IMG/VR virus record: IMGVR_UViG_3300027736_000020
Location: 1 to 64,000 of that record
Origin: a virus
Direction: 5' to 3' (one strand)
DNA length: 64,000 bases
Shown one piece after another: positions 1 through 64,000 of the stretch; position 1 is the first letter of the stretch, and every line of letters starts with the position of its first letter. The translations under genes were made by a program, and so were the position numbers. Under the pieces are notes generated by a model. It had not been told where the DNA came from. It worked only from the letters and a program-made list of their open reading frames with translations, and did no database searches.

Positions 1-461
1 ACCTCCACACCCCAACAAGGCACATGCGGGAGCATGTGCATCCCCGCGAAGCGGTGATCCAGCAAGACGATGAAAACGCATCATGTTGACACGTGTCCGC
101 GATGCCCCCCAAGGTGGTAACGGGGATTAAGAGACTTGGGTGGTTGCGCTGGTGTGGGGGAAGTGCGTGCTCGCTCCGTGATTGTGACGTAGCAATGATC
201 GCTCAGGAACGAGATGGCGATATGGCTTCATCGCAGTGATCTTGAAGAACGCACAGAGGGGGTCAGGGGGCGAAGCCCCGTTGCAGGTGGTTTGGAGGAC
301 GGAGTCCTCCAATAAGATGGGGCTACGAGCGCAGCGAGTAGCATCCATCAGCAGTAGAGAGGCAGCAACAAGGAGTGAAGGTAGCAAGGAGGGAAAGTGA
401 AGTGACGCCTTGTGTTGAAGAGTGAGTGATCATCCCCATGGTGGAGAGGGGATAAGTCCTT

Positions 462-610
462 CTTGGTGAACGACAGGCAAGCGGCCTTGGTGAACGGCAG
501 GAAAGTCGGCCTTGGTGAACGACAGGAAAGTCGGCCTTGGTGAACGGCAGGAAAGTCGGCCTTGGTGAACGGCAGGCAAGTCGGACTTGGTGAACGGCAG
601 GCAAGTCGGC
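462..610. repeat. tandem 25-bp direct repeats, about six copies
   Basis: Copies begin at 462, 486, 511, 536, 561 and 586, each opening with CTTGGTGAACG or a close variant and continuing through CAGG(A/C)AAGTCGG. Spacing is 25 bp (24 for the first step), which is not a multiple of three, so it does not encode a peptide repeat. The copies differ at only a few positions. There are no spacers, so this is not a CRISPR array. Iterons of a replication origin are one possibility. A diverged copy lies inside a coding gene at 5608-5632. Confidence 0.85.
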
Positions 611-722
611 AGGCCCAGAGGGGGTCAACAAGCAAGCCCGGGGGGTCTCAGAGCAACGCTTGAGCGTCGTGGTGGTGTGAGGCAAGCCCGCCAAGCGGGA
701 CACCCTAAGGACTACCGTCTAG

Positions 723-743
723 GGGCCAGCGGCCAGCTGGCCC
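723..743 (-). other. perfect hairpin next to a leftward TATACT box
   Basis: The stem GGGCCAGC pairs with GCTGGCCC across a 5-base loop. It begins one base downstream of a leftward TATACT box (744-749, minus strand). If that box is a promoter, the hairpin would sit at the 5' end of a leftward transcript across the repeat array. It has no T-run, so it does not look like a simple terminator. Confidence 0.5.
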
Positions 744-1040
744 AGTATATAGGATAAGCCCCCATCACATATCCTTTTCCCCGACACCTCATCTCCCCAC
801 ACATTCCTTCCCGTTTTCCGGAAAAAATTTGCAAAAAAAATTTTCAAAAAAAATTCCCGGATAGTAACCCCTGAAGGATACCTGACGGGGAATACGGTAC
901 TATCCGGGAAGAGGGTAAAGGGGAGAAGCGTCCAGTTCCCGTTACGGAGTATACATGATACCGGGATACCCGTCACATACCGGATGGGCGCACGAAAAAA
1001 TAAAAAATAAAAGGCGACAGTGCAGGATCAACACTCCTGT

Positions 1041-1046
1041 TATACT
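1041..1046 (+). promoter_or_regulatory. putative extended -10 promoter of the DnaE gene
   Basis: TGtTATACT lies 26 bases before the DnaE start codon. There is no recognisable -35 hexamer 16-18 bases upstream. The same TATACT box precedes every rightward gene that is separated from its neighbour by more than about 20 bases. Confidence 0.4.
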
Positions 1047-1066
1047 GGGGGAAAAGGGAAGCACCG

Positions 1067-4000
1067 ATGAGTGGACAGGTTGTTCAGCTGCACAATCACA
1101 GTGAGTACTCGATCCTTGATGGGAGGTCACGGATCGGGGAGTTGGTGGGGCGGGTTGTGGAGTTGGGGCAGCCAGCGGTGGCGTTGACGGATCATGGGGG
1201 GATGTACGGAACGATAGAGTTCTACCGGAGTGCGCGTGAGGCGGGGGTAAAGCCGATCCTTGGGGTGGAGGCGTATGTGGCGGCTGGGCCGTTGGATCGG
1301 AAGGATCCGGTGCTGGACAGGCACCAGACGCATCTGACCTTGTTGGCGATGAATGTCGAAGGGTATCAGAATCTTCTCAAGTTGACTTCGCTTGCGCACA
1401 TGAAGGGAATGTATTACAAGCCACGGATTGATCTTGAGGCGCTTGGGCGTCACAGTGATGGGCTGGTGATATTGTCGGGATGCATGGGTGGTGGGGTGGC
1501 GCAATCGTTCCTGCATGGGGATGGGAGTGAGGGCCGTCGATTGGTGGATCGATATCTGTCGATGGTGGGTGCTGATCGGTTCTTCATTGAGGTGCATGAT
1601 CATGGGTTGGATGAGCAGAAGAGACTGAACCCCTTGTTGTTTGCCTTGGCGAAGGAGAAGGGGCTGGGGGTAGTGGCGGCTTGTGACAGTCATTATGTGT
1701 TGCGTGAGGATGCAAAGTCGCATGATGTGTTGTTGGCGATTCAGACTGGATCGACATTGGATGATCCGTCGAGATTCCGTATCCGTCCCTATGGGGAATA
1801 TTATGTCAAGTCCTATGAGGAGATGCGGAAGGCATTCCCTGAGCATGCGTTACGCAACACGGTGCGGATAGCGGAGATGTGCAACGTGGAGCTGGATTTC
1901 TCGAAGGTGATGTTGCCGGAGTTCGAGATTGCGGCTGGACATACGGTGATGAGCAAGCTTCGTGAGGAGGTGCTTGCGGGATTGTCCAAGCGTGGGATCA
2001 TGACGGATGCATGGATGGAGAGAATAGAGTATGAATTGGGAATCATTGGCAAGGCAGGATACGGACGGTATTTCCTGATCGTACAGGATTACGTGCAATA
2101 TGCAAGAAGTCAGGGAATCATGGCAGTTCCTAGGGGTTCGGTTGCAGGATCGCTTTGCATGTATGCATTGGGTATCTGTGACATAGATCCAGTGAAATAC
2201 GATATCATGTTCGAGAGGTTCCTGCATGAGGAACGGAAGGGCATGCCTGATGTTGACATGGATTTTGCTGATGATCGGCGCGATGCTGTTATTTCGTATG
2301 TTACGCAGCGGTACGGAGCAGACCGGGTTGCCCACATCGGCACCTTTCAGACGTTGGGGGCCAGAGCCGCAATCAAGGACGTGGCGAGAGTACTGGGAAT
2401 TGATTACGGGGAAACGAACCGTCTGACGCGAGGGTTTCCGTCCAAGGGTGACGTGACGTTGGCGTCGTTGCGGGAGCTTGATGCGGTACGGGATGCGATA
2501 GTGGCGAACCCGGTGATGGGTGAGGCGTGGGAGATTGCGACGGAGCTTGAGGGGTTGGTGCGGGGGTTCGGGACGCATGCGGCGGGGATCCTGATTGCGG
2601 CGACGGCGCTTGATGAGGTGGTGCCGATCCAGATGCCGCCGGGAAAGCACACCTCGTTGTTGACTGCGGTGACGCAGTATGACAACAACAACCGGACTGC
2701 GGTGATCGAGTCGATTGGCTTGTCGAAGTTCGACTTCCTTGGCTTGGCGAATCTGACGAGCATACGCAGTGCGTGTGCGTTGATCAAGCACCGGCATGGA
2801 ATAGATCTGTACGGGCAGAGCGGAGAGAAGCTCTACAGCGAGTTGCCGGTGGAGTATGCAAATCCGTTGGCAGCAAGGACGTACGACATGCTGGCGGCAG
2901 GGGAGACGACTGCGGTGTTCCAGATGGAATCACCGGGCATGCGCAAGGCATTGCGGTTGGTGAAGCCGACACGGCTTGAGGATTTGCCTGCGGTGGTGGC
3001 ATTGTACCGTCCGGGTCCGATGGAGAACATTCCCGTGTTTGCGGCGGCCAAGGCTGATCCGGGTCTGGTGAGGAAGTATCATCCGGATATTGACCGTTTC
3101 CTTGCCGAGACCTATGGGGTGGTGACGTATCAGGATCAGGTGTTGCTTCTGGCGAGGACGATTGCGGGATTCACATGGGGGGAAGTCGATGTCTTGCGAA
3201 AAGGAATGGGGAAGAAGCTGGCGTCGGTCATCAATGAGCAGAAGAAGAAATTCCTTGAGGGAAGTGTGGCCCGTGGGTACGAGGAGGATCTTGCTGAAAC
3301 GCTTTGGGAAACGGTGGCTCCTTTTGCCGGATACGGATTCAACAAGGCGCATGCGTATTGCTATGGCTATGTGGCCTACATCACGGCGTTCCTGAAGGCC
3401 AATTTTGCGGTGGAGTACATGACGGCAGTGCTGACGCTTGAAGCCGGGAACAGGGAGAAGACGGCAGAGGCGGTGATGGAATGCAAGCGTTTGGGCATCA
3501 TGGTCCTGCCTCCGCGGATCAACGAATCGCTCAAGTCCTATGCGATCCTTGGGGATGACCAGATTCTCTACGGATTGTCTGCCTTGCAGAACATGGGTGA
3601 TGCGCATCTGGATAAATTGCTTGGGAAGAGGGACGAGAATGGCGGGTTTGCCTCGGCGGAGGAGTCCCTTGCAGGGATGAATATCCGTGCGGCGACGGCC
3701 TTGGTGAAATCCGGGGCACTGGACTTGTGGGGTGATCGCAATGCCTTGCTTGATGCGATGACGACGCAATCGGTGAAGCGGAAGCCGGGTCAGATGTCCA
3801 TGTTCGGGGCGGAGGATTTCCGGAATTACGTGCCGATGTCCGATCAGGATTTGATGGCCTATGAGAAGGAGGCGTTCGGATTCTATCTGACCAAGAATCC
3901 GTTGGCGAATGAGGTGTTCGATCAGCGGTGTACTGCTACCAGCCTTTCGATTGGCGACATGGCGGATGAGCAGGTGGTAATTGGCGGCATGGTGACCAAG

Positions 4001-4213
4001 GTGAAGACGCACGTACAGAAGAACGGGAAGCCCATGGCCTTCGTGGACATGGAGGACATGTTCGGCAAACTTTCCTGTGTGTTCTTCGGATCGATCTATG
4101 CGCGATATGCATCGTTCCTGAAACCGGACTCGATGGTGCTGATTGAAGGAACCGTGCGCATGCGCGAGGAAGAGCCAAGCATCATTGCAACAACGCTCAT
4201 GATGGTTGGATAA
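1067..4213 (+). CDS. dnaE: DNA polymerase III alpha subunit (DnaE-type), replicative polymerase
   Basis: A C-family replicative DNA polymerase of 1048 residues, slightly shorter than E. coli DnaE. The N-terminal PHP domain opens with HNHSEYS (residues 9-15) and has TDHGG near residue 41. The palm carries the catalytic PDVDMDF (394-400). Further C-family blocks are YRPGPMENIP, VTYQDQVLLLARTIAGF and FNKAHAYCYGYVAYITAFL. QMSMF at 909-913 matches the internal beta-clamp-binding motif of DnaE. An OB-fold-like stretch fills about 965-1048. The ATG follows GGGAAGCACC. No clamp or clamp loader is visible in the window, so it would use a host clamp or one encoded elsewhere. Family assignment is firm, and all palm carboxylates are present. 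Confidence 0.97.
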   Translation: MSGQVVQLHNHSEYSILDGRSRIGELVGRVVELGQPAVALTDHGGMYGTIEFYRSAREAGVKPILGVEAYVAAGPLDRKDPVLDRHQTHLTLLAMNVEGYQNLLKLTSLAHMKGMYYKPRIDLEALGRHSDGLVILSGCMGGGVAQSFLHGDGSEGRRLVDRYLSMVGADRFFIEVHDHGLDEQKRLNPLLFALAKEKGLGVVAACDSHYVLREDAKSHDVLLAIQTGSTLDDPSRFRIRPYGEYYVKSYEEMRKAFPEHALRNTVRIAEMCNVELDFSKVMLPEFEIAAGHTVMSKLREEVLAGLSKRGIMTDAWMERIEYELGIIGKAGYGRYFLIVQDYVQYARSQGIMAVPRGSVAGSLCMYALGICDIDPVKYDIMFERFLHEERKGMPDVDMDFADDRRDAVISYVTQRYGADRVAHIGTFQTLGARAAIKDVARVLGIDYGETNRLTRGFPSKGDVTLASLRELDAVRDAIVANPVMGEAWEIATELEGLVRGFGTHAAGILIAATALDEVVPIQMPPGKHTSLLTAVTQYDNNNRTAVIESIGLSKFDFLGLANLTSIRSACALIKHRHGIDLYGQSGEKLYSELPVEYANPLAARTYDMLAAGETTAVFQMESPGMRKALRLVKPTRLEDLPAVVALYRPGPMENIPVFAAAKADPGLVRKYHPDIDRFLAETYGVVTYQDQVLLLARTIAGFTWGEVDVLRKGMGKKLASVINEQKKKFLEGSVARGYEEDLAETLWETVAPFAGYGFNKAHAYCYGYVAYITAFLKANFAVEYMTAVLTLEAGNREKTAEAVMECKRLGIMVLPPRINESLKSYAILGDDQILYGLSALQNMGDAHLDKLLGKRDENGGFASAEESLAGMNIRAATALVKSGALDLWGDRNALLDAMTTQSVKRKPGQMSMFGAEDFRNYVPMSDQDLMAYEKEAFGFYLTKNPLANEVFDQRCTATSLSIGDMADEQVVIGGMVTKVKTHVQKNGKPMAFVDMEDMFGKLSCVFFGSIYARYASFLKPDSMVLIEGTVRMREEEPSIIATTLMMVG

Positions 4214-4222
4214 GTGAAATGG

Positions 4223-4228
4223 TATACT
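4223..4228 (+). promoter_or_regulatory. putative extended -10 promoter upstream of the small membrane protein and thyA
   Basis: TGgTATACT lies in the short gap after the polymerase gene, 19 bases before the next ATG. No -35 match is visible. Confidence 0.4.
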
Positions 4229-4241
4229 TGAAAGGTAGTGC

Positions 4242-4487
4242 ATGATGATTCCGATTGACAGGATTGACAGCCCACGTGATGATGCTTGGTTACGCAGGTT
4301 GCGTGAACCAAACGAATGGTGGGATGCGCAGTATGGAAGGCGACAGCGAAGGAAGCAGCGTCGCATCAAGGAAGAGCGAGTAGTTTCGCGGATCGTTGAT
4401 GTGGACACTTCAAACCTCGAAGGACCTTGCATTCCTCCGATACTCATCATTGCTGCCATTGGAGTGCTCGCATGGATACTTATCTGA
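4242..4487 (+). CDS. small protein with a C-terminal membrane segment
   Basis: An unrecognised 81-residue protein. The first 60 residues are charged and rich in Arg (RRQRRKQRR near the middle). The last 18 residues, starting at about PPILIIAAIGVLAWI, form one hydrophobic helix, so it should be tail-anchored in the membrane with a basic cytoplasmic portion. AAAGG sits 6 bases before the ATG. Its 3' end overlaps the thymidylate synthase start by 16 bases, implying translational coupling. The function is unknown. Confidence 0.75.
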   Translation: MMIPIDRIDSPRDDAWLRRLREPNEWWDAQYGRRQRRKQRRIKEERVVSRIVDVDTSNLEGPCIPPILIIAAIGVLAWILI

Positions 4488-5278
4488 AATTGGCAACATC
4501 GGTGTTGGAGTTCGGTGAACTCCGTGGTGACCGGACAGGTACAGGCACGTACTCGCTGTTTTCTCCGGGTGAGCTTCGGTATTCGCTTCGCAATGGGTTT
4601 CCGATTGTCACGACCAAGCGGATTGCATGGAGGTTCGTGGTTACGGAGCTTCTGTGGTTCCTGCGTGGGGATACCAATGTCACGTGGCTTCAGAACCAAG
4701 GAGTGGATATCTGGGATGAATGGGCGGATGATGAGGGAAATCTCGGGCCGGTCTATGGCAAGCAGTGGCGTTCATGGGAGAATTACGAGGGCGGCACGGT
4801 TGATCAGATCAGCCGGGTGATCCGCAGCATCCGGGAGAACCCGGAGAGCCGAAGGCACATCGTCAGCGCATGGAATGTGGGGCAGTTGCATGAGATGGCC
4901 CTTCCTCCCTGCCATCTGCTTTTCCAGTTTCATGTGTCGGAGAAAAGCGTGCTGCATGTGAAGGTGACCCAGCGGAGTGCGGATGTCTTCCTTGGTCTTC
5001 CGTTCAATATCTCTTCCTATGCCTTGCTGCTTTCCATTGTGGCACGGTTATGCGATCTGATGCCCGGTGACGTGATCATGTCCCTTGGTGATGCGCATGT
5101 CTATCTCACTCATGTCCCGCAAATGCGGGAGCAGATCGGGCGGGCAAGCAGGGTATTGCCCGAGTTGGTGTTGCCAACGTTCCACTCGCTTGATGAGCTT
5201 GTGGACATTGATCCCAAGGAATTCCAGTTGAAAGGATATGAGCCATGGCCGAGTCTCAAGGCAAAAATCGCCGTGTAG
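4472..5278 (+). CDS. thyA: thymidylate synthase (ThyA type)
   Basis: Folate-dependent thymidylate synthase, which methylates dUMP to dTMP using methylene-tetrahydrofolate. It has 268 residues, close to the 264 of E. coli ThyA and collinear with it. Visible signatures are DRTGTGTYSLF (phosphate-binding Arg), LLWFLRGDTN, WDEWAD, LGPVYGKQWR, SRRHIVSAWNVG, the nucleophile in LPPCH (Cys147), QRSADVFLGLPFNI and GDAHVYLTH. A longer in-frame TTG start exists upstream, but the ATG beginning MDTYLKLATSVLEFG matches the family N-terminus. It overlaps the upstream small membrane gene by 16 bases and the next gene by 34. The dihydrofolate it produces can be recycled by the phage DHFR gene downstream. Confidence 0.97.
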   Translation: MDTYLKLATSVLEFGELRGDRTGTGTYSLFSPGELRYSLRNGFPIVTTKRIAWRFVVTELLWFLRGDTNVTWLQNQGVDIWDEWADDEGNLGPVYGKQWRSWENYEGGTVDQISRVIRSIRENPESRRHIVSAWNVGQLHEMALPPCHLLFQFHVSEKSVLHVKVTQRSADVFLGLPFNISSYALLLSIVARLCDLMPGDVIMSLGDAHVYLTHVPQMREQIGRASRVLPELVLPTFHSLDELVDIDPKEFQLKGYEPWPSLKAKIAV

Positions 5279-6615
5279 CATGGTTCGAGAACTCCGTGCA
5301 TCCTTTGTTACGGAAAAGTGAAGATGAACCTTCGGATCCAGAGATCGGACGTTTCGTGGATCCTCCAAAACGCTTTGTCCCAGATCCGATTACGTATACT
5401 GGGTCAGATGAGGATTATCATGGGCCCGGAAGTAATTGGTTTTCTCAAACGTACGGAAATCCCAGACTTCTCGGTCACGAGGGAGCCAATGTACAGATGT
5501 ATGATGAGCCAAACACACTCGGAGGTGCATCGGTGGTCAAATGGGGAGGCCCACACTGGCCTTTTCGTCATACTACACCAACGGATGGGGTGAAAACGTA
5601 TGAGAATGGCAGGCAAGTCGGAGTGGTGAGCGTCAGTGACCGCAGCAGTGGTCCTTTCAGACAGGCGCAAGTTATTGATCCTCCGGGCGACTTGAAGCGC
5701 GAAGCATCGATTACGGCAGGCCTTGGTGCTCTCGGCCTTGCGCCACAGGTGCTTGGATATTATCCAGATGCTGCTAAGGCCCCATCGAGGTTTGCATTCG
5801 AACGCACAGACGACTACGGCGAGCGAATGTATGGCGATTACCTTGGTAATCAAGCACTCCACACCACACACGCGGGAAATGATGGATTCCGATCCGTTGC
5901 AAAATGGCACAATTGGGATCATTCGGATCCCGAGCAGCATGTGAATGATCTGATTTCCTTGTGGCAATCGGGACTCACGTCGATGCAAAGAATGCATCAG
6001 GCAGGATATGGACATGGAAATCTTTTGGAATTCAAGGATGACCATATCTGGCATAATCCCGAATCGAATGAAGTGCGATTTACCGACTTCGGAGGTAACG
6101 ATAGTTTTGGTCCAAATGATCCCTTTCATCAGAACAGCAGTTGGGGTAAACCCGAAATTGTGGAAAATGGCAAGAAAATGGTACGCCTTCGTGACATGAG
6201 TGGACTGACGAATACCATATTTGGACTGATGACGTTTGGTCGTCAACCCGAAAGAATGAAGCAGTTTGAAGATCAGGCTCGTCGCGAACAGGGAATCAGT
6301 GCCAGCAATATTGTCACGCAATCGGCAAAGAAACAGGCAAGGCAGGAGTTTCTTGAAAACCCTGAAGAGTTTTACGAAACCATGTTGAAGCCGCAAGGAT
6401 ATGGGACAAAAGATCCTGAAAAATTCAAAAAATTCATGGAGGCTCTTCGGTCCTCCATGCTTGATCCAACGGTACTGCAAAGTCCCTTTTCATTAGGAAA
6501 TATTGATTATGACACGTATGTTAAACATGTGCGGAATAGTGTGTCTGAGTTATCACAAGCAAGAAAAAGCATGAAAAAGAGCTGGTTCAGTCTTTCTGTA
6601 CTTGGAAAGAGATAA
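5245..6615 (+). CDS. kinase-like (possibly pseudokinase) protein with WF terminal motifs
   Basis: 456 residues. The middle looks like a protein-kinase/aminoglycoside-phosphotransferase fold. KREASITAGLGALGLAPQVL resembles the alpha-C region, FAFERTDDYGERM the hinge, MHQAGYGHGNLLEF the catalytic loop (H257-G-N259) and VRFTDFGGND the DFG metal site (D281). The usual catalytic Asp of HxD is Asn259, and the expected Asn a few residues on is Lys, so catalysis is doubtful. The N-terminus AWFENSVHPLLRKSED is nearly shared with the 1529-residue protein at 7141. The C-terminus KKSWFSLSVLGKR resembles that of the protein ending at 13798. AAAGGA precedes the ATG, which lies within the end of thyA. The stop overlaps the next start by one base (TAATG). 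It may be virion-associated, which is inference. Confidence 0.6.
   Translation: MAESQGKNRRVAWFENSVHPLLRKSEDEPSDPEIGRFVDPPKRFVPDPITYTGSDEDYHGPGSNWFSQTYGNPRLLGHEGANVQMYDEPNTLGGASVVKWGGPHWPFRHTTPTDGVKTYENGRQVGVVSVSDRSSGPFRQAQVIDPPGDLKREASITAGLGALGLAPQVLGYYPDAAKAPSRFAFERTDDYGERMYGDYLGNQALHTTHAGNDGFRSVAKWHNWDHSDPEQHVNDLISLWQSGLTSMQRMHQAGYGHGNLLEFKDDHIWHNPESNEVRFTDFGGNDSFGPNDPFHQNSSWGKPEIVENGKKMVRLRDMSGLTNTIFGLMTFGRQPERMKQFEDQARREQGISASNIVTQSAKKQARQEFLENPEEFYETMLKPQGYGTKDPEKFKKFMEALRSSMLDPTVLQSPFSLGNIDYDTYVKHVRNSVSELSQARKSMKKSWFSLSVLGKR
5608..5632 (+). repeat. diverged copy of the left-end 25-bp repeat inside a coding gene
   Basis: Fifteen bases, GGCAGGCAAGTCGGA, are identical to 571-585 in the tandem array, and the following bases (gTGGTGAgCG) match the next part of the repeat with a one-base deletion and one substitution. 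It lies within the kinase-like gene. It could be chance or a secondary binding site. Confidence 0.4.
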
Positions 6616-6992
6616 TGAAAAAACTACTGATGTTCTTTGCCATGATTACGCTGACATTGGTGGTGGTCACCGCAACGGTCAGGATTTTGTCTCACATTGA
6701 TGTGCAGGCACGCGCAACAGAGGATGTGCAATCCGAGTTGGTCCGAATCAAGGAACAGCAACAGTTCCTGTTCGCCTCGTTTTGCAATGAAACCAACATG
6801 CGGGCAAGGAAACCACAGGAACTCAGTTATGCCGAGTGCATGGATTATGCACGCAATACCTACGTGGAAATGAAAAAGGTTCCGACACCGACGGTATTGG
6901 AATACGCGACAACCCGCAGGGGACTTGGCAAACCGGAACCTACTCCTTGCAGTGGTGAATTGCCATGCGGAACCAAGAAACTTGCTTCATGA
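6615..6992 (+). CDS. small protein with an N-terminal membrane anchor
   Basis: 125 residues with no recognised family. MKK is followed by a hydrophobic stretch (about residues 4-24, LLMFFAMITLTLVVV), which reads as a signal anchor or single transmembrane helix with the rest outside. The following region is charged (SELVRIKEQQQFLF) and could be coiled. Four cysteines lie in the external part, two of them near the C-terminus (PCSGELPCG). Type II topology with a short charged ectodomain would fit an inner-membrane spanin, but the lysis genes lie elsewhere, so I do not assign it. The start overlaps the previous stop by one base. Confidence 0.65.
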   Translation: MKKLLMFFAMITLTLVVVTATVRILSHIDVQARATEDVQSELVRIKEQQQFLFASFCNETNMRARKPQELSYAECMDYARNTYVEMKKVPTPTVLEYATTRRGLGKPEPTPCSGELPCGTKKLAS

Positions 6993-7087
6993 TGAAGCCT
7001 GTTCATTTCCTTGTCATTGGCTGCATGTATCTTTTGGCATCATTGCTCATGCATGCATTGTTTTCATCAATAGCCTTTTCCATTTGA
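6989..7087 (+). CDS. possible 32-residue hydrophobic peptide
   Basis: An ATGATGAAG start overlaps the stop of the preceding membrane-protein gene (ATGA arrangement). It encodes about 32 residues, almost all hydrophobic, beginning MMKPVHFLVIGC, where VIGC resembles a lipobox. The part after the Cys is also hydrophobic, unlike a normal outer-membrane spanin. It has no independent ribosome site and may be read only by coupling. It is possibly real but weakly supported. Confidence 0.25.
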   Translation: MMKPVHFLVIGCMYLLASLLMHALFSSIAFSI

Positions 7088-7098
7088 TAATCATATTG

Positions 7099-7104
7099 TA
7101 TACT
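7099..7104 (+). promoter_or_regulatory. putative -10 promoter of the 1529-residue protein gene
   Basis: TATACT lies 42 bases before the ATG in the 148-base gap following the small membrane gene. No clear -35 is seen. Confidence 0.35.
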
Positions 7105-7140
7105 TGTTCTTGAGGATACATTTCCAAAAGGACAACAACT

Positions 7141-10100
7141 ATGCCATGGTTTGATAAAAGCATACATCCTGATTTTCGCAAAAGCGAAGACCGTGCCAAT
7201 CAGAAGGAAGATCGTGGCCCCGCAACTCCGGGTGACAGGATCAAGCAGGCACTGACCACTCCGCAATCCGCTGAGGATGCCGCTGCCATGAGGGAACGCA
7301 TTCAGTCTGGAATGGCTGGTGCAGGATCGGTGCTTGGCGGAGGGTTGCAGGTAGCAAGAACCGCGGCAACCATTGGCGGACATGTCACCGCAGGCGTTGG
7401 AGCTGCGGCAAAACAGGCAGTGAGGGAAGTCACCTCCCTTCCCGTTGTGCAGCAAACCGCTGCAACTCTTGGCCAAGAAGCGGGTAGACGCATCGTTGAC
7501 GCGGCAGGACGTGTTGGAGCCAAGCGTGTGACCAGAGGTGGATTGCTCGGCATCACTGCCGGACGACAATTTGCTGAATCATTCCCAAAGGGCTCCTCGA
7601 TTGATGGAGCAGAACCGTCTGCGGCTTCAGCACCAGAAGTTGCGTCATCAGCACCAGAAGTTGCGTCATCAGCACCAGAAGTTGCGTCATCCCGTGAACC
7701 GGGTGTTCTTGACGTGTTGCTTGCCCGGGTGCAAAACGCAACAGCCAAGCCCTTTGCCAGACGACAAAGTGGCTCCCTTGCGCGGCAAGCCGTGACGGGT
7801 GATGCTGCTCCGGATGCTGCTCCGGATGCTGCTTCGGAAGGTGATTCGTATGGTACGCGAGTAGCAAGTGTGTACAACAATGCCGTTGGGGCATTGACGG
7901 ACTATCTGCTGAATCAGTTCAGGCGCTCGAAAAGACAAGCCGCAACAGATGTGGGAACAGTGAGAGCACTTGGCCCCATGAATGTCGGCAGGGCAGTCAA
8001 GGATGCGGTAACGGGTCATGTCAAGGAAGCCGTTGGAGAGCTGGGAGAAAACGTTGCGCTTTCTGCCCTTGAAACCGTCGTGGGTCCTGAAGAACAGGTA
8101 CTTGAGGAGGATCTTGCAGGATTCCATGCACAATATCCTCAGTTCCTCAATCAGCATGAACATCTTGAAGTGCTTCGTCATTCTCCGGAAGAAGCTTGGG
8201 AAAAGGGTGTCAGCCAGTATGTCCGCAATCCCCATACCGGAAGAATGGGAAAGATATACAGGATTTCTGATCATCCCGATCAGGAAGATGTCGGAGGAAT
8301 TCTTGAAGGAACCTTTGTTCCGCATGCTAATTTCGAGAATGACACAGATTCATCGCACTATCATGCTTTTTTGGGTGAATCCGTTCGCACCGGGCTTGCC
8401 GATGACGATGAACCTCCATCGTACGATCCCGGACCTGCGGAAAAAAAGAGTATTCAGGCAAGATATGCACTTGAATGGCTTGATGGACATCCTTCCAATG
8501 ACTGGGTACATCCAGACATCATCAAAGGCGCACGAACAGGAATATCTCCTTTTGGCGCAATTCCCCGTGCGCAATGGGATACGTCAACACGTGGTCCGCT
8601 TGGAGGATCGGGAACAAGCGGATTTGAACATAATGTTGGTGAAGCCCTTGACGCTAGTTATTCAGGAGCTTATGGCAGCGATCCTTATAATGAAGGACCG
8701 TCAATGGAGTTTTCCGGGTTTGATGCTCCCGAACATCATGGTCTGAGTGAAAAAACTATTGCGAGGGCTGCAGGTCCTCATGGATGGACACTTCCGGGTG
8801 TTGGTCATGGACCACACGATATTGAAGGATACTTGCATACTGCCGCGCATTCTCCGGAAGAACGTGAACGATATCTTGCCGAAGTGATTGAAGCACGCAA
8901 ACGCGGATTTCTTACTCCTGTCCCCACTGCCAAAGGAACCGGAGGTTGGACCGGATATAATCATCAGGATAGACAACCCTTGTATACCCGATCCCATGTC
9001 AAATTGACACGTGGACAAAGACAATTGCTTGCAGAGCAAAAATTGGTTAATCTTGCAGAATCCTTAAAACCTGCAAGGTTTGATCGCGTTGATGAACCGG
9101 GGCGTATGGACGACCTACGGGCATTGCGCAAGTGGCAGAGGCTTCAACGGAATATCGATCCAGTATCTGGTCTTCCCTTGGGTGATTCAGAAGGCGCGTA
9201 TCCAAATTGGGAACCTGATTATCTTGAAGATGGCAATAATGAAGATGATTTCAAGCCGGGAGCGCGTGGTGAAAATTCAATCCTTAGTCACGGAATCTGG
9301 CGAGGATATCCTGATTATGATGGATCTGAAGGTGGACCATATGGGGCACATGATTTATTGACGCGGAACATGCCTAGAGTCATTGCTACGCTTGCCGATG
9401 ACTATGCTGCTCCAGATGGCATGGATCCCGGACAATGGAACACATTGCTTCAAACAGAATATCGATCAAGAGGCGGCGGCCGGGCACATGCAACAGAATA
9501 TCTTGATTTGGGATTTCTCGTAAAGAAAGAGGATAGAGCCAGAGCCAAAACAGCTATTCAATCAATGGAGACAAGAGTACGAGACCTTATCCCTGATCCT
9601 CCCAATGGAGCAAAAAAGGAAAGATCAGGATACGAAACAAACATGGATGCGCGTTCGGTTGTCGATGCAATCAAACGTGCTCATGAAAGTCCAGTTCCAT
9701 TGCCTTCCGGAACACCATTTGATTCCTCTGCGACTCCAAGTGATTCCGAAATAGCGAGACATCGAAAAACTTCTTTTGGCTTAAGAAGGCAAAGCGAAGG
9801 AATTACCGATGCATCTTCACAATTGGCCGATCCGGATCACTATTGGAAAAGAGGACGGTTTCGTCAAACGGATCCGAACGCCTCTTTTGGTTTTTCTGAT
9901 CCTTATAGTGATCATGATGATTCCATTCCTTATGACCGGCAAGTTCCTTATCCTGATTCCGAAGATTCGTATGGTGCATGGAACGAATCAGGCGAATATG
10001 GGCCAAAAAATGATGGTACATACAATCATCTTGGCGATGAATCATTTAAGCAACGCGAGCAAGAAGGAGTACGAATTCAACATGGGCTTTTGCATATACG

Positions 10101-11730
10101 GGGTTTCAATCACGAGCCAACGGATGGCCCTTATTCCGATACGGCAGTATTGATGCGGGCAATGGAAACAGCGCATTTTTCTCGAACCGCTGGTGAATCG
10201 ACAATAGGAGAAGAATCGAGAAATCGTGCGTTTCTTGATGGATTGCGACAGGGCGCAAGCAATCATGAGAGGGATCGTCGTTATCGTGACGATCCGCTAT
10301 CTCAACGTCAATACGCTAATTATCCCAATCCCGGATTCAGCTCAATAGAGCAAATGCAAGAAAGCAATAAAAAATTTGGAGTTTCATTGGCCAGACATGC
10401 TCCGGAAATATTGAGGAATCGGGCACTAGTACTTCGTGCCCGGTTGGCGGAAATGAAAAAACTTGACGAAATGGGAATCGAAACAAGAAACATGTCAGGC
10501 AGGTATGAGAACATTACTCATGCGTTCAATCCTGAAGAATATGTAAGGACACAAAAAGATCTTGCGTCTGTGCAAAACTTGCTTCAACGGTTTCTCTCCC
10601 CTTCAGTGCGAATATTTGGACAACAAACAGCAGAAGGAACAGTGAAATCATTTTTTCATTTGACAAGAACATCCGCGTTGCGCAAATCCATGGAAAGCAA
10701 GATTCGTGATGAGGAAAACCAGCAAAGACGCAAGATTCACCGGGAAGAAATTGCCGAGGAAGAGCATGGCGTCGAGCATGAATATGATCATGGACAAGGA
10801 CGCCATGAACGCAAGATCATGCGTCTGGTAGAAGACAGCAATGTCTGCCCCAAATGCGGATGCAACCCTTGTCGATGCGAGGAGCGCGGAGAGGCGAAAG
10901 TTCTCCGCCGGATGGATCAGTACGAGAAAAAGACCCGAAAGGTCATCGACAAGGAAGAGGACGCACAGAAAAAGCGCATTCACCGAGACCACACTGGTCC
11001 CGGAGTTCCCAAGTTTGTCGCAAAATATGATCATGGAATCAATCAGCACAAAAGAAAACTGAAGAAGGAAATCACTGAATTGCGTAAAGAGGAAAAGGAC
11101 GAAGTGCAAAAGGACATGGACAAGTCATTGCGGAAATTGCAGAAAGCCGTCAACGCAGTGGACATGAGTCCCGATTTGCTTCCTGCCACTCCGGTGAAAC
11201 CTCCTGTCGTGCCAAAGCTTCCCAAGGCTCCTGCAGTTACTCCGGTGATGAAAAGCGTTGAAGCCATGGAAAAATCAAAAAAACACAAGAAAAAGAGTAA
11301 ATGGCCCAGTTTTGACGTGCAATCCAGTCAGATAGCCAGAAGGGAAGGAGTCAGCGAAAAGGCAGCCGACGCAATGCTTGCTTCCCGCGCCCGTAATCAC
11401 GGAACAAAGAAATCATTGACCGGCAATGTTGATGAAAGCGGATTTGTCATTCCCGGAACAGTTCAGCGCAGAAGTGGCGTAGGATTTGCAGATATGGACA
11501 AACGAGCCAGTGAAATCAAGGCTCGCGCGAATGAGGCGCGTGTCCGCGCTGCGGCTGATGCGGCGGCAGCAACTCCTGTCGTTCCAAGTGGCCCACGAAT
11601 CAGATACGGCGATCCGATTACTGAAACGATTGCCAAAGTACGAGGAAGACAGGCAGCGAGGCAAGCTGGCGGAACATTTGCAGACAGGGACATCAGGGTG
11701 TACCGTCCAGCAAAAAAGAAGGGCACGTAA
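7141..11730 (+). CDS. large probable virion/internal protein, 1529 residues
   Basis: No family is recognised. The N-terminus MPWFDKSIHPDFRKSED nearly repeats that of the kinase-like protein. Residues 40-230 are Ala/Gly/Val-rich with a helical, partly amphipathic look (AGAGSVLGGGLQVARTAAT), followed by the low-complexity repeats APEVASS x3 and DAAP. The middle (about 300-1100) is acidic and rich in Asp, Gly, Pro and Tyr without evident repeats. The C-terminal third is highly charged and helical. It holds a Cys cluster, CPKCGCNPCRC (1236-1246), that could bind zinc, flanked by two related blocks containing YDHG followed by H(E/K)RK. The tail is Lys/Arg-rich (KKHKKKSK), suggesting nucleic-acid contact. 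Size and composition suggest an internal or ejected virion protein. A good ribosome site (AAAGGA) precedes the ATG. Confidence 0.6.
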   Translation: MPWFDKSIHPDFRKSEDRANQKEDRGPATPGDRIKQALTTPQSAEDAAAMRERIQSGMAGAGSVLGGGLQVARTAATIGGHVTAGVGAAAKQAVREVTSLPVVQQTAATLGQEAGRRIVDAAGRVGAKRVTRGGLLGITAGRQFAESFPKGSSIDGAEPSAASAPEVASSAPEVASSAPEVASSREPGVLDVLLARVQNATAKPFARRQSGSLARQAVTGDAAPDAAPDAASEGDSYGTRVASVYNNAVGALTDYLLNQFRRSKRQAATDVGTVRALGPMNVGRAVKDAVTGHVKEAVGELGENVALSALETVVGPEEQVLEEDLAGFHAQYPQFLNQHEHLEVLRHSPEEAWEKGVSQYVRNPHTGRMGKIYRISDHPDQEDVGGILEGTFVPHANFENDTDSSHYHAFLGESVRTGLADDDEPPSYDPGPAEKKSIQARYALEWLDGHPSNDWVHPDIIKGARTGISPFGAIPRAQWDTSTRGPLGGSGTSGFEHNVGEALDASYSGAYGSDPYNEGPSMEFSGFDAPEHHGLSEKTIARAAGPHGWTLPGVGHGPHDIEGYLHTAAHSPEERERYLAEVIEARKRGFLTPVPTAKGTGGWTGYNHQDRQPLYTRSHVKLTRGQRQLLAEQKLVNLAESLKPARFDRVDEPGRMDDLRALRKWQRLQRNIDPVSGLPLGDSEGAYPNWEPDYLEDGNNEDDFKPGARGENSILSHGIWRGYPDYDGSEGGPYGAHDLLTRNMPRVIATLADDYAAPDGMDPGQWNTLLQTEYRSRGGGRAHATEYLDLGFLVKKEDRARAKTAIQSMETRVRDLIPDPPNGAKKERSGYETNMDARSVVDAIKRAHESPVPLPSGTPFDSSATPSDSEIARHRKTSFGLRRQSEGITDASSQLADPDHYWKRGRFRQTDPNASFGFSDPYSDHDDSIPYDRQVPYPDSEDSYGAWNESGEYGPKNDGTYNHLGDESFKQREQEGVRIQHGLLHIRGFNHEPTDGPYSDTAVLMRAMETAHFSRTAGESTIGEESRNRAFLDGLRQGASNHERDRRYRDDPLSQRQYANYPNPGFSSIEQMQESNKKFGVSLARHAPEILRNRALVLRARLAEMKKLDEMGIETRNMSGRYENITHAFNPEEYVRTQKDLASVQNLLQRFLSPSVRIFGQQTAEGTVKSFFHLTRTSALRKSMESKIRDEENQQRRKIHREEIAEEEHGVEHEYDHGQGRHERKIMRLVEDSNVCPKCGCNPCRCEERGEAKVLRRMDQYEKKTRKVIDKEEDAQKKRIHRDHTGPGVPKFVAKYDHGINQHKRKLKKEITELRKEEKDEVQKDMDKSLRKLQKAVNAVDMSPDLLPATPVKPPVVPKLPKAPAVTPVMKSVEAMEKSKKHKKKSKWPSFDVQSSQIARREGVSEKAADAMLASRARNHGTKKSLTGNVDESGFVIPGTVQRRSGVGFADMDKRASEIKARANEARVRAAADAAAATPVVPSGPRIRYGDPITETIAKVRGRQAARQAGGTFADRDIRVYRPAKKKGT
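7630..7692 (+). repeat. three tandem 21-bp coding repeats
   Basis: The 21-base unit starting GCACCAGAAGTTGCGTCATC occurs three times in a row, encoding APEVASS three times in the low-complexity linker of the 1529-residue protein. The near identity of the DNA copies indicates recent slippage. Confidence 0.9.
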
Positions 11731-11736
11731 CAAGGG

Positions 11737-11742
11737 TATACT
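11737..11742 (+). promoter_or_regulatory. putative -10 promoter
   Basis: GGGTATACTGGGGG sits 27 bases upstream of the next start codon. It resembles the box before the polymerase gene (TATACTGGGG at 1041). No -35 is visible. Confidence 0.38.
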
Positions 11743-11763
11743 GGGGGCAGGAGAACTGTCCCC

Positions 11764-12177
11764 ATGAAATTTGACACCGCCGTTGTCGTAATGAAGAAGA
11801 CACCATTGCCGTTGATTTCAATCGAGCCTGTTGCAGTCCCGGTTGTGGAAGAAGTTCCCTACGTTCGCAAGTATTACGATTGCGTGATTCGTTCCCGGCG
11901 CGATGAGCATACACGGGAATGGTGGAAACTCATGGATGATCGGTACATGAAAGAGAAGGATTCGATTCCTTTTCAGATATGGCCAATGATCCGGGGTATC
12001 TCGAATGACTGGAGTGGCCCTTGGCCTTCAGCAGCCGTAGGGGTCACGTATGAGGAGTCTGACATGATCAAGGAATGGGCCAAGGAAACTCCATTGTGGA
12101 CGGTATCCACGCCGAGTCTTTCCTTCATTTACAAGCCACTTTTTGAAGGTGGACCAGTGAGATCTTCCTATAAATGA
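11764..12177 (+). CDS. hypothetical protein, 137 residues
   Basis: Not recognised. It is a soluble, aromatic-rich protein (REWWKLMDDRYM, PFQIWPMIRG, DWSGPWP) with no signal peptide or membrane segment. AGGAG lies about 10 bases before the ATG. A TATACT box precedes it, and another lies just after its stop before the nuclease gene, so it may be its own transcription unit. The conserved-looking Trp clusters suggest a folded domain rather than a spurious frame. Confidence 0.65.
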   Translation: MKFDTAVVVMKKTPLPLISIEPVAVPVVEEVPYVRKYYDCVIRSRRDEHTREWWKLMDDRYMKEKDSIPFQIWPMIRGISNDWSGPWPSAAVGVTYEESDMIKEWAKETPLWTVSTPSLSFIYKPLFEGGPVRSSYK

Positions 12178-12183
12178 TATACT
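12178..12183 (+). promoter_or_regulatory. putative extended -10 promoter of the nuclease-DHFR cluster
   Basis: TGaTATACT starts at the stop of the preceding gene, 36 bases before the nuclease ATG. No -35 is visible. Confidence 0.38.
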
Positions 12184-12213
12184 TTCATGTAATGAAAAGG
12201 AACGGGAAAAGTC

Positions 12214-12621
12214 ATGTATGAATACAAGGTAAACAAATTGCTTGGAGTCATTGATGGAGATACCATTGATGTGCAGATTGATCTTGGATTCGACGTGTCG
12301 TTTACCAGTCGTGTTCGACTGAGTGGCATTGATACGCCCGAAAGTCGCACCACGGACCTCAAGGAAAAGAAATATGGTCTTGAGGCAAAGGAATGGCTCA
12401 AGCATCGTCTTGAGTCTGCCAAGAAGATTGTCATTCGCACCGAAAAACCTGACTCCAGCGAAAAATACGGAAGGATTCTCGGCACGTTGTCGATTGATGA
12501 TGAGCCGCTTTCCTTGAATGAGCAGCTCGTAAAGGCCGGATATGCGTGGGCATATGATGGTGGCACCAAGCACAAGAGCTTTGAAGATCTTGATGAGAAA
12601 AGAAAGGCGGCAGGGAAATGA
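12214..12621 (+). CDS. staphylococcal-nuclease-like (thermonuclease) protein
   Basis: A 135-residue SNase-fold protein, expected to be a calcium-dependent nuclease. GVIDGDTIDV carries the metal-site Asp (D16). RVRLSGIDTPES gives R35, D40, T41 and E43 in the same spacing as the staphylococcal enzyme, and EKYGRILGTL supplies R87. LNEQLVKAGYAWAYDGG completes the family signature. There is no signal peptide, so it acts inside the cell, perhaps on host or phage DNA. The stop overlaps the next start (ATGA). Confidence 0.9.
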   Translation: MYEYKVNKLLGVIDGDTIDVQIDLGFDVSFTSRVRLSGIDTPESRTTDLKEKKYGLEAKEWLKHRLESAKKIVIRTEKPDSSEKYGRILGTLSIDDEPLSLNEQLVKAGYAWAYDGGTKHKSFEDLDEKRKAAGK

Positions 12622-12917
12622 GTTATTCGAATATCAGGAAGTCACTGGAAAGAAATCAGCAGTCCCTTGATACCATGGTTACAGGATTGTTGACGGAGCT
12701 GGTAAAGGGCAAGCGTCGAAAGACAGGAATGGGTCGTCCCAAGGGTGATGGTCATGAGGCAATGAAGGTCAATGGTCCGGTAACGCACGATATTGAGCCC
12801 CAGACTGATGAACTTCTTGACGGTCCTCAAGCCATGGGACTCAATGAATCTGTCACCAAGTCGTTTGGTCGCACGAAGCGTGCACCCAAGTGGTTTGAGG
12901 ACACTGTCCTGTATTAG
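12618..12917 (+). CDS. hypothetical protein with a C-terminal WF motif
   Basis: 99 residues, unrecognised. The N-terminal half is polar and basic (KGKRRKTGMGRPKGDGHE). The C-terminus reads KRAPKWFEDTVLY, which resembles the AWFENSV and PWFDKSI N-terminal motifs of the two large rightward proteins. It is translationally coupled to the nuclease gene by a 4-base overlap. If the WF motif is a binding or sorting tag, this small protein would be a further client. Confidence 0.65.
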   Translation: MSYSNIRKSLERNQQSLDTMVTGLLTELVKGKRRKTGMGRPKGDGHEAMKVNGPVTHDIEPQTDELLDGPQAMGLNESVTKSFGRTKRAPKWFEDTVLY

Positions 12918-12929
12918 AAAGGAAATCCG

Positions 12930-13439
12930 TTGATCGAGATGATCGTTGCTTGCGCTGCAGATAGTCAGCAGCGACTGGTTATTGGAAGGGACAACACGTT
13001 ACCGTGGAACATTCCTGAAGAACTCCGTCGTTTTCGCACTGTCACGTCAGGCCGTGCTGTTGTCATGGGAAGGAAAACCTATGAGAGTTTGCCGCGCAAG
13101 CCACTTCCTAACAGAACGAATATTATTCTCAGTTCCCGGCCAGAGTATCCTGCTCCTGACTGCCTTGTGTACAGCAGTATCGCTGACGTTGTGGCGAAAT
13201 ACGCACGTTCAGAGGAAACCTGTGTGGTCATGGGAGGTCAGGAAATCTACCGGATCTTCTGGCCATTCTGCAATACACTTCATATCTCAAGGATTGACAT
13301 GCTCGTTGATGACGGTGATGCGTTCTTTCCGTTCTCTTGGAATGATGTCGAATTGGAATTCTCTCCCGTTTCTTTCGTGGACCGGAGTTCTCAAGGAATA
13401 CAGTGGAAGGAATACACCTATGAGCGAAACCAGCACTGA
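12930..13439 (+). CDS. folA: dihydrofolate reductase
   Basis: DHFR of 169 residues, reducing dihydrofolate to tetrahydrofolate with NADPH. Motifs in order are LVIGRDNTLPWNIPEELRRF (active-site loop and acidic residue), AVVMGRKTYESLP, NRTNIILSSRP and VVMGGQEIYRIF (the GG of the cofactor site). The start is probably the TTG at 12930. AAGGA lies 6 bases upstream, and MIEMIVACA aligns with the MISLIAALA start of E. coli FolA. The ATG at 12939 would remove the first strand residues. It pairs functionally with ThyA upstream and overlaps the next gene by 20 bases. Confidence 0.95.
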   Translation: MIEMIVACAADSQQRLVIGRDNTLPWNIPEELRRFRTVTSGRAVVMGRKTYESLPRKPLPNRTNIILSSRPEYPAPDCLVYSSIADVVAKYARSEETCVVMGGQEIYRIFWPFCNTLHISRIDMLVDDGDAFFPFSWNDVELEFSPVSFVDRSSQGIQWKEYTYERNQH

Positions 13440-13794
13440 AAAATTTCTCATCAGTCCAAAATACATCCTGCGAAAAATGTTGCAGGAAATCCTTGAGGAC
13501 CATTCCCATTTGATGAAATATCCAAAGGATTGCTCTTGTCTCAATCATGATGGTCCGCATGCCATCTGGCAATCCCAGGATCAGCTCATACGGAATTACC
13601 GTTCCATACTCAAGATCATCGACACAGTGGATATTCCACAGGAATTTTATGGAACAATTGCTGATATCATTGCATTTGGCGAGGCAGAAAGACAGCGTCA
13701 ATCAATCCTGATCAAGGATTTGAAATTGTATGCCAATGATTTCATGCCAAAAAAAAGGCAGGAAACCATGCGCCGACAAAAAGTTAGCGAATGA
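13420..13794 (+). CDS. hypothetical protein, 124 residues, last rightward gene
   Basis: Not recognised. MSETSTEKFLISPKYILRKM begins inside the DHFR gene. A longer in-frame ORF (from 12946) overlaps DHFR almost entirely, so the ATG at 13420 is preferred. The protein is mostly helical with a charged tail (KKRQETMRRQKVSE). It contains CSCLNHDGPH, a possible metal-binding patch with two Cys and two His. The stop lies three bases from the stop of the converging leftward gene, and no terminator hairpin is visible at the junction. Confidence 0.65.
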   Translation: MSETSTEKFLISPKYILRKMLQEILEDHSHLMKYPKDCSCLNHDGPHAIWQSQDQLIRNYRSILKIIDTVDIPQEFYGTIADIIAFGEAERQRQSILIKDLKLYANDFMPKKRQETMRRQKVSE

Positions 13795-13797
13795 TGA

Positions 13798-16407
13798 TTA
13801 TTCAAATCGCCGGATTGACACACTAAACCAACTTCTTCGGAAATTTTCGTTCCATCTATCTAGCTCCCTCTCCAGATTCACCTCTGGTTCATCAAACAGT
13901 CCTTCCCAAGCTTCATATTGACGGTCCCCAGCTGGTTGCGTTGTGTCTATATACGGAGCGGGAGGTTGGGAAGCAACAAACTTTTTCCATTTTTCTACCC
14001 AAGGTCGGAACAATCGATCCCTACGAAGCGGAGTCGTCAGATGCACCTCATCGTCATCTGGGATTGCGATATATGTCAAATTTGGCCCAGTAAATCCCGC
14101 ATTGTACAATGAGTGAAAAACTTGTTGCGTATGATGTGGCGTAACGACTGTTCCGGGTTTTATGTGGATCCATTCAATGTGGGGGTCAACTGGAGGAGGA
14201 ACCGGAGACCGTTGAGGATCAAACGCCATATCAGCTGGCTCAGCATACCACTCGCTCGAAGTTTTTTTCTTACGACTTGAAGCCTCAACAAGCAACTGTC
14301 TATTTTCCCCAAATACACCTCTATATCTGCCACCTAAACCTGCTCTTGAACTTGGACCGCTGACATGAATCATTTTTCCCGTAGGATAATTTTTTTCATC
14401 GTATTGATCAGCGTTGTTATTAAAACGATTACGTGCGTCCTCTCCTCGGCCTTTTTCAAGTCTTTCCATTCCAGCTTTGCTCATTTTCAATCTTGCACTG
14501 ATTGCCTTGGCTTTTCTTCTGGCGTCTGCCTTGCTTGAAGCACCCCACGCCTGAAGCGAAAGCAGCAATCGCGTTGGCTTGCCATGCTCGTCATACTCCG
14601 GCCCCGGAGAATTGCCCATACGCGCGAGGAATGACGCTCGACGTGGGTTATCCCCTGACTTGACCGGAGGCTTCAGGTTGTGGCCCTCAGCCTTCGCAGA
14701 GGCCCTTCCCTTGGCGTTGAGACCACCCTTGGGATTCTGACCTTCCTTCCGTTGCCACGCAGGCGTCTTGTTTGCCTTGGAAAGACGATTGTATATTTCG
14801 TGAAGGGGAATATCGTCATAGAAAGAATTCCTGAGTGGCGCTTCCGGCGGAGGAGCCGCTTGTCCCATGTCCTTCGTTGGGCCTTCTTCAGGCGACATGC
14901 CTCGCCTTTTAGTAATCGTGCTGATATTCGGAGTACGCAGAAAAGCGTCATGAGCAGATTGAATACCGGGATGACCTTCTCCCAATATTGCAGAACTCAA
15001 TGCCATCACGACCGGATTATTCGGCACTTTAGACTTGTACCATTCAAAAAAAGGATGTGTGACCGGCATGGATGGGTTGCGCTTATATGAAGGTTGTCTA
15101 AGATTTTCTATAATATCACGCTGCTCATCTGCAAATGAATCCATTTTTCCAGTTGCATCAAATTCTCTTCCCTGCTCACGCACCCATTGCCGAAAATGAC
15201 GACCAACGCTTAATGCATCTGTTTTTCCCATTGATGCCATCTGTGCAACATGATCGTTTGCACCACGCACAAACTGATCATCAGAAGCTAAGCGTTGATA
15301 CGTTTCGGGCAAATGCTCATTCAAAATGTGAAGCGCCGTAGCTGATGCGATAGCCTGATTATACACTGGACCCAAACTGTGCATGGCATCAGACATAAAG
15401 TTTCTTGTCATCGAACGGTAGCTATCCATTTTTTTGCTTCTGTTGTATTGTCCAACCATTTCCGGGATAAATGCATTGGCTGATTCAGCAGTCTCACCGG
15501 AATCTCCGGTCATTTCTTGCCTTTGCAATTTTTCCCTCATCTCCAAATCTTTCTCGGGAACAACTCTTTCATTCCAATCATCTATTTCTTTTGGACTTGG
15601 TAACAAGCTCATTATCGAAATTCCAAGATTTGCAGGTTTTTCGGCCATAACAAATCTCGGTAATCCGAAACGCGGGTTCCAGAAGTCACGACCATTCGAG
15701 TCGCTCGAACTGTTTACGTCGTTGACAGATGCCTTGGAAAGACGATTATACAAATCATGCAATGATATGCCGTTAAACGCGTCTTGATTTGCAAATGAAT
15801 TTTGAAGGGGTTCAGGATTTGTTACCTCATGTGGAACAGTAAATTGCTCCATTGATTTTGGCAAATCTTCTTCATTACCTTTATCCATTCTTGCATTTGC
15901 CTGATCCTGACTTCCTCCGTCTCTTTCTTGAACCGGCCAATCTTTTTTGCGATTCTTTTCACTAATTAAGGTAGTCGGATCGACACCGCGTTTGTCAGCC
16001 GTTTTGTCTTCGGGATCAAGTTTTTGTTTGGGAACTGGTAGCGTCCATCCTTCTATCCCTCTGGGTTGTCGATCTTTCAAATAGAGAGCATTGTGTTGAT
16101 CGAGCTGTTGCTGCATCAGCATCTGCGCTGTTTCGGCATCCCCTCCTGCAGCATCTAGAAAAATTCTTCTCGCTTCTTCGGTAAAATACCATTCTCCACC
16201 GGGAGCAATAAAATTTTCAGGTGTTGAGCCATTTGAAAAACCATTGTCTGCTGGGCCATACAGAGGTGCTTTTGCGAGTTTATTTTTCTTAAGAAGACTC
16301 AATTGCGATGGAAATGGATTTGATTTCATGATCATGCTCTTTTTTGATTTGGAAAGTTTTGCATATATCTTGCTTAATGACATATCAGCGTACAGGTATT
16401 CTTCCAT
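13798..16407 (-). CDS. portal-linked probable virion protein with three helix repeats and a WF tail
   Basis: About 869 residues. GGAGA precedes two adjacent ATGs and spacing favours the second. Three copies of a helical motif occur, near residues 8-20 (MSLSKIYAKLSKS), about 216-230 (ISLHDLYNRLSKA) and about 532-548 (IPLHEIYNRLSKA). The last two follow an NSF tripeptide. After the third copy comes a basic block (GGLNAKGRASAKAEGHNL, NPRRASFLARMGNSPGPE, LLLSLQAWGASSKADARRKA). I recall this as a conserved phage domain of unknown function (DUF6321-like). The C-terminus is RRSWFSVSIRRFE, like that of the kinase-like protein. It lies directly after the portal gene, where a scaffold, protease or internal protein is often encoded. 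I infer a head-associated, possibly processed protein. Confidence 0.6.
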   Translation of the reverse strand: MEEYLYADMSLSKIYAKLSKSKKSMIMKSNPFPSQLSLLKKNKLAKAPLYGPADNGFSNGSTPENFIAPGGEWYFTEEARRIFLDAAGGDAETAQMLMQQQLDQHNALYLKDRQPRGIEGWTLPVPKQKLDPEDKTADKRGVDPTTLISEKNRKKDWPVQERDGGSQDQANARMDKGNEEDLPKSMEQFTVPHEVTNPEPLQNSFANQDAFNGISLHDLYNRLSKASVNDVNSSSDSNGRDFWNPRFGLPRFVMAEKPANLGISIMSLLPSPKEIDDWNERVVPEKDLEMREKLQRQEMTGDSGETAESANAFIPEMVGQYNRSKKMDSYRSMTRNFMSDAMHSLGPVYNQAIASATALHILNEHLPETYQRLASDDQFVRGANDHVAQMASMGKTDALSVGRHFRQWVREQGREFDATGKMDSFADEQRDIIENLRQPSYKRNPSMPVTHPFFEWYKSKVPNNPVVMALSSAILGEGHPGIQSAHDAFLRTPNISTITKRRGMSPEEGPTKDMGQAAPPPEAPLRNSFYDDIPLHEIYNRLSKANKTPAWQRKEGQNPKGGLNAKGRASAKAEGHNLKPPVKSGDNPRRASFLARMGNSPGPEYDEHGKPTRLLLSLQAWGASSKADARRKAKAISARLKMSKAGMERLEKGRGEDARNRFNNNADQYDEKNYPTGKMIHVSGPSSRAGLGGRYRGVFGENRQLLVEASSRKKKTSSEWYAEPADMAFDPQRSPVPPPVDPHIEWIHIKPGTVVTPHHTQQVFHSLYNAGFTGPNLTYIAIPDDDEVHLTTPLRRDRLFRPWVEKWKKFVASQPPAPYIDTTQPAGDRQYEAWEGLFDEPEVNLERELDRWNENFRRSWFSVSIRRFE

Positions 16408-16416
16408 CATTTTCTC

Positions 16417-18138
16417 CTATCCTTGCGGTGGTTGAGCAGGCGGAGCACCACCCGGAGGCGGAGCACCACCGGGAGGCGGAGCACCACCGGGAGGCGGAGC
16501 ACCACCGGGAGGCGGAGCACCACCGGGAGGCGGAGCACCACCGGGAGGCGGAGCACCACCCGCTGCGGGTGCACCGGGTTGGCCGCCTTGACCGAAGTCT
16601 CCTTGTTCATATCCCTGCTGCTGTTGCGCCATCATTTGCTGTTGCATCTTCATGTTGAGAATTTGCAACCAAATGGGATCTGCAATGGAGAATCCTCCCT
16701 CTTCTTCAGTAATAGGAGGAAGATTGCGACGTGAACGAATCTCGTTCTTGGTGCTCCATTGAGATTCGACCTGAAGGTTTCTCAACATGGTTTGTTCATC
16801 TTGAGGGGTAATTCCATCAAAAATGAATACCAAATCATCATAATACGGCTCAATTAACGTTCGAGTAAGCCAATCCGCGTTGCTTTCAAGAATTGAATAC
16901 AAACCTTCTTCGTTTATTGTTTCGGAAATTTCTCCAGTAGCATTGCCAGATCCGACAATAAACCCAGAAGGACCACGATCAGAAAGATTCAATCGGCTTG
17001 GATGCATTCCAAAAAATGCACATTTAATAGAAGACATCAAACGGAAAAATTGTTCAAACTGCATGTCATTAGGTGTTGCAGACAAATCAAGAACTTGAGC
17101 TTTCATGTTTTCTGGACCGGGAAGAACTGGCATTTTACTCTTTGGAGTAGCAGGTCCACCTTGACCAAGAATCTGCCGTTCAAATGAAGCCAAGCCTTCT
17201 GATGAATAATCACCAGATACAACAAGCATTCGACTTGGAAATCCCGGCCTGAACATGTCTTTGTTAAAATTGAACATGTTGAGAAGAGCGGAAGTAGCAT
17301 GCAGTGACTGTTCGAGAACTGATGTGCCAAATCCCCATCTGTTCAGCTCTCCGGAAGGGTTTGTCCACTCAACATCTATTTCGTCTTTTGTCCACGCTCC
17401 AACAATTTGACCGTCAACTTCCTGCACATACGCGGCATTGGTAATGTCAATGGTAAGTCCAGTCTTGGAAGACCACTCTTCACTTAACATCATTCGAGCG
17501 ACACGTTCGTTGGTGATTCCTCGCTTGGTCATCCATGGCATCAACACATAGAGGACAGGCAATACGGTGTCTCCGGGAATCAGATACCAATCTTTTACGC
17601 GTCCTTTGTCATCTTTTTTCAATACCATTGCGCGACGATCAATGATCAATTCTTCTTGTACGGCAATTGTCAGAAAATCCCTGAATGTCTTGTGATACAC
17701 CTTATGAGGATTTGCAACCAATTGCTCCATTTCATTGCAGCGTCTCGAAATTTCTGGCGTATTAGAATCAAAATTTGGATCATCAAAACGTCTGTGCACT
17801 ACTCTCCAGCCACGTTGCTTGCCGGGAACAATAACTTTTCTTGATAAACCTTTTGTGTCTTCAATTCTTCTGGCAATTATTGCCGCATCAATAAGACTTT
17901 CCCGTGCTACTTGACGAAGCAGTCCATATGGAGGTGTATCCATCGGTTTGCGAAGTGCGCCAGAAATGGTTGCCATTTGAGAAACCGAAGGTCCATAATT
18001 TGAAAACCATTGACCTCTGCGCCGTTCTTCTTCTTTTTTCATGTCCTCAACATTGGATTTGCTAAAGACTTCTTTAGGGTCCAATTGCGTTGGCGTTGGG
18101 GCAATGGCCCTTCCGTACATGTCAACAAGCATTGTCAT
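16417..18138 (-). CDS. portal protein
   Basis: 573 residues, directly downstream of the terminase large subunit gene. The body has portal-like features: a helical N-terminal region, a central KDDKGRVKDWYLIPGDTVLP segment, SGELNRWGFGTSVLEQSL, and a long helix leading to IEPYYDDLVFIFDG with TKNEIRSRRNLPPIT. That combination is typical of phage portal proteins, which form the dodecameric DNA gate in the head vertex. The C-terminus is Gln-rich (QQQMMAQQQQ) and ends in seven GGAPP(P/A) repeats, an extended disordered tail unusual for a portal. GGGAGA precedes the ATG. Confidence 0.85.
   Translation of the reverse strand: MTMLVDMYGRAIAPTPTQLDPKEVFSKSNVEDMKKEEERRRGQWFSNYGPSVSQMATISGALRKPMDTPPYGLLRQVARESLIDAAIIARRIEDTKGLSRKVIVPGKQRGWRVVHRRFDDPNFDSNTPEISRRCNEMEQLVANPHKVYHKTFRDFLTIAVQEELIIDRRAMVLKKDDKGRVKDWYLIPGDTVLPVLYVLMPWMTKRGITNERVARMMLSEEWSSKTGLTIDITNAAYVQEVDGQIVGAWTKDEIDVEWTNPSGELNRWGFGTSVLEQSLHATSALLNMFNFNKDMFRPGFPSRMLVVSGDYSSEGLASFERQILGQGGPATPKSKMPVLPGPENMKAQVLDLSATPNDMQFEQFFRLMSSIKCAFFGMHPSRLNLSDRGPSGFIVGSGNATGEISETINEEGLYSILESNADWLTRTLIEPYYDDLVFIFDGITPQDEQTMLRNLQVESQWSTKNEIRSRRNLPPITEEEGGFSIADPIWLQILNMKMQQQMMAQQQQGYEQGDFGQGGQPGAPAAGGAPPPGGAPPPGGAPPPGGAPPPGGAPPPGGAPPPGGAPPAQPPQG
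16437..16562 (-). repeat. 18-bp tandem repeats encoding a GGAPPP tail
   Basis: Seven consecutive 18-base units encode GGAPPP (the last is GGAPPA) at the portal C-terminus. The copies are nearly identical at the DNA level, indicating recent expansion. Copy number is likely variable between relatives. Confidence 0.95.
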
Positions 18139-18151
18139 TGTATTTCTCCCG

Positions 18152-19831
18152 TTAGATAAGGACTACTTCGTCAAAAGCCCGCCTGCCGTTTCTTGAAACT
18201 TCCAAAGCCATTTCCATCGCATCAAGCATATCATCGTTTTCTGATCGAGGATATGTCATAAGTTGTTCATAAAAATTCCAAAACTCAGGATGAATAACCA
18301 CGGATCTAATTTCATCATAATGAAAACCATATTCTGCATTTGGATCATTCGTAAGTTCATCTCTGGTGATCTCGGATTCCGTGCATTTCCTTAAATATAT
18401 TTTACCCTGTTCAAACAATGTTGACATGCCTTCGATACGAATCTGTTTTCTTTTTCGAGAAAGATGACGAATTTCCCGTATTGGAACCAATGATCGACGC
18501 AACACTTGTTGAATCAATACATGTTGAAATCCATTGCCTTCCACACCATTCATCTGTATTTGATATGATTGATTTTGCATGATAATCCTGTTTACTTGAT
18601 TGGCAACATCAATTTTTTCATTGACAATATCAAAAACAATAATGTCGTTGTCTATTGTTTTTCCTATCATGACAATTGAAAAATAATCGGATTGATCATC
18701 TTTTCCTACTGTCCAATCTACTCCAGTAAAAAAAGTCATTGCTTTTCCCCTGAAATACCATTTCTTGTTTGTTGGTCTATATCCAATGTCATGAGCATCA
18801 TACCACTGCATCCAAGAACTCCTGAATGTTCTTGTCGTGTCATCCCGAGGATCATTCATGTATTCTTTTTGAAAAGCAAGCACATTTTTTGCTTTTAACG
18901 AAGATAATCGCTCCAATGAAAATCGTTCTGGCCACAAAGGCACTTGTATTTTTTGCCCAAATTCATTTTCTTCAGAAGTGATCGCCTGATATCTTCGAGT
19001 GACATACAGATCTGTTCTCTGAAGCATTTTGTTGAGTAATGATCCATAATGCAACACCGTTCCGACAAGAATGATCTGTCCGACTGGAGGCGGTTCGATC
19101 ATCGGCTCAACAGCCGAGTCCCACCAGTTTGCCAGTTTCTCCCTTTGTATCGAGGTGTCTACCAACTCGTCGTTTTCCAAATCGTCGGCAATGACCAGAT
19201 CAGGACGCCTGTGCCCGAACCGCAATCCTCTCAATGGATTGTTTGCCATTCGGGCAAGAACTTTTGCCCTGTCCTCCAGCTCTCCGCTCCACATTCCCCT
19301 TGATTTGTCCCACTTCTTGAATCCAATGACAAACTCCTCGTCTGTCCATTTTTCTTTTTCGCCTCGAACGGAACCATCAATTTCGTCCCAATCCTTGCCA
19401 AGAACAATTCCCCAGTCATTTCTGAGTCGATCATTGCTTTCCAGCTCTTCCTTGATATTCCGAGAATGAGAAGTGGAAATTCGAGCGATGTCGGAAATGA
19501 TAACCACAAAGAATTTTCTTTGTGTTACAAGGGACCAGATAACATAAAGAAAACTTATAAGGGTTGACTTGCTGTGATTTCTTGGCGCAGCCAAGACCAA
19601 CGTGTTAAGGTTCATTTTTCCTTCCCACTCTTTCTCATTCTGATGAGTGGCAAGGTTTATGATGTCTTGATGAAAAGAAGGAGATTTTTGAAACCAGTAT
19701 TTTGGAAAATAAATTCGTCCGAATTCAAATGGATCATCAATTGTTTTTTCTATGCGCCACTTGCGCAATCCGTCTTCAAGGGCAACAGGTGCCGGTATTG
19801 CACTGACAAGCGATGGAGATTCGACAATCAT
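18152..19831 (-). CDS. terL: terminase large subunit
   Basis: The DNA-packaging motor ATPase and nuclease, 559 residues. The ATPase part has a P-loop variant in LAAPRNHSKSTLISFLY (about residue 80-95) and Walker B in RPDLVIADDLEND, followed by the coupling region GQIILVGTVLHYGSLL. The RNase H-like nuclease starts at FFTGVDWTVGKDDQSD, with a further acidic site in SENDDMLDAMEMAL near the C-terminus. The start ATG overlaps the preceding gene by four bases (ATGA), and the portal gene follows 13 bases later. That order (small subunit candidate, TerL, portal) is standard for tailed phages. Confidence 0.95.
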   Translation of the reverse strand: MIVESPSLVSAIPAPVALEDGLRKWRIEKTIDDPFEFGRIYFPKYWFQKSPSFHQDIINLATHQNEKEWEGKMNLNTLVLAAPRNHSKSTLISFLYVIWSLVTQRKFFVVIISDIARISTSHSRNIKEELESNDRLRNDWGIVLGKDWDEIDGSVRGEKEKWTDEEFVIGFKKWDKSRGMWSGELEDRAKVLARMANNPLRGLRFGHRRPDLVIADDLENDELVDTSIQREKLANWWDSAVEPMIEPPPVGQIILVGTVLHYGSLLNKMLQRTDLYVTRRYQAITSEENEFGQKIQVPLWPERFSLERLSSLKAKNVLAFQKEYMNDPRDDTTRTFRSSWMQWYDAHDIGYRPTNKKWYFRGKAMTFFTGVDWTVGKDDQSDYFSIVMIGKTIDNDIIVFDIVNEKIDVANQVNRIIMQNQSYQIQMNGVEGNGFQHVLIQQVLRRSLVPIREIRHLSRKRKQIRIEGMSTLFEQGKIYLRKCTESEITRDELTNDPNAEYGFHYDEIRSVVIHPEFWNFYEQLMTYPRSENDDMLDAMEMALEVSRNGRRAFDEVVLI

Positions 19832-20943
19832 GCGATTATCAAACCTGTTGAGTCAACTACTTCTTGAGATGGCTCAAGACCCAAACGATTGCGAAGTTTC
19901 ATTTGACGCTGATTATCTACAGACAGTTGAAGATCAGAGTACAACCCTGATCGCTCACATTCCAGATAAAGTTCTCGTATCACCAAGGAAAGCCTTCTGG
20001 TGTGCTCCTGATCAGTCTCTCCTGCTTTCTTTCCCCACTCAGCAGCAATACGCGCTTGTGGAGAATTTGGAGGATATGCGCTATTTACAGAAACATTATT
20101 GTTTTCTACTTTTACATTGACGCCGCCTGTGGGTTGCTCCACTGGTGCCAATCCAGTGACGCTACTCAACATTCTGTCAAGCAAGCCACCGAGTTTTGCA
20201 ATTGACTCTGGACTTGCATCATCACGCAAATTTGCAATTGCTTTCGTGAACCAAGTAAGTCCATCTATTCCTGCCTGACGACGTTTCATCATTTGCCAAT
20301 CTTGCAAACGATCTTCTTCCATGGCAATCTTTTCGGCAATTTTTTGTGCTTGCTCTTGACGATATAATTCACGAGCTTCTGGCCATCGTCCTTTTCTTCC
20401 ATACAGGCGGACCAGATTAAACGCAATGTTGCATTCCAACGAGATGCGTTCGTATCCCCATCCTCCATAAACGTAAAGAAGACGCACCAAATGCCAATCA
20501 ATATCCGGGCGACCCTTTTCGTGTCCCTTGCGAATGGCAAGTGCCAATTGCAAGGCAGACTCTTCTGGTGTCAGAGGGGTCTCTCCGGGAGTTCCATCCT
20601 CAAAATCCTCGTAGATTGAGCCTTCTGAGCGCACAGGACTGAATCCATCAGATTCAATTTCTTCAACGACAAAATCTTTTGGATCATCTGGAGGTCCAGA
20701 CGGTTTTTCTTTTTTGGGAAGTCCTCTGATGGACCTCCGACTTTCAAAACCTGTCTTTATCGGAACAGACAGGAATTCCATGTCTTCTGGCAATTGAGCC
20801 GTACGATTCTTGATTTTCTTTCCTGCAAGGATGTTGGTTTCTTCAATAAGTTCCTTTTCAGCTTTTGCCTGAAATTCTTTTTGAACAATTCTTGCAATGG
20901 AATCAAGAGGTGTCTTTGGTAAAAGTGTATTCTTGCTTGACAT
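19828..20943 (-). CDS. probable terminase small subunit (DNA recognition)
   Basis: 371 residues from MSSKNTLLPKT, preceded by TGGGAG. A longer in-frame start lacks a ribosome site. The centre looks like a helix-turn-helix: WHLVRLLYVYGGWGYERISL, then NIAFNLVRLYGRKGRWPEAR, resembling the phage terminase small subunit or homeodomain-like fold. A long charged helix (QEQAQKIAEKIAMEEDRLQD) follows, which could mediate oligomerisation. The position immediately upstream of TerL with a 4-base overlap supports the role. It is longer than most small subunits, and the N-terminal 150 residues are acidic and probably disordered. Confidence 0.6.
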   Translation of the reverse strand: MSSKNTLLPKTPLDSIARIVQKEFQAKAEKELIEETNILAGKKIKNRTAQLPEDMEFLSVPIKTGFESRRSIRGLPKKEKPSGPPDDPKDFVVEEIESDGFSPVRSEGSIYEDFEDGTPGETPLTPEESALQLALAIRKGHEKGRPDIDWHLVRLLYVYGGWGYERISLECNIAFNLVRLYGRKGRWPEARELYRQEQAQKIAEKIAMEEDRLQDWQMMKRRQAGIDGLTWFTKAIANLRDDASPESIAKLGGLLDRMLSSVTGLAPVEQPTGGVNVKVENNNVSVNSAYPPNSPQARIAAEWGKKAGETDQEHTRRLSLVIRELYLECERSGLYSDLQLSVDNQRQMKLRNRLGLEPSQEVVDSTGLIIA

Positions 20944-20956
20944 ATAAACTCCCAAA

Positions 20957-20965
20957 AGATTATAC
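20957..20965 (-). promoter_or_regulatory. putative -10 promoter of the packaging genes
   Basis: On the minus strand GTGTATAAT lies 14 bases upstream of the TGGGAGTTTATATG start region of the small-subunit candidate and just downstream of a terminator hairpin. No -35 is evident. Confidence 0.35.
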
Positions 20966-20977
20966 ACTATAAACAAG

Positions 20978-20999
20978 AAAGCTCCCTTTCGAGAGCTTT
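20978..20999 (-). terminator. hairpin terminator after the replication operon
   Basis: On the minus strand AAAGCTC pairs with GAGCTTT across an 8-base loop and is followed by CTTGTTTA. It lies just after the stop of the 113-residue gene and before the packaging genes, separating the two units. Confidence 0.55.
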
Positions 21000-21001
21000 T
21001 A

Positions 21002-21343
21002 TCATATGATTGAGAGTTCCTGTCTCTCTATTTCTTGTTTTGCGGCAATGAATAGATCAAATCCTACTGATCCACTGACTCGCATCAAATAGACTGCCGC
21101 ACCAGTAAGGTGGACATTGAACGAATTTCTTAGCCCTTGATTTGTTGTCTGATGTCCAGACCAAGGAAATTGTTCTTCAATGTCAGTTTTTTCCCGTATC
21201 CACAAATGTTCTGACGCGGATGCAATTTCCTTGCAAGCAAGCAACAAATCGCGTTGAATGCAGGCAACTCCAGTAGCACCATTTCTCTGAGGATACAGTC
21301 TCCTTCGTTGCGCTTCCTCAAAAGCACGCAGGCTAAGGGACAT
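21002..21343 (-). CDS. hypothetical protein, 113 residues
   Basis: Not recognised. MSLSLRAFEEAQRRRLYPQR is chosen as the start because GGAAGGA lies about 10 bases upstream. A start 21 bases earlier is possible. It is soluble and contains a mid-length helical part with two Cys (ACIQRDLLLACKEIA). It overlaps the preceding gene by 11 bases and is the last gene before a terminator. Confidence 0.6.
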   Translation of the reverse strand: MSLSLRAFEEAQRRRLYPQRNGATGVACIQRDLLLACKEIASASEHLWIREKTDIEEQFPWSGHQTTNQGLRNSFNVHLTGAAVYLMRVSGSVGFDLFIAAKQEIERQELSII

Positions 21344-21863
21344 CTTGATGAAGTCCTTCCGCATCGATGATCAATTCATCAGGAGGCGCAGGTAGAAGTT
21401 CGTCTTCATGTTCATGAGGCATGATCTCCGTCACCGATGCAATCATGGGAAACTGAGTAATCCACTTGTGCTCGGTATATACCTGATCAAATGCTTCACT
21501 CACACTGGAAACAGCTTTTTCAAGGCGGTCTTCTCCAACTACATACGATGGAGGCAAACACAACGCTGAATTTATCTTTACGGTATTTCCCTGACGATCT
21601 TTTGTCTCAACTTGCATCCACATCGTGAAATCAAATCCATCATCAAAATTTTCCTCATGATGACGGATCGCACAGACTACATACCGAACTTCCGGCATGG
21701 TCTTGACGTAATCAGGAACAGACTTGGGAATCAATACAGTGGTTATCCGGCGAAACCACCAAGTGTCTCCCTGAGTAAGCCACATCACTGGCCTGCCTTC
21801 AAATGCGGGATGGTCAGGCATTCCCTCATTGATGTTCTCAACGGTGAGCGGTCCATCGTACAT
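21333..21863 (-). CDS. hypothetical protein, 176 residues
   Basis: Not recognised. It is a globular, aromatic-rich sequence (MWLTQGDTWWFRRITTVLIP, VRYVVCAIRHHEENFDDGFD, FTMWMQVETKDRQG) with an acidic C-terminus (EHEDELLPAPPDELIIDAEG). There is no membrane segment. Its ATG shares a base with the preceding stop (TAATG), so it is coupled to the 150-residue gene. Confidence 0.65.
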   Translation of the reverse strand: MYDGPLTVENINEGMPDHPAFEGRPVMWLTQGDTWWFRRITTVLIPKSVPDYVKTMPEVRYVVCAIRHHEENFDDGFDFTMWMQVETKDRQGNTVKINSALCLPPSYVVGEDRLEKAVSSVSEAFDQVYTEHKWITQFPMIASVTEIMPHEHEDELLPAPPDELIIDAEGLHQDVP

Positions 21864-22315
21864 TACTGAACAGCCAATTCTGTTTCATTGGCAATTTTCC
21901 TCACCAAGGCAAGAAAATCCTGCTGATCCTGATGCAAGGTTACTCTGGAAACTGAAGTGACCTGATCAAACAAATCAAGAAGACTTCCGAGAAGCAAGAT
22001 TGGATCTTCTGTCAATCCGGCTTGAACGGCTCTGTTTGCTCTCTGCTGCTGAATCCATTGCTGAAGTTTTGTTTGCTGAATCAACTTCACATTTCGTGCA
22101 TGAATCGCCTTGTTGCGCCAATCGCGATACATTTCATTTGTCCAGCCCAGTTTTTCCTGACGCTGAGCATCATTAATCTGTGATCGTATCTTTTGCAATT
22201 CCTCACGCAATTGTGATTGCATGATTTGCGCCTCGGATATGGTTTTTGGCTCCACTGAATGACGTGATGAAAAAACAGCATTGTAAGGTTCAGTAACATG
22301 CATTGCGGTTGACAT
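21863..22315 (-). CDS. hypothetical coiled-coil protein, 150 residues
   Basis: Not recognised. Residues about 25-95 form a long charged, Gln-rich helix (QSQLREELQKIRSQINDAQR, NVKLIQQTKLQQWIQQQRAN) consistent with a coiled coil. The C-terminal third is predicted helical and hydrophobic-patterned. AGGAAAGGA precedes the ATG. It sits between the resolvase gene and two other unknowns in the replication operon. Confidence 0.65.
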   Translation of the reverse strand: MSTAMHVTEPYNAVFSSRHSVEPKTISEAQIMQSQLREELQKIRSQINDAQRQEKLGWTNEMYRDWRNKAIHARNVKLIQQTKLQQWIQQQRANRAVQAGLTEDPILLLGSLLDLFDQVTSVSRVTLHQDQQDFLALVRKIANETELAVQ

Positions 22316-22330
22316 TTAAGTAATCCTTTC

Positions 22331-23059
22331 CTATGAGGTGCGGTAACGTCGTGCTGCTTGTGATCTGCCTTTTCCTACCACTGGTTCGTATTTCTTCAGA
22401 AGGATCTCCTGTCTCTGCATTCGAGATACAACTTCGCCAAGCGCAATCGCATCGCATACATTTCCATTGATTTTACCAGAAGGATTGCGATATTCAGGTA
22501 ACGGAATCTCTGAAGCAACAATCATTTGTTGTACCGCTTCTTTTGATGCGGTAGTAGATCCACACATGATGAGTTTCACATGATTTGTTGAAAACTCAGT
22601 GTAAGGAGTCTTGTGTTGTCCGCAAACATACATGGTGATCCATCGTATGCCGGTAAGTGCTTCCAAGGTGGCCGTACTGGTTGTGCGACCTCCTCTGGCA
22701 AATGGATGACTTTCTCCTACAATGATGTCAGGTTCATGATCTTCGATTAAGGAGGAAAGCCAATTTCCAAATTCCACGCATCTCCGTTGCCTGTCCCAAC
22801 GTGGAGACACTGTCAAAGCCAAACCAAAATCAATTCCTGATTCATCCCTGTTTGGAATGTATTTTCCGTCAATGTACAAGGCAGCACCGCTATCATTCAG
22901 GCTTTCGTCAAGAAAGATAACTTTTCTTATTTCATGCCACTCTTTTTCAGTTTTCAAGAGTGGCGGAAGTGAGATATCTGGAGTAGACGATCTCTTTGGC
23001 TTGGGATAAATGTGATATTGATTTCTGTACATCAACCACAGTGTACCATCAAGATGCAA
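22331..23059 (-). CDS. RuvC-like Holliday-junction resolvase
   Basis: 242 residues with the RuvC/RNase H fold. VIFLDESLNDSGAALYI supplies the first acidic site, EPDIIVGESHPFARGG the Glu, and TTASKEAVQQMI and NVCDAIALGE the C-terminal Lys and Asp sites in the order seen in RuvC. It would cleave four-way junctions produced during replication and recombination, helping to resolve branched DNA before packaging. The longest start is TTG at 23059, overlapping the primase-helicase gene by 11 bases. An ATG nine codons in (23032) is an alternative, and the choice does not touch the catalytic core. Confidence 0.85.
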   Translation of the reverse strand: MHLDGTLWLMYRNQYHIYPKPKRSSTPDISLPPLLKTEKEWHEIRKVIFLDESLNDSGAALYIDGKYIPNRDESGIDFGLALTVSPRWDRQRRCVEFGNWLSSLIEDHEPDIIVGESHPFARGGRTTSTATLEALTGIRWITMYVCGQHKTPYTEFSTNHVKLIMCGSTTASKEAVQQMIVASEIPLPEYRNPSGKINGNVCDAIALGEVVSRMQRQEILLKKYEPVVGKGRSQAARRYRTS

Positions 23060-25163
23060 CAGTCCTTAAGCCCCAGACTTCTTTCATTTCTCCATTTACA
23101 GCACGGACAGTACGGATGAGCGATTTTGATTCCATCGCGCGAAGTGTAGAAATCAATACTTGTTCAGGAACGTTATGCAATGTATCAGCAAGATCCTCAA
23201 TGGTCATTGGACGGGTTTTCAGCGCCATGCGAATCTGATCACGTGCAGATACAGATGCTGGACCAGTGGTTTCCATGGGAACTTCACCGGGATTTGCCAA
23301 CTGCATCATGACCCGTCCAGTGTCATCATCTTCTGCAGGAAAATCTACCTTGAAGCAAACAGGAGTATGAAGCATTCCACCATTGACTTTTTGATGGGAA
23401 AGAACAATATGAGCAACATTGCTTCCCTCCTCCTGAATTTTCTTGATATTCCATGTAGAGCGGGCTTGATTCTCCCACTGAACACCACCGAAAGCCGTTG
23501 CTGCCACATCTTCGCTTTGACGGTCATATTTGGTGACATGAGCAAGCACCAAGGCACCCACGCGCAACTCGGAAATGGCTTGGAAGAACGCAACGATTTC
23601 ATCATTGTCACTTGCTCGACCGCATGCAGGTGACGCACTATCAATGATGATGTACGTTATTCCCTCTTCGGCAATCATGCGCTTCAACTCGGAGATTTGT
23701 GCACGAAGTGGCCTGCCCCCGCAATGTCGATACAGGATGTTTACGCCACACCGTTCCTGCTCTTCAGGACTGATGATCGCATCAAGACGCTTGGCATGTT
23801 GGCCGACATCCCATTCCCAATCAAGATACGCTACATGGTTTCGAACGAGTGATGGACCAATGCCAAAATCAAGTCCTGTCTCCATCATTGTTCCGAGCAT
23901 GAGGGCAAGATAGCTTTTCATGCCTCCTCCTGCAGAAAACCACAAGGTAGGTTCCTTGGCAAGAAGCAGCGGTTTGTATGCATATCCTTGCGCAACCGCA
24001 CGGGGTGCTTCACGCAAGAGTTGCCACTCGTTTCCTTTGGTGAACTGTGCGATCACAATTCGTGAAAAATCAGTGAGTATCTGCGACCACGGTGGTCCAT
24101 GCATGCGCTTGTCAAGTTCCGTAATCAGTGCAGACTGGGAACGTGCGTCCTTGAATGAATAATCAATCGGTCCGTAAAGATATTTTGGAAGAGACGGAAT
24201 GTTGTTCGTTCGAACTTCGACTTCACCCACGATTCCGTACCGGGTTGATTCCACAAGACGGGAAACTTCAATGGATATCTGGAACTCATCCCATGTGAAT
24301 CTCCACCCTACACCAGTGCTCGTCATGACTGGAGGATCAATTACCCCTCGTGATTTTGCCATTTGCTGATAAGAGCAAACACTTCGAATGACACTGCGAA
24401 GCTCACGGATTTCCAATGGAGGCTGACAGCGCTCGGCCCATGGACTGATGACTTGCTCAATGATGTCCTTGCCAACATTCCTGTTCCAGAAATAGCCGAC
24501 GAGCCGAGCTGCATCAGCGTTCCTGCGCCCTGACGGCGACCCACCAGCAAGAAGATTGCTTACCCACGCTGGTCGAGCCTCTCCAGATATGGGATTGTCA
24601 TTCTGCATGATCTCGCCAGTCCGCTCGCCTCTGGCGACCCAACCCGGACATGAGGCAATCTTTGATTTCGTCGCAAACTTGTATTCACCGTTGATGGTCT
24701 TGGATGGAGGGAGAACAACATATCCTCCGTCTCCTTTTACGTCAACCTTGGTGAGAATGGGAAAGCTCTTGACTGGATTTCCGGGATGAGAGAAAAACAT
24801 GTGAATGCCATTGGGAGTCTTCTGGCAAAGCGTAGGAATTTTCTCAAGTTCAGGATGATGCTCCCGAATGCTCTTGACCCCTTCAACACCATCAATATCC
24901 ACAACGCAGAGATTACTGATCTTTCCGCAAACTACCGCCCAGTTGCAATCAGGATATTGCTCAGCCCATTTGGTTACCATTTCCTTGGTAACCCTGTTGT
25001 ATTGAAACTCTGCCCATTTCAGACGGACATCAAAATGTTCTCCGTCTCCGCCAATTCCACTTGAAACAACAACAGGACGCTTGCCCATTGATTCGACAGG
25101 GAAGATATTCCACCCCCTATCCAGATATCCGTGCAATATTTCAGTCAATTCCTGGATTTCCAT
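23049..25163 (-). CDS. primase-polymerase / replicative helicase fusion
   Basis: About 704 residues. The N-terminal bifunctional primase-polymerase domain has LCVVDIDGVEG (catalytic DxD near residue 90), TPNGIHMFF (His) and VDVKGDGGYVVLPPSK. A linker resembling the primase C-terminal helical domain (RRNADAARLVGYFWNR) follows. The C-terminal RepA/RecA-like helicase has Walker A in WFSAGGGMKSYLALMLG (about residue 411), Walker B in GITYIIIDSASPACG (about 507) and VGALVLAHVTKYD. It should synthesise primers and unwind DNA for the DnaE polymerase. The ATG at 25163 has GGAG six bases upstream. Another at 25175 lacks a good site. Confidence 0.9.
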   Translation of the reverse strand: MEIQELTEILHGYLDRGWNIFPVESMGKRPVVVSSGIGGDGEHFDVRLKWAEFQYNRVTKEMVTKWAEQYPDCNWAVVCGKISNLCVVDIDGVEGVKSIREHHPELEKIPTLCQKTPNGIHMFFSHPGNPVKSFPILTKVDVKGDGGYVVLPPSKTINGEYKFATKSKIASCPGWVARGERTGEIMQNDNPISGEARPAWVSNLLAGGSPSGRRNADAARLVGYFWNRNVGKDIIEQVISPWAERCQPPLEIRELRSVIRSVCSYQQMAKSRGVIDPPVMTSTGVGWRFTWDEFQISIEVSRLVESTRYGIVGEVEVRTNNIPSLPKYLYGPIDYSFKDARSQSALITELDKRMHGPPWSQILTDFSRIVIAQFTKGNEWQLLREAPRAVAQGYAYKPLLLAKEPTLWFSAGGGMKSYLALMLGTMMETGLDFGIGPSLVRNHVAYLDWEWDVGQHAKRLDAIISPEEQERCGVNILYRHCGGRPLRAQISELKRMIAEEGITYIIIDSASPACGRASDNDEIVAFFQAISELRVGALVLAHVTKYDRQSEDVAATAFGGVQWENQARSTWNIKKIQEEGSNVAHIVLSHQKVNGGMLHTPVCFKVDFPAEDDDTGRVMMQLANPGEVPMETTGPASVSARDQIRMALKTRPMTIEDLADTLHNVPEQVLISTLRAMESKSLIRTVRAVNGEMKEVWGLRTVAS

Positions 25164-25184
25164 AAGCGTCTCCATAATGAATGA

Positions 25185-25208
25185 GGGGCGGAGAAAATAT
25201 CCCGCCCC
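25185..25208 (-). terminator. hairpin between the helical-protein gene and the PrimPol gene
   Basis: GGGGCGG (25185-25191) pairs with CCGCCCC (25202-25208) across a 10-base loop, just upstream of the PrimPol start on the minus strand. The following TCATTCATT is only weakly T-rich, so it may be an attenuator or an mRNA-stability element rather than a full terminator. Confidence 0.45.
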
Positions 25209-25218
25209 AAAATAATTG

Positions 25219-26712
25219 TTACTCGTGCGAATTGATAACTTGACGAGCTATTGTTTGCTCTGCTATTTCAGCTTCCTTCTGAATGTATTCCCATGCAGCA
25301 TCAAGAAACTCTTCGTCGTCTTTCTGCGAATCAACGATCTTGCGTACTGACTTGCGATCATCATCGGTTGACCAGATAGATTGCAGTATTTCCATGGGGT
25401 TTTCATCCGAATATGTCGTGCGACGAGCTTCGTGGCCAATCATGCCTTCGGCTTCCACGCGAATCATTGCCACTGCCTGAGCGATTGCTTCAGGAAGCTG
25501 CGAATCAGTTGCTCGAAGCCTTGCCTTGCCACCCTTGATCTTGGTCGAGGACATCATTGTCTTATGAACTTCAATGAGGCTTGCGATAGATTCTGCTTGA
25601 TCCCGAATGTTGTCAAAGGAAGAGACACCAGATCCCAGAACACGGATCATGTCCACGACCTTCAGGACAGCATTCAGCTGCTGCGGTGACGGACTGCGGT
25701 CCTTTTCGTCAAGGAAGCTCAGGAAATTCAGGAACACATGTTCTGTGCGCTCAAGAATCGTCTTCACATACGAAACGGTAAGTTCGTGAACCTGTGTGTT
25801 CTGTGTCTGGGAAACTACCGTTGCAATCTCACTACGAACGCGACGTTCGGTGCGCTGGTTGTCAATTTCCCATTCGATTTCCTGCTTGCGGCGGATATCT
25901 TCTGTAATCCGACTTGGAAGTGGAACCCAATAGAATTGTGCTTCAACAGTGAAATTACGGATGATGTCCTCTTTTGTTGGCCAAGAACGAACAACCGCCC
26001 GCTTCCAACGTCGTGTGAACTCCAGTGCCGTGACACCATTGAGTGTCGCAGGCGATGTCTGAAGAAGTCGATTGTAGACATCGAGTGCAATATGTTCGTA
26101 ATGTCGGACAGATGAAGCCATGAGTCTGGCGTAGTTATCGACAATGATATCGGCAGTTTTCATGTGAGTCTCGCGAGCATTGTCATAATCCTTCTTCCAT
26201 CTGGTGAAGGATGACTCCGGAATGAATGTCATGCCATTCATGGGAACTGCCCAAATGCTCGGAGCAGAAATGGAAACAGGATTGCGTGTCTTCGCGTCAC
26301 TGTTTTCCTGATCCTGATCGGCAACAGGGGCATCGTACCGCGTTGGGAAGAGCATGCGAATCTGACGCTCGCTGTTTTCTGGACGAGGAATCGCTACACG
26401 GGCATTGTTCTCATTGAGGTACCACATCTCATCACGAGGGAGGAGCGAGGCACGCTGTGCGCCTCGCAGGACTGCATTGATGGATGCTTGTGTCTTGTCC
26501 TTGGACTTTGAGCGAGTAGGGACGATGCCTAGCTCATTCAGCCGGACAGAGAAACCAAAGCGTTCTGCTCCAATCCTGACGGTTGCAAGAACGCCATTCT
26601 CGAAGATCTCAGACATGCCAGCCAGCGGGGTAACCTTGTCGGTTACCCCTACGCGATTGCGGAATTCTTCGGCTGCCGTGAAAACTGCGCCATCGGTGAG
26701 TGTAAGGGTCAT
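25219..26712 (-). CDS. hypothetical helical protein, partner candidate of the AAA+ ATPase
   Basis: 497 residues from MTLTLTDGAVFTAAEEFRNR. AGGAAGGA is well placed before this ATG, so a longer frame is disregarded. No family is recognised. The first 180 residues are mixed alpha/beta (FGFSVRLNELGIVPTRSKSK). The rest is mostly charged helix (EIEWEIDNQRTERRVRSEIA, VKTILERTEHVFLNFLSFLD). It has no P-loop or nuclease signature. It lies 28 bases after the AAA+ gene in the replication operon and before the primase-helicase, which suggests a structural or adaptor partner for one of them. Confidence 0.6.
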   Translation of the reverse strand: MTLTLTDGAVFTAAEEFRNRVGVTDKVTPLAGMSEIFENGVLATVRIGAERFGFSVRLNELGIVPTRSKSKDKTQASINAVLRGAQRASLLPRDEMWYLNENNARVAIPRPENSERQIRMLFPTRYDAPVADQDQENSDAKTRNPVSISAPSIWAVPMNGMTFIPESSFTRWKKDYDNARETHMKTADIIVDNYARLMASSVRHYEHIALDVYNRLLQTSPATLNGVTALEFTRRWKRAVVRSWPTKEDIIRNFTVEAQFYWVPLPSRITEDIRRKQEIEWEIDNQRTERRVRSEIATVVSQTQNTQVHELTVSYVKTILERTEHVFLNFLSFLDEKDRSPSPQQLNAVLKVVDMIRVLGSGVSSFDNIRDQAESIASLIEVHKTMMSSTKIKGGKARLRATDSQLPEAIAQAVAMIRVEAEGMIGHEARRTTYSDENPMEILQSIWSTDDDRKSVRKIVDSQKDDEEFLDAAWEYIQKEAEIAEQTIARQVINSHE

Positions 26713-26740
26713 TGGCTGTTCCTTCCTGTGGTGATGGATA

Positions 26741-28675
26741 TTACCGGACAGAGCGCTTGCTGGGGCTGAAATCTTCGTCGTCAACCTCTTTCAGCAGTTC
26801 CTTGACCTCTGCTTGCTTGCGGACTTCAAATCCCGGAGGAAGAAGATCCAGATCGCTGGCTTGAGTAGCCGCCAGATAGGATAGCGCTTCGGTTTTTGCA
26901 GTGTCAACACGGTAGGCATTGACAGCACGAAGCAGATACTCAGCCACATTTTCGTTGAAATCTGCTTCATTTCGCGATGCAATGGAAGCTGCTTTTTCGG
27001 CAAGAACAGAAAGTTGCGCTTGGGTATACCAGCGTGTTGACGCATCGGAAACAACATCATCGGGGATGACAATCATGTTTTTCGGAACACCTTGTTCCCT
27101 GACAAGCACATTGATCAGGACTGCCTTGCGATCTTCTGCAAGCATTGGAGGAAGCATTGGAACAACGGTCTGTAAACGTCTGCGCATTGCAGAATCAATA
27201 TTATCAGCGCGATTGGTTGCACCTACAAGAAGAAGCTTTCCCTTGATCTCGTCTCGCTCAAGCCAAGGCATCAGGATGCTCAGCATCTTGCTTCCCACAC
27301 CAGAAGTGTCTACTGATCCGCCATCACGGGAAGTAAGCGCCACATCAATTTCGTCGATGAAAACCATGCAAGGCAGGTTGGCCTCAACCCAATCAAGCAC
27401 TCCTTGAAGCTGCTTCTCGGAATCACCAACCCACTTGCTTTGCGTAAGCGCAGGAGACCAGTACACGCACTTGTATCCAAGCTCATAGGCAAGTGCGTAG
27501 GCAAGCAAGGACTTGCCCGTGCCGGGAGGTCCAGCCTCAAGGATGTTGGCATTCCGCAGTTTTCCTGCACGGAATTGACGCAGGAACCACTCGAAATACT
27601 CGATCAGGTATTCAGGGAACCCGTAGTCTCGAAGCCCCAGCGTGGGATTGATTACGTTCAGGTAATCTGCACCACCTTGTCCTCCAAATTGCTCAGCAAT
27701 GGCATCGTTGATAATTTTCGACACCATGTCGCGAGTGAGGATGGAATTGCGTTCTCCGGTCAATCGAACAACTTCGATCTGACGAATTGACAATCCACCT
27801 GTCGCTCCTGCAAGCCAAGACACATACTCTTCCTGCGCAACATTTGACCCGAAGTCAATTTCAATCTGGGAAATGTATTCGTCTGTCAGAACCTGATTGC
27901 GAATAAAATGCTCTCTCTCCGAAGCACTTGGAAAACCAACATTGATGGGTGTCCAGCCACTTTGTGTAACTCCACGTGAGAGAACGGAATTGATGTCACT
28001 TTTGTCATCACAGATGCCAATGATCAAGTGCCCACCCTTAGTATTGCGGAACTTTTTTCCATGACCGCCAATGTTTTCGAGGTCAAGTCCCCAGCTTCGA
28101 AGACCCAAGATGCACGTCGTGAACATGTTTCCAATGGTGTCCCATTGTCCACGAGGAGCGACAGTCTGGAATTCATCAAAAATGACACAAAGGCGAATGT
28201 CTGATTGGTTGAGCGCATTGTTGATCAGGGAAAAAGCCTGCTCTGGCGTCTTGGAACGCTCTAGGATGTCACCTTCCGTTGATCCACCAGCCATGGAAGA
28301 GATCGGTCCTCCGCGCATGATCGCAGAACCACCTGAAGGCATTTGCGGAGAAGAAGATTCCTGCTTGCGAACGATGCCCTTGAACTTCTCACGATCTTCT
28401 GCCCGTTTCTTTTCCGGGCCCATGAAAGAAAATCCCTTGAATCGGTCATATCGGACAATGATGTCAAAATCGATCCCCGATGGCTTTTCAGGAACAAACT
28501 TGTTTCCAAATACGTGATAGATATTTGCATGCACGTCAAGACCCATGGCATCCATGTCCTTGATGCCTGTTCCGGAAAGAAGGAACGCATGTGATTCGCC
28601 AGTGCGGTATTTCCTGAGCAGAGTCTTCAACCATTCAGGACGAGGTCCAGCAGTTTGCGTAAGTATTGCGCTCAT
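26741..28675 (-). CDS. tandem AAA+ ATPase with a degenerate first module
   Basis: 644 residues; ATG at 28675 with AAAGG upstream. The C-terminal module is canonical: GPPGTGKSLLAYALAYEL (Walker A, about 381), CMVFIDEIDVAL (Walker B, about 434), LLVGATNRADNIDSAMRRRL (sensor 1 and arginine-finger region). The N-terminal part looks like a second AAA+ module with Walker B-like LCVIFDEFQTV (about 160), but the P-loop position reads FLLSGTGIKDMD and lacks GKT, so it probably does not hydrolyse ATP. The layout resembles two-ring AAA+ remodelers more than clamp loaders. Its place beside the primase-helicase suggests a helicase loader, replisome remodeler or unfoldase. The substrate is unknown. Confidence 0.8.
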   Translation of the reverse strand: MSAILTQTAGPRPEWLKTLLRKYRTGESHAFLLSGTGIKDMDAMGLDVHANIYHVFGNKFVPEKPSGIDFDIIVRYDRFKGFSFMGPEKKRAEDREKFKGIVRKQESSSPQMPSGGSAIMRGGPISSMAGGSTEGDILERSKTPEQAFSLINNALNQSDIRLCVIFDEFQTVAPRGQWDTIGNMFTTCILGLRSWGLDLENIGGHGKKFRNTKGGHLIIGICDDKSDINSVLSRGVTQSGWTPINVGFPSASEREHFIRNQVLTDEYISQIEIDFGSNVAQEEYVSWLAGATGGLSIRQIEVVRLTGERNSILTRDMVSKIINDAIAEQFGGQGGADYLNVINPTLGLRDYGFPEYLIEYFEWFLRQFRAGKLRNANILEAGPPGTGKSLLAYALAYELGYKCVYWSPALTQSKWVGDSEKQLQGVLDWVEANLPCMVFIDEIDVALTSRDGGSVDTSGVGSKMLSILMPWLERDEIKGKLLLVGATNRADNIDSAMRRRLQTVVPMLPPMLAEDRKAVLINVLVREQGVPKNMIVIPDDVVSDASTRWYTQAQLSVLAEKAASIASRNEADFNENVAEYLLRAVNAYRVDTAKTEALSYLAATQASDLDLLPPGFEVRKQAEVKELLKEVDDEDFSPSKRSVR

Positions 28676-28691
28676 TGTCAATGCCTTTCAA

Positions 28692-29264
28692 TCAAGCGTA
28701 AAGGTTGGAAGCGATTGCACGCTGGGATTCTTCATCGATGTCTTGCTTGATGATGTCAACTGACAAACCAAGGCGACGAAGATACTCAAGTACCCGCCCG
28801 AATTCTCCTCCTGATAGCCACACGCTATCATCATGCAATGCGTCAAGAAAATCAATCTCGAATTGCAAGTCACGAAACAATGTCACACCAATGGTGGCAT
28901 TACGGGTTTCATCCCGAGCTTCGATGATCCACGCACCCTCGAAGTCTGTCGAGAATGTTGCAGTCATCGTGTAGCCATCTGCTTGCAATGCCGCAAAGAT
29001 CTGCGATGCAACATAGGACTGCTGATATCTCTCGACAACAATTGCTTGATCGACTGCAGAGAGCGAAGAGATTCCTGAGATCATCAATGATGAAGAGACA
29101 TCATCGTAGCTGGCGCGATTATTCTGGGTGGTGACATAAAAGCCTGCAGGAATGGTCAGGCCAAGATTTGCAATCTCAGATTCCCAGAACGGGGTTGCTT
29201 TCTGAATCCATTCGTAGCTTGCGTCGGTGATGGCGGTTTTCACCAGAATGTCATGGCACGGCAT
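28692..29264 (-). CDS. hypothetical protein upstream of the AAA+ ATPase
   Basis: 190 residues, unrecognised, with no membrane segment. Mixed alpha/beta composition with an acidic C-terminal half (DFLDALHDDSVWLSGGEFGR, DIIKQDIDEESQ). AAGGA precedes the ATG. It is the first gene after a sigma70-like promoter and runs 16 bases ahead of the AAA+ gene, so it may be a regulatory or adaptor subunit of that ATPase. Confidence 0.6.
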   Translation of the reverse strand: MPCHDILVKTAITDASYEWIQKATPFWESEIANLGLTIPAGFYVTTQNNRASYDDVSSSLMISGISSLSAVDQAIVVERYQQSYVASQIFAALQADGYTMTATFSTDFEGAWIIEARDETRNATIGVTLFRDLQFEIDFLDALHDDSVWLSGGEFGRVLEYLRRLGLSVDIIKQDIDEESQRAIASNLYA

Positions 29265-29305
29265 CAGGGGTGGTCCTTTCAGGTAAGTGTTGTTGCGCCG
29301 ACCAG

Positions 29306-29335
29306 AGCATACCCCCGACAGTCCGCGGTTGTCAA
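29306..29335 (-). promoter_or_regulatory. sigma70-like promoter of the replication operon
   Basis: On the minus strand a perfect TTGACA (29335-29330) is followed after 18 bases by TATGCT (29311-29306), upstream of the 190-residue gene. This is the best conventional promoter in the window. It would drive the AAA+, PrimPol and RuvC genes with the host polymerase, in contrast to the -35-less TATACT boxes elsewhere. Confidence 0.6.
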
Positions 29336-29344
29336 GGGATGTTT

Positions 29345-29884
29345 TTAAATTCCATGAATGGTGTGCTGGAGCTCACGGTTCCCGATGTGTTTGATACCAT
29401 TGACGGATTCCTGCATGTCTCGCTGGATACCCTTGATCTTTTCTGCGGTGGCACTTACGGTATTGTACTTCCGTTTTGGTTCTTCTCCGGAAACAAGATT
29501 GAGCTTTCTTGCAATACTGGGAAATAGTTCAGAAAACGCTCCAACATTTGATGTTGCAAGTTCCCCTGCGGCTTTTACAGATTCCTGAGTCATTTTCGTA
29601 TCCGTATTGGGATTCTTTCCGGATAGTGTCAATATTACTCTTGCGTATGTTTCATCACACTGAGTCTGATATTCGTTTTTTAATTCTATTGCATCAGCAT
29701 ACAATAATCCGAGTTTATAATTCAACGTTATGAGTTTTGTCAACATTTCTTTTGAAGCATCAATATCCCGTAAATCCAATCGGGAAAATTCATAAAGAAA
29801 CGTACTGGATTCTTCAATAGCCGGAGTAATTTCTGTATCCAGCCAAACCCTTACCGGATCTTCAGTCTCTGTAATGATGTCCAC
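29345..29884 (-). CDS. hypothetical helical protein, 179 residues
   Basis: Not recognised. Start GTG at 29884 (VDIITETEDPVRVW), chosen because AGAAGGA lies six bases upstream. A TTG seven codons earlier has no such site. It is rich in helical, charged segments (LDLRDIDASKEMLTKLITLN, AIELKNEYQTQCDETYARVI). The start lies inside the end of the HNH gene (34-base overlap). Confidence 0.6.
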   Translation of the reverse strand: MDIITETEDPVRVWLDTEITPAIEESSTFLYEFSRLDLRDIDASKEMLTKLITLNYKLGLLYADAIELKNEYQTQCDETYARVILTLSGKNPNTDTKMTQESVKAAGELATSNVGAFSELFPSIARKLNLVSGEEPKRKYNTVSATAEKIKGIQRDMQESVNGIKHIGNRELQHTIHGI

Positions 29885-30462
29885 GGAACATCCTTCTCTC
29901 TCCAAAGGGAGAGTGTTTTTTTATTATCCTCACTGAGGACGCTAAAGGATTCTACCACGCCACGGGTTATGGCGTAGGAAATCGCCGCGGGAATGTTGGA
30001 TCGCAAAAGAATGCGAGCCATGCTATCCTTCGCTGCAAATGCCAAAAGCGCAACGAATTGTTCTTCGGTCGCCATGATCTCTTCGCATGGGATGGCTTCG
30101 GAAAAATTTTTCCCTGAGATGCCAAGTTCTTCCCAGTGTTTCTTGCCGGGAGTTGCCAAACCATGAAGCGCTTTGTGATGATTATTCGGAAAAAAGTCTC
30201 CGCACAGATAAAGATGATTAGTAAAATCATCAATTCGCGATTTGGATTGAGAACGCGGTATAACATGATGAAGATCCAATGGGTGATCAACGGTGCCACA
30301 TGAGAAACATCGAGGAACGGCGCATTTGCCAAATCGTTCGGCTTGGCTTTCCTGCAAGGAGGAAGGCATTCGCATGCTCAGGAGTTTTCGAAGGCTTTCG
30401 GGGTTCCGATGAACCCCGAAGACCTTGAAAAGCTGAGTTGCCTTTGAAAAACTATCTGCCAC
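29851..30462 (-). CDS. HNH endonuclease
   Basis: About 203 residues. The HNH core is visible: CFSCGTVDHPLDLHHVIPRS supplies a CxxC zinc pair and the catalytic His, then DDFTNHLYLCG (Asn) and NNHHKALHG (final His and metal ligands). The C-terminal 90 residues are helical without known signatures. The start is uncertain. A GTG at 30462 after AGGTCATTG is chosen, and a TTG one codon before is equally possible. It lies after the endolysin gene. It could be a free-standing homing-type nuclease or take part in DNA metabolism or packaging. Confidence 0.8.
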   Translation of the reverse strand: MADSFSKATQLFKVFGVHRNPESLRKLLSMRMPSSLQESQAERFGKCAVPRCFSCGTVDHPLDLHHVIPRSQSKSRIDDFTNHLYLCGDFFPNNHHKALHGLATPGKKHWEELGISGKNFSEAIPCEEIMATEEQFVALLAFAAKDSMARILLRSNIPAAISYAITRGVVESFSVLSEDNKKTLSLWREKDVPWTSLQRLKIR

Positions 30463-31225
30463 CAATGACCTGTTGCTTCTCGTATTCTGTTTCCGGATGA
30501 TCACCAGAATGATCCAATTCAACTTCTTGCGCAGGAGCCAACTGGCTCTTCAATGCTCCGATTTCATTGATCCAGCTTTCAACACTGGTTTCATTTGCAT
30601 TCAATCCTGCCATCAAACGAATTACTGCTTCGGCATTTCCAATGAAATTGAGCTCACGCACCGTGTTGATAAGTGACTTTTCTGCATCGCTTAGCATGTC
30701 ATATTCTCCCTTGTTGTCTTCGCTAGGAACATAATTGTCATAATCTCTGCAAAAATTCAGAGGATTCGTATATGTGGCAAGCATCTGCTCTTTGCTTAAT
30801 CCTCCACCCCAGTAACCCCAATTCTGAGGTCTTTCCTTTTTTACTTCATAATGAAGATGTGCAAATTGCTGACCGCCTGATTTTCCACATTCTCCAATTT
30901 TTTCTTCTCGATTTACGCTTTTTCCAATATCATCAGTGCCATAAACAAAACTGTTTGCATGACAATAATGAACCCAAGATCCAACATGCGGACCTTCCGT
31001 GATTTCCCACCATTGATGTTTTCCGTATCCTCTTGCTGTCTCTTCATGTGCGCGAAGCTCCATCTTGCAGACAGCAACAAGCGTCATACCTATGTCTCCA
31101 TCACCTCCGTTTCCGGCATTGAAATCCAGTCCCGGATGGAACTGGTTTGAATATGTGCTCCATTCACCAAAATCATAGCCACCCATGGTAGGGTTGTTTT
31201 CACGAGCCTCTAACAATGGAAACAT
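30452..31225 (-). CDS. M23-family peptidase, probable endolysin
   Basis: 257 residues. The zinc site of LytM/lysostaphin-type peptidases is visible: H30xxxD34 in FHPGLDF, His in WVHYCH (H86, H89), and HLH (H123, H125) in QFAHLHYEV, with the usual Gly-rich turn IGECGKSGGQQ before it. Such enzymes cut peptidoglycan cross-bridges or stem peptides. The catalytic domain is N-terminal. Residues about 175-257 are helical and acidic with no recognisable wall-binding repeat. There is no signal peptide, so export would depend on a holin, and a holin candidate is encoded two genes upstream. AAGGAGT precedes the ATG. Confidence 0.85.
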   Translation of the reverse strand: MFPLLEARENNPTMGGYDFGEWSTYSNQFHPGLDFNAGNGGDGDIGMTLVAVCKMELRAHEETARGYGKHQWWEITEGPHVGSWVHYCHANSFVYGTDDIGKSVNREEKIGECGKSGGQQFAHLHYEVKKERPQNWGYWGGGLSKEQMLATYTNPLNFCRDYDNYVPSEDNKGEYDMLSDAEKSLINTVRELNFIGNAEAVIRLMAGLNANETSVESWINEIGALKSQLAPAQEVELDHSGDHPETEYEKQQVIGGR

Positions 31226-31228
31226 GTG

Positions 31229-31597
31229 TTACTCCTTGTTTTTTCGTAGTTCTTTGGGAACGTCCTGATCAAAATCTCCTTTCTCAATTCGATATTTTAT
31301 AAAATCCCACCTGTTGCGGAGTTTTTGATCTGCCATGTAAGGATTCAGATGTTCTTGAAGAATTTTTTCACTTGTCCATGATTCGCGCAACGCGAGAAGA
31401 GACTTTTTTTGTTCTTCCGTAAGTTCCGTGTTCCATCTCTTTTCGCATGTTTCAAGTGTTGATTTGCGTTCATGAAGAAGCATTTCGAGATTATCTCTGG
31501 CTTCTTCGCTGTCTCTGCCACGACCGATTCCTTGTCCTCGCATTTCCCTGCATGTGCGTGTTCTCTCATGAAACGGGTTTGTCGTATAATTTTGCAT
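31229..31597 (-). CDS. hypothetical protein within the lysis cassette
   Basis: 122 residues, unrecognised, highly charged and helical (SEEARDNLEMLLHERKSTLE, LTEEQKKSLLALRESWTSEK). No membrane segment. Strong ribosome site (GGAAAGGAAAC). Its stop lies three bases before the endolysin start, so the two are co-translated. It may be a lysis regulator, but nothing in the sequence proves it. Confidence 0.6.
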   Translation of the reverse strand: MQNYTTNPFHERTRTCREMRGQGIGRGRDSEEARDNLEMLLHERKSTLETCEKRWNTELTEEQKKSLLALRESWTSEKILQEHLNPYMADQKLRNRWDFIKYRIEKGDFDQDVPKELRKNKE

Positions 31598-31619
31598 ACC
31601 TGTTTCCTTTCCTTGAGTT

Positions 31620-31889
31620 TTATTGCAACATCATATTAAGGTTCATTATGAAATCCCAAACAAAATGAATGATTCCGTCTACAAAATCTTCATAAGGCTT
31701 TACATATTCCTCAAGTCCAATTAAATTTAATGCTGTATCTACGGTTCCTGCAGATGCAATTGCTTTTGCAATCCATATTACTATTCGAAGTCCAGCAAGA
31801 ACCGTTGCGGTAGTAGCAACGATTCTTCTCCAATGTTGGATGCAGGATTTCACAAGAAAAGGGAACCGAGACCGAGTGTCCTCTTCCAT
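31620..31889 (-). CDS. putative holin
   Basis: 89 residues with a basic, charged N-terminus. A hydrophobic stretch follows (about residues 23-48, IVATTATVLAGLRIVIWIAK), and a second amphipathic-hydrophobic segment lies near the C-terminus (VDGIIHFVWDFIMNLNMM). Size, membrane character and position upstream of the M23 endolysin fit a holin, although no family motif is recognised. GGAG lies 6 bases before the ATG, in the loop of a hairpin (31889-31908) whose stem reaches the start codon, so translation may be held back. Confidence 0.6.
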   Translation of the reverse strand: MEEDTRSRFPFLVKSCIQHWRRIVATTATVLAGLRIVIWIAKAIASAGTVDTALNLIGLEEYVKPYEDFVDGIIHFVWDFIMNLNMMLQ

Positions 31890-31908
31890 GTCTTATCTCC
31901 ATAAGACA
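31889..31908 (-). promoter_or_regulatory. hairpin exposing the holin ribosome site in its loop
   Basis: On the minus strand TGTCTTAT pairs with ATAAGACA (8 bp). The four-base loop is exactly GGAG, the only ribosome-binding sequence of the holin candidate. The ATG begins at the last bases of the stem. A tuning role for holin expression is inferred. Confidence 0.55.
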
Positions 31909-31919
31909 TTATCGCTTAT

Positions 31920-32966
31920 CTATGTAGAAAAAATTGTCTTGTTGTTTGCCTCATGAAAATCATATAAAAATTGATAACCATTCATGTACTGCACAGCGTC
32001 TTCTGCAGTAGGGAAACAAAGATGCTTGCGCTTGCCTTTTTCCATCGGAAAATAGACAACCGTTGGAGTTCCAATGGAAGGCTGTCCAAAATACCGTTGA
32101 CTGTACGTATCCTTGATCTTGTATGTTCCGGTCTTGATCAGATAGGAGCGACCACCAAATTCATAGCCAAGAGCCTCTGCAATTTCGTAATGAGTATATT
32201 GTTCAAAATCAGGACTGTGCGTATGTCCGGTTGCAACAACATGAGCCGGAAAACGTGTTTGATACAGTCGTTTGTTGCCAGCAAGCTTGTGCGCACTGTT
32301 ATGAGAACGAGACTGATGCATGATCAAATGTGTGTAGAATGTGTCACCAATGTATAATTCAACAAAACCTTCTCCATCGAGAGCAATGGTCTTGCCTTTT
32401 CGGACTCCTTCGCGCCAAATAAAATTGGCTGCTTCATACCCAATGACTCGCTCATCAAACTCAACGGAATGGTTATCCCATGTGATGATCCACAACTTGT
32501 TGGCTTCCACAAGTCGAGAAGCAATGTCTTCAAGAACAAGGTTCTGCAAGTCTCCGGCAAATGCCTGTCCATGTACCGCAGAAACATTCTTGAACGATCC
32601 AAAATTGTCCTTGAGATCACCCACCGTTGCCAGTCCCAATCGTGGAGTATTCAGGATGTAATCCAGATCATGTTGCATCTGGTCGTAATCACATCCAAGG
32701 CTTCCAAGATGCCAGTCAGACGAATACACGATGGCAACAGGACCGTCTGCATGTCGAAGGTCCAGATATGCCCGTTCCGTTCGATACGATGTTTGCTCCT
32801 TGAGTTTCTGGAATTCCTTTGCAACACGAAAAACATCTTCGTATCTGACTTTGCCTTCCGGAGAAAAAGGAATCTGTGGAATGATCTGTCCTGTGTGGTC
32901 ATATCCATTGGAAGACAATGGGATTTCTTGCAAGCGAAGTTTTGGGTTTGCTCCTGCGCTTTTCAT
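31920..32966 (-). CDS. calcineurin-like metallophosphoesterase
   Basis: 348 residues from MKSAGANPKLRLQE, with AGGAG five bases upstream. The five metallophosphoesterase blocks appear in order: YSSDWHLGSLG (DxH), TVGDLKDNFG (GDxxD), ITWDNHSVEF (a variant of GNHD), LIMHQSRSHN and VVATGHTHSP (GHTH). Two metal ions would be bound. The family includes Mre11/SbcD nucleases and cyclic-nucleotide phosphodiesterases, and I cannot tell which substrate applies. It sits between a structural gene and the lysis cassette, and a terminator separates it from the gene before. Confidence 0.85.
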   Translation of the reverse strand: MKSAGANPKLRLQEIPLSSNGYDHTGQIIPQIPFSPEGKVRYEDVFRVAKEFQKLKEQTSYRTERAYLDLRHADGPVAIVYSSDWHLGSLGCDYDQMQHDLDYILNTPRLGLATVGDLKDNFGSFKNVSAVHGQAFAGDLQNLVLEDIASRLVEANKLWIITWDNHSVEFDERVIGYEAANFIWREGVRKGKTIALDGEGFVELYIGDTFYTHLIMHQSRSHNSAHKLAGNKRLYQTRFPAHVVATGHTHSPDFEQYTHYEIAEALGYEFGGRSYLIKTGTYKIKDTYSQRYFGQPSIGTPTVVYFPMEKGKRKHLCFPTAEDAVQYMNGYQFLYDFHEANNKTIFST

Positions 32967-32999
32967 GTTAACTCCTGTTTTTTGCGGCAAATAAACAAG

Positions 33000-33023
33000 A
33001 ATCCCCGCAATAAAGCGGGGATT
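33000..33023 (-). terminator. intrinsic terminator
   Basis: AATCCCCGC and GCGGGGATT form a perfect 9-bp stem with a 6-base loop, followed on the minus strand by CTTGTTTATTT. It lies between the 132-residue gene and the phosphoesterase gene. Confidence 0.75.
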
Positions 33024-33053
33024 CAATCACACACTTCAAGAAAGTTTACCAGA

Positions 33054-33452
33054 TTACTTCGGAGTATTGTTCTCGGCTTGCTTGGCAGTTACTGCCTCGT
33101 TGGAGATAAAGAACTTGCCCCAAACTTTTGCACTTGGGAATTCCTGCTCAAGAGCATTCTGCTCACTTACCGCACGGTTCAATCGTTCCGTGGCAGTGCT
33201 CAATCGCTGTTCGTTATTTCGCGTAGACGCAAACCTGACATCAACCTGCGCACGGATCTTCTCGCGCTCAAGTTCTGCCCAGAGTTCTCCTGAGTACTTT
33301 CCTGAAGCAAGAATATCCACGAATTCCTCATACGGCATGTCTCCAGTGCCCTCAGGGGTTTCATCTTCGGGATGTTCCTTGGCAATTCCGTCAATAATCA
33401 TTTCTTCCTCCGAGATCTTGCCATTCCTGTTGTTCTTGGTGAGCGCTGCCAT
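33054..33452 (-). CDS. hypothetical protein, 132 residues
   Basis: Not recognised. Start MAALTKNNRNGKISEEEM with AGGAGA upstream. An eight-codon longer frame lacks a site. It is very acidic in the first half (EHPEDETPEGTGDMPYEEF), then a charged helix (REKIRAQVDVRFASTRNNEQ). It is probably soluble. It lies between the fibre-base genes and a terminator, with a TATAAT box about 36 bases upstream. Confidence 0.6.
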   Translation of the reverse strand: MAALTKNNRNGKISEEEMIIDGIAKEHPEDETPEGTGDMPYEEFVDILASGKYSGELWAELEREKIRAQVDVRFASTRNNEQRLSTATERLNRAVSEQNALEQEFPSAKVWGKFFISNEAVTAKQAENNTPK

Positions 33453-33484
33453 TGTTCTCTCCTTCTGCCAACACATGTGGCATT

Positions 33485-33495
33485 TGTATTATAGC
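33485..33495 (-). promoter_or_regulatory. putative -10 promoter
   Basis: GCTATAATAC on the minus strand lies in the gap upstream of the 132-residue gene, about 36 bases before its ATG. No -35 is seen. Confidence 0.3.
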
Positions 33496-34253
33496 AGATT
33501 TTTTTTGATTTCTTGAAGAACGGCGCATTTAAGCGACGGATTGAACCTGTTGTATCTCCATTGCAAGGTTTGATAATTCTTGAAATGACTTGTTAACGAT
33601 TCACACGCGATAGCAGATGAATGAAGAAAATTATTTGGACGAAACTCTTTAAGAATTATTTTTTTGTCTGTATAAAACTTTACATACATGGATGGATCTC
33701 CATCTTTACATTTAAAGGTTTTAATATTATTCCACAGAAGATACTCAACATTGAGGGCTCGAAACCATTGACCAATATCAAATTTTCCAGTCACTTGTGC
33801 TCCGTATTGAGAAGCAACAGTGTTGTGCAAATATGGAGGTAAAATTTCCATTTCAAGCGAGTCTTCACAAAAAAAGATAGTTTGAAATTCAAAAGATACA
33901 GACATTCTCTGCGACTGTTGATTGTTTGTTAAAGATGGAACGTTTTCAGCGTTATAGTCTGGATTTCCAATACGCAAAAAATGTGCATTTTTTGGGCTTC
34001 CAATAAGTTTTTTTTCTTCGTCAAATTCAAAATCAGCATCAATTGGAAATTTAAAAAATAACATATTTGATTTTGAATCTTGATGAGCAGGACAAGACAG
34101 CAATACTTGAGACCTCGTATCCTTTTGATTCATATCTATATCGTCTTTGTTTAGGAAAACGGGATTCTCTTGAACTAGTCTTCGTATTGCCCAATCGGTT
34201 TCTCTTGCGTGTATTGCCCAATATACAGTAATAGAATTTTCATTGAGGCTCAT
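33489..34253 (-). CDS. hypothetical, probably tail-associated protein, 254 residues
   Basis: Start MSLNENSITVYWAIHARETD with AAGGA seven bases upstream. A 40-codon longer frame is spurious. No family is recognised. Aromatic-rich beta-like stretches (RMSVSFEFQTIFFCEDSLEM, FDIGQWFRALNVEYLLWNNI) suggest a folded virion or host-binding domain. It overlaps the preceding gene by 14 bases and closes the fibre-base gene run. A+T content is high. Confidence 0.55.
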   Translation of the reverse strand: MSLNENSITVYWAIHARETDWAIRRLVQENPVFLNKDDIDMNQKDTRSQVLLSCPAHQDSKSNMLFFKFPIDADFEFDEEKKLIGSPKNAHFLRIGNPDYNAENVPSLTNNQQSQRMSVSFEFQTIFFCEDSLEMEILPPYLHNTVASQYGAQVTGKFDIGQWFRALNVEYLLWNNIKTFKCKDGDPSMYVKFYTDKKIILKEFRPNNFLHSSAIACESLTSHFKNYQTLQWRYNRFNPSLKCAVLQEIKKNLL

Positions 34254-35238
34254 AGCCAAATCCTTTTTGTGCAAACAAAAACAAATCGGGATGCTTATGC
34301 CGAATAATACCTTCCGGAAGCATTGTCTTGGTTTGGAATGCCGATAATATGTCTGCATCTGAAATATTTCCATATCCAGATCCCGGATTGATAAGCTGTG
34401 AATCGGTTATTTTGCCATTAGAATCTGTATCTGTAACAAATATCTCTGCATGTTGTCCGGTGCTTCCTTGTGCGTCAATCACGTCTCGAACTTTATGATT
34501 TTTGCCTCCATCAACAATTGTGTAATTAACTACAGATCCATCAGAACATTTTAATGTTAGCAAACAACCCGATCCTGCGTCAACATCCTCGGAAAATCTT
34601 GGGAGTCCTGCTGGCCCCCCCAAAGATACAAACTGAACAGGAGGATCAAACGGATCCCAACCCTCAATGTGTAAAGCTACATTTTTAAGCATCCAGAAAT
34701 CCTCAGAAGGAATCTCGTGAGATCCAGTAGAATTTTTTCTTCTTTTGCTTAACAGCGGAATATGTTTAAAATGACTCAACTCCCAGATGTCTTCATATTC
34801 ACTGTCATTATCAATTTCTTTAATTTTTGTTGCCCATATACCGGGACTAAAGTTATTTAAAGATTTACACTCAAAAGTAATATATTTTTCAATATTATTC
34901 CACCATAATTCAGAGGATTTTGGATAATTAATAATAAAATGAAGTTTATTATTATAATTTTTTGGTAAATGTCTTTTGTAATAAACTCCATCTTTTTCTT
35001 GCTCGGAATTTTTCATAAAAAAATCAATAAAAATACTTCTTGAAATGGGATTTGTTACAAATAATACATTTTGTTCAAGATATGTTATGAATTCTTTAAT
35101 TGATCCTTCAAATATTTTATAGGGAGTATGTTGGGTATATGGAGTAGTTTCCCAAAATCTAGTAGAAGCTTTTTCATGACTCAAAAACAACTTCTCTGTT
35201 GACTGTTTTTTTAAATCAAAATCAAACTCTTTTTTCAT
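34240..35238 (-). CDS. tail-associated protein with a GSGYG-type module
   Basis: 332 residues. The first 200 residues are unrecognised and A+T-rich. The C-terminal third holds a module common in phage fibre proteins: VVNYTIVDGGKNHKVRDVID, AEIFVTDTDSNGKITDSQLI, NPGSGYGNI. That is, an ordered beta unit ending in a Gly-rich turn. It overlaps the fibre gene upstream by 17 bases and the next gene by 14. It is probably a fibre-base or decorating protein; the exact role is unknown. Confidence 0.55.
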   Translation of the reverse strand: MKKEFDFDLKKQSTEKLFLSHEKASTRFWETTPYTQHTPYKIFEGSIKEFITYLEQNVLFVTNPISRSIFIDFFMKNSEQEKDGVYYKRHLPKNYNNKLHFIINYPKSSELWWNNIEKYITFECKSLNNFSPGIWATKIKEIDNDSEYEDIWELSHFKHIPLLSKRRKNSTGSHEIPSEDFWMLKNVALHIEGWDPFDPPVQFVSLGGPAGLPRFSEDVDAGSGCLLTLKCSDGSVVNYTIVDGGKNHKVRDVIDAQGSTGQHAEIFVTDTDSNGKITDSQLINPGSGYGNISDADILSAFQTKTMLPEGIIRHKHPDLFLFAQKGFGYEPQ

Positions 35239-36115
35239 ATGAATATTCCAAATCTTCTTCTACTTCTTTGAACCAAAAAATAGCTCCACCAATGGATACC
35301 GCAACCTTTGTCACTGTAACAGTTTGACTACTTGCTGCCCCGCTAACTGGCGGAACAGAAGATGTGTAAATTCTAGCAGAAGAAACTGCACCAGAGGGAC
35401 CAGCCGCTCCACCTCCGTTGTTGCCTGTAGCATTATCGCATACTGTTTCCGTTTTGGGATTATTGTACCAGTCTTTCTGAGATCCACAAGTGCTGGTAGT
35501 GTCAGCACAATTCCAATAGCCACCAGTATATACTGAGCGACAATTCGTCTGATATGTCCAACTGAATGAGGGCCACCCAGTGTTGCCAGTTCCACCCGCC
35601 ATGGAAAGAGTGCCGCTTGTTCCCGAATAATTTTCTGCAAGAATCAATACATATCCTGCACCGCTTCCTCCTTGATTATTGTTGTACGTAACTCCGTTAT
35701 TTCCTCCCCATGTTCCTGTTCCATTGTATCCGCTTGAAATTATCTGCCCATTGTTCACGAATTTTTTTGCCATTATTTTCATGGCATTTGCTCCGTAATT
35801 TGTTCCCCAAGAAGAGGCATAGTTAGCACCATTGGCGCTTGCGGGAAGAACGTCTTGCGGTGAAGCTAACGTGTACGCTGCTCCAGTTCCCGCAGTGTCG
35901 CTAGAAATTAATTGCGCAGATTTAATAACTCCATTATTTGTTAACGTACCAGATACCCTCAAATCAGTTGTCCTACTCAAGGTAATAGTTACCCCTGAAT
36001 TTATTGTCAAATCTCCATAGTAGTATGAAGTATTTGCTGAAAAATCAGTATTTGTGCTGATTGTAACACTATTTGTTGCAGTACCAAAATTTACAACTTG
36101 ATTTGCATAAATCAT
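35222..36115 (-). CDS. tail fibre or adhesin with a Gly-rich tip
   Basis: 297 residues. The N-terminal half is beta-rich (YGDLTINSGVTITLSRTTDL, RVSGTLTNNGVIKS), typical of a beta-solenoid fibre shaft. The second half is Gly/Asn/Ser-rich (NNGVTYNNNQGGSGAGYVLI, GNNGGGAAGPSGAVSSARIY) and carries four Cys. Such tips resemble Gly-rich receptor-binding adhesins. AAAGGTGC precedes the ATG. It follows the 1380-residue fibre gene closely, suggesting that the two assemble together. Confidence 0.65.
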   Translation of the reverse strand: MIYANQVVNFGTATNSVTISTNTDFSANTSYYYGDLTINSGVTITLSRTTDLRVSGTLTNNGVIKSAQLISSDTAGTGAAYTLASPQDVLPASANGANYASSWGTNYGANAMKIMAKKFVNNGQIISSGYNGTGTWGGNNGVTYNNNQGGSGAGYVLILAENYSGTSGTLSMAGGTGNTGWPSFSWTYQTNCRSVYTGGYWNCADTTSTCGSQKDWYNNPKTETVCDNATGNNGGGAAGPSGAVSSARIYTSSVPPVSGAASSQTVTVTKVAVSIGGAIFWFKEVEEDLEYSYEKRV

Positions 36116-36129
36116 TTTTGTGCACCTTT

Positions 36130-39100
36130 TTATGAAAAGACAAGCGATAAACCTAGAAAATTTGCCGCATTTGTAGCAGTGACTCTAAAATAATACCCTG
36201 TATTAGGAGTTAGGGTAGACAGTGCTGTGTACGTCCCCGTTGATGTTGTGCTAGTAGCAATTGAGGCAGTTATGCCACCAGTTAATGTTGCAGTAACAGT
36301 TCCTCCTGAATAATTTCCGGGAACAACCAAGTATACATACGCGATGTTTCCAATAGCCATGGAGTAATAATACTGTCCGCTTGTCGCGTCAGTTGACAAA
36401 CTCACTGTAGAAGTAAAAGCCGAAGCAGGAATAAAACAACGAGGTGCGAATCCTCCAGTAACCGCTGAACTTGTGCTCACATTGCCTGTAGTATTGTTAA
36501 TTGTAAGTGGCCGGAGAGCCGACCAATTATCTCCCGAAGTTCCAGACGTTCCGAAAAGAAAATACACATTAGTGCCATCATTTCTCAACACAAGTGTGCC
36601 AATTCGAAGTCCATTTGCACCAGTTGTGGTAAATTCTCCGGCAGCTGATATGGCTGATCCACCAGACGTAGAAGAAATAGTTCCACTTGCCGATATCGTG
36701 GAAAACGCTCCAGTACTTGCGGTTGTGGCCCCTATGGTTCCGGTGATTCCTCCGCTAGCGGTGATAAGACCACTTGCCGATATCGTGGAAAACGCTCCAG
36801 TACTTGCGGTTGTGGCCCCTATGGTTCCGGTGATTCCTCCGCTAGCGGTGATAAGACCACTTGCCGATATGGTGGTAAATGCTCCAGTACTTGCAGTACT
36901 CGCGCCTACCGTGCCGTTCCATGCTCCAGTGGTAATTGTTCCAACACCGGTAATTCCAGTGTTTGCCAAAGATGCCCAAGCGGGAACACCTGCTGATGTC
37001 ATTGTAAGCAAAGAAGTAGCACTAGCTGGTTTGGTCAATTTGGCAAGAGTCGTTGTTGAATCAGCGTACAGAATATCTCCAACTGCGTAGCCAGTTGTTC
37101 CTGTGCCTCCACTTGAAGCAGAAACACCTGTTCCTCCTCCGCTAACAACAAAACTTGCTGCGGTAACTTTTCCTTGAACAACAATGCTATCTACATCAGA
37201 TGGTTTTGATTGTGCCGTTCGTCCAATGTAAATGGATCCATTATCATAACCGCGAAAAAATTCAGTCAATGCGGTTGTGCTGCCTGCATTGACCCACAAG
37301 CTTAGATATCCTGCGTATTCATTGATAACAGAAGATGCTTTTCGAGCACTGATTCCACCAAATGCGGTAAATGTAGGCGTTGCATTTACTGCTCCACCAA
37401 GGGCAATTCTTGCTCCAGAATCCGCTGCCCAAGCAGCACTGCTGCGAACGTACAACGAAGAAGCCAAGGAAGTATACGTAGATGTTCCAGAAACATCCAA
37501 AGCATTGCTTATTGTTTGAGGAGAATCACCAAATCCAAAAGCAAGACCTCCTTGTCGAGCAATATATGCAGGAAGTGAATGAGTATGATCTCCACGAGAA
37601 ATATTGACAGTTGTTCCAGCAGTGCCTTGTCCATCATTAGGAAGAGTACTGTAGGAAGTGTAATACCCATCCAGTCTTGGATGAGTATGTTCTCTGTGCG
37701 CCGCAAATTGTTGTGTTGATGAAGGATAAACAAGTCCTGTTCCATAGCCAGAAAAATCCAAAGTGGTTACTGCTGACGAAGCAGTAAATGATGATCCTTC
37801 TATGTACGAAGGAGCTGATGCTCCTGCAATGGTATTCCATTGTGCCGTAGTTGTTGTGCCAAGCCATCCAATAATATAATTATTTCCAGCAACTATGTAT
37901 TTGACAGGAAACATTCCCCAATTTCCCGTATCTCCCGGACTAGAAGGAATAGGCGTAAATGTAGCTTTACCTGCGTATACCGTTCCTGTTCCTGTTCCTG
38001 CTCCAGTAGCAGTAAAAATTGTTCCGATCATGTTTGATGCAGCGCCAACCGAAGTAAAATCAGTTGTTCCACGAGTGTAAATAGTATATGTTGTTCCGTT
38101 CACCATTGATGTTGCATTTACAACAGTATATCCAGACGTTGTTGACCATGTGTCTTGAAATCCTGCAACATTTGCCGAAATAGTAAGATTTAAAAAGTCA
38201 TCACTCCATAAGTCATCAAATGTATAATTTGATCCTGCAACTTGTCCACTTGCCAAGGATAAAGTAATGTTTGCTCCGGCAACAAAATTTAATCTTCTTT
38301 TTTGAACAGCACCTGACAAACCGACCGATCCAGTTGCTGTTCCTGAAGAAGAAGTAATTGAAACCCCTACTCTAGCTGTTGCATCCAGAACATGTGAAGA
38401 AGTAAAAGGATCAGAACCACCTATTGCATGAGTTGCAATGTGTGCCGTAGGATTATATGAGGAAGGTTGCGCGTGCACATGATCAATTCGTGCAACTTCG
38501 AATGACGATCCGGATGAAGCCGTAATAGTTGACGCAGTTCCAAGAAACGAGGCTGGTGTTGTTGTTCCCAAATATCCATATGAATACGTTGTTGTTCCAT
38601 TAAAGCCAACGCGCAAGGATTTGGATGTGGAATCCCATTGAACGTCTCCTGTTGCGGTAGGAGCAGCACCTGCGCTATTTTTTAATGTCAACGTAACAGC
38701 AGAAGAAATTGTTCCTCCAGTTATGGCAACATTTGAGGAACTAAAAAGGGTATTTGAAGTAAGTGTTGGCAATGAATTTGCGGCAGAAGATGTTGAAGAG
38801 ATAAAAGCTCCAGCAGATGTCACGTTGCCTGTCAACGTTGATGTACCAGCTACGGATAACGATCCGTATCCTGATGCTCCAATTGAAAGTCCATACACTG
38901 TTGAAGATGTATAAGAAAAGTTTCCTATTGCATTTCCAGCAACCGAGACGCCTAACGTGCTCGGTGTTCCTGTGGTTCTGTAAAAACCAGTATTTCTTTC
39001 ATTGGAACCACTTTCAAACGTAATTGAAGGATTTGCAGCAGTGCCCTTTTCAATCACAGACAATCTTTTTGCAACAACATAACTTAATATGGTGGAATAA

Positions 39101-40272
39101 TCAAATGAATTCAAAAGAATATCTTGGGAAGCACCCGGAGTTCCAGTAACGGCAATTCCGGAAGCTAGATTTGCTTGTCCGGGATTGTTTGTTGTCGACG
39201 TTGCTCCAGCGTATTGCGCAGTTAACGTAATGCTGGCATTATTTGTTGGCCCCACAACGGTAGTTCCCTGCGTACTTGTTGCAATGGTATTTGCAAGAAG
39301 TGCAGATGTATATGTACTACCAGATTTTGTTACAACAGCCAAGGGGAGTCCGTATACTCGTCCATCAACCGTATTGAGCTGTTGCGCATCATCATCTGTT
39401 CCTCTTCCGGCAATATACAAAGAAGAATCAAGATTGTCGGCAAATTCAAGAAAAGATTTTCGCATGTCTGCACGATAAACCGTATCAGACAAGATGCTCA
39501 CTAATGTTTGTGGACTTGACAAAGCAGTCGTATCATAATTATCGGCTCGATAAAAAGTATATGGATTTGTAGAAGCATTTGTTGATATGAAAGAAGAGGA
39601 TCTTCCTCCTTGAGCTTTTACGCTTGAATTTGCAGGAGTTGATACTGTATAGGAAACACCAGTGATGAATCCAAGGCTAACATCATTGGTAGTTATTGCT
39701 GAGGTGCGCAATCTCCAGCGTAACTGAATTCTGCGTGTTGTTTCTGCGCCAAAAACTGGATCCGTCATGATGTTTGTAATAGCATTATCTGCAGTATCAG
39801 TTCCTCCATATTTGTAAATAGTTGCACTTTTGTTTTCAGTTACTGAAGCATTGCTGCTTATTGTTTCACCTGATGCGGCTGTTGGCACTACTTCTTGATA
39901 CCATGCTTCAAGCCAGACAAAAGTATTCACATTTGTACTATCTACTGTAACAGTCATGGTGGAACCAGATGCAGCAGAAGCAATGGTAAAAATATTTCCT
40001 TGAATGTTCACGAAAGATTTTTGAATAGTTAAGGTATTTGAACTAATCGTAATATTGGGATTTGTCAAGAATCCCGAAGACTTATAGATACTTTGAACAA
40101 ATCTCTGTTGATTTTTTGCAATGATATCCTGCATGACATTCAAGTCAAAATCAAGGATACTCTTGCCCTGTTGAAAAACTACCGACTCCAAGGATTGATT
40201 TGCCGTGTCAATTGACGACACGCGACTTGTTCTTGTGGGGTAAATTCCAAGAGCAGAGTTTATCTTCTTCAT
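36130..40272 (-). CDS. large tail fibre / baseplate-attached fibre protein
   Basis: 1380 residues. The N-terminal 100 residues (SLESVVFQQGKSILDFDLNV, MQDIIAKNQQRFVQSIYKSS) look like a baseplate-attachment domain found at the start of some phage fibre proteins. The middle is Ser/Thr/Gly-rich beta structure. It holds two units of the GTTYTI type (NGTTYTIYTRGTTDFTSVGA, and a diverged copy starting VAGNNYIIGW) and three tandem 29-residue repeats near residues 1120-1200. The C-terminus (GTYTALSTLTPNTGYYFRVT) resembles a fibronectin-like or tip domain. It is probably a trimeric fibre. GGAAAA precedes the ATG. Confidence 0.75.
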   Translation of the reverse strand: MKKINSALGIYPTRTSRVSSIDTANQSLESVVFQQGKSILDFDLNVMQDIIAKNQQRFVQSIYKSSGFLTNPNITISSNTLTIQKSFVNIQGNIFTIASAASGSTMTVTVDSTNVNTFVWLEAWYQEVVPTAASGETISSNASVTENKSATIYKYGGTDTADNAITNIMTDPVFGAETTRRIQLRWRLRTSAITTNDVSLGFITGVSYTVSTPANSSVKAQGGRSSSFISTNASTNPYTFYRADNYDTTALSSPQTLVSILSDTVYRADMRKSFLEFADNLDSSLYIAGRGTDDDAQQLNTVDGRVYGLPLAVVTKSGSTYTSALLANTIATSTQGTTVVGPTNNASITLTAQYAGATSTTNNPGQANLASGIAVTGTPGASQDILLNSFDYSTILSYVVAKRLSVIEKGTAANPSITFESGSNERNTGFYRTTGTPSTLGVSVAGNAIGNFSYTSSTVYGLSIGASGYGSLSVAGTSTLTGNVTSAGAFISSTSSAANSLPTLTSNTLFSSSNVAITGGTISSAVTLTLKNSAGAAPTATGDVQWDSTSKSLRVGFNGTTTYSYGYLGTTTPASFLGTASTITASSGSSFEVARIDHVHAQPSSYNPTAHIATHAIGGSDPFTSSHVLDATARVGVSITSSSGTATGSVGLSGAVQKRRLNFVAGANITLSLASGQVAGSNYTFDDLWSDDFLNLTISANVAGFQDTWSTTSGYTVVNATSMVNGTTYTIYTRGTTDFTSVGAASNMIGTIFTATGAGTGTGTVYAGKATFTPIPSSPGDTGNWGMFPVKYIVAGNNYIIGWLGTTTTAQWNTIAGASAPSYIEGSSFTASSAVTTLDFSGYGTGLVYPSSTQQFAAHREHTHPRLDGYYTSYSTLPNDGQGTAGTTVNISRGDHTHSLPAYIARQGGLAFGFGDSPQTISNALDVSGTSTYTSLASSLYVRSSAAWAADSGARIALGGAVNATPTFTAFGGISARKASSVINEYAGYLSLWVNAGSTTALTEFFRGYDNGSIYIGRTAQSKPSDVDSIVVQGKVTAASFVVSGGGTGVSASSGGTGTTGYAVGDILYADSTTTLAKLTKPASATSLLTMTSAGVPAWASLANTGITGVGTITTGAWNGTVGASTASTGAFTTISASGLITASGGITGTIGATTASTGAFSTISASGLITASGGITGTIGATTASTGAFSTISASGTISSTSGGSAISAAGEFTTTGANGLRIGTLVLRNDGTNVYFLFGTSGTSGDNWSALRPLTINNTTGNVSTSSAVTGGFAPRCFIPASAFTSTVSLSTDATSGQYYYSMAIGNIAYVYLVVPGNYSGGTVTATLTGGITASIATSTTSTGTYTALSTLTPNTGYYFRVTATNAANFLGLSLVFS
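36683..36900 (-). repeat. 87-bp tandem coding repeats in the fibre gene
   Basis: Two essentially identical 87-base units start at 36683 and 36770, and a partial, diverged third at 36857. Each encodes the 29-residue unit containing STGAFSTISASGLITASGG. Identity at the DNA level implies recent duplication that lengthens the fibre. Confidence 0.95.
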
Positions 40273-40291
40273 GAGGTTTTCCTTGGATTGA

Positions 40292-42445
40292 TTAAGTCAG
40301 GAGAGGCTCTACCGTAAAGGATACTCCTGCGGGTTTGTATTTGTTTACTAGAGTATAAACAAAATTTTGCAGATTTGGCGACAAAATATTGTTTATCGTA
40401 TCATCAGGAGCAACTTTTACAATAAATGTTCCGGATCCTGTAATTGGCCCGATCCTTGTTGCGTTTGATACAGAATCAGATGGATAAAATGTTGTAGATG
40501 TTGAGCTATTGTATAGTGCCGCGGAATAGGAAATTTCCAATGATCCTAACGTTCCTGCAGTCATTGAAGCTGTTGATTGTATGTTTATGGTGGTCGCAGC
40601 TCCAGATGTAGAGGGTGTTCCTGTAATTGTTACAACTCCAGTTCCTAATGACCCGGTTAAAGGAGTTCCATATATTGTGCTGCTTCCCCATGAAGTTGCT
40701 GGGAAAAAATAAGGCGCAGAACTGCCTATTATTGTAACGTTTCCCAGTATGGTAATAGTTGCGGTGTAATACGTTGCCCCTGATGATACGGTACCAATGG
40801 TTATTGAGTATGGTTTTCCAACTGCTCCTATTGTCGTAGAAGACACTGATTGGCTTGGACTAACAAAATATGTACCGATACCACCAGTACCCGTGCCAAG
40901 GGAGATTATTTGAGTACCTGATGTCACGTTAGTTCCAGATAATGTTTGTCCAATCGCAAGAGAACCAACAATGGACGCTACGGAAACAGTTAACGTCGTT
41001 GTGGAGATGGAACCAGTGACAATTGCTTCTGTAGTATTCCAAGGGGATATGATTTTTGTTTTTGTATACGGCAAAGAACTTGATGTTCGATTAAATGGAC
41101 TGATCTTCAGATCTTTATCCACAGAAGGAAAAATAATCTTGAAAGGAGCAGATCCATCAACTACAGCGGTGGATTGTCCAGTTGCAGAAGAAACCAGCTC
41201 TGCAATAGCCAGATTATTTGATTTTGGAAGTAACGCTTCTCGTTGCATTCTTGATCTGTACATTTCATCCATGTTTATTTCGGAAGTCTGACGGCTAACG
41301 CTAAGGATTTTTCCCCAATATTCCAACCATTCTCCTGTAGCAATATGCTGATTGGTTTGCTGGGTTGCGGCTTGAATTTGCATTTTGTAATCTTTTATCA
41401 TCAATACAATGGGAATCAGAAACCTGAAATTATTATTTGTAAAAATCGGCCAAGAAATTGCATTTGCATCAATATCCAGTCCTCCTTCCAAGAGCAATGA
41501 AGAGGGAATATGTGTGCCATATTCTAGATCATCACTGTATTCAGTTTTTATTCCACCGTACCCGTTGAGGATCTTAGTGTCATATTTTTCTTGAAAATAT
41601 TCAACAAATTCTTTTAGGGAATAGTCAGCAAGATCAATATACTCGGGAGAAAAATAGGAACAGGATGAACTGAGTGAAAAAGATGCATCTGCCACATAAA
41701 TTGAAGGATCTCCTTTGCTTTCTTCCGAAAAAATGGAATATGTGGGGTTTCCAATTAATTCAGAGAATAAAATAGTATTTGCAAAAATTTGTCTTTTCAT
41801 TTTTGCAATATTGATATATCCAGAAACGCACGACGATGTGATCTGTGTGCTTGGTACTGTTTGAATGACATCAAGATAATATGTTCCAGATCCACCACTG
41901 CCAGTTCCCTTGGCAATGATTTTTGTTCCGGAAACTACTCCAACTCCACTCAATACTTGACCAATTGATATTCTTCCTGATGCAATTGAAGCAACATTGA
42001 GAGTACAGACAGTCGTTGACCCTGTCGGTGTCACATACGTATTTTGATAAATATTCGCGGTAAAAACTGCTTGAAGGACAACAGAGGAAAGATCTGGACT
42101 GGATAGTGAGAATATACCTTCTGAAGAATATTCATTGATGTCCCAAATTGCATTGATTTCTTTCATGTTGTTTGACAATGCATACGTCAAATCATATGGT
42201 ATTCCGGATAAAAAAACTGAATCTCCAAGAGCAAAATTCTTGAAATAATTTGTGGTTTTGTGCTTTACAACAATTGTATTATTGTACGGTTTGTCAATGG
42301 AAAGAATTGCAATTGGTTCAGGATGAACTCTTGCAAATGTTATTGCATTTTGAGGAATAGGATCTATGGAAAATAATCCCGGAAGTTCTTGAGAAATTCG
42401 AGACAATATGGTTGAGTTTGGCAAAACATCAAGAGGAGTACTCAT
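40292..42445 (-). CDS. baseplate wedge protein (gpI-like) with inserted beta cassettes
   Basis: 717 residues from MSTPLDVLPNSTILSRISQE; the ATG follows the stop of the gpJ-like gene by one base. The segment GEWLEYWGKILSVSRQTSEI with EMYRSRMQREALL and the C-terminal NKYKPAGVSFTVEPLL have the layout of wedge proteins encoded after gpJ (gpI type). Two copies of an exchangeable cassette are inserted (about 41835-42035 and 40825-41020), each with a G-Q-x-L turn, a run of Gly-Thr and GTY. The family link is moderate, and the genome order supports it. Confidence 0.6.
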   Translation of the reverse strand: MSTPLDVLPNSTILSRISQELPGLFSIDPIPQNAITFARVHPEPIAILSIDKPYNNTIVVKHKTTNYFKNFALGDSVFLSGIPYDLTYALSNNMKEINAIWDINEYSSEGIFSLSSPDLSSVVLQAVFTANIYQNTYVTPTGSTTVCTLNVASIASGRISIGQVLSGVGVVSGTKIIAKGTGSGGSGTYYLDVIQTVPSTQITSSCVSGYINIAKMKRQIFANTILFSELIGNPTYSIFSEESKGDPSIYVADASFSLSSSCSYFSPEYIDLADYSLKEFVEYFQEKYDTKILNGYGGIKTEYSDDLEYGTHIPSSLLLEGGLDIDANAISWPIFTNNNFRFLIPIVLMIKDYKMQIQAATQQTNQHIATGEWLEYWGKILSVSRQTSEINMDEMYRSRMQREALLPKSNNLAIAELVSSATGQSTAVVDGSAPFKIIFPSVDKDLKISPFNRTSSSLPYTKTKIISPWNTTEAIVTGSISTTTLTVSVASIVGSLAIGQTLSGTNVTSGTQIISLGTGTGGIGTYFVSPSQSVSSTTIGAVGKPYSITIGTVSSGATYYTATITILGNVTIIGSSAPYFFPATSWGSSTIYGTPLTGSLGTGVVTITGTPSTSGAATTINIQSTASMTAGTLGSLEISYSAALYNSSTSTTFYPSDSVSNATRIGPITGSGTFIVKVAPDDTINNILSPNLQNFVYTLVNKYKPAGVSFTVEPLLT

Positions 42446-42446
42446 G

Positions 42447-45400
42447 TTATCGTATCTCGCAGGTTCCAAGCTTGAGTAATGATCCACGAAGAGGGACAAT
42501 AATATTTTGATCAATTGAGCTGGAATCCAGTGCAGATATTGTTACTGCAGAAATTCCCGGAATTCTCATTATTCTTTTTGTCAATTCAGATTTCTGAAAA
42601 TACTTGAGGCTGGGATTTACAAATTCATATATTACTGCGGAATTGAGATTTGTATCAAATAAATCGGTATAATACCATTGTGCTGAATCGCTTGAATACA
42701 CCTTATTTGTAAGATAAACCCAAGATGATCCATTCCACTTGAGAATGTCTACCGAAGCCAATGTAGGCCCATTTGCTGGTTTGGAAAAAGATATCTTAAT
42801 GCTGGAATACGTTCCAGTAATTGATTTTGATACTGAGGGAAATGATTTGTTCCCCTTGTCATCAATACACACAGCCATGTACTGATGCGTGGTTGATGCT
42901 ATACCTGATCCAATGCCAGCAAGGGTTATCGTTGGGATTCCAAATCCATCACTAATATCAAGTTCATTAATATAGTCAGAAACGGTAATGAAAATCTCTG
43001 TGGAAAGCAAATCTATTTTGTATCCATAATCAACAGTGGCAGAGATTGAAAAATCTTGTGTTTGAAATGCCGCGCTTTGAATGGTTACAGGAATTCCTGC
43101 CGCTTTGTACCCCGGATAAATAATTCCACTTGTGTTGTCCGTATACCCCTCAATGATTGTTTTGCACTTCAAAAGTAAATCGGCACTTACTGAGGAAGAA
43201 GTTCCATTTCCCACATAAAGCAAAATGTTATTGCTGCTTGTTTCTGTTGACAATGATTTGGTAATTTGTTCTGTAATATATCCAGCATTATCGGTAAGTT
43301 GTGCATTTTTTGCACCCTCCTCAATGGATTCTTTTGTTCCACGAGAAAGGGATTTTACAACTTTTTCAAAACGAGTTGTCCACTCTTCCTCTGTTTCATT
43401 ATTTGTGCCATTGGACAGAGAAGAAGCATTTGTTACGGAAGAAATACCATATACAGTAGTAAGTATTTCGGTAATCGTATTTTTTGCGGTGTTAAAAGAT
43501 GTTCCTGAGGAAGTTGCAACGACGGTATCTGTTCCTGAAGTGTAGTTTGAAGTACTCAATAATGTTATTGAATCAGCCAAAGAATACGTTTTTGAAGTGC
43601 TTGGAACGCGAACAATGGTTCCGGCTGGAATGACAAGATCACCCGTTGCAAGTTGCGCAGTGTTTGATGAAGGAAAAGAATTGAAAATTTGGCCAATCGA
43701 AGCTAACGTGGGGAAGAAACCATTATCCTCATAATAATAATATATTCCGTTAAACGCGGATGTCAAACTGGTCGTCAGTTTTTTGTATTCAATAATGCAT
43801 GAGTACGGCCAAACATCTGTCGTCCATGACAGTAAATTCAGGGAATTGATTTTTATGGAATACGAAACTCCACTAAATGCAGTGCTAGACACCAATGAAC
43901 TCAGCGTTAATGATGTAGGACTTGAAATAGAACTAATAGTTCTTTCGGGTGCAAGTGTTGGCGCTGAAGTTGATCTGACAACCAATAATGCTCCCAGCAT
44001 TGAAGTGTTCCATCCAGTCGAAACTCCAGTAACGGTTGTAGCACTTGAAGCTACGCTTATTGTTCCAGCACTATAATTTGTTTGTGTTTTCAACGGCGAA
44101 ATAGTATATGCTTGCGACGTTATCGATGTCGGAGTAGAAGATGAAGTGATGTTCTTGTATGTAGACAATGGAGTCTTTATTGATGCGGAAGAAACCCATT
44201 CTGTAACAATTCCGCCATATCCTTGATCTCCTCCTGATGCATTATCTTCGTCAAAGACAAGCTGGTCACCGATAATGGATTGATCGAAAGGAGAAATACT
44301 TCCGGTAACAACAATTCCGGAACTAACAGAAGGACCGGGACCAGATGTATTGGAGAACACTCCTGATATCTGACCGGAATGCATGTACGCATTTTCATAT
44401 GAAACACAATTTGCCATAGGAGACTGTTGTGTTGGCCAAGAGGAAATTGTTTCCTGAAAATTTCCAGTATCCTTTATCGTTAATCGAGGAGTGGCATCAT
44501 TGCTCGTGACAAGACCACCAACCGTGACTGCTCCCGGAGCACTGGCATTTGAAATGGTAATGGTAGTGGCAGAGCTTGTGTTGACAACGTATGTTCCATT
44601 GTATGCATTTGGAGTAAGTCCCGATAATGTTACTGATGTACCGATAGGAAAGGTATATCCTGCACTATGCGTAACCGTCCAGAGAGTTCCATTTGTTGTT
44701 ATTCCACCTGTGGCAATATTTGCGGCAAAAGAAAGATTTTCTGCGGAGGAAGAAGAACTTGAAAACACACTACCTGAGTCAGTAAGGGAAACAAGTGACG
44801 ATGCAACATCTGCCCACTGATACGTGCCACTGTTTGATGCTGTTCTGTAAACTCTATAATGCGTAACGGCAACATCGGATGTTGCCCCCCAAGATACAAC
44901 AACTTGTTGGCTTGCAGTAAGAGTAACGGTTGATGCGCAAGCAATCTTATCACTTTCAATCTCATAAGGAACAGAAACATATTTGCCATTTGTATATGTT
45001 CCAGTATTTTTTATCACACATGAAACATAATATGCATAGGTTCCTGCAGTATTTGATCCTAATGAATATGGAGTCCCGATGGAAATTGTTCCGGGCGTTC
45101 CGATCAATGGTGAATTGATTGGAACGGAAAATTCGGTTGCATTGCTCATGTCAGGAGATGTTGATTTTGAAAAAACATATTTGTTTGCATATTTTGTCAA
45201 CGGAAGACTGAGCCTTGTGACAAGATTTGCAGATCCTACCGATGATGAAGAAGCAGGTGTTGTTGCATAACTTCTTGACTCCATGAAAGTCGAAGGTACA
45301 GCAGTGGCCAAAGCAGGAAAAATATTGTATGTTCCAATACCTCCGGATCCTGTAAGATATCCAGTAATTGTTGATCCATTGGTTCCATTGATCACAATGG

Positions 45401-46712
45401 TTTGCCCTACTGATAAAAATCCGCTTGATACTGCAGTGACAGTCAATGTTGTTGCGGTAATTGATCCGGTAAAACTTGCAAAATTTGATGTTGGAGGGCT
45501 ATAAATATTTTTTTCTTGTGCGGCAACACTGTAATAGTAGTTTGTGCTTGCAGACAAGGTTCCAATACTATCACCAGTTTGACGAATATCGGTTGAAACA
45601 TAGAGCGCAGACGGCATTGCTGCTGCAGAACGATAAAACTTGTATCTTGTGGCACTTGGAATATGGGGAATATTCATTGAACACCAGTTATCATTGAAAA
45701 GTCTGGCTACGGGATATGTGCCAACGGATTCTTTTCCCAGCGAATCAATGCCAATAATGCTATAGAAATAAATTCCTTTTGCTCCCATATTATCAGAAAC
45801 AGTAAAATTTCCATCAGTGCTCAATGTGCCATCGATAATTGGAGAAGTTGAGGAAATTTGCCGGACAGTTGTGTTTGTTTCAGCAGTAATGCTTACAATC
45901 CCTGAACCAAGACTTCCAGTTCCGTCAATTGTTCCGGAAATAAGACGCATGCTTGTTGCGTTGGCACTGAAAGTGGTTCCTGTAACGGTCAGGGTTGCCG
46001 TGTAGGGTCCTGTCCCGGCAGATGAAGAAATGACAAGCGCTGTCGCTTTGCCACTCAACCCAAAATGCGGAGTTACGCCCGTATATCCAGAAAAAGTAAT
46101 CCCAGTTGTTGAAGGCACTGAGTGTCTCATCAAATCGGCATTGAGAATATTTTGACTTAATGTGGTCGGAATGACTGATGACCTATATATCCTGTATGCG
46201 GAATACCCATCTTGTTTTGACCAATACAATTTTGCAGTGGCGGTCCTGTATTGCCCGGAAGGAGCAAGGTATCTTGTAACAGGCTGGCTTTGATTCGCAT
46301 TATTATCCGGCTGAATTCCTGTGACGGAATAATATAAAGCATTTGTGTTTGCAGCAGGCAAGTTTCCTGCTTGATAGGTAAATGATATTCCGGGAAAAGT
46401 TACATCCTCAGTCGAATTTATTACTGTGGGAGATGGCAACATCAATCGTGAAAATACTACCGGACCGTATGCTTTGGAAGCAGGAAGAAGCGGCTTGTTA
46501 AATGCTTGTTTTACGGCAGTTCGAATCGATGATGCAACACTATCTGCAAATACAATATTATTATTGTATATTTCTGAAGATATGGCTTCAACAAGAGAAC
46601 GAATGACAGATCCTTCTGAAAAATCAGTTACTTGATCCGTATGCGTAATTATATGCGCAATGGCCTTTGCTGCAATATCCGGTTGTCTTTTGAGTCGAAA
46701 TGTTTCAACCAT
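42447..46712 (-). CDS. baseplate J-like protein, greatly enlarged
   Basis: 1421 residues, about three to four times the usual gpJ size. The N-terminus DFSEGSVIRSLVEAISSEIY and the C-terminal half (TEEEWTTRFEKVVKSLSRGT, KESIEEGAKNAQLTDNAGYI, NNILLYVGNGTSS, PGYKAAGIPVTIQSA) match the baseplate J/gp6 wedge family. About 700 residues of beta modules are inserted between them. These include fibronectin-like stretches (AKLYWSKQDGYSAYRIYRSS, QVVVSWGATSDVAVTHYRVY), a GTLWTVTHSAGYTF unit and a GTY cassette (about 45305-45480). GAGGA precedes the ATG. It would form the baseplate ring that connects to the sheath. Confidence 0.85.
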   Translation of the reverse strand: MVETFRLKRQPDIAAKAIAHIITHTDQVTDFSEGSVIRSLVEAISSEIYNNNIVFADSVASSIRTAVKQAFNKPLLPASKAYGPVVFSRLMLPSPTVINSTEDVTFPGISFTYQAGNLPAANTNALYYSVTGIQPDNNANQSQPVTRYLAPSGQYRTATAKLYWSKQDGYSAYRIYRSSVIPTTLSQNILNADLMRHSVPSTTGITFSGYTGVTPHFGLSGKATALVISSSAGTGPYTATLTVTGTTFSANATSMRLISGTIDGTGSLGSGIVSITAETNTTVRQISSTSPIIDGTLSTDGNFTVSDNMGAKGIYFYSIIGIDSLGKESVGTYPVARLFNDNWCSMNIPHIPSATRYKFYRSAAAMPSALYVSTDIRQTGDSIGTLSASTNYYYSVAAQEKNIYSPPTSNFASFTGSITATTLTVTAVSSGFLSVGQTIVINGTNGSTITGYLTGSGGIGTYNIFPALATAVPSTFMESRSYATTPASSSSVGSANLVTRLSLPLTKYANKYVFSKSTSPDMSNATEFSVPINSPLIGTPGTISIGTPYSLGSNTAGTYAYYVSCVIKNTGTYTNGKYVSVPYEIESDKIACASTVTLTASQQVVVSWGATSDVAVTHYRVYRTASNSGTYQWADVASSLVSLTDSGSVFSSSSSSAENLSFAANIATGGITTNGTLWTVTHSAGYTFPIGTSVTLSGLTPNAYNGTYVVNTSSATTITISNASAPGAVTVGGLVTSNDATPRLTIKDTGNFQETISSWPTQQSPMANCVSYENAYMHSGQISGVFSNTSGPGPSVSSGIVVTGSISPFDQSIIGDQLVFDEDNASGGDQGYGGIVTEWVSSASIKTPLSTYKNITSSSTPTSITSQAYTISPLKTQTNYSAGTISVASSATTVTGVSTGWNTSMLGALLVVRSTSAPTLAPERTISSISSPTSLTLSSLVSSTAFSGVSYSIKINSLNLLSWTTDVWPYSCIIEYKKLTTSLTSAFNGIYYYYEDNGFFPTLASIGQIFNSFPSSNTAQLATGDLVIPAGTIVRVPSTSKTYSLADSITLLSTSNYTSGTDTVVATSSGTSFNTAKNTITEILTTVYGISSVTNASSLSNGTNNETEEEWTTRFEKVVKSLSRGTKESIEEGAKNAQLTDNAGYITEQITKSLSTETSSNNILLYVGNGTSSSVSADLLLKCKTIIEGYTDNTSGIIYPGYKAAGIPVTIQSAAFQTQDFSISATVDYGYKIDLLSTEIFITVSDYINELDISDGFGIPTITLAGIGSGIASTTHQYMAVCIDDKGNKSFPSVSKSITGTYSSIKISFSKPANGPTLASVDILKWNGSSWVYLTNKVYSSDSAQWYYTDLFDTNLNSAVIYEFVNPSLKYFQKSELTKRIMRIPGISAVTISALDSSSIDQNIIVPLRGSLLKLGTCEIR

Positions 46713-46727
46713 AAAAATTCCTCATAT

Positions 46728-48149
46728 TTATATCCCGATGAGTACAGGATACAGATTTACCACAGTAAAATTTTCAGACAATCGAACATAAATGTTATCT
46801 GCTATTATAGCAGCTGAAGTTGCATCATAACGAACATCCATGCTTACAATGCCGGAAACGCGTTCATCTGACATTATTGTGGAATAAATGCTGTCCTTTG
46901 TCGCCTTGACAATTGACGGCGAATACTTTGATCCCACATATTGTATTGCAGCATTTCCGTACGCAGGAAAGGCTTTCAATGATCCATATTTTGTTTTTAT
47001 TTTGTTGTTCAGCGCCTGAATGACATTATCCCGCCCAGAAATTGTCGTGAGATCTGTGGATGAATTTCCGAGAAAAGTTATTTGTCCGCTTGAATCAATT
47101 TTTATGTCTCTTCCGTAAGAATCAATTTGCGTTGAAGAATAGGCATTCAATATTTGCGAAGAGCTACTTCCGTAAACAGGGATTTGTATCTTGTCTCCAG
47201 TTTTCAAGACATACGTGTCATCATAGATTGCTGGATAAAAAAACATCTTTGTTCCAGAAGGATAATAATCATTTATTCCTTTTTTCGGTTTTCCCAAATA
47301 TGATAAGCTCTCTTGGAGCTGAGGATTCTTTGATCCAGTAACAGGAAGTGATGTATTCAAAAGAGTAATGGAAAGTGTTCCAGACGGTGCAGATATATTC
47401 CCTTGAAAATACAAAGAAGAATTAGAAAAATCTGAAAGAGCATAATCTATTTTTGCCACATAGACATTGACGGAATTTGCTCCGTCTGGCCATACAGAAG
47501 GAGCGGAAAAAACAATAGTGGAATTTGCCGCAGGAATAAAATACTCCTTTGCATACGATTGTCCATACAATTTTTCATTGAAAGGAGCAGGTATTGTTTC
47601 ATTTCCATCACCGGAAACGTATGAGTAAGTGAGGTAATACTTATCAGCAGAAGACGTTGCCTCAGTGTAGGAAAATAAATGTGCATTGATTGCACTTATT
47701 GATGGCGGAATAACAACGGCGCTTTCAAATTCTATGTAAAAATATCCATCAGGAATGTTTGGATAGTCTATGGTTTTCTCAAAATAGACATTTCTTATGG
47801 TAATAGTATCATGAGAGTAATCACCATTTTGAAGATATTTTTTCAAGAATATCTTGTTATCAGAAACCAAAACGCTTTTGCTGATTTTTCCCGCAGAAGA
47901 ACTTTGCTGGCTCGAATATAAATACTTTGGAAGCAAAAGGGAAGTTGTGCCTTTTTTCATTTCTTCTGGAATATAAATGGTTCCGCTTGGATTTCCCAAT
48001 TGATCTTCGGGATTATCTGATATATAGGGATTTCTCAATCTGTTTAATGATGCAATAACTGGCCATTGTTTTTCGTCGCCAAGATATTTTTGTGCAATAC
48101 TTTGGATTGTATCTCCACTGTAAATAACTTCTGTCTTGTATTTGGCCAT
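46728..48149 (-). CDS. LysM plus gp25-like baseplate fusion protein
   Basis: 473 residues. An N-terminal LysM domain (YSGDTIQSIAQKYLGDEKQW, ASLNRLRNPYI) is followed by about 270 residues of beta-rich structural sequence. The C-terminal 130 residues resemble the gp25/DUF2634 baseplate wedge family: SYGRDIKIDSSGQITFLG, SGRDNVIQALNNKIKTKYGS, KAFPAYGNA. The gp25 family initiates the sheath and links wedges. LysM could contact the hub or peptidoglycan. It lies directly upstream of the gpJ-like gene, as in other myoviruses. Confidence 0.75.
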   Translation of the reverse strand: MAKYKTEVIYSGDTIQSIAQKYLGDEKQWPVIASLNRLRNPYISDNPEDQLGNPSGTIYIPEEMKKGTTSLLLPKYLYSSQQSSSAGKISKSVLVSDNKIFLKKYLQNGDYSHDTITIRNVYFEKTIDYPNIPDGYFYIEFESAVVIPPSISAINAHLFSYTEATSSADKYYLTYSYVSGDGNETIPAPFNEKLYGQSYAKEYFIPAANSTIVFSAPSVWPDGANSVNVYVAKIDYALSDFSNSSLYFQGNISAPSGTLSITLLNTSLPVTGSKNPQLQESLSYLGKPKKGINDYYPSGTKMFFYPAIYDDTYVLKTGDKIQIPVYGSSSSQILNAYSSTQIDSYGRDIKIDSSGQITFLGNSSTDLTTISGRDNVIQALNNKIKTKYGSLKAFPAYGNAAIQYVGSKYSPSIVKATKDSIYSTIMSDERVSGIVSMDVRYDATSAAIIADNIYVRLSENFTVVNLYPVLIGI

Positions 48150-48154
48150 CTACA

Positions 48155-48727
48155 TCATATCCTGATAATCATTGTACCATACAGCATTCTTCGCAATATA
48201 TTTTTTGGATTAAAGGAAGGAAGATCCGTTCCACTTGAAAGAATATTGGCAACAAGATCCCAGCTTTCTATGATTTCAAGGCAAGATAGGGCATCAGCGG
48301 TAAAGGTAATTGACGCTGAACCTGATGATCCCTTTTTAGGCAAGTTTTTTTCTGATGCAGTCAATTTCATCTGCAGCATGAGATCATAGACATATTGCAA
48401 GGATTTGGCAAAATATATTTCCTGCTCTATTGTTCCACTGATATTGCTTGTTGATGTTGTCTGATCTATGCCGTTTATTTCAAGCTGAACATGGGAAAGA
48501 CATTTATAGATAGCTCCACAAACACGCGCAGACATGATGCGAAAATCTGCCGTGTGATATTTTTGTGTCGCCCAGCATTTTTTCATGAACAAAACAGTTT
48601 GATCAATTTCAGGATGATATTCAATCAAATCCTGTATTTCTCTTGGAAGATCATTATAAGAAAACGACGATGTTGAGGTGGATGAATTGGCAAATGATCC
48701 TTTGGAAATTCCCATAGATGGCAGCAT
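48155..48727 (-). CDS. hypothetical baseplate/tail protein, 190 residues
   Basis: Not recognised. Ser/Thr-rich N-terminus (SFANSSTSTSSFSYNDLP), then helical (REIQDLIEYHPEIDQTVLFM, EQEIYFAKSLQYVYDLMLQM). GGAGT precedes the ATG. It lies between two baseplate genes, five bases from the LysM-gp25 gene, so a role in baseplate or tail assembly is inferred from position only. Confidence 0.6.
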   Translation of the reverse strand: MLPSMGISKGSFANSSTSTSSFSYNDLPREIQDLIEYHPEIDQTVLFMKKCWATQKYHTADFRIMSARVCGAIYKCLSHVQLEINGIDQTTSTSNISGTIEQEIYFAKSLQYVYDLMLQMKLTASEKNLPKKGSSGSASITFTADALSCLEIIESWDLVANILSSGTDLPSFNPKNILRRMLYGTMIIRI

Positions 48728-48754
48728 GATGTTACTCCAGAAAAAAAATTATTG

Positions 48755-50629
48755 CTATAGTATGCGTGGTATGCGTAATTCCGTACCCCATTCTAGTTTT
48801 TTCGTGAAGCTTTCTGAAATATTGCTTTGCACAGCAATCCATGTTGCAATTTCATTGATTTTTGATTCAGTCATATTCTCTAGATTGGGATATTTATTTT
48901 TTATGATTTCAAGAATTGTTTCCTTTAGGGCTTCACAATAGCCTTTATATGTATATTGCTGCTGTAAAAATCCATTAATATAGACCGCAGGTGACAATTC
49001 ATCCTCATTAAAGGTTAATTGTTCGTCATAATTCCATAATTTATTAAAAATATTTATGGCAAAAAGCAAATCTGTTCCCGATCCGTTAGGCAAATCTGAC
49101 ATGTTAACACTGTTGATCAAATGAACAGCATTTGAAACCTCAAGCACAACTGGGCCATCTGGATCTAATATGGATCTTGATCCAAGGAATCTGGATCGAG
49201 TCATTGGTCCAACGATTGTCTTGTTATGCAAATAGTCTATTTTCCCCCTGATTTGACTGTTTTTATATGATACATCATCAAGAGTAGTAAAAGGAGCTGT
49301 TGAAGCATTGAAATATATCTCAGAGTTTATTGAAGGTGAATACGCATTACTAGTAGTGGCAACCATTTGATTGGTAAAAACAAATCCTGTTATATTAGTA
49401 TTGTCTTCCGTTGCCGTCGAATGATACGTGTCAATAATATATGTTCCCACTAATCCGCTTCCGCTATTGATTTTCAGTACTTTTGTTCCAACAATGATGC
49501 CTTTGCCAACAAGTGTCTGACCTACCGTCAAAGGACCTGAACCCGAATAAACAACGGATATTGTAGCAACATTGCCTTGAACCGATCCTTGGCCAGCAAA
49601 TGTGTCCGTATACGCATAATCAGCATTAGGTATATTTGATGCTACCGCAGCAGTACTGTTTCCCAAAGACAGTTTTTTGTATGAATTTGGATTTGTACTA
49701 ATGGGAAAACCTGATGATATTGAATCGTAATACCTGAATTCCGAAAATTTCTGTGTGCTGTCAGGAGGATACCCAAAACGTTCCTTATATTCACTTATCG
49801 TTGGTTTGCTCGGTGTTCTATACGTAATATATTTTTCCGGAGAATATAAATCTAATTGATCCCCTTTAAACGTCGGCGAAGAAAATCCACCAGATGCAGG
49901 ACGAGTTGCATATCTTCCTGTATTAAATCCAAGCTGTCTTCCGTTTCCATCATCCTTATTCCAGAGTTGTGTAATCAAGTTTCTTCTTTTTTCCCTGTAC
50001 ACATCAAACTTGTGAAGATTTGTGGGACTTTTTGAATCAAGCGCCGCAAAAGAAAGTGAATACGAATGCGTCAATGGGCCCTTTGCAGAACGCTCCATCT
50101 TGAAATTCACAATGGTGACATCCCATTGTCCAAAATGGGGGCTGTCATTGAAATCAATGGAAAGCACCAGTCTTGTGCCTTGCGCATTGCCCACTTTGCA
50201 ACGTTCATAATAGGTGTCAACAAACTCCCTGAGCATGCTGAATTGAACCCATCCTATCGGTCCCTGAAGAGGGCTTGGTCCAATGGTTCCCGACATGGTA
50301 ATGGTTGGAAGTCCCGCTCCCAGATGATCCACATAGGAATCGCCGGAAAGAGTTTGATACACGCCAACTCTTCCCGGAATCTCAATACTCAATTGCGAAG
50401 GAGTCACATAAAATTCATGAAGCATGATACGTTCATTTTTTGAATCAAACATCGTAAGTTCCATGATGTTTGAGGCTTCAACCTTGATCATGTGATACGG
50501 AGCAAGACTTGCGCTTGCACTTCTTACGGTGCTATTAGGACGCAATACTTCCTTGTTCAATTTTCGATTGCCGTTGGGATCATCTTGCCAATAACTTGGC
50601 AAGTTAAACGGATTTGTTTGTTCGACCAT
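48755..50629 (-). CDS. tail/baseplate structural protein
   Basis: 624 residues. The N-terminal 220 residues are an ordered beta-rich domain (IMLHEFYVTPSQLSIEIPGR, PTITMSGTIGPSPLQGPIGW, VQFSMLREFVDTYYERC, GQWDVTIVNFKMERSAKGPL, THSYSLSFAALDS). It resembles tail hub or tube-initiator type domains, though I cannot name the family. A GTY cassette is inserted at about 49390-49596. The C-terminus is helical (EALKETILEIIKNKYPNLEN). AAGGA lies about 11 bases before the ATG, and a TATACT box sits 24 bases upstream of it. Its place next to gpJ and gp25 makes a baseplate role likely. Confidence 0.6.
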   Translation of the reverse strand: MVEQTNPFNLPSYWQDDPNGNRKLNKEVLRPNSTVRSASASLAPYHMIKVEASNIMELTMFDSKNERIMLHEFYVTPSQLSIEIPGRVGVYQTLSGDSYVDHLGAGLPTITMSGTIGPSPLQGPIGWVQFSMLREFVDTYYERCKVGNAQGTRLVLSIDFNDSPHFGQWDVTIVNFKMERSAKGPLTHSYSLSFAALDSKSPTNLHKFDVYREKRRNLITQLWNKDDGNGRQLGFNTGRYATRPASGGFSSPTFKGDQLDLYSPEKYITYRTPSKPTISEYKERFGYPPDSTQKFSEFRYYDSISSGFPISTNPNSYKKLSLGNSTAAVASNIPNADYAYTDTFAGQGSVQGNVATISVVYSGSGPLTVGQTLVGKGIIVGTKVLKINSGSGLVGTYIIDTYHSTATEDNTNITGFVFTNQMVATTSNAYSPSINSEIYFNASTAPFTTLDDVSYKNSQIRGKIDYLHNKTIVGPMTRSRFLGSRSILDPDGPVVLEVSNAVHLINSVNMSDLPNGSGTDLLFAINIFNKLWNYDEQLTFNEDELSPAVYINGFLQQQYTYKGYCEALKETILEIIKNKYPNLENMTESKINEIATWIAVQSNISESFTKKLEWGTELRIPRIL

Positions 50630-50652
50630 GATTTACAAATTCCTTTTCAATA

Positions 50653-50658
50653 AGTATA
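50653..50658 (-). promoter_or_regulatory. putative -10 promoter of the baseplate genes
   Basis: TATACT on the minus strand lies in the 69-base gap after the Gly-rich adhesin gene, 24 bases before the next ATG. It matches the box used before the rightward gene heads, and no -35 is evident. Confidence 0.35.
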
Positions 50659-50698
50659 ACGAAAGATGAAAGAGTAAAAATGTCTTGATCAAAAATTT

Positions 50699-51685
50699 TT
50701 ACACTTTTGGAAATGCCAAAATCACAATTCCCGATCCTCCTGATCCAGAAGTGCCATAATGAACACCGCCACCGCCAGATCCCGTATTGTCTGTTGCGTT
50801 CGCTGCAGTGGCCTGACCAGATGCTCCGCCCCCACCCGCTCCACCCGCTACCGGATTATTGGGATTTGATGTTCCTCCGTATGCACCGTTACCGGCACAG
50901 GAACCTCCGCCGCCTGCTGCTCGCTGAATGGATGTTCCTGTAATGCTTGAAAATGCTCCAGCTCCACCAACACCCGTTCCTCCACCTCCACCAACATTGG
51001 TGTTCCCGCCACCGCCAGCTGTTCCAGCAGCGCCAGCGCCACCGCCACCGCCAGCAGCGCTATCAGTAGCTGATGAGGCCCCCCCATATCCTCCGTTATT
51101 TCCTTGACCAGCAGTTGCAGATCCGGGAACTCCTGATCCATTTCCGCCAGATCCTCCACCGCCAGATCCTCCCGTCTTTCCGTTGACTCCAGCATTGTTT
51201 CCGCCGCCGCCCCCTCCGCCTACAGAAGTAATTGTTGAAAAAGATGAATCATTTCCATTGGTGCCTCCTATAAAAGTGTTTACCACTTGCGCACCGCCTC
51301 CACCAACGACAACCGTGTAGGTTGTCCCCGATGTTATCCCTATAGTTCCCGTGCGATATCCGCCAGCTCCGCCTCCCCCTCCTCGCCAATTTCCGCCCGA
51401 GCCTCCTCCAGCTATAACAAGATACTCAACATTTAGATTTCTGTTTACGGAAATATTTGTCGTTGTCGAAACTGTTCCTGTGGCATTAAATGAATATGTA
51501 TCATAAAGTACTCCATTTCTAGATATTACACCAAGATATGTTCCCGTGGTTGTAAACACGTTTGGATTTGCATCGCTTAATTTTCTGAATTTTTTTACGC
51601 CTGTTCCTTTGTACAAATTAGAAATTGCGCGTTGAGAAATAGCAGATCGAGATATAGATGAGCGTGATGAAGAACTTATGCTCAT
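50699..51685 (-). CDS. Gly-rich adhesin / fibre tip protein
   Basis: 328 residues from MSISSSSRSSISRSAISQRA; longer frames upstream overlap the previous gene. A short N-terminal attachment part and a strand-rich section (VEYLVIAGGGSGG) lead to about 220 residues of Gly-rich loops (TSVGGGGGGGNNAGVNGKTG, AAGGGGGAGAAGTAGGGG), ending in GSGGSGIVILAFPKV. This pattern is typical of polyglycine-helix adhesins used for receptor binding. A paralogue is encoded at 54708. The preceding 109-residue gene ends four bases upstream. Confidence 0.7.
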   Translation of the reverse strand: MSISSSSRSSISRSAISQRAISNLYKGTGVKKFRKLSDANPNVFTTTGTYLGVISRNGVLYDTYSFNATGTVSTTTNISVNRNLNVEYLVIAGGGSGGNWRGGGGGAGGYRTGTIGITSGTTYTVVVGGGGAQVVNTFIGGTNGNDSSFSTITSVGGGGGGGNNAGVNGKTGGSGGGGSGGNGSGVPGSATAGQGNNGGYGGASSATDSAAGGGGGAGAAGTAGGGGNTNVGGGGGTGVGGAGAFSSITGTSIQRAAGGGGSCAGNGAYGGTSNPNNPVAGGAGGGGASGQATAANATDNTGSGGGGVHYGTSGSGGSGIVILAFPKV

Positions 51686-51689
51686 AGTA

Positions 51690-52019
51690 TCACGGCCCCT
51701 GTAATCCATATGCGGTAATATGCACCGTTGCAGCGCTGGCACTTCCCACCAAATACCTATTGGTTGGATCAAGACAAATTCCCAATTGAAGTGCAACCGT
51801 ATCATTTGCTGCCACCGTTGCGGTGTATGCAATGTACGCTCCATGCGTAGCAGTTGAGTTTGTTCCTGTACTTAGTGTATATGTTGCAGATGTTGACGCA
51901 GTATTACATATTGTTATGCAATTTATTACCGTATAGGTACCGGCTGTAGAGCCATTATCTACAATGTTTGTTACTGCAGTGGCGGCCATGGTTCCTAATC
52001 TTTTAATTACTTCGGCCAT
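51690..52019 (-). CDS. small fibre-linked protein, type A (copy 1)
   Basis: 109 residues, beta-rich, with no known family. It is a clear paralogue of the protein encoded at 57633. Shared blocks are KRLG near the N-terminus, (I/V)ICNTA.(A/T)SATY, YIAY..TV.ANDTV, LD.TN.YL(V/L).SAS and a hydrophobic C-terminus. The size and repeated pairing with adhesin genes suggest an accessory fibre subunit or folding aid. Its stop lies four bases before the Gly-rich adhesin start. AGGAAA precedes its ATG. Confidence 0.65.
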   Translation of the reverse strand: MAEVIKRLGTMAATAVTNIVDNGSTAGTYTVINCITICNTASTSATYTLSTGTNSTATHGAYIAYTATVAANDTVALQLGICLDPTNRYLVGSASAATVHITAYGLQGP

Positions 52020-52031
52020 TTTCTTTTTCCT

Positions 52032-54062
52032 TTACGATGTGAACATGAACTGACGGTAATAGGTTGTTCCAGAAGACCAGCCAAGAGTTCCTGAGGTGTC
52101 TGTAGCGGCGAGGACTTGCCCAACGGTTGGGGATGTGGGTAATGTCATCCTGACTCCAGCATTATTTATTCGCATACGTTCGTATCTTGCATTAAATGTT
52201 TGCATAGAAATTGCAGAGACTGCAGCAGATTGCGTGGAGCTAACAGTATATGTTCCCTTTCCTCCAAGCACAGTTGTTGGTGTTTCAGTGCTTGTTAATT
52301 GATCGAGAATAATAAGTCCGGAAGGAAGTCCAGCAGCATTTACAATTTCTTGAAAAGGTGCAATAGTTCCTGATGTTATTGCGGATACCGTGAGAATTGC
52401 GCTATTTGATGGAATGGATCCAGTAAAACTTGCTGCCGTACCAGCACCATTTATATAAAAAACATGATTTGCTGCTCCTCCTGCTATATAATCAAGTTGA
52501 CTGCCAGATATTCCAAAACCGAAGAAATTTGACGCGTATGTTGATCCTCCATCCCAAAGAATTATTTTGTTTGCAAATCCTGCATAAGGAGCATATGACC
52601 ATGCAGTAACGGAAAGTGGGGGGGTTACTAACGATAGAGACACGGTTCCTGTTTGCAAAGGCCCAATGGTTGTTTTCCCAGCAGCAGTGATGCGCATTCG
52701 CTCCAAACCTTGAGACATACTTCCCGGATTTGTGTAAAACGTAAGATCTGAAGGAACACTCCCCGTTGCCACTGTTCCGTTAGAAATTCCGTATATTCCG
52801 GCACCTTCTATAAAATTTGTTCCATCATATCCTTCCCATGTAATATGACCCAAATAATCCCCATTAACAACGGTTAACTTTGTTGCAACGGTTCCGCGAG
52901 ATTTTCTTATACGAAGATTGGGAGCATTTGAATTTGCCCCGTTGGCACGAAGCAAATACAAAGACTCTGTTGATCCCTGAATATCTAACAAAGCTCCCGG
53001 AGCAGTGGTCCCAATGCCGACGTTGCCGGATGGATTTAAAATAGTTATCCTTGCACTTAATGATGGCGATAATTTACATAGACCAGTGTTATTAGTAGTA
53101 GGATACACAGTTGTTCCGTTATATGTAAAAATATGTCCAACTGCATAGACCGATGCTCCTATATCAGACCACCAAGTATTTCCCACAACGGTAATAGTGT
53201 ATTTTGTTCCGCTCACTAGCCCTGTTGTTGGATTAAATGCAGTTGCGCTATTATCTCCTTTATCATTTCCGTATAGTGTAATGCTAGATGGCTGATATGC
53301 CATGCCACCAAGGTAACTGTCGGGAAGTGTGGTACCACGAGGTGTATAAGGAAAGATAAGCGGCGCCCAAGAAAAATCATCTGTAGATCGCCCAATTGCT
53401 CTATATGCTTGACCTCCCGTATCAGAATATGAACCAATTTCTGTAAAAGCAGCTTTCCCGCGAACGTCAAGTGCTGCATCAGGACCAGTGGTTCCAATAC
53501 CGACGTTGCCAGCAGAAGAAAAATAAACCCTTGAAGTTCCTACTGCGACATTAACTGCAGATCCACTGCGAAACTCCAATCCGCCATTAGCTCCTCGAAT
53601 AGTATAATTATTGCCGCTTGCAGTAATTCCTGTAAATTGGGTTGGGCTAGATACTGATAAACTGGAAGGATTAGTTACGGAATATGTTCCATTCCCACCT
53701 GCTGTACCAGTGAGTTGTCCTGTAATAACTACAGTTGAAGAAAAACCGCTCCAATTAATTGTTTGTCCAACAGCAAGTGTACCTCCTGCTGACACACCTC
53801 CAACTGATAGTGTTGTTCCAGATACTGTTCCTATTCCAAACGCTGCCACAGAATCAAAATACAGCGCTGTTGACAGTGTTGATAATTCAAAACTATCTGT
53901 TCGCCGCTTCATTTGCAATCCAGCAAAACCAGTTCCGGCTATTTCTAATGTAGTTGCCGGACTCGTGGTCCCAATGCCGACGTTTCCCAATGAAACAGTC
54001 AAGCCATTGGGAAAATCGGGCGTAGAATTTACTAAACTTCTTGTTGGTGCATATCTTGTCAT
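52032..54062 (-). CDS. tail fibre protein with NVGIGTT repeats
   Basis: 676 residues from MTRYAPTRSLVNSTPDFPNG. The ATG overlaps the previous stop by four bases, with GAGGTG upstream. It has three copies of GNVGIGTT(S/G/A)P-type shaft repeats, two GTY cassettes (about 53640-53835 and 52200-52440), and a GTKYTITVVGNTWWSDIGAS module. The C-terminus RMTLPTSPTVGQVLAATDTS, GTLGWSSG is shared in form with the fibre cut by the right edge. The shaft block around TTLEIAGTGFAGLQMKRRTD is nearly identical in DNA to that second fibre. Confidence 0.75.
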   Translation of the reverse strand: MTRYAPTRSLVNSTPDFPNGLTVSLGNVGIGTTSPATTLEIAGTGFAGLQMKRRTDSFELSTLSTALYFDSVAAFGIGTVSGTTLSVGGVSAGGTLAVGQTINWSGFSSTVVITGQLTGTAGGNGTYSVTNPSSLSVSSPTQFTGITASGNNYTIRGANGGLEFRSGSAVNVAVGTSRVYFSSAGNVGIGTTGPDAALDVRGKAAFTEIGSYSDTGGQAYRAIGRSTDDFSWAPLIFPYTPRGTTLPDSYLGGMAYQPSSITLYGNDKGDNSATAFNPTTGLVSGTKYTITVVGNTWWSDIGASVYAVGHIFTYNGTTVYPTTNNTGLCKLSPSLSARITILNPSGNVGIGTTAPGALLDIQGSTESLYLLRANGANSNAPNLRIRKSRGTVATKLTVVNGDYLGHITWEGYDGTNFIEGAGIYGISNGTVATGSVPSDLTFYTNPGSMSQGLERMRITAAGKTTIGPLQTGTVSLSLVTPPLSVTAWSYAPYAGFANKIILWDGGSTYASNFFGFGISGSQLDYIAGGAANHVFYINGAGTAASFTGSIPSNSAILTVSAITSGTIAPFQEIVNAAGLPSGLIILDQLTSTETPTTVLGGKGTYTVSSTQSAAVSAISMQTFNARYERMRINNAGVRMTLPTSPTVGQVLAATDTSGTLGWSSGTTYYRQFMFTS

Positions 54063-54673
54063 CCGATCACCTCGAAGCCACAAATAGCATGAATGGCATT
54101 TGTTGTTCCGGCCGAAAGATATAAATAATCTGCTTCTTCCAGATAAATACTTGAATCCTTGGACAAAAGCACAAGGGAGGAATTTCCGGGAACAGTGACA
54201 TTCACAGCCAGTGCCCGTTCAACAGCGGGGTTTGTCCATGACAGTGTGGTCAGGGCACCTGCGCTCGCACTCGTTGTGCCCGTGACGGCAATACTGTAAT
54301 TTGTTCCGGAAATGGTAATCGCACCTACGGTAACGCCCGTTCCGGTGCTGATGGGGCTAATTCCTGACCCAGTGATGGTTATGGAGGCAGCAAGGAATGG
54401 TCCAGCAGACATGGGAACAGTCAACGTGTATGCTCCGCTCGTCACTGTTCCTACTGTTCCACTGGTAGCCGTATACGTTTCCGCAGCGCTATACATGTAG
54501 AGCGTGACGGTAGCCGCTGTTGCCGTGACATTCGAGGCGAGAATGGAATTGATCTTGTAGAGTTGGCCGCTCGAAGCAGGATTGGTCACAATCGTGCACG
54601 AGGTCGTAGGCACAAGAATGCTTGTCGTCTTTCCTCGTATTGCGCTTACTCCCATGATGTTTGGATTGGCCAT
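54059..54673 (-). CDS. small fibre-linked protein, type B, with an inserted cassette
   Basis: 204 residues. The ends match the 121-residue paralogue at 60678 (MANPNI, (G/Y)KT, KINS(I/L), VPGNSSLVLLSKDSSIYLEE, AICGFEVIG). About 80 residues in the middle (from about SGTVGTVTSGAYTLTVPMSA to TSASAGALTTLSW) are absent from it and look like a mobile beta module. The stop overlaps the start of the fibre gene (ATGA), so the two are translated together. Confidence 0.65.
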   Translation of the reverse strand: MANPNIMGVSAIRGKTTSILVPTTSCTIVTNPASSGQLYKINSILASNVTATAATVTLYMYSAAETYTATSGTVGTVTSGAYTLTVPMSAGPFLAASITITGSGISPISTGTGVTVGAITISGTNYSIAVTGTTSASAGALTTLSWTNPAVERALAVNVTVPGNSSLVLLSKDSSIYLEEADYLYLSAGTTNAIHAICGFEVIG

Positions 54674-54691
54674 TTTTTTTTATTTCCTTGC

Positions 54692-54708
54692 GTTTTTATT
54701 ATAAAAAC
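54692..54708. terminator. A/T-rich palindrome after the Gly-rich adhesin gene
   Basis: GTTTTTAT and ATAAAAAC form a perfect palindrome with a single central base, beginning at the last base of the TAG stop (54708-54710). It is A+T-rich and lacks a following T-run on the minus strand, so termination would be weak. It also contains a TATAAT-like box for the next gene. Confidence 0.35.
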
Positions 54709-55559
54709 TATTTTGCCACGCGTATGATGATTATGCCTTTTCCGCCGCTACCACCAATCGCTCCTGAACTGCCATTATTGTCATTTCTTGTTCCGTATCC
54801 ACCATTTCCGGTATTTGCTGCTCCTGAAGTAGCAGTGGATGCGCCTGTATGCGCACCGCCATTTCCACCAGCACCGTAAACGACACTATTGATCGCCGAA
54901 GTTTTTCCTGTCCCTCCAGTACCAGCAACCTGATTGCCAGCCGCTCCTCCGGCAGCACCTGCGCCGCCGCCGCCGCCGCCAGCATAGGATGAGGCACTTG
55001 CCGTATATGCAGCGCCACCAGAATTACCCTGTCCTGTTGTGCCTACACCGGCAGCTAACCATGACGGAACACCTTCATTCCCCAAGCTTCCTCCTCCTCC
55101 GCTTCCCACTACTCCATTTCCAGTTCCTGCGTCGAAAACGCTACTGTATGTATAATCTCTCCAAAAACTTGCGCCTTTTCCCCCTCCGTACGCAGTGACT
55201 GAAGCGAATGATGACGCTGTTCCACTTGAGCCATTTGGGTATGCTCCAGCTCCTCCACCACCCACTACGACGTTATACACAGTATTTGCGGAACAAGATA
55301 TGACTTGTTCAAGTACACCACCGCCTCCGCCTCCGCCTCCCATTCTTCCTCCGCCAGCACCTCCCCCGCCAACAATCAGTGCCGTTACCGATGTTGTCTT
55401 TGGAAATTTTATTGTTCCAGTGTCAAGAAAAGTATAGTAATAATATGTTGCGTCGCTAGTCTTCGTTCCTATTGTAAATGATAGTGCTGGACCATATTCT
55501 GCAACATATGCGGCAATAGTGACATCTCTATCTGAGACCTGATTGTATAAATAACTCAT
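54708..55559 (-). CDS. Gly-rich adhesin / fibre tip protein (second copy)
   Basis: 283 residues from MSYLYNQVSDRDVTIAAYVA, with GGGAGA upstream. The fold pattern is as in the adhesin at 50699: a short beta start, VTALIVGGGGAGGGRMGGGG, then Gly-rich loops (AGAAGGAAGNQVAGTGGTGK) and the ending GGSGGKGIIIIRVAK. It is a paralogue rather than a copy, and the loop sequences differ. It lies 10 bases after the fibre gene at 55570, again pairing an adhesin with a fibre. Confidence 0.7.
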   Translation of the reverse strand: MSYLYNQVSDRDVTIAAYVAEYGPALSFTIGTKTSDATYYYYTFLDTGTIKFPKTTSVTALIVGGGGAGGGRMGGGGGGGGVLEQVISCSANTVYNVVVGGGGAGAYPNGSSGTASSFASVTAYGGGKGASFWRDYTYSSVFDAGTGNGVVGSGGGGSLGNEGVPSWLAAGVGTTGQGNSGGAAYTASASSYAGGGGGGAGAAGGAAGNQVAGTGGTGKTSAINSVVYGAGGNGGAHTGASTATSGAANTGNGGYGTRNDNNGSSGAIGGSGGKGIIIIRVAK

Positions 55560-55569
55560 GTCATTCTCC

Positions 55570-57633
55570 CTAAATAATGAACCATGTGTTTGTGCCATCG
55601 GAAACAAATGTATATGAATCATATTGCGCCGGAATTGAAAATGCTGCTCCTGCACTGCCTAATTCAATGAACTGTCCAGCTGCTGGAGTAATGTTTACAG
55701 TGCCGGGCGTCAGTCTTTTTATGATGTACACCCTGTTTGCCGCAGTGGCTGCATTAGGCAGTGTATAAACAACATTCCCTGTTGCCGCACTAGTAATAAT
55801 ATATTGCGTGGCATCAAGCGTTGTTCCACTAGCAAGCAAAGGAGAAACTTTTACTGATTGTGATCCTGATACATGAAATGTAGATTTTGGATCACTCGTC
55901 CCAATGCCGACGTTGCCAGCGGTAGTAATTCGCACTCGTTCCGCCCCGTTGGTGTATATTTCCACACCTCCAACGTTGTATGTTCCTCCTGAACCTCTTG
56001 CAACAAACATGCCTGAAGTGGCGGTTGTCGGACCACCTCGCAGAATAAGTGATCCATCGGCAGTATTTACTGGCCGGTCAATGTATACATCGGCTGTGGC
56101 ACCGTTAACGGAAAGAGATGCGGTAGGACTCGTGGTCCCAATGCCGACGTTGCCAGCATTGGTAATTGCCAAGCGGACTAAGCCATTTGGGCCTCCGCCA
56201 TACGTAGTGTCGGTTTTCCAATCTTCGCGGAAAATTCTGAACAAACCGGAGGCGTTATCTATATTCCATATGACTGGAGTACCAGTCATTGTTGCTGCAG
56301 TGGAAACGGTGGCGAGACTTGTGTCAAGATTGACCGTATATGGGCCAGATCCTGACACACTTGTCACAACGGCTCCCGTAGTAACTCCCGCGACAGACAG
56401 CACTTGTCCCGCAGCCCAAGCCCCGGTTACTGTTCCGGAAGTGGTCATGACTGTTCCAAGTATCGTACCTTGAGACGAAGCAGTGTTCGTAGTCTCGGAT
56501 TCAAGGGTCAGCCGTCCGTTTGTTGGTGCACCAGCGAATCCTTGAGGAGATGTGGCTTGCGGTGCGCGAAGGCGAAGATGCCCGTTGATGCTGACAGGAA
56601 CAGAAAATCGCGCAAGCATGGAATATGTTGAATACTGATAAGCTCCGGTAGTGTACACCTCATTGTATGTAGGAAAACTGAGATCAAAAAATCTTTCGGT
56701 AATATTTGTTCCGCCAGAAACTGTTGCATTTCCCCCGGTATCTGTTCGTTCAGGATATCCCCAAATGCTGTATTGTCTTGCACCCGTAATTTTTGTGTCG
56801 CTTAATGTGTCTACATACGTAGCCCAGTGTATGCCGCCCAAATCCGAAAAAGAATATGTGGAAGTTCCCGCCGTGCTTGTTGTAGTGGAAAAAATGACTA
56901 CATCCGTGGCGTTTGTTATTGATTGAATAATGCAAGAAGTGCCAACGGCTCCTGCAGTTGTCCCTGTGGCAACGCTTGTCACTTTCATTCCAATGTGTAG
57001 TGCGGAAGTTGATGCAACCGCCAGTGTTGCAGTCCTAGCCGAACCAGTGCCACCCACAGCAGAAATTGTTCCACCAATACTGGGCACATCGGTATTTTTT
57101 GCAAAAAGCTGAACTGCAACCCAAGGAGCTGTCGTTCTTGTGGCTTGAATATTTATTTGCGACGTATTCATGAAGGCATAAATTCGATTATTTACCAATA
57201 AGTATTCTTTTGATTGATCAATTGCTCCTGCTGCATTTCCATATCCAATAGTCAAATTTGGATTTGGCGTATTCGTATACGTAAATAATTGAAAATTGTC
57301 AGAAGCAGTTGATGTTAATTGCAGTCCATTAATTGTTCCGGTTCCATTAGAAAATGTACCCGTCACAGAAGTATTATTATTTAAAGTGATTCCACCGGGC
57401 GCACCAACCCACAAACTTTTTCCGGCAGTGCTTGTATAAAGTCGTATTTGATTATTCGTCGGATAGTCATCAATGGTGTATCCAATGGTGCCAATTGAAA
57501 GGGATGAAAGGGACTGCGTGGACGAAACACTCAACGTCGTGACGCCATTCGTTGTCGATGAGGTCAGCCCGGTTCCTCCCAGAACTTGGGCCGCAACATT
57601 CAATCCAGAAACCGTTAGCGTCTTGATAGTCAT
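55570..57633 (-). CDS. tail fibre protein with NVGIGTT repeats
   Basis: 687 residues. The N-terminus (MTIKTLTVSGLNVAAQVLGG) is followed by beta shaft, a GTISAVGGTGSARTATLAVA module, a GTY-type cassette (about 56270-56470, KTSGPYTV form), and NAGNVGIGTTSPTASLSVNG and AGNVGIGTSDPKSTFHVSGS repeats. The C-terminus (YTLPNAATAANRVYIIKRLT, FSIPAQYDSYTFVSDGTNTW) has the look of a fibre head domain common in phages. The start overlaps the previous stop by one base (TAATG). Confidence 0.75.
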   Translation of the reverse strand: MTIKTLTVSGLNVAAQVLGGTGLTSSTTNGVTTLSVSSTQSLSSLSIGTIGYTIDDYPTNNQIRLYTSTAGKSLWVGAPGGITLNNNTSVTGTFSNGTGTINGLQLTSTASDNFQLFTYTNTPNPNLTIGYGNAAGAIDQSKEYLLVNNRIYAFMNTSQINIQATRTTAPWVAVQLFAKNTDVPSIGGTISAVGGTGSARTATLAVASTSALHIGMKVTSVATGTTAGAVGTSCIIQSITNATDVVIFSTTTSTAGTSTYSFSDLGGIHWATYVDTLSDTKITGARQYSIWGYPERTDTGGNATVSGGTNITERFFDLSFPTYNEVYTTGAYQYSTYSMLARFSVPVSINGHLRLRAPQATSPQGFAGAPTNGRLTLESETTNTASSQGTILGTVMTTSGTVTGAWAAGQVLSVAGVTTGAVVTSVSGSGPYTVNLDTSLATVSTAATMTGTPVIWNIDNASGLFRIFREDWKTDTTYGGGPNGLVRLAITNAGNVGIGTTSPTASLSVNGATADVYIDRPVNTADGSLILRGGPTTATSGMFVARGSGGTYNVGGVEIYTNGAERVRITTAGNVGIGTSDPKSTFHVSGSQSVKVSPLLASGTTLDATQYIITSAATGNVVYTLPNAATAANRVYIIKRLTPGTVNITPAAGQFIELGSAGAAFSIPAQYDSYTFVSDGTNTWFII

Positions 57634-57974
57634 TAGCTTATTTCCACGCCAGAAACACTGAATGCCACCGTAACAGCACTCGCAGATACAAGCAAGTATT
57701 TATTGGTCAAATCAAGAGTGGTTCCGACAGTAAGAAAGACCGTGTCATTCGCATTGACGGTTCCTCCGTACGCAATGTATCCCGTATATCCCGAGGCTGG
57801 AAACGTATTTGCGGTAGAAATACACACCCTATACGTCGCACTGGCCCCGGCAGTATTGCAAATGACTATCGTGCTGGCAATGGCCGCAGTGACAGTGCAG
57901 GTATAGAGAACGTCTGCGGTTCCAATGGTTCCACTTGATGTTATTGCGCCCAATCTTTTATATGTTTGCGCCAT
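57633..57974 (-). CDS. small fibre-linked protein, type A (copy 2)
   Basis: 113 residues, paralogous to the protein at 51690 (shared KRLG, ICNTAGASATYRVCIS, GYIAYGGTVNANDTVFL, LDLTNKYLLVSASAV). It is beta-rich with no membrane segment. GGAG lies upstream of the ATG, and a TATAAT box sits 17-22 bases before the ATG. Its stop overlaps the fibre start by one base, so it is coupled to the downstream fibre as its paralogue is coupled to an adhesin. Confidence 0.65.
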   Translation of the reverse strand: MAQTYKRLGAITSSGTIGTADVLYTCTVTAAIASTIVICNTAGASATYRVCISTANTFPASGYTGYIAYGGTVNANDTVFLTVGTTLDLTNKYLLVSASAVTVAFSVSGVEIS

Positions 57975-57990
57975 TATGATGCTCCAATCA

Positions 57991-57996
57991 ATTATA
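57991..57996 (-). promoter_or_regulatory. putative -10 promoter
   Basis: ATGTATAAT on the minus strand lies in the 54-base gap before the small type A gene, 17 bases upstream of the ATG. No -35 is evident. Confidence 0.3.
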
Positions 57997-58028
57997 CATT
58001 TTTATGAGCTTTTTAATTCGGCATTTTT

Positions 58029-59882
58029 TCATCGAACATATATTTCAAAACGGGCGGATCGGTTGATTCCGGTCGTGTCCTGACAGCAAGCGATGTAATC
58101 GCCTGCGCTTCGAGTACCGTTAGCCATCCCGATGCCTCCAAACACGTCATTCGTTCCGACGTAGATTTGATTAGTGCTTGGCCAAAGACCCTCGCCGTTT
58201 TCGTTCCATCCAAAGCCCCATCGAACAGATCCGGTAACCGAAGGATATAGCGTGTAATTGACTTGAGAATAATTAAATCCATAAAACCTGATATCCGTCT
58301 GACTGGAGAATGAACCATTCGACCACCCAGTAAAGGTCTTGGCGTCTCGCTTGAACAAGCCGCTGCCCCCGTACTGGACCGGATACGACAGGTTGAAGAA
58401 GTTGGTCAGCGATTGACGACTAGTGCCGTTAAAGTCGTTTTCCAACCATGTCCACTGAGTATTGTTGGAGATGCTGCCTCCTGTCCACGTGATCTGGCTG
58501 GTGGTGGTCTTGTAGCAGTAGAAGTCGGCAACGAAGTTGTAGTTCTGACCAGATGCGGCCCATCCGGCGTTGTCAATTCGAAACCTCCCGTGAGTCGTGC
58601 TGGCCGTCGTCGTGAGGGCAATCGTGTTGGCTACACCATCGACCAGAGTTGTCGTCGTCACGATGGTGCCGGACTGAAGTTGCTCGAAGTACATGGCGTG
58701 AGCACTGCCCTTGTTGGTTGTTCCCTTGTTGACGCCAACCGATATGGCCGTATTGGCGGGAACGGAAAATGTCGAGGAGTATGAGCGGTGCGTACTGTTG
58801 TTGGAGATCCACGGCTTGACACCGTTGTCCGTGTTGGCTGTCGGGGAACTGTTGATCGTATACTGGACATTGATGGTGACCGCAGGCGTGACCCGCGCCG
58901 AAATCTCCAAGGGAATCATGGTGACCTGCGTCCCATTGGTGAATGTCGCCGCGGTCGCGCCGCTGAGGTCATCAATGACCACTTCACGGATGTTGGTATC
59001 GGCCTTGACGATCCTGAACGCGTAGTACCGTTCGGCCATGACATTGGCGGGAGTCATGTCGGGCCACAATCCAAGGATATCTTTTGCACCGAAGTAGTTA
59101 AAAGTCTGGTATTTTGCATTTCCAGCATTTGTGGTGGTATCACTGGGATTAAGGGTATTGAAGGTGGTCCAATAGGAAGAAGAATAGGAAAAAGTGGTAT
59201 CACTCAAGGATTTCCCGCCCTTCATTGCTAGCATCCATCCGCCACCGTCGTACGCGGAGTCCATCAGGCAGTAAACCTGCGTTGGACCGACAGTCGGGAG
59301 ATTGATCCAATACACACCGTTAGTATTGGTTCCCGTTAACGTTTTGATGGACATTGCACTGTCTCCGGCAAGGGCAGACGTAGATCCATTACCTGAAGCA
59401 TTTACAGGAGTAATTGTCGATACATTTGCCAATAATATTCCGGAAGAATTTGCAAGTCGTATTTCAATATAAAATGAATCAGTTTCTATTCCATCAGAGC
59501 TTACCAACGTTTTTGTAAATTCTCCCGAAGATGTTGTTCCCCATTCAGAATATGTGGTAAATGTTCCAGTCATTAATCCATCAGTAAAATCTTCTGCTAA
59601 TACTGATCCTGTTAATGGAACAATTGTATAATGTAATGTTAATCCAGCCGTCGCTTTGGATAAATTGATCTTTACGGTAAAAGTCGTTCCTTCGGTGGGA
59701 GTAACTGACGGAGTGACAGATGTCCAATTCGTGCGAATTTGCTGAGGCCACGTCGCCTGCCTGACATGATTGTATGCCTGAAAAGAATCATATATTCCCG
59801 AGATTGACACAGGAGCAAACCCTGTCGCAGATGTTTGCGAGGGAAGATTCTGTGGTCCAATGATTCCGCCGTTTTTTATCAT
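58029..59882 (-). CDS. fibrinogen-related fibre / adhesin protein
   Basis: 617 residues. The N-terminal 170 residues hold GPQNLPSQTSATGFAPVSIS and HVRQATWPQQ, typical of phage tail proteins, and a beta domain. Residues about 180-270 match the start of a fibrinogen-like domain: NGVYWINLPTVGPTQVYCLM, DGGGWMLAMKGG, then WTTFNTLNPSDTTTNAGNAK. The C-terminus, FGGIGMANGTRSAGDYIACC, also fits that fold. The central and C-terminal coding DNA (about 58380-59070) is far more G+C-rich than the neighbours, suggesting import. It probably binds host-surface glycans. Confidence 0.75.
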   Translation of the reverse strand: MIKNGGIIGPQNLPSQTSATGFAPVSISGIYDSFQAYNHVRQATWPQQIRTNWTSVTPSVTPTEGTTFTVKINLSKATAGLTLHYTIVPLTGSVLAEDFTDGLMTGTFTTYSEWGTTSSGEFTKTLVSSDGIETDSFYIEIRLANSSGILLANVSTITPVNASGNGSTSALAGDSAMSIKTLTGTNTNGVYWINLPTVGPTQVYCLMDSAYDGGGWMLAMKGGKSLSDTTFSYSSSYWTTFNTLNPSDTTTNAGNAKYQTFNYFGAKDILGLWPDMTPANVMAERYYAFRIVKADTNIREVVIDDLSGATAATFTNGTQVTMIPLEISARVTPAVTINVQYTINSSPTANTDNGVKPWISNNSTHRSYSSTFSVPANTAISVGVNKGTTNKGSAHAMYFEQLQSGTIVTTTTLVDGVANTIALTTTASTTHGRFRIDNAGWAASGQNYNFVADFYCYKTTTSQITWTGGSISNNTQWTWLENDFNGTSRQSLTNFFNLSYPVQYGGSGLFKRDAKTFTGWSNGSFSSQTDIRFYGFNYSQVNYTLYPSVTGSVRWGFGWNENGEGLWPSTNQIYVGTNDVFGGIGMANGTRSAGDYIACCQDTTGINRSARFEIYVR

Positions 59883-59892
59883 TTATTTTCTC

Positions 59893-60675
59893 TTATACCG
59901 GGTAATCTGTTGTGTACAGCGACGGGTATCTATTTTTAAAAACATAATAATTCTGCATTATTTCGGCGTAAGACAACACTCTGTTATATGCTAATACAAA
60001 TGATATATAACAACTTGAGAATTCGGATGTAGCATTAAAAGTTCCAAGATAAAATGCATTTGGCCCTTGCGACCCGTAAGAGTTAGGGCCAAAACTCAAA
60101 GCAAGTCCATCGTATAAAGCCCAACTGTCAGAAGTATAATTTCCAGTGCAAGTAAATATTCTCCAGTTTGTATCGTTGTTTTGATAGGTAATATTTGTGC
60201 CTAATCCTGCACTTAGATCGTTAATCCATCCTTCAGAATAATACCTTTCATATCCTCCGCCATGATATCCCAATAAAAAATTATTATATCTTCCACTCAC
60301 CACGCGCCCCTGAATGGCCGTGTTAAAAATTTTTGTTCCTGCCATAATTGTATGATTTGTCGTGGAAAGATTTGGCCCCGCAGTTCGAATATATTGTCCA
60401 ACTGTACTTGATGTAGCAGTACATATCATTACCCCTCCATCTGTGGTTCCGCTCCAAGTAACCCCATTGACAAGAGTGCCATTATTTCCAGATCCGCTAA
60501 GATCAGTCCATGTTGTGCCAGTGCCTGAATAACTTGCAGTATTTCCCGCATCAAGATGCAACACAAGACCCGAAGAAACAACGCCGAAATTTGCTTTGCC
60601 GACAACGTCAATAGTGTTTGATCTTTTTTGCTGACTTGATCCTATGTATCCTGCGTTATTTGAAAAAAACGACAT
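59893..60675 (-). CDS. LamG / concanavalin-like lectin fibre protein
   Basis: 260 residues from MSFFSNNAGYIGSSQQKRSN. After about 40 residues it reads LVLHLDAGNTASYSGTGTTW, TDLSGSGNNGTLVNGVTWSG, the standard opening of a laminin-G-like/concanavalin-type jelly roll in phage proteins. It ends FVLAYNRVLSYAEIMQNYYV as these domains do. Carbohydrate binding at the fibre tip is likely. It starts two bases after the small type B gene, with GAGATTGGTG upstream. Confidence 0.8.
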   Translation of the reverse strand: MSFFSNNAGYIGSSQQKRSNTIDVVGKANFGVVSSGLVLHLDAGNTASYSGTGTTWTDLSGSGNNGTLVNGVTWSGTTDGGVMICTATSSTVGQYIRTAGPNLSTTNHTIMAGTKIFNTAIQGRVVSGRYNNFLLGYHGGGYERYYSEGWINDLSAGLGTNITYQNNDTNWRIFTCTGNYTSDSWALYDGLALSFGPNSYGSQGPNAFYLGTFNATSEFSSCYISFVLAYNRVLSYAEIMQNYYVFKNRYPSLYTTDYPV

Positions 60676-60677
60676 TT

Positions 60678-61043
60678 TTATACACCAATCTCTTCGTATG
60701 AGCAAATTGCTTCCAATTTGCTTACGGTGCTTGCGGTAAGTCTCAAGCTATCATTTTCTTCTAGATATATTGCGCTTTCTTTTGACAACAAAACTAGCGT
60801 TGCGTTGGCAGGAACAGAAATCAAATACGCAATACGATACGCCGTGGTTGCGGCTTTGTAAACATCAGCAGTAATATTATACGCTGTTGTACCGTCAACA
60901 TTTGCAATAATTAATGAATTTATTTTCAATACTTTTCCTGAAGATGACCCGTTGGCTACAATCGCGGTTGCAGTAACTGGAACAGCAAGTCCTGCGGTTT
61001 TTCCGTACATGGTTGCTATTGATACGATATTTGGTGCGGCCAT
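60678..61043 (-). CDS. small fibre-linked protein, type B (uninterrupted copy)
   Basis: 121 residues, beta-rich. It aligns end to end with the 204-residue protein at 54059 except for that protein's central insert (shared GKT, VLKINSLIIANV, VPANATLVLLSKESAIYLEE, AICSYEEIG). It lies between the fibre cut by the right edge and the lectin gene, ending two bases before the latter. AAAGGA precedes its ATG. No known family. Confidence 0.65.
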   Translation of the reverse strand: MAAPNIVSIATMYGKTAGLAVPVTATAIVANGSSSGKVLKINSLIIANVDGTTAYNITADVYKAATTAYRIAYLISVPANATLVLLSKESAIYLEENDSLRLTASTVSKLEAICSYEEIGV

Positions 61044-61054
61044 TTTTTAATCCT

Positions 61055-64000
61055 TTATCTGAATAATATTGAAAATGCAATTGCGCGATTAGCACCTGCC
61101 GCAGTCGTCCAAGCAACCGTCCCCGATGTGTCGGTAGCGGCGAGTACTTGTCCGACTACAGGGGCGGAAGGAAGATTGACCTGCAACGTTCCCGCAGTGC
61201 CAATACGCAAATTTCCATTATCTGTACGCAATGTTGTGGTTCCAATCCCACCATCTCCAGTTCTTGCTGAACTATTGGTAAAGATAACAAATTTTGTTTC
61301 AAGAACGTCATTTCCCATCCTGAATATTGTATAAGAAGTATTTTCTGCGCTTGTATTTCGCAAATAGAAAGCAGCTTCAGTCGTATTGGATTTAACGACA
61401 GAAAGATCACCGGAAGGACTGGTGGTTCCAATACCGACGTTTCCAGCAGAAGTAATTCGCATACGTTCGAGAAATGTGCTTCCGCTCCAAAGCGTATGCA
61501 CCAAATCCGCTGCCCCATTCGTGTTCGTCATTATTGCTTTGATTTGAGCGTTACCCAAATCGCCCGAATACGTAGAACTTTCTAAGGCAAAATTTAATGA
61601 CGCATCATTTCCAATTGTCGCCGTCGCGCCATTGACAATGCTTATTTCTCCGCCTCTTCCTCCCGCAGTATCTTTCCTTACTGAAAGCAAAGATTCTGGA
61701 CTAGTGGTCCCAAGACCCACAAAACCTTCGCGAGAAAAATATATTTTTGATGACCCTCCGCCTGCATTTACCGCAGAATTGTTAAGAAAATCCAAACCTC
61801 CATAAGATGCTCGAATGCTATAATTATTTACGTAGCTAATTGCGGTAGCATTAACTGCGGTGCTTATTGTTTGATTTGTGCTATTTGTTACGGTATATGT
61901 TCCAACACCGCCCGTTCCTCCCGTAGTTGGAATAAGTGCCGTGATAGTCACTACCGAGGTTATGTCGGGTCCGCTAACTACTTGGCCGACTGCCCATGTG
62001 CTGGCAGGCCCAGTTGTCGAAACAACAGTTAGTGTCGTTCCCGAAAGGGTGATTGTTCCATAAGCGGCTACCGAATCAAAATACAGCGCTGTTGACAATT
62101 GAGGATTGTCTGTTCTGCGCTTCATTTGCAATCCGGCGAAACCAGTTCCGGCTATTTCCAAAGTGGTTGCGGGAGTCGTGGTCCCAATGCCGACGTTGCC
62201 ACCAGATTTGAATGTCACCAAGTCGGCAGTGTTAATGCGTATTCGTATATCGTCGGTACTTGCCGTTTCAACACGCAGAACGTTATCTGTTCCTAATCCA
62301 ATGTATGCTTTTGCCACGTCCGCAGCCGAAAATTGCATTAATCGGTTTGTTCCGGCCGCTGCGTTTATTGTCAACAGTTGCCCCGGACTTGTGGTCCCAA
62401 TGCCGACGTTGCCTCCTGTAAAAAGCGCGGAATACGTGGAATTAGAAAACGTCTGTGTCGCTGTCCATGTATTTGCGGTGGAAAGCGAAGCCCCTCCTCC
62501 TCCGCCACTGCCTACTAAAGTCTCTGCTCCAGTCCCTGATTTGTAATACAAGGATCCAGACTTGCTATATAGCGTGAATTTTCCAGTTCCCGGAGCATTT
62601 GGCGCGACAGAAAGATCTGTCAATGTCAACTGGTTGATATTGGAAATCTGTCCGGTAGTACTATCCGGTGCAGGAACTCCAAGGCTAAGACCATCGCTGG
62701 TGATGGAAAAAGAACTTCCGGCCGCAGAAAGACTTCCTCCTGTGATGATCGGCAAATCCGTCCCAAAGATCGTGGCAAACGCCAATGAGGAAGAGCTTCC
62801 TCCCCCGCCTCCACTTCCGCTGCTGAATACCGACTCCGCCCCAGTATCCGTACGCTTGTAGAGGAATCCGTCGTCCTTGAAATACATCTTGATGTACCCA
62901 GTAGAAGGATTGGTAAGAGCCAGTGCTTCCGCTGTCGTATTCAGTTTGTAGGAAATGGACGTGAAAATCTGGTTTGCTGTCCATGTATTTTGTGTTGCCA
63001 ACATCAGGGTGCTTCCTGCACCCCAGCTCAAGTTTCCTGAACCATCAGTGGTTAAAGTCTGCCCATTGCTTCCCGCAGTAGGGGGAAATATATATGTCGT
63101 TGCAGAGGCAGTTGCAGAACCTTGGAAAATTGTGGCTACGGAGTTGCTCAGGAGACCAATGCTCGTCAATCCCGCTATGGTTGCGGAAGTGGCACCCAGA
63201 GCCACCGATGTCGATCCGTATTGCACTGTAGAGCTGACAAGCTTGGCATTCGCTATGGAACCAGCAAGCATGGTGTTTGTTACTGTTGCGCTATCGCCAG
63301 TTCCAATCAATGTTCCCGCAAGAAGAGGCAGTGAAAATGCTCGTGCTGCTGTTTGACTTGCATTTGCCACCAAGGTTGAGGTGTAGGCATTTCCGATCAA
63401 TGACAAAGTAGAACTGCTCAGAACATTTGCCGCGCCAATTTTATATGTTTTTCCGGCCGCAAGATCAAAATTCTCACTCGATGTCCACGAAGCACCTGTA
63501 CTAACCCAATTAAGTGTCTTGTCTGATGCTCCTTTTACGGTTATTCCTGCGCCATCAGCGGTGGTGTCAGTAGGAGACGCAATGCTTGCCAATTCAATAT
63601 TTTTGTCATCTACAGACAAGGTTGTGGAATTTATGGTTGTGGTTGTGCCATTTACCGTCAAGTCTCCGGTTACCGTAAGCGAACTGTTTACGGTAACTAA
63701 TCCACCAGCTGCACTTCCAATATTGACATTTGTCGTTGATGAGGCCGCTCCCCCAGTGCCAATGTTTACGGTCTTTATCGTTGAAGCAGCAACGGCTCCC
63801 GTTGATATGTTTGTCGTACTTGCGGCAGTTCCAGTGTATCCAACGGTCAATGTTGTTGCGCTTGCAAATGCGCCAAAGGTTGCGCCTGAATCCATCGTAG
63901 TCGCGAACGTCGGTGAGGTGGAAAACACCAACGTTCCGCTTCCCGTTTCGTCCGTGACAGCAGAAAGCAAATTTGCACTACTTGGTGTACCAAGGAATGT
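61055..64000 (-). CDS. tail fibre protein, 5' end beyond the window
   Basis: The open frame continues to the right edge (TFLGTPSSAN precedes the first internal TTG), so at least 981 residues are present and the N-terminus is missing. Content is S/T/G-rich shaft (TLTVGYTGTAASTTNISTGA), then SLSFATIFGTDLPIITGGS and multiple NVGIGTT repeats. It also has a GTY cassette at about 61840-62060, a block almost identical to the fibre at 52032 (TTLEIAGTGFAGLQMKRRTD), and the C-terminal GQVLAATDTSGTVAWTTAAG. Confidence 0.8.
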   Translation of the reverse strand, partial: TFLGTPSSANLLSAVTDETGSGTLVFSTSPTFATTMDSGATFGAFASATTLTVGYTGTAASTTNISTGAVAASTIKTVNIGTGGAASSTTNVNIGSAAGGLVTVNSSLTVTGDLTVNGTTTTINSTTLSVDDKNIELASIASPTDTTADGAGITVKGASDKTLNWVSTGASWTSSENFDLAAGKTYKIGAANVLSSSTLSLIGNAYTSTLVANASQTAARAFSLPLLAGTLIGTGDSATVTNTMLAGSIANAKLVSSTVQYGSTSVALGATSATIAGLTSIGLLSNSVATIFQGSATASATTYIFPPTAGSNGQTLTTDGSGNLSWGAGSTLMLATQNTWTANQIFTSISYKLNTTAEALALTNPSTGYIKMYFKDDGFLYKRTDTGAESVFSSGSGGGGGSSSSLAFATIFGTDLPIITGGSLSAAGSSFSITSDGLSLGVPAPDSTTGQISNINQLTLTDLSVAPNAPGTGKFTLYSKSGSLYYKSGTGAETLVGSGGGGGASLSTANTWTATQTFSNSTYSALFTGGNVGIGTTSPGQLLTINAAAGTNRLMQFSAADVAKAYIGLGTDNVLRVETASTDDIRIRINTADLVTFKSGGNVGIGTTTPATTLEIAGTGFAGLQMKRRTDNPQLSTALYFDSVAAYGTITLSGTTLTVVSTTGPASTWAVGQVVSGPDITSVVTITALIPTTGGTGGVGTYTVTNSTNQTISTAVNATAISYVNNYSIRASYGGLDFLNNSAVNAGGGSSKIYFSREGFVGLGTTSPESLLSVRKDTAGGRGGEISIVNGATATIGNDASLNFALESSTYSGDLGNAQIKAIMTNTNGAADLVHTLWSGSTFLERMRITSAGNVGIGTTSPSGDLSVVKSNTTEAAFYLRNTSAENTSYTIFRMGNDVLETKFVIFTNSSARTGDGGIGTTTLRTDNGNLRIGTAGTLQVNLPSAPVVGQVLAATDTSGTVAWTTAAGANRAIAFSILFR

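Follow-up and report, generated by a model that had tools for sequence, protein, structure and literature searches.

In phage T4 several otherwise unrelated proteins (IPI-IPIII and Alt) share the capsid-targeting sequence, a short terminal peptide which is sufficient for loading foreign proteins, and Alt is processed at both ends (PMC9026906). In phage P1 the first 30 residues of DarB direct the protein to the head, with no consensus seen among the Dar proteins (PMC9024508). Inner-head proteins of SPN3US and phiKZ carry N-terminal propeptides, mostly of about 80 to 160 residues (one is of 20), which are cut off by the prohead protease and have been proposed to act in targeting (PMC5694885). 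The polyvalent proteins of phages and conjugative elements contain kinase, GNAT, ART and other conflict-type domains and are predicted to be packaged and injected (Iyer et al., 2017; PMC5512222).

In this work we analysed the first 64,000 bases (the window) of a 184,088-bp virus contig, where a sequence-only reading had proposed that five chain ends of otherwise unrelated proteins near the portal share a W-F motif. Like the T4 signal, this WF/PFPF tag is a short terminal peptide common to several otherwise unrelated proteins; both phages have a contractile tail and a head maturation protease, and just as Alt is processed at both ends one protein of the window is tagged at both ends. Unlike the T4 signal, the tag is also found at C-termini and in three copies in one protein; it has no evident sequence resemblance to that signal, and we do not claim that it is a member of the T4 family. 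The N-terminal packaging signal of DarB is likewise an analogue, but in the clade studied here there is a consensus common to many unrelated proteins, and the tags, at about 8-15 residues, are far shorter than most SPN3US and phiKZ propeptides. As in polyvalent proteins, conflict-type enzyme domains occur in phage proteins of the clade (PMC5512222, PMC7824862); a shared terminal tag is not described for polyvalent proteins in the parts of PMC5512222 drawn on here, and in most tagged proteins no more than one domain is recognised, with DUF6321 and a possible GNAT-like fold together in the 870-aa protein of the window.

Results

The contig belongs to a contractile-tailed phage, with tail sheath, major head protein and head maturation protease genes between 86.4 and 95.9 kb (Table 1); a gene for a 532-aa protein lies between those of the head protein and the protease. 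The clade was defined by the terminase large subunit, which is 75-79% identical in 17 IMG/VR contigs, the longest of 130 kb. The best match to this terminase among known phages is below 30% identity and hence no close characterised relative was found; searches with the portal, a terminase profile and the GNAT-like domain returned only clade members or distant phages. The clade is one of uncultured large phages. Besides the window, the analysis covered the remainder of the contig and several of the clade contigs.

Table 1. Tag-bearing proteins, tags, reference genes and carriers of a second motif on the 184,088-bp contig.
Position	Strand	Feature	Evidence or remark
5245..6615	+	456-aa protein-kinase-like protein, tagged at both ends	kinase-like via orthologue L046:640-1701
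5281..5325	+	N-terminal tag WFENSVHPLLRKSED of 5245 protein	20.1 bits, PSSM from other phages
6574..6612	+	C-terminal tag KKSWFSLSVLGKR of 5245 protein	11.8 bits, PSSM from other phages
7141..11730	+	1529-aa disorder-prone protein, N-terminally tagged	
7144..7191	+	N-terminal tag PWFDKSIHPDFRKSED of 7141 protein	9.9 bits; AGGA 5' of start
12618..12917	+	99-aa protein ending PKWFEDTVLY, weak candidate	9-10 bits, within noise
12885..12914	+	candidate C-terminal tag PKWFEDTVLY of 12618 protein	individually unsupported
13798..16410	-	870-aa protein, DUF6321, possible GNAT-like domain, C-terminal tag	DUF6321 1.3e-18
13801..13839	-	C-terminal tag RRSWFSVSIRRFE of 13798 protein	17.7 bits
16285..16329	-	PFP-type peptide MKSNPFPSQLSLLKK of 13798 protein	residues 28-42
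16417..18138	-	portal protein	Pfam Phage_portal below its cut-off; PHROG portal families 4e-16
18152..19831	-	terminase large subunit	phrog_38, 1.1e-83
94898..95944		head maturation protease	phrog_1028, 6.6e-26
114430..115110		carrier of [LIVFM][LIVFM]KK[ST]	
115129..122829		carrier of [LIVFM][LIVFM]KK[ST]	
146595..149144	-	849-aa protein, carrier of [LIVFM][LIVFM]KK[ST]	macro (DarG-like) and NADAR domains
151417..153270		carrier of [LIVFM][LIVFM]KK[ST]	
153185..155374		carrier of [LIVFM][LIVFM]KK[ST]	
163777..165039	-	starts MRKID[RK]NPFPFAIWP	ends NKNWFNFAIHQAIKQP (WF tag)
165043..166176	-	starts MRKID[RK]NPFPFAIWP	ends KKSWFTFSIHSALQQRWNKRI (WF tag)

All five peptides of the sequence-only reading are present where it had placed them. 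A loose W[FY]-type regular expression gave nine matches in the open reading frames of the window, of which these five lie no more than 13 residues from a chain end. A position-specific scoring matrix (PSSM) trained solely on sites of other phages was then applied to this genome (151 proteins, 58,331 aa) and returned six sites of at least 14 bits against 0.34 expected (200 shuffles, maximum 2); its best seven matches were all terminal, with terminal residues making up 22% of the total. A scan of 464 clade proteins from seven contigs placed 25 of 26 sites of at least 14 bits at chain ends, the remaining one being in a protein with three tag copies, and since this count includes seeds partly picked by eye the cross-genome matrix is the test to rely on. 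Across 600 clade proteins the expression [WF]F..[SAT][VIM] matched 19 times terminally, compared with 3.3 in shuffles (maximum 10), and 18 times elsewhere, many of the latter being one conserved stretch in the gene upstream of the terminase. The motif is therefore not equally frequent in protein interiors, being enriched at the ends in both the PSSM and the regular-expression scans. In an unguided all-against-all comparison of protein ends in this genome, tag pairs made up most of the top matches once evident paralogues were removed. Strict DNA patterns gave five scattered matches in genome contigs, and no credible match was found when known phages were searched for the tag. That the peptides resemble each other by chance, having been found by scanning for aromatic pairs, would fit the one example in five (12618) that scores within noise; it is contradicted by the cross-genome matrix with its shuffles and by the strict patterns, which among 2.9 million viral contigs matched only two of the clade and one apparent chance contig, and we reject it as extremely improbable.

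Inside the window the tags of the 5245 and 7141 proteins scored 66 against each other in the protein-end comparison, in which the tag alone was common to both, and phmmer found no match between their unrelated bodies. The 5245 gene start overlaps thyA by 34 bases, so that residues 1-11 (MAESQGKNRRV) were left uncounted for tag conservation and ruled out as part of the tag. The kinase-like protein gave a poor structure prediction (mean pLDDT 45.6), and the low-confidence model of its orthologue L046:640-1701 matched mostly kinases in the PDB. One domain of the 13798 protein has a predicted fold that is weakly similar to GNAT acetyltransferases (best E 0.002, TM about 0.34), and the PFP-type peptide of this protein resembles, by inspection only, MKSNPFPVQLKLVKA at the start of L019:5345-5974. 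DUF6321 was dropped as a virion marker, as it also comes up under RecA-like proteins of other phages. No homologue of the 12618 protein was found within the clade. The clearest single case lies outside the window, in the genes at 163777 and 165043, where shared ends stand on unrelated bodies: phmmer aligns the two products over residues 1-18 and about 15 residues at the C-terminal end, and nowhere else.

Relatives with 75-79% terminase identity tag other proteins, with the consensus K-x-S-W-F-x-x-S-[VI]-H-P-A-L-R-K. One contig has MTWFSVSIHPALRKSGG on a phosphoesterase and MPSSSWFSLSIHPALRKAGDG on a kinase-like protein, a second has the tags WFENSVHPGLRK, KKSWFENSVHPALRQAKA and MKKSWFENSVHPALRQEEF, and a third has MKTGFFSHAVWPLTKSEES together with a C-terminal TPFPFRIGAF. 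Reading the sites by eye, the PFPF peptides (NPFPFAIWP) appear to grade into the WF form via FFPFTMYP, FFSFAVYP and WFTFSIHS. WF and PFPF forms are seen to replace each other on orthologues. The replacement is direct for the metallophosphoesterase, which starts with MTWFSVSIHPALRKSGG in L049 and with MSQPFPLQLKYIK...KKSGG in L030 and L037 and is untagged in L082, its catalytic body being conserved despite the swap. It is also seen among proteins sharing modules with 7141, whose C-terminal modules recur in several relatives under different start tags: some start with MKKSWFENSVHP, MPWFEHSLWPH or MTFSPFPFRLEAF and others carry SSPFPFSRLQ. A sister contig (L053, L080-L085) encodes an untagged phosphoesterase and an untagged 13798 homologue, which indicates that these proteins do not depend on the tag. 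The same contig holds two paralogues (G009 86039-87547 and 87576-89864, in L084) that both end in KRKPKGSKF..GSEFMARSF.WGMNV, perhaps another terminal tag.

Miscalled start codons are an unlikely source of most N-terminal tags, because AGGA or GGAG lies upstream of them; Shine-Dalgarno-like sites precede 16 of the 21 starts checked. The 165043, L049:5201 and G003 100800 genes seem to start later than the longest open reading frame, which would bring their tags nearer to the end. Two tags in L049 have 11 of 13 residues in common and 25 of 39 bases, with different codons at eight of the 11 residues that agree, so it seems to be the peptide rather than the DNA that is kept; this suggests selection on the peptide. 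Two tags of adjacent L046 genes, one C-terminal and the other at the N-terminus of the following product, agree at 45 of 51 DNA positions and look recently copied. Such a pair is what would be expected if the peptides were functionless leftovers, at the DNA level, of module shuffling by duplication or recombination of gene ends. Given the codon usage of the L049 tags, and since copying does not explain how WF and PFPF forms come to replace one another, we consider this origin very unlikely.

A transferable terminal tag that unrelated proteins have in common is well supported by its enrichment at chain ends, the swaps on orthologues, the ribosome-binding sites in front of most starts that bear a tag and the different codons of some copies. 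The original proposal of a W-F motif at the ends of unrelated proteins stands and extends beyond the five cases first listed, although the 12618 peptide is too weak to count by itself. Proximity to the portal holds for the 13798 gene, which follows the portal gene on the same strand at a distance of a few bases; it does not hold for the plus-strand genes generally, nor for 163777 and 165043.

Among the proteins that carry the tag are a calcineurin-like phosphoesterase (7e-19), kinase-like proteins (Pfam Pkinase at 7.7e-5 in L046:640-1701, and a second at 0.0088, both under the curated cut-off), one with an HD domain (0.0016, under cut-off) and the DUF6321 protein with its possible, weakly matched GNAT-like domain. 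Order-promoting residues are scarcer in tagged proteins than in the remaining proteins of these phages (median 0.267 versus 0.348, p about 5e-11). In the 464-protein clade scan none of the recognised replication, tail, portal, terminase or capsid proteins had a site of at least 14 bits. The gene directly 3' of the portal is tagged here, in L020/L046 and in L019, and in the relatives L020/L046 and L019 its product has three tag copies. HEAGH in the L046 protein at 6976-7719 was ruled out as a zinc protease site, being part of a tag copy (FFESTILPHEAG...) and reading HEAGRDDH in the L019 homologue. Several other tagged genes lie among metabolic genes (thyA, nuclease, DHFR) or distant from the head genes.

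Some further features of these genomes were recorded. A second N-terminal motif, [LIVFM][LIVFM]KK[ST], spotted post hoc, occurs six times in proteins of this genome, always in the first 45 residues and in five proteins (Table 1). One of these, the 849-aa macro/NADAR protein (L025:6598-9144), is without a WF/PFPF tag and likely acts on ADP-ribose-type signals. A third, helix-like motif (e.g. GISPTEAEQKIAAAQF, LSHDEVIAKLSRAEF, ISLHDLYNRLSKAS) is found at the ends of neighbouring proteins at 156459-163757 and in the interior of the 870-aa protein. A 2222-aa protein with a DprA-like domain is encoded at 107471-114139 (L023), near a 2566-aa protein. A long PPPGGA repeat is present in the C-terminal part of the portal, and a similar proline-glycine array occurs in an opposite-strand reading frame at 5426-6151 of L046.

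Discussion

We think it somewhat better than an even chance that the WF/PFPF tag is a transferable docking peptide for head cargo that works like the T4 capsid-targeting sequence. The tag, roughly [WPF]-F-x-x-[SA]-[VI]-x-P-x-x-[RK]-K, would be a portable dock on unrelated, largely disordered proteins, which carry it at either terminus or at both; several of these proteins have enzyme domains. The tag would bind one common partner in the assembling head, be it scaffold, portal or inner shell, so that the tagged proteins would be enclosed ahead of DNA packaging; the head maturation protease would possibly remove the tags, and the proteins would be injected along with the genome, where they may act early on host proteins or signals. 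By eye, no consistent cleavage motif was seen after the tags, some being followed by RKSED, RKAFE or RKAEE and others by RKSGG or RKAGDG. Capsid targeting, packaging, cleavage, injection and the binding partner are all inferred here, and we favour capsid targeting because of the T4-like layout, the tagged genes directly after the portal in some contigs and the enzyme domains, which are of kinds common in phage proteins for which injection is predicted.

The main rival has the tag docking to a hub outside the virion, such as the sliding clamp, RNA polymerase, the phage replication compartment or a host protein, with the carriers unpackaged and acting during infection. Peptides that bind clamps or polymerases are typically short terminal motifs of unrelated proteins, and tagged genes adjoin those of nucleotide metabolism. 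We nevertheless hold it rather unlikely, as the tag is absent from the recognised replication and recombination proteins of the clade, in three contigs a tagged gene comes immediately after the portal gene, and the polybasic HPALRK consensus is presumably unlike known clamp motifs.

The three-copy tag protein encoded right after the portal and the low-complexity, disorder-prone bodies would also suit structural parts of the prohead core, which the tags would join to each other or to the shell with no delivery of effectors. Enzyme domains in several tagged proteins would be unexpected there, and the tags and their genes vary among close relatives in which the core head genes are conserved, making such a role quite unlikely.

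Head-cargo docking could also be one part of a wider address code, in which a few interchangeable motifs (WF/PFPF, the N-terminal hydrophobic-hydrophobic-KK[ST] motif and a GISxxExxxKLSKA-like helix), at chain ends or inside, would each dock to a head component, and the gain of some ten residues would recruit any effector to the injected cargo. We offer this as a tentative extension, with a chance well short of even.

The replacement of WF by PFPF on orthologues offers a direct route to mapping the binding surface. If the head-cargo reading is true, a second targeting peptide would become available with which to load phage heads with foreign proteins. Function prediction usually fails for uncultured large phages; if the tag does mark head cargo, the injected proteins of such phages would be findable from sequence alone.
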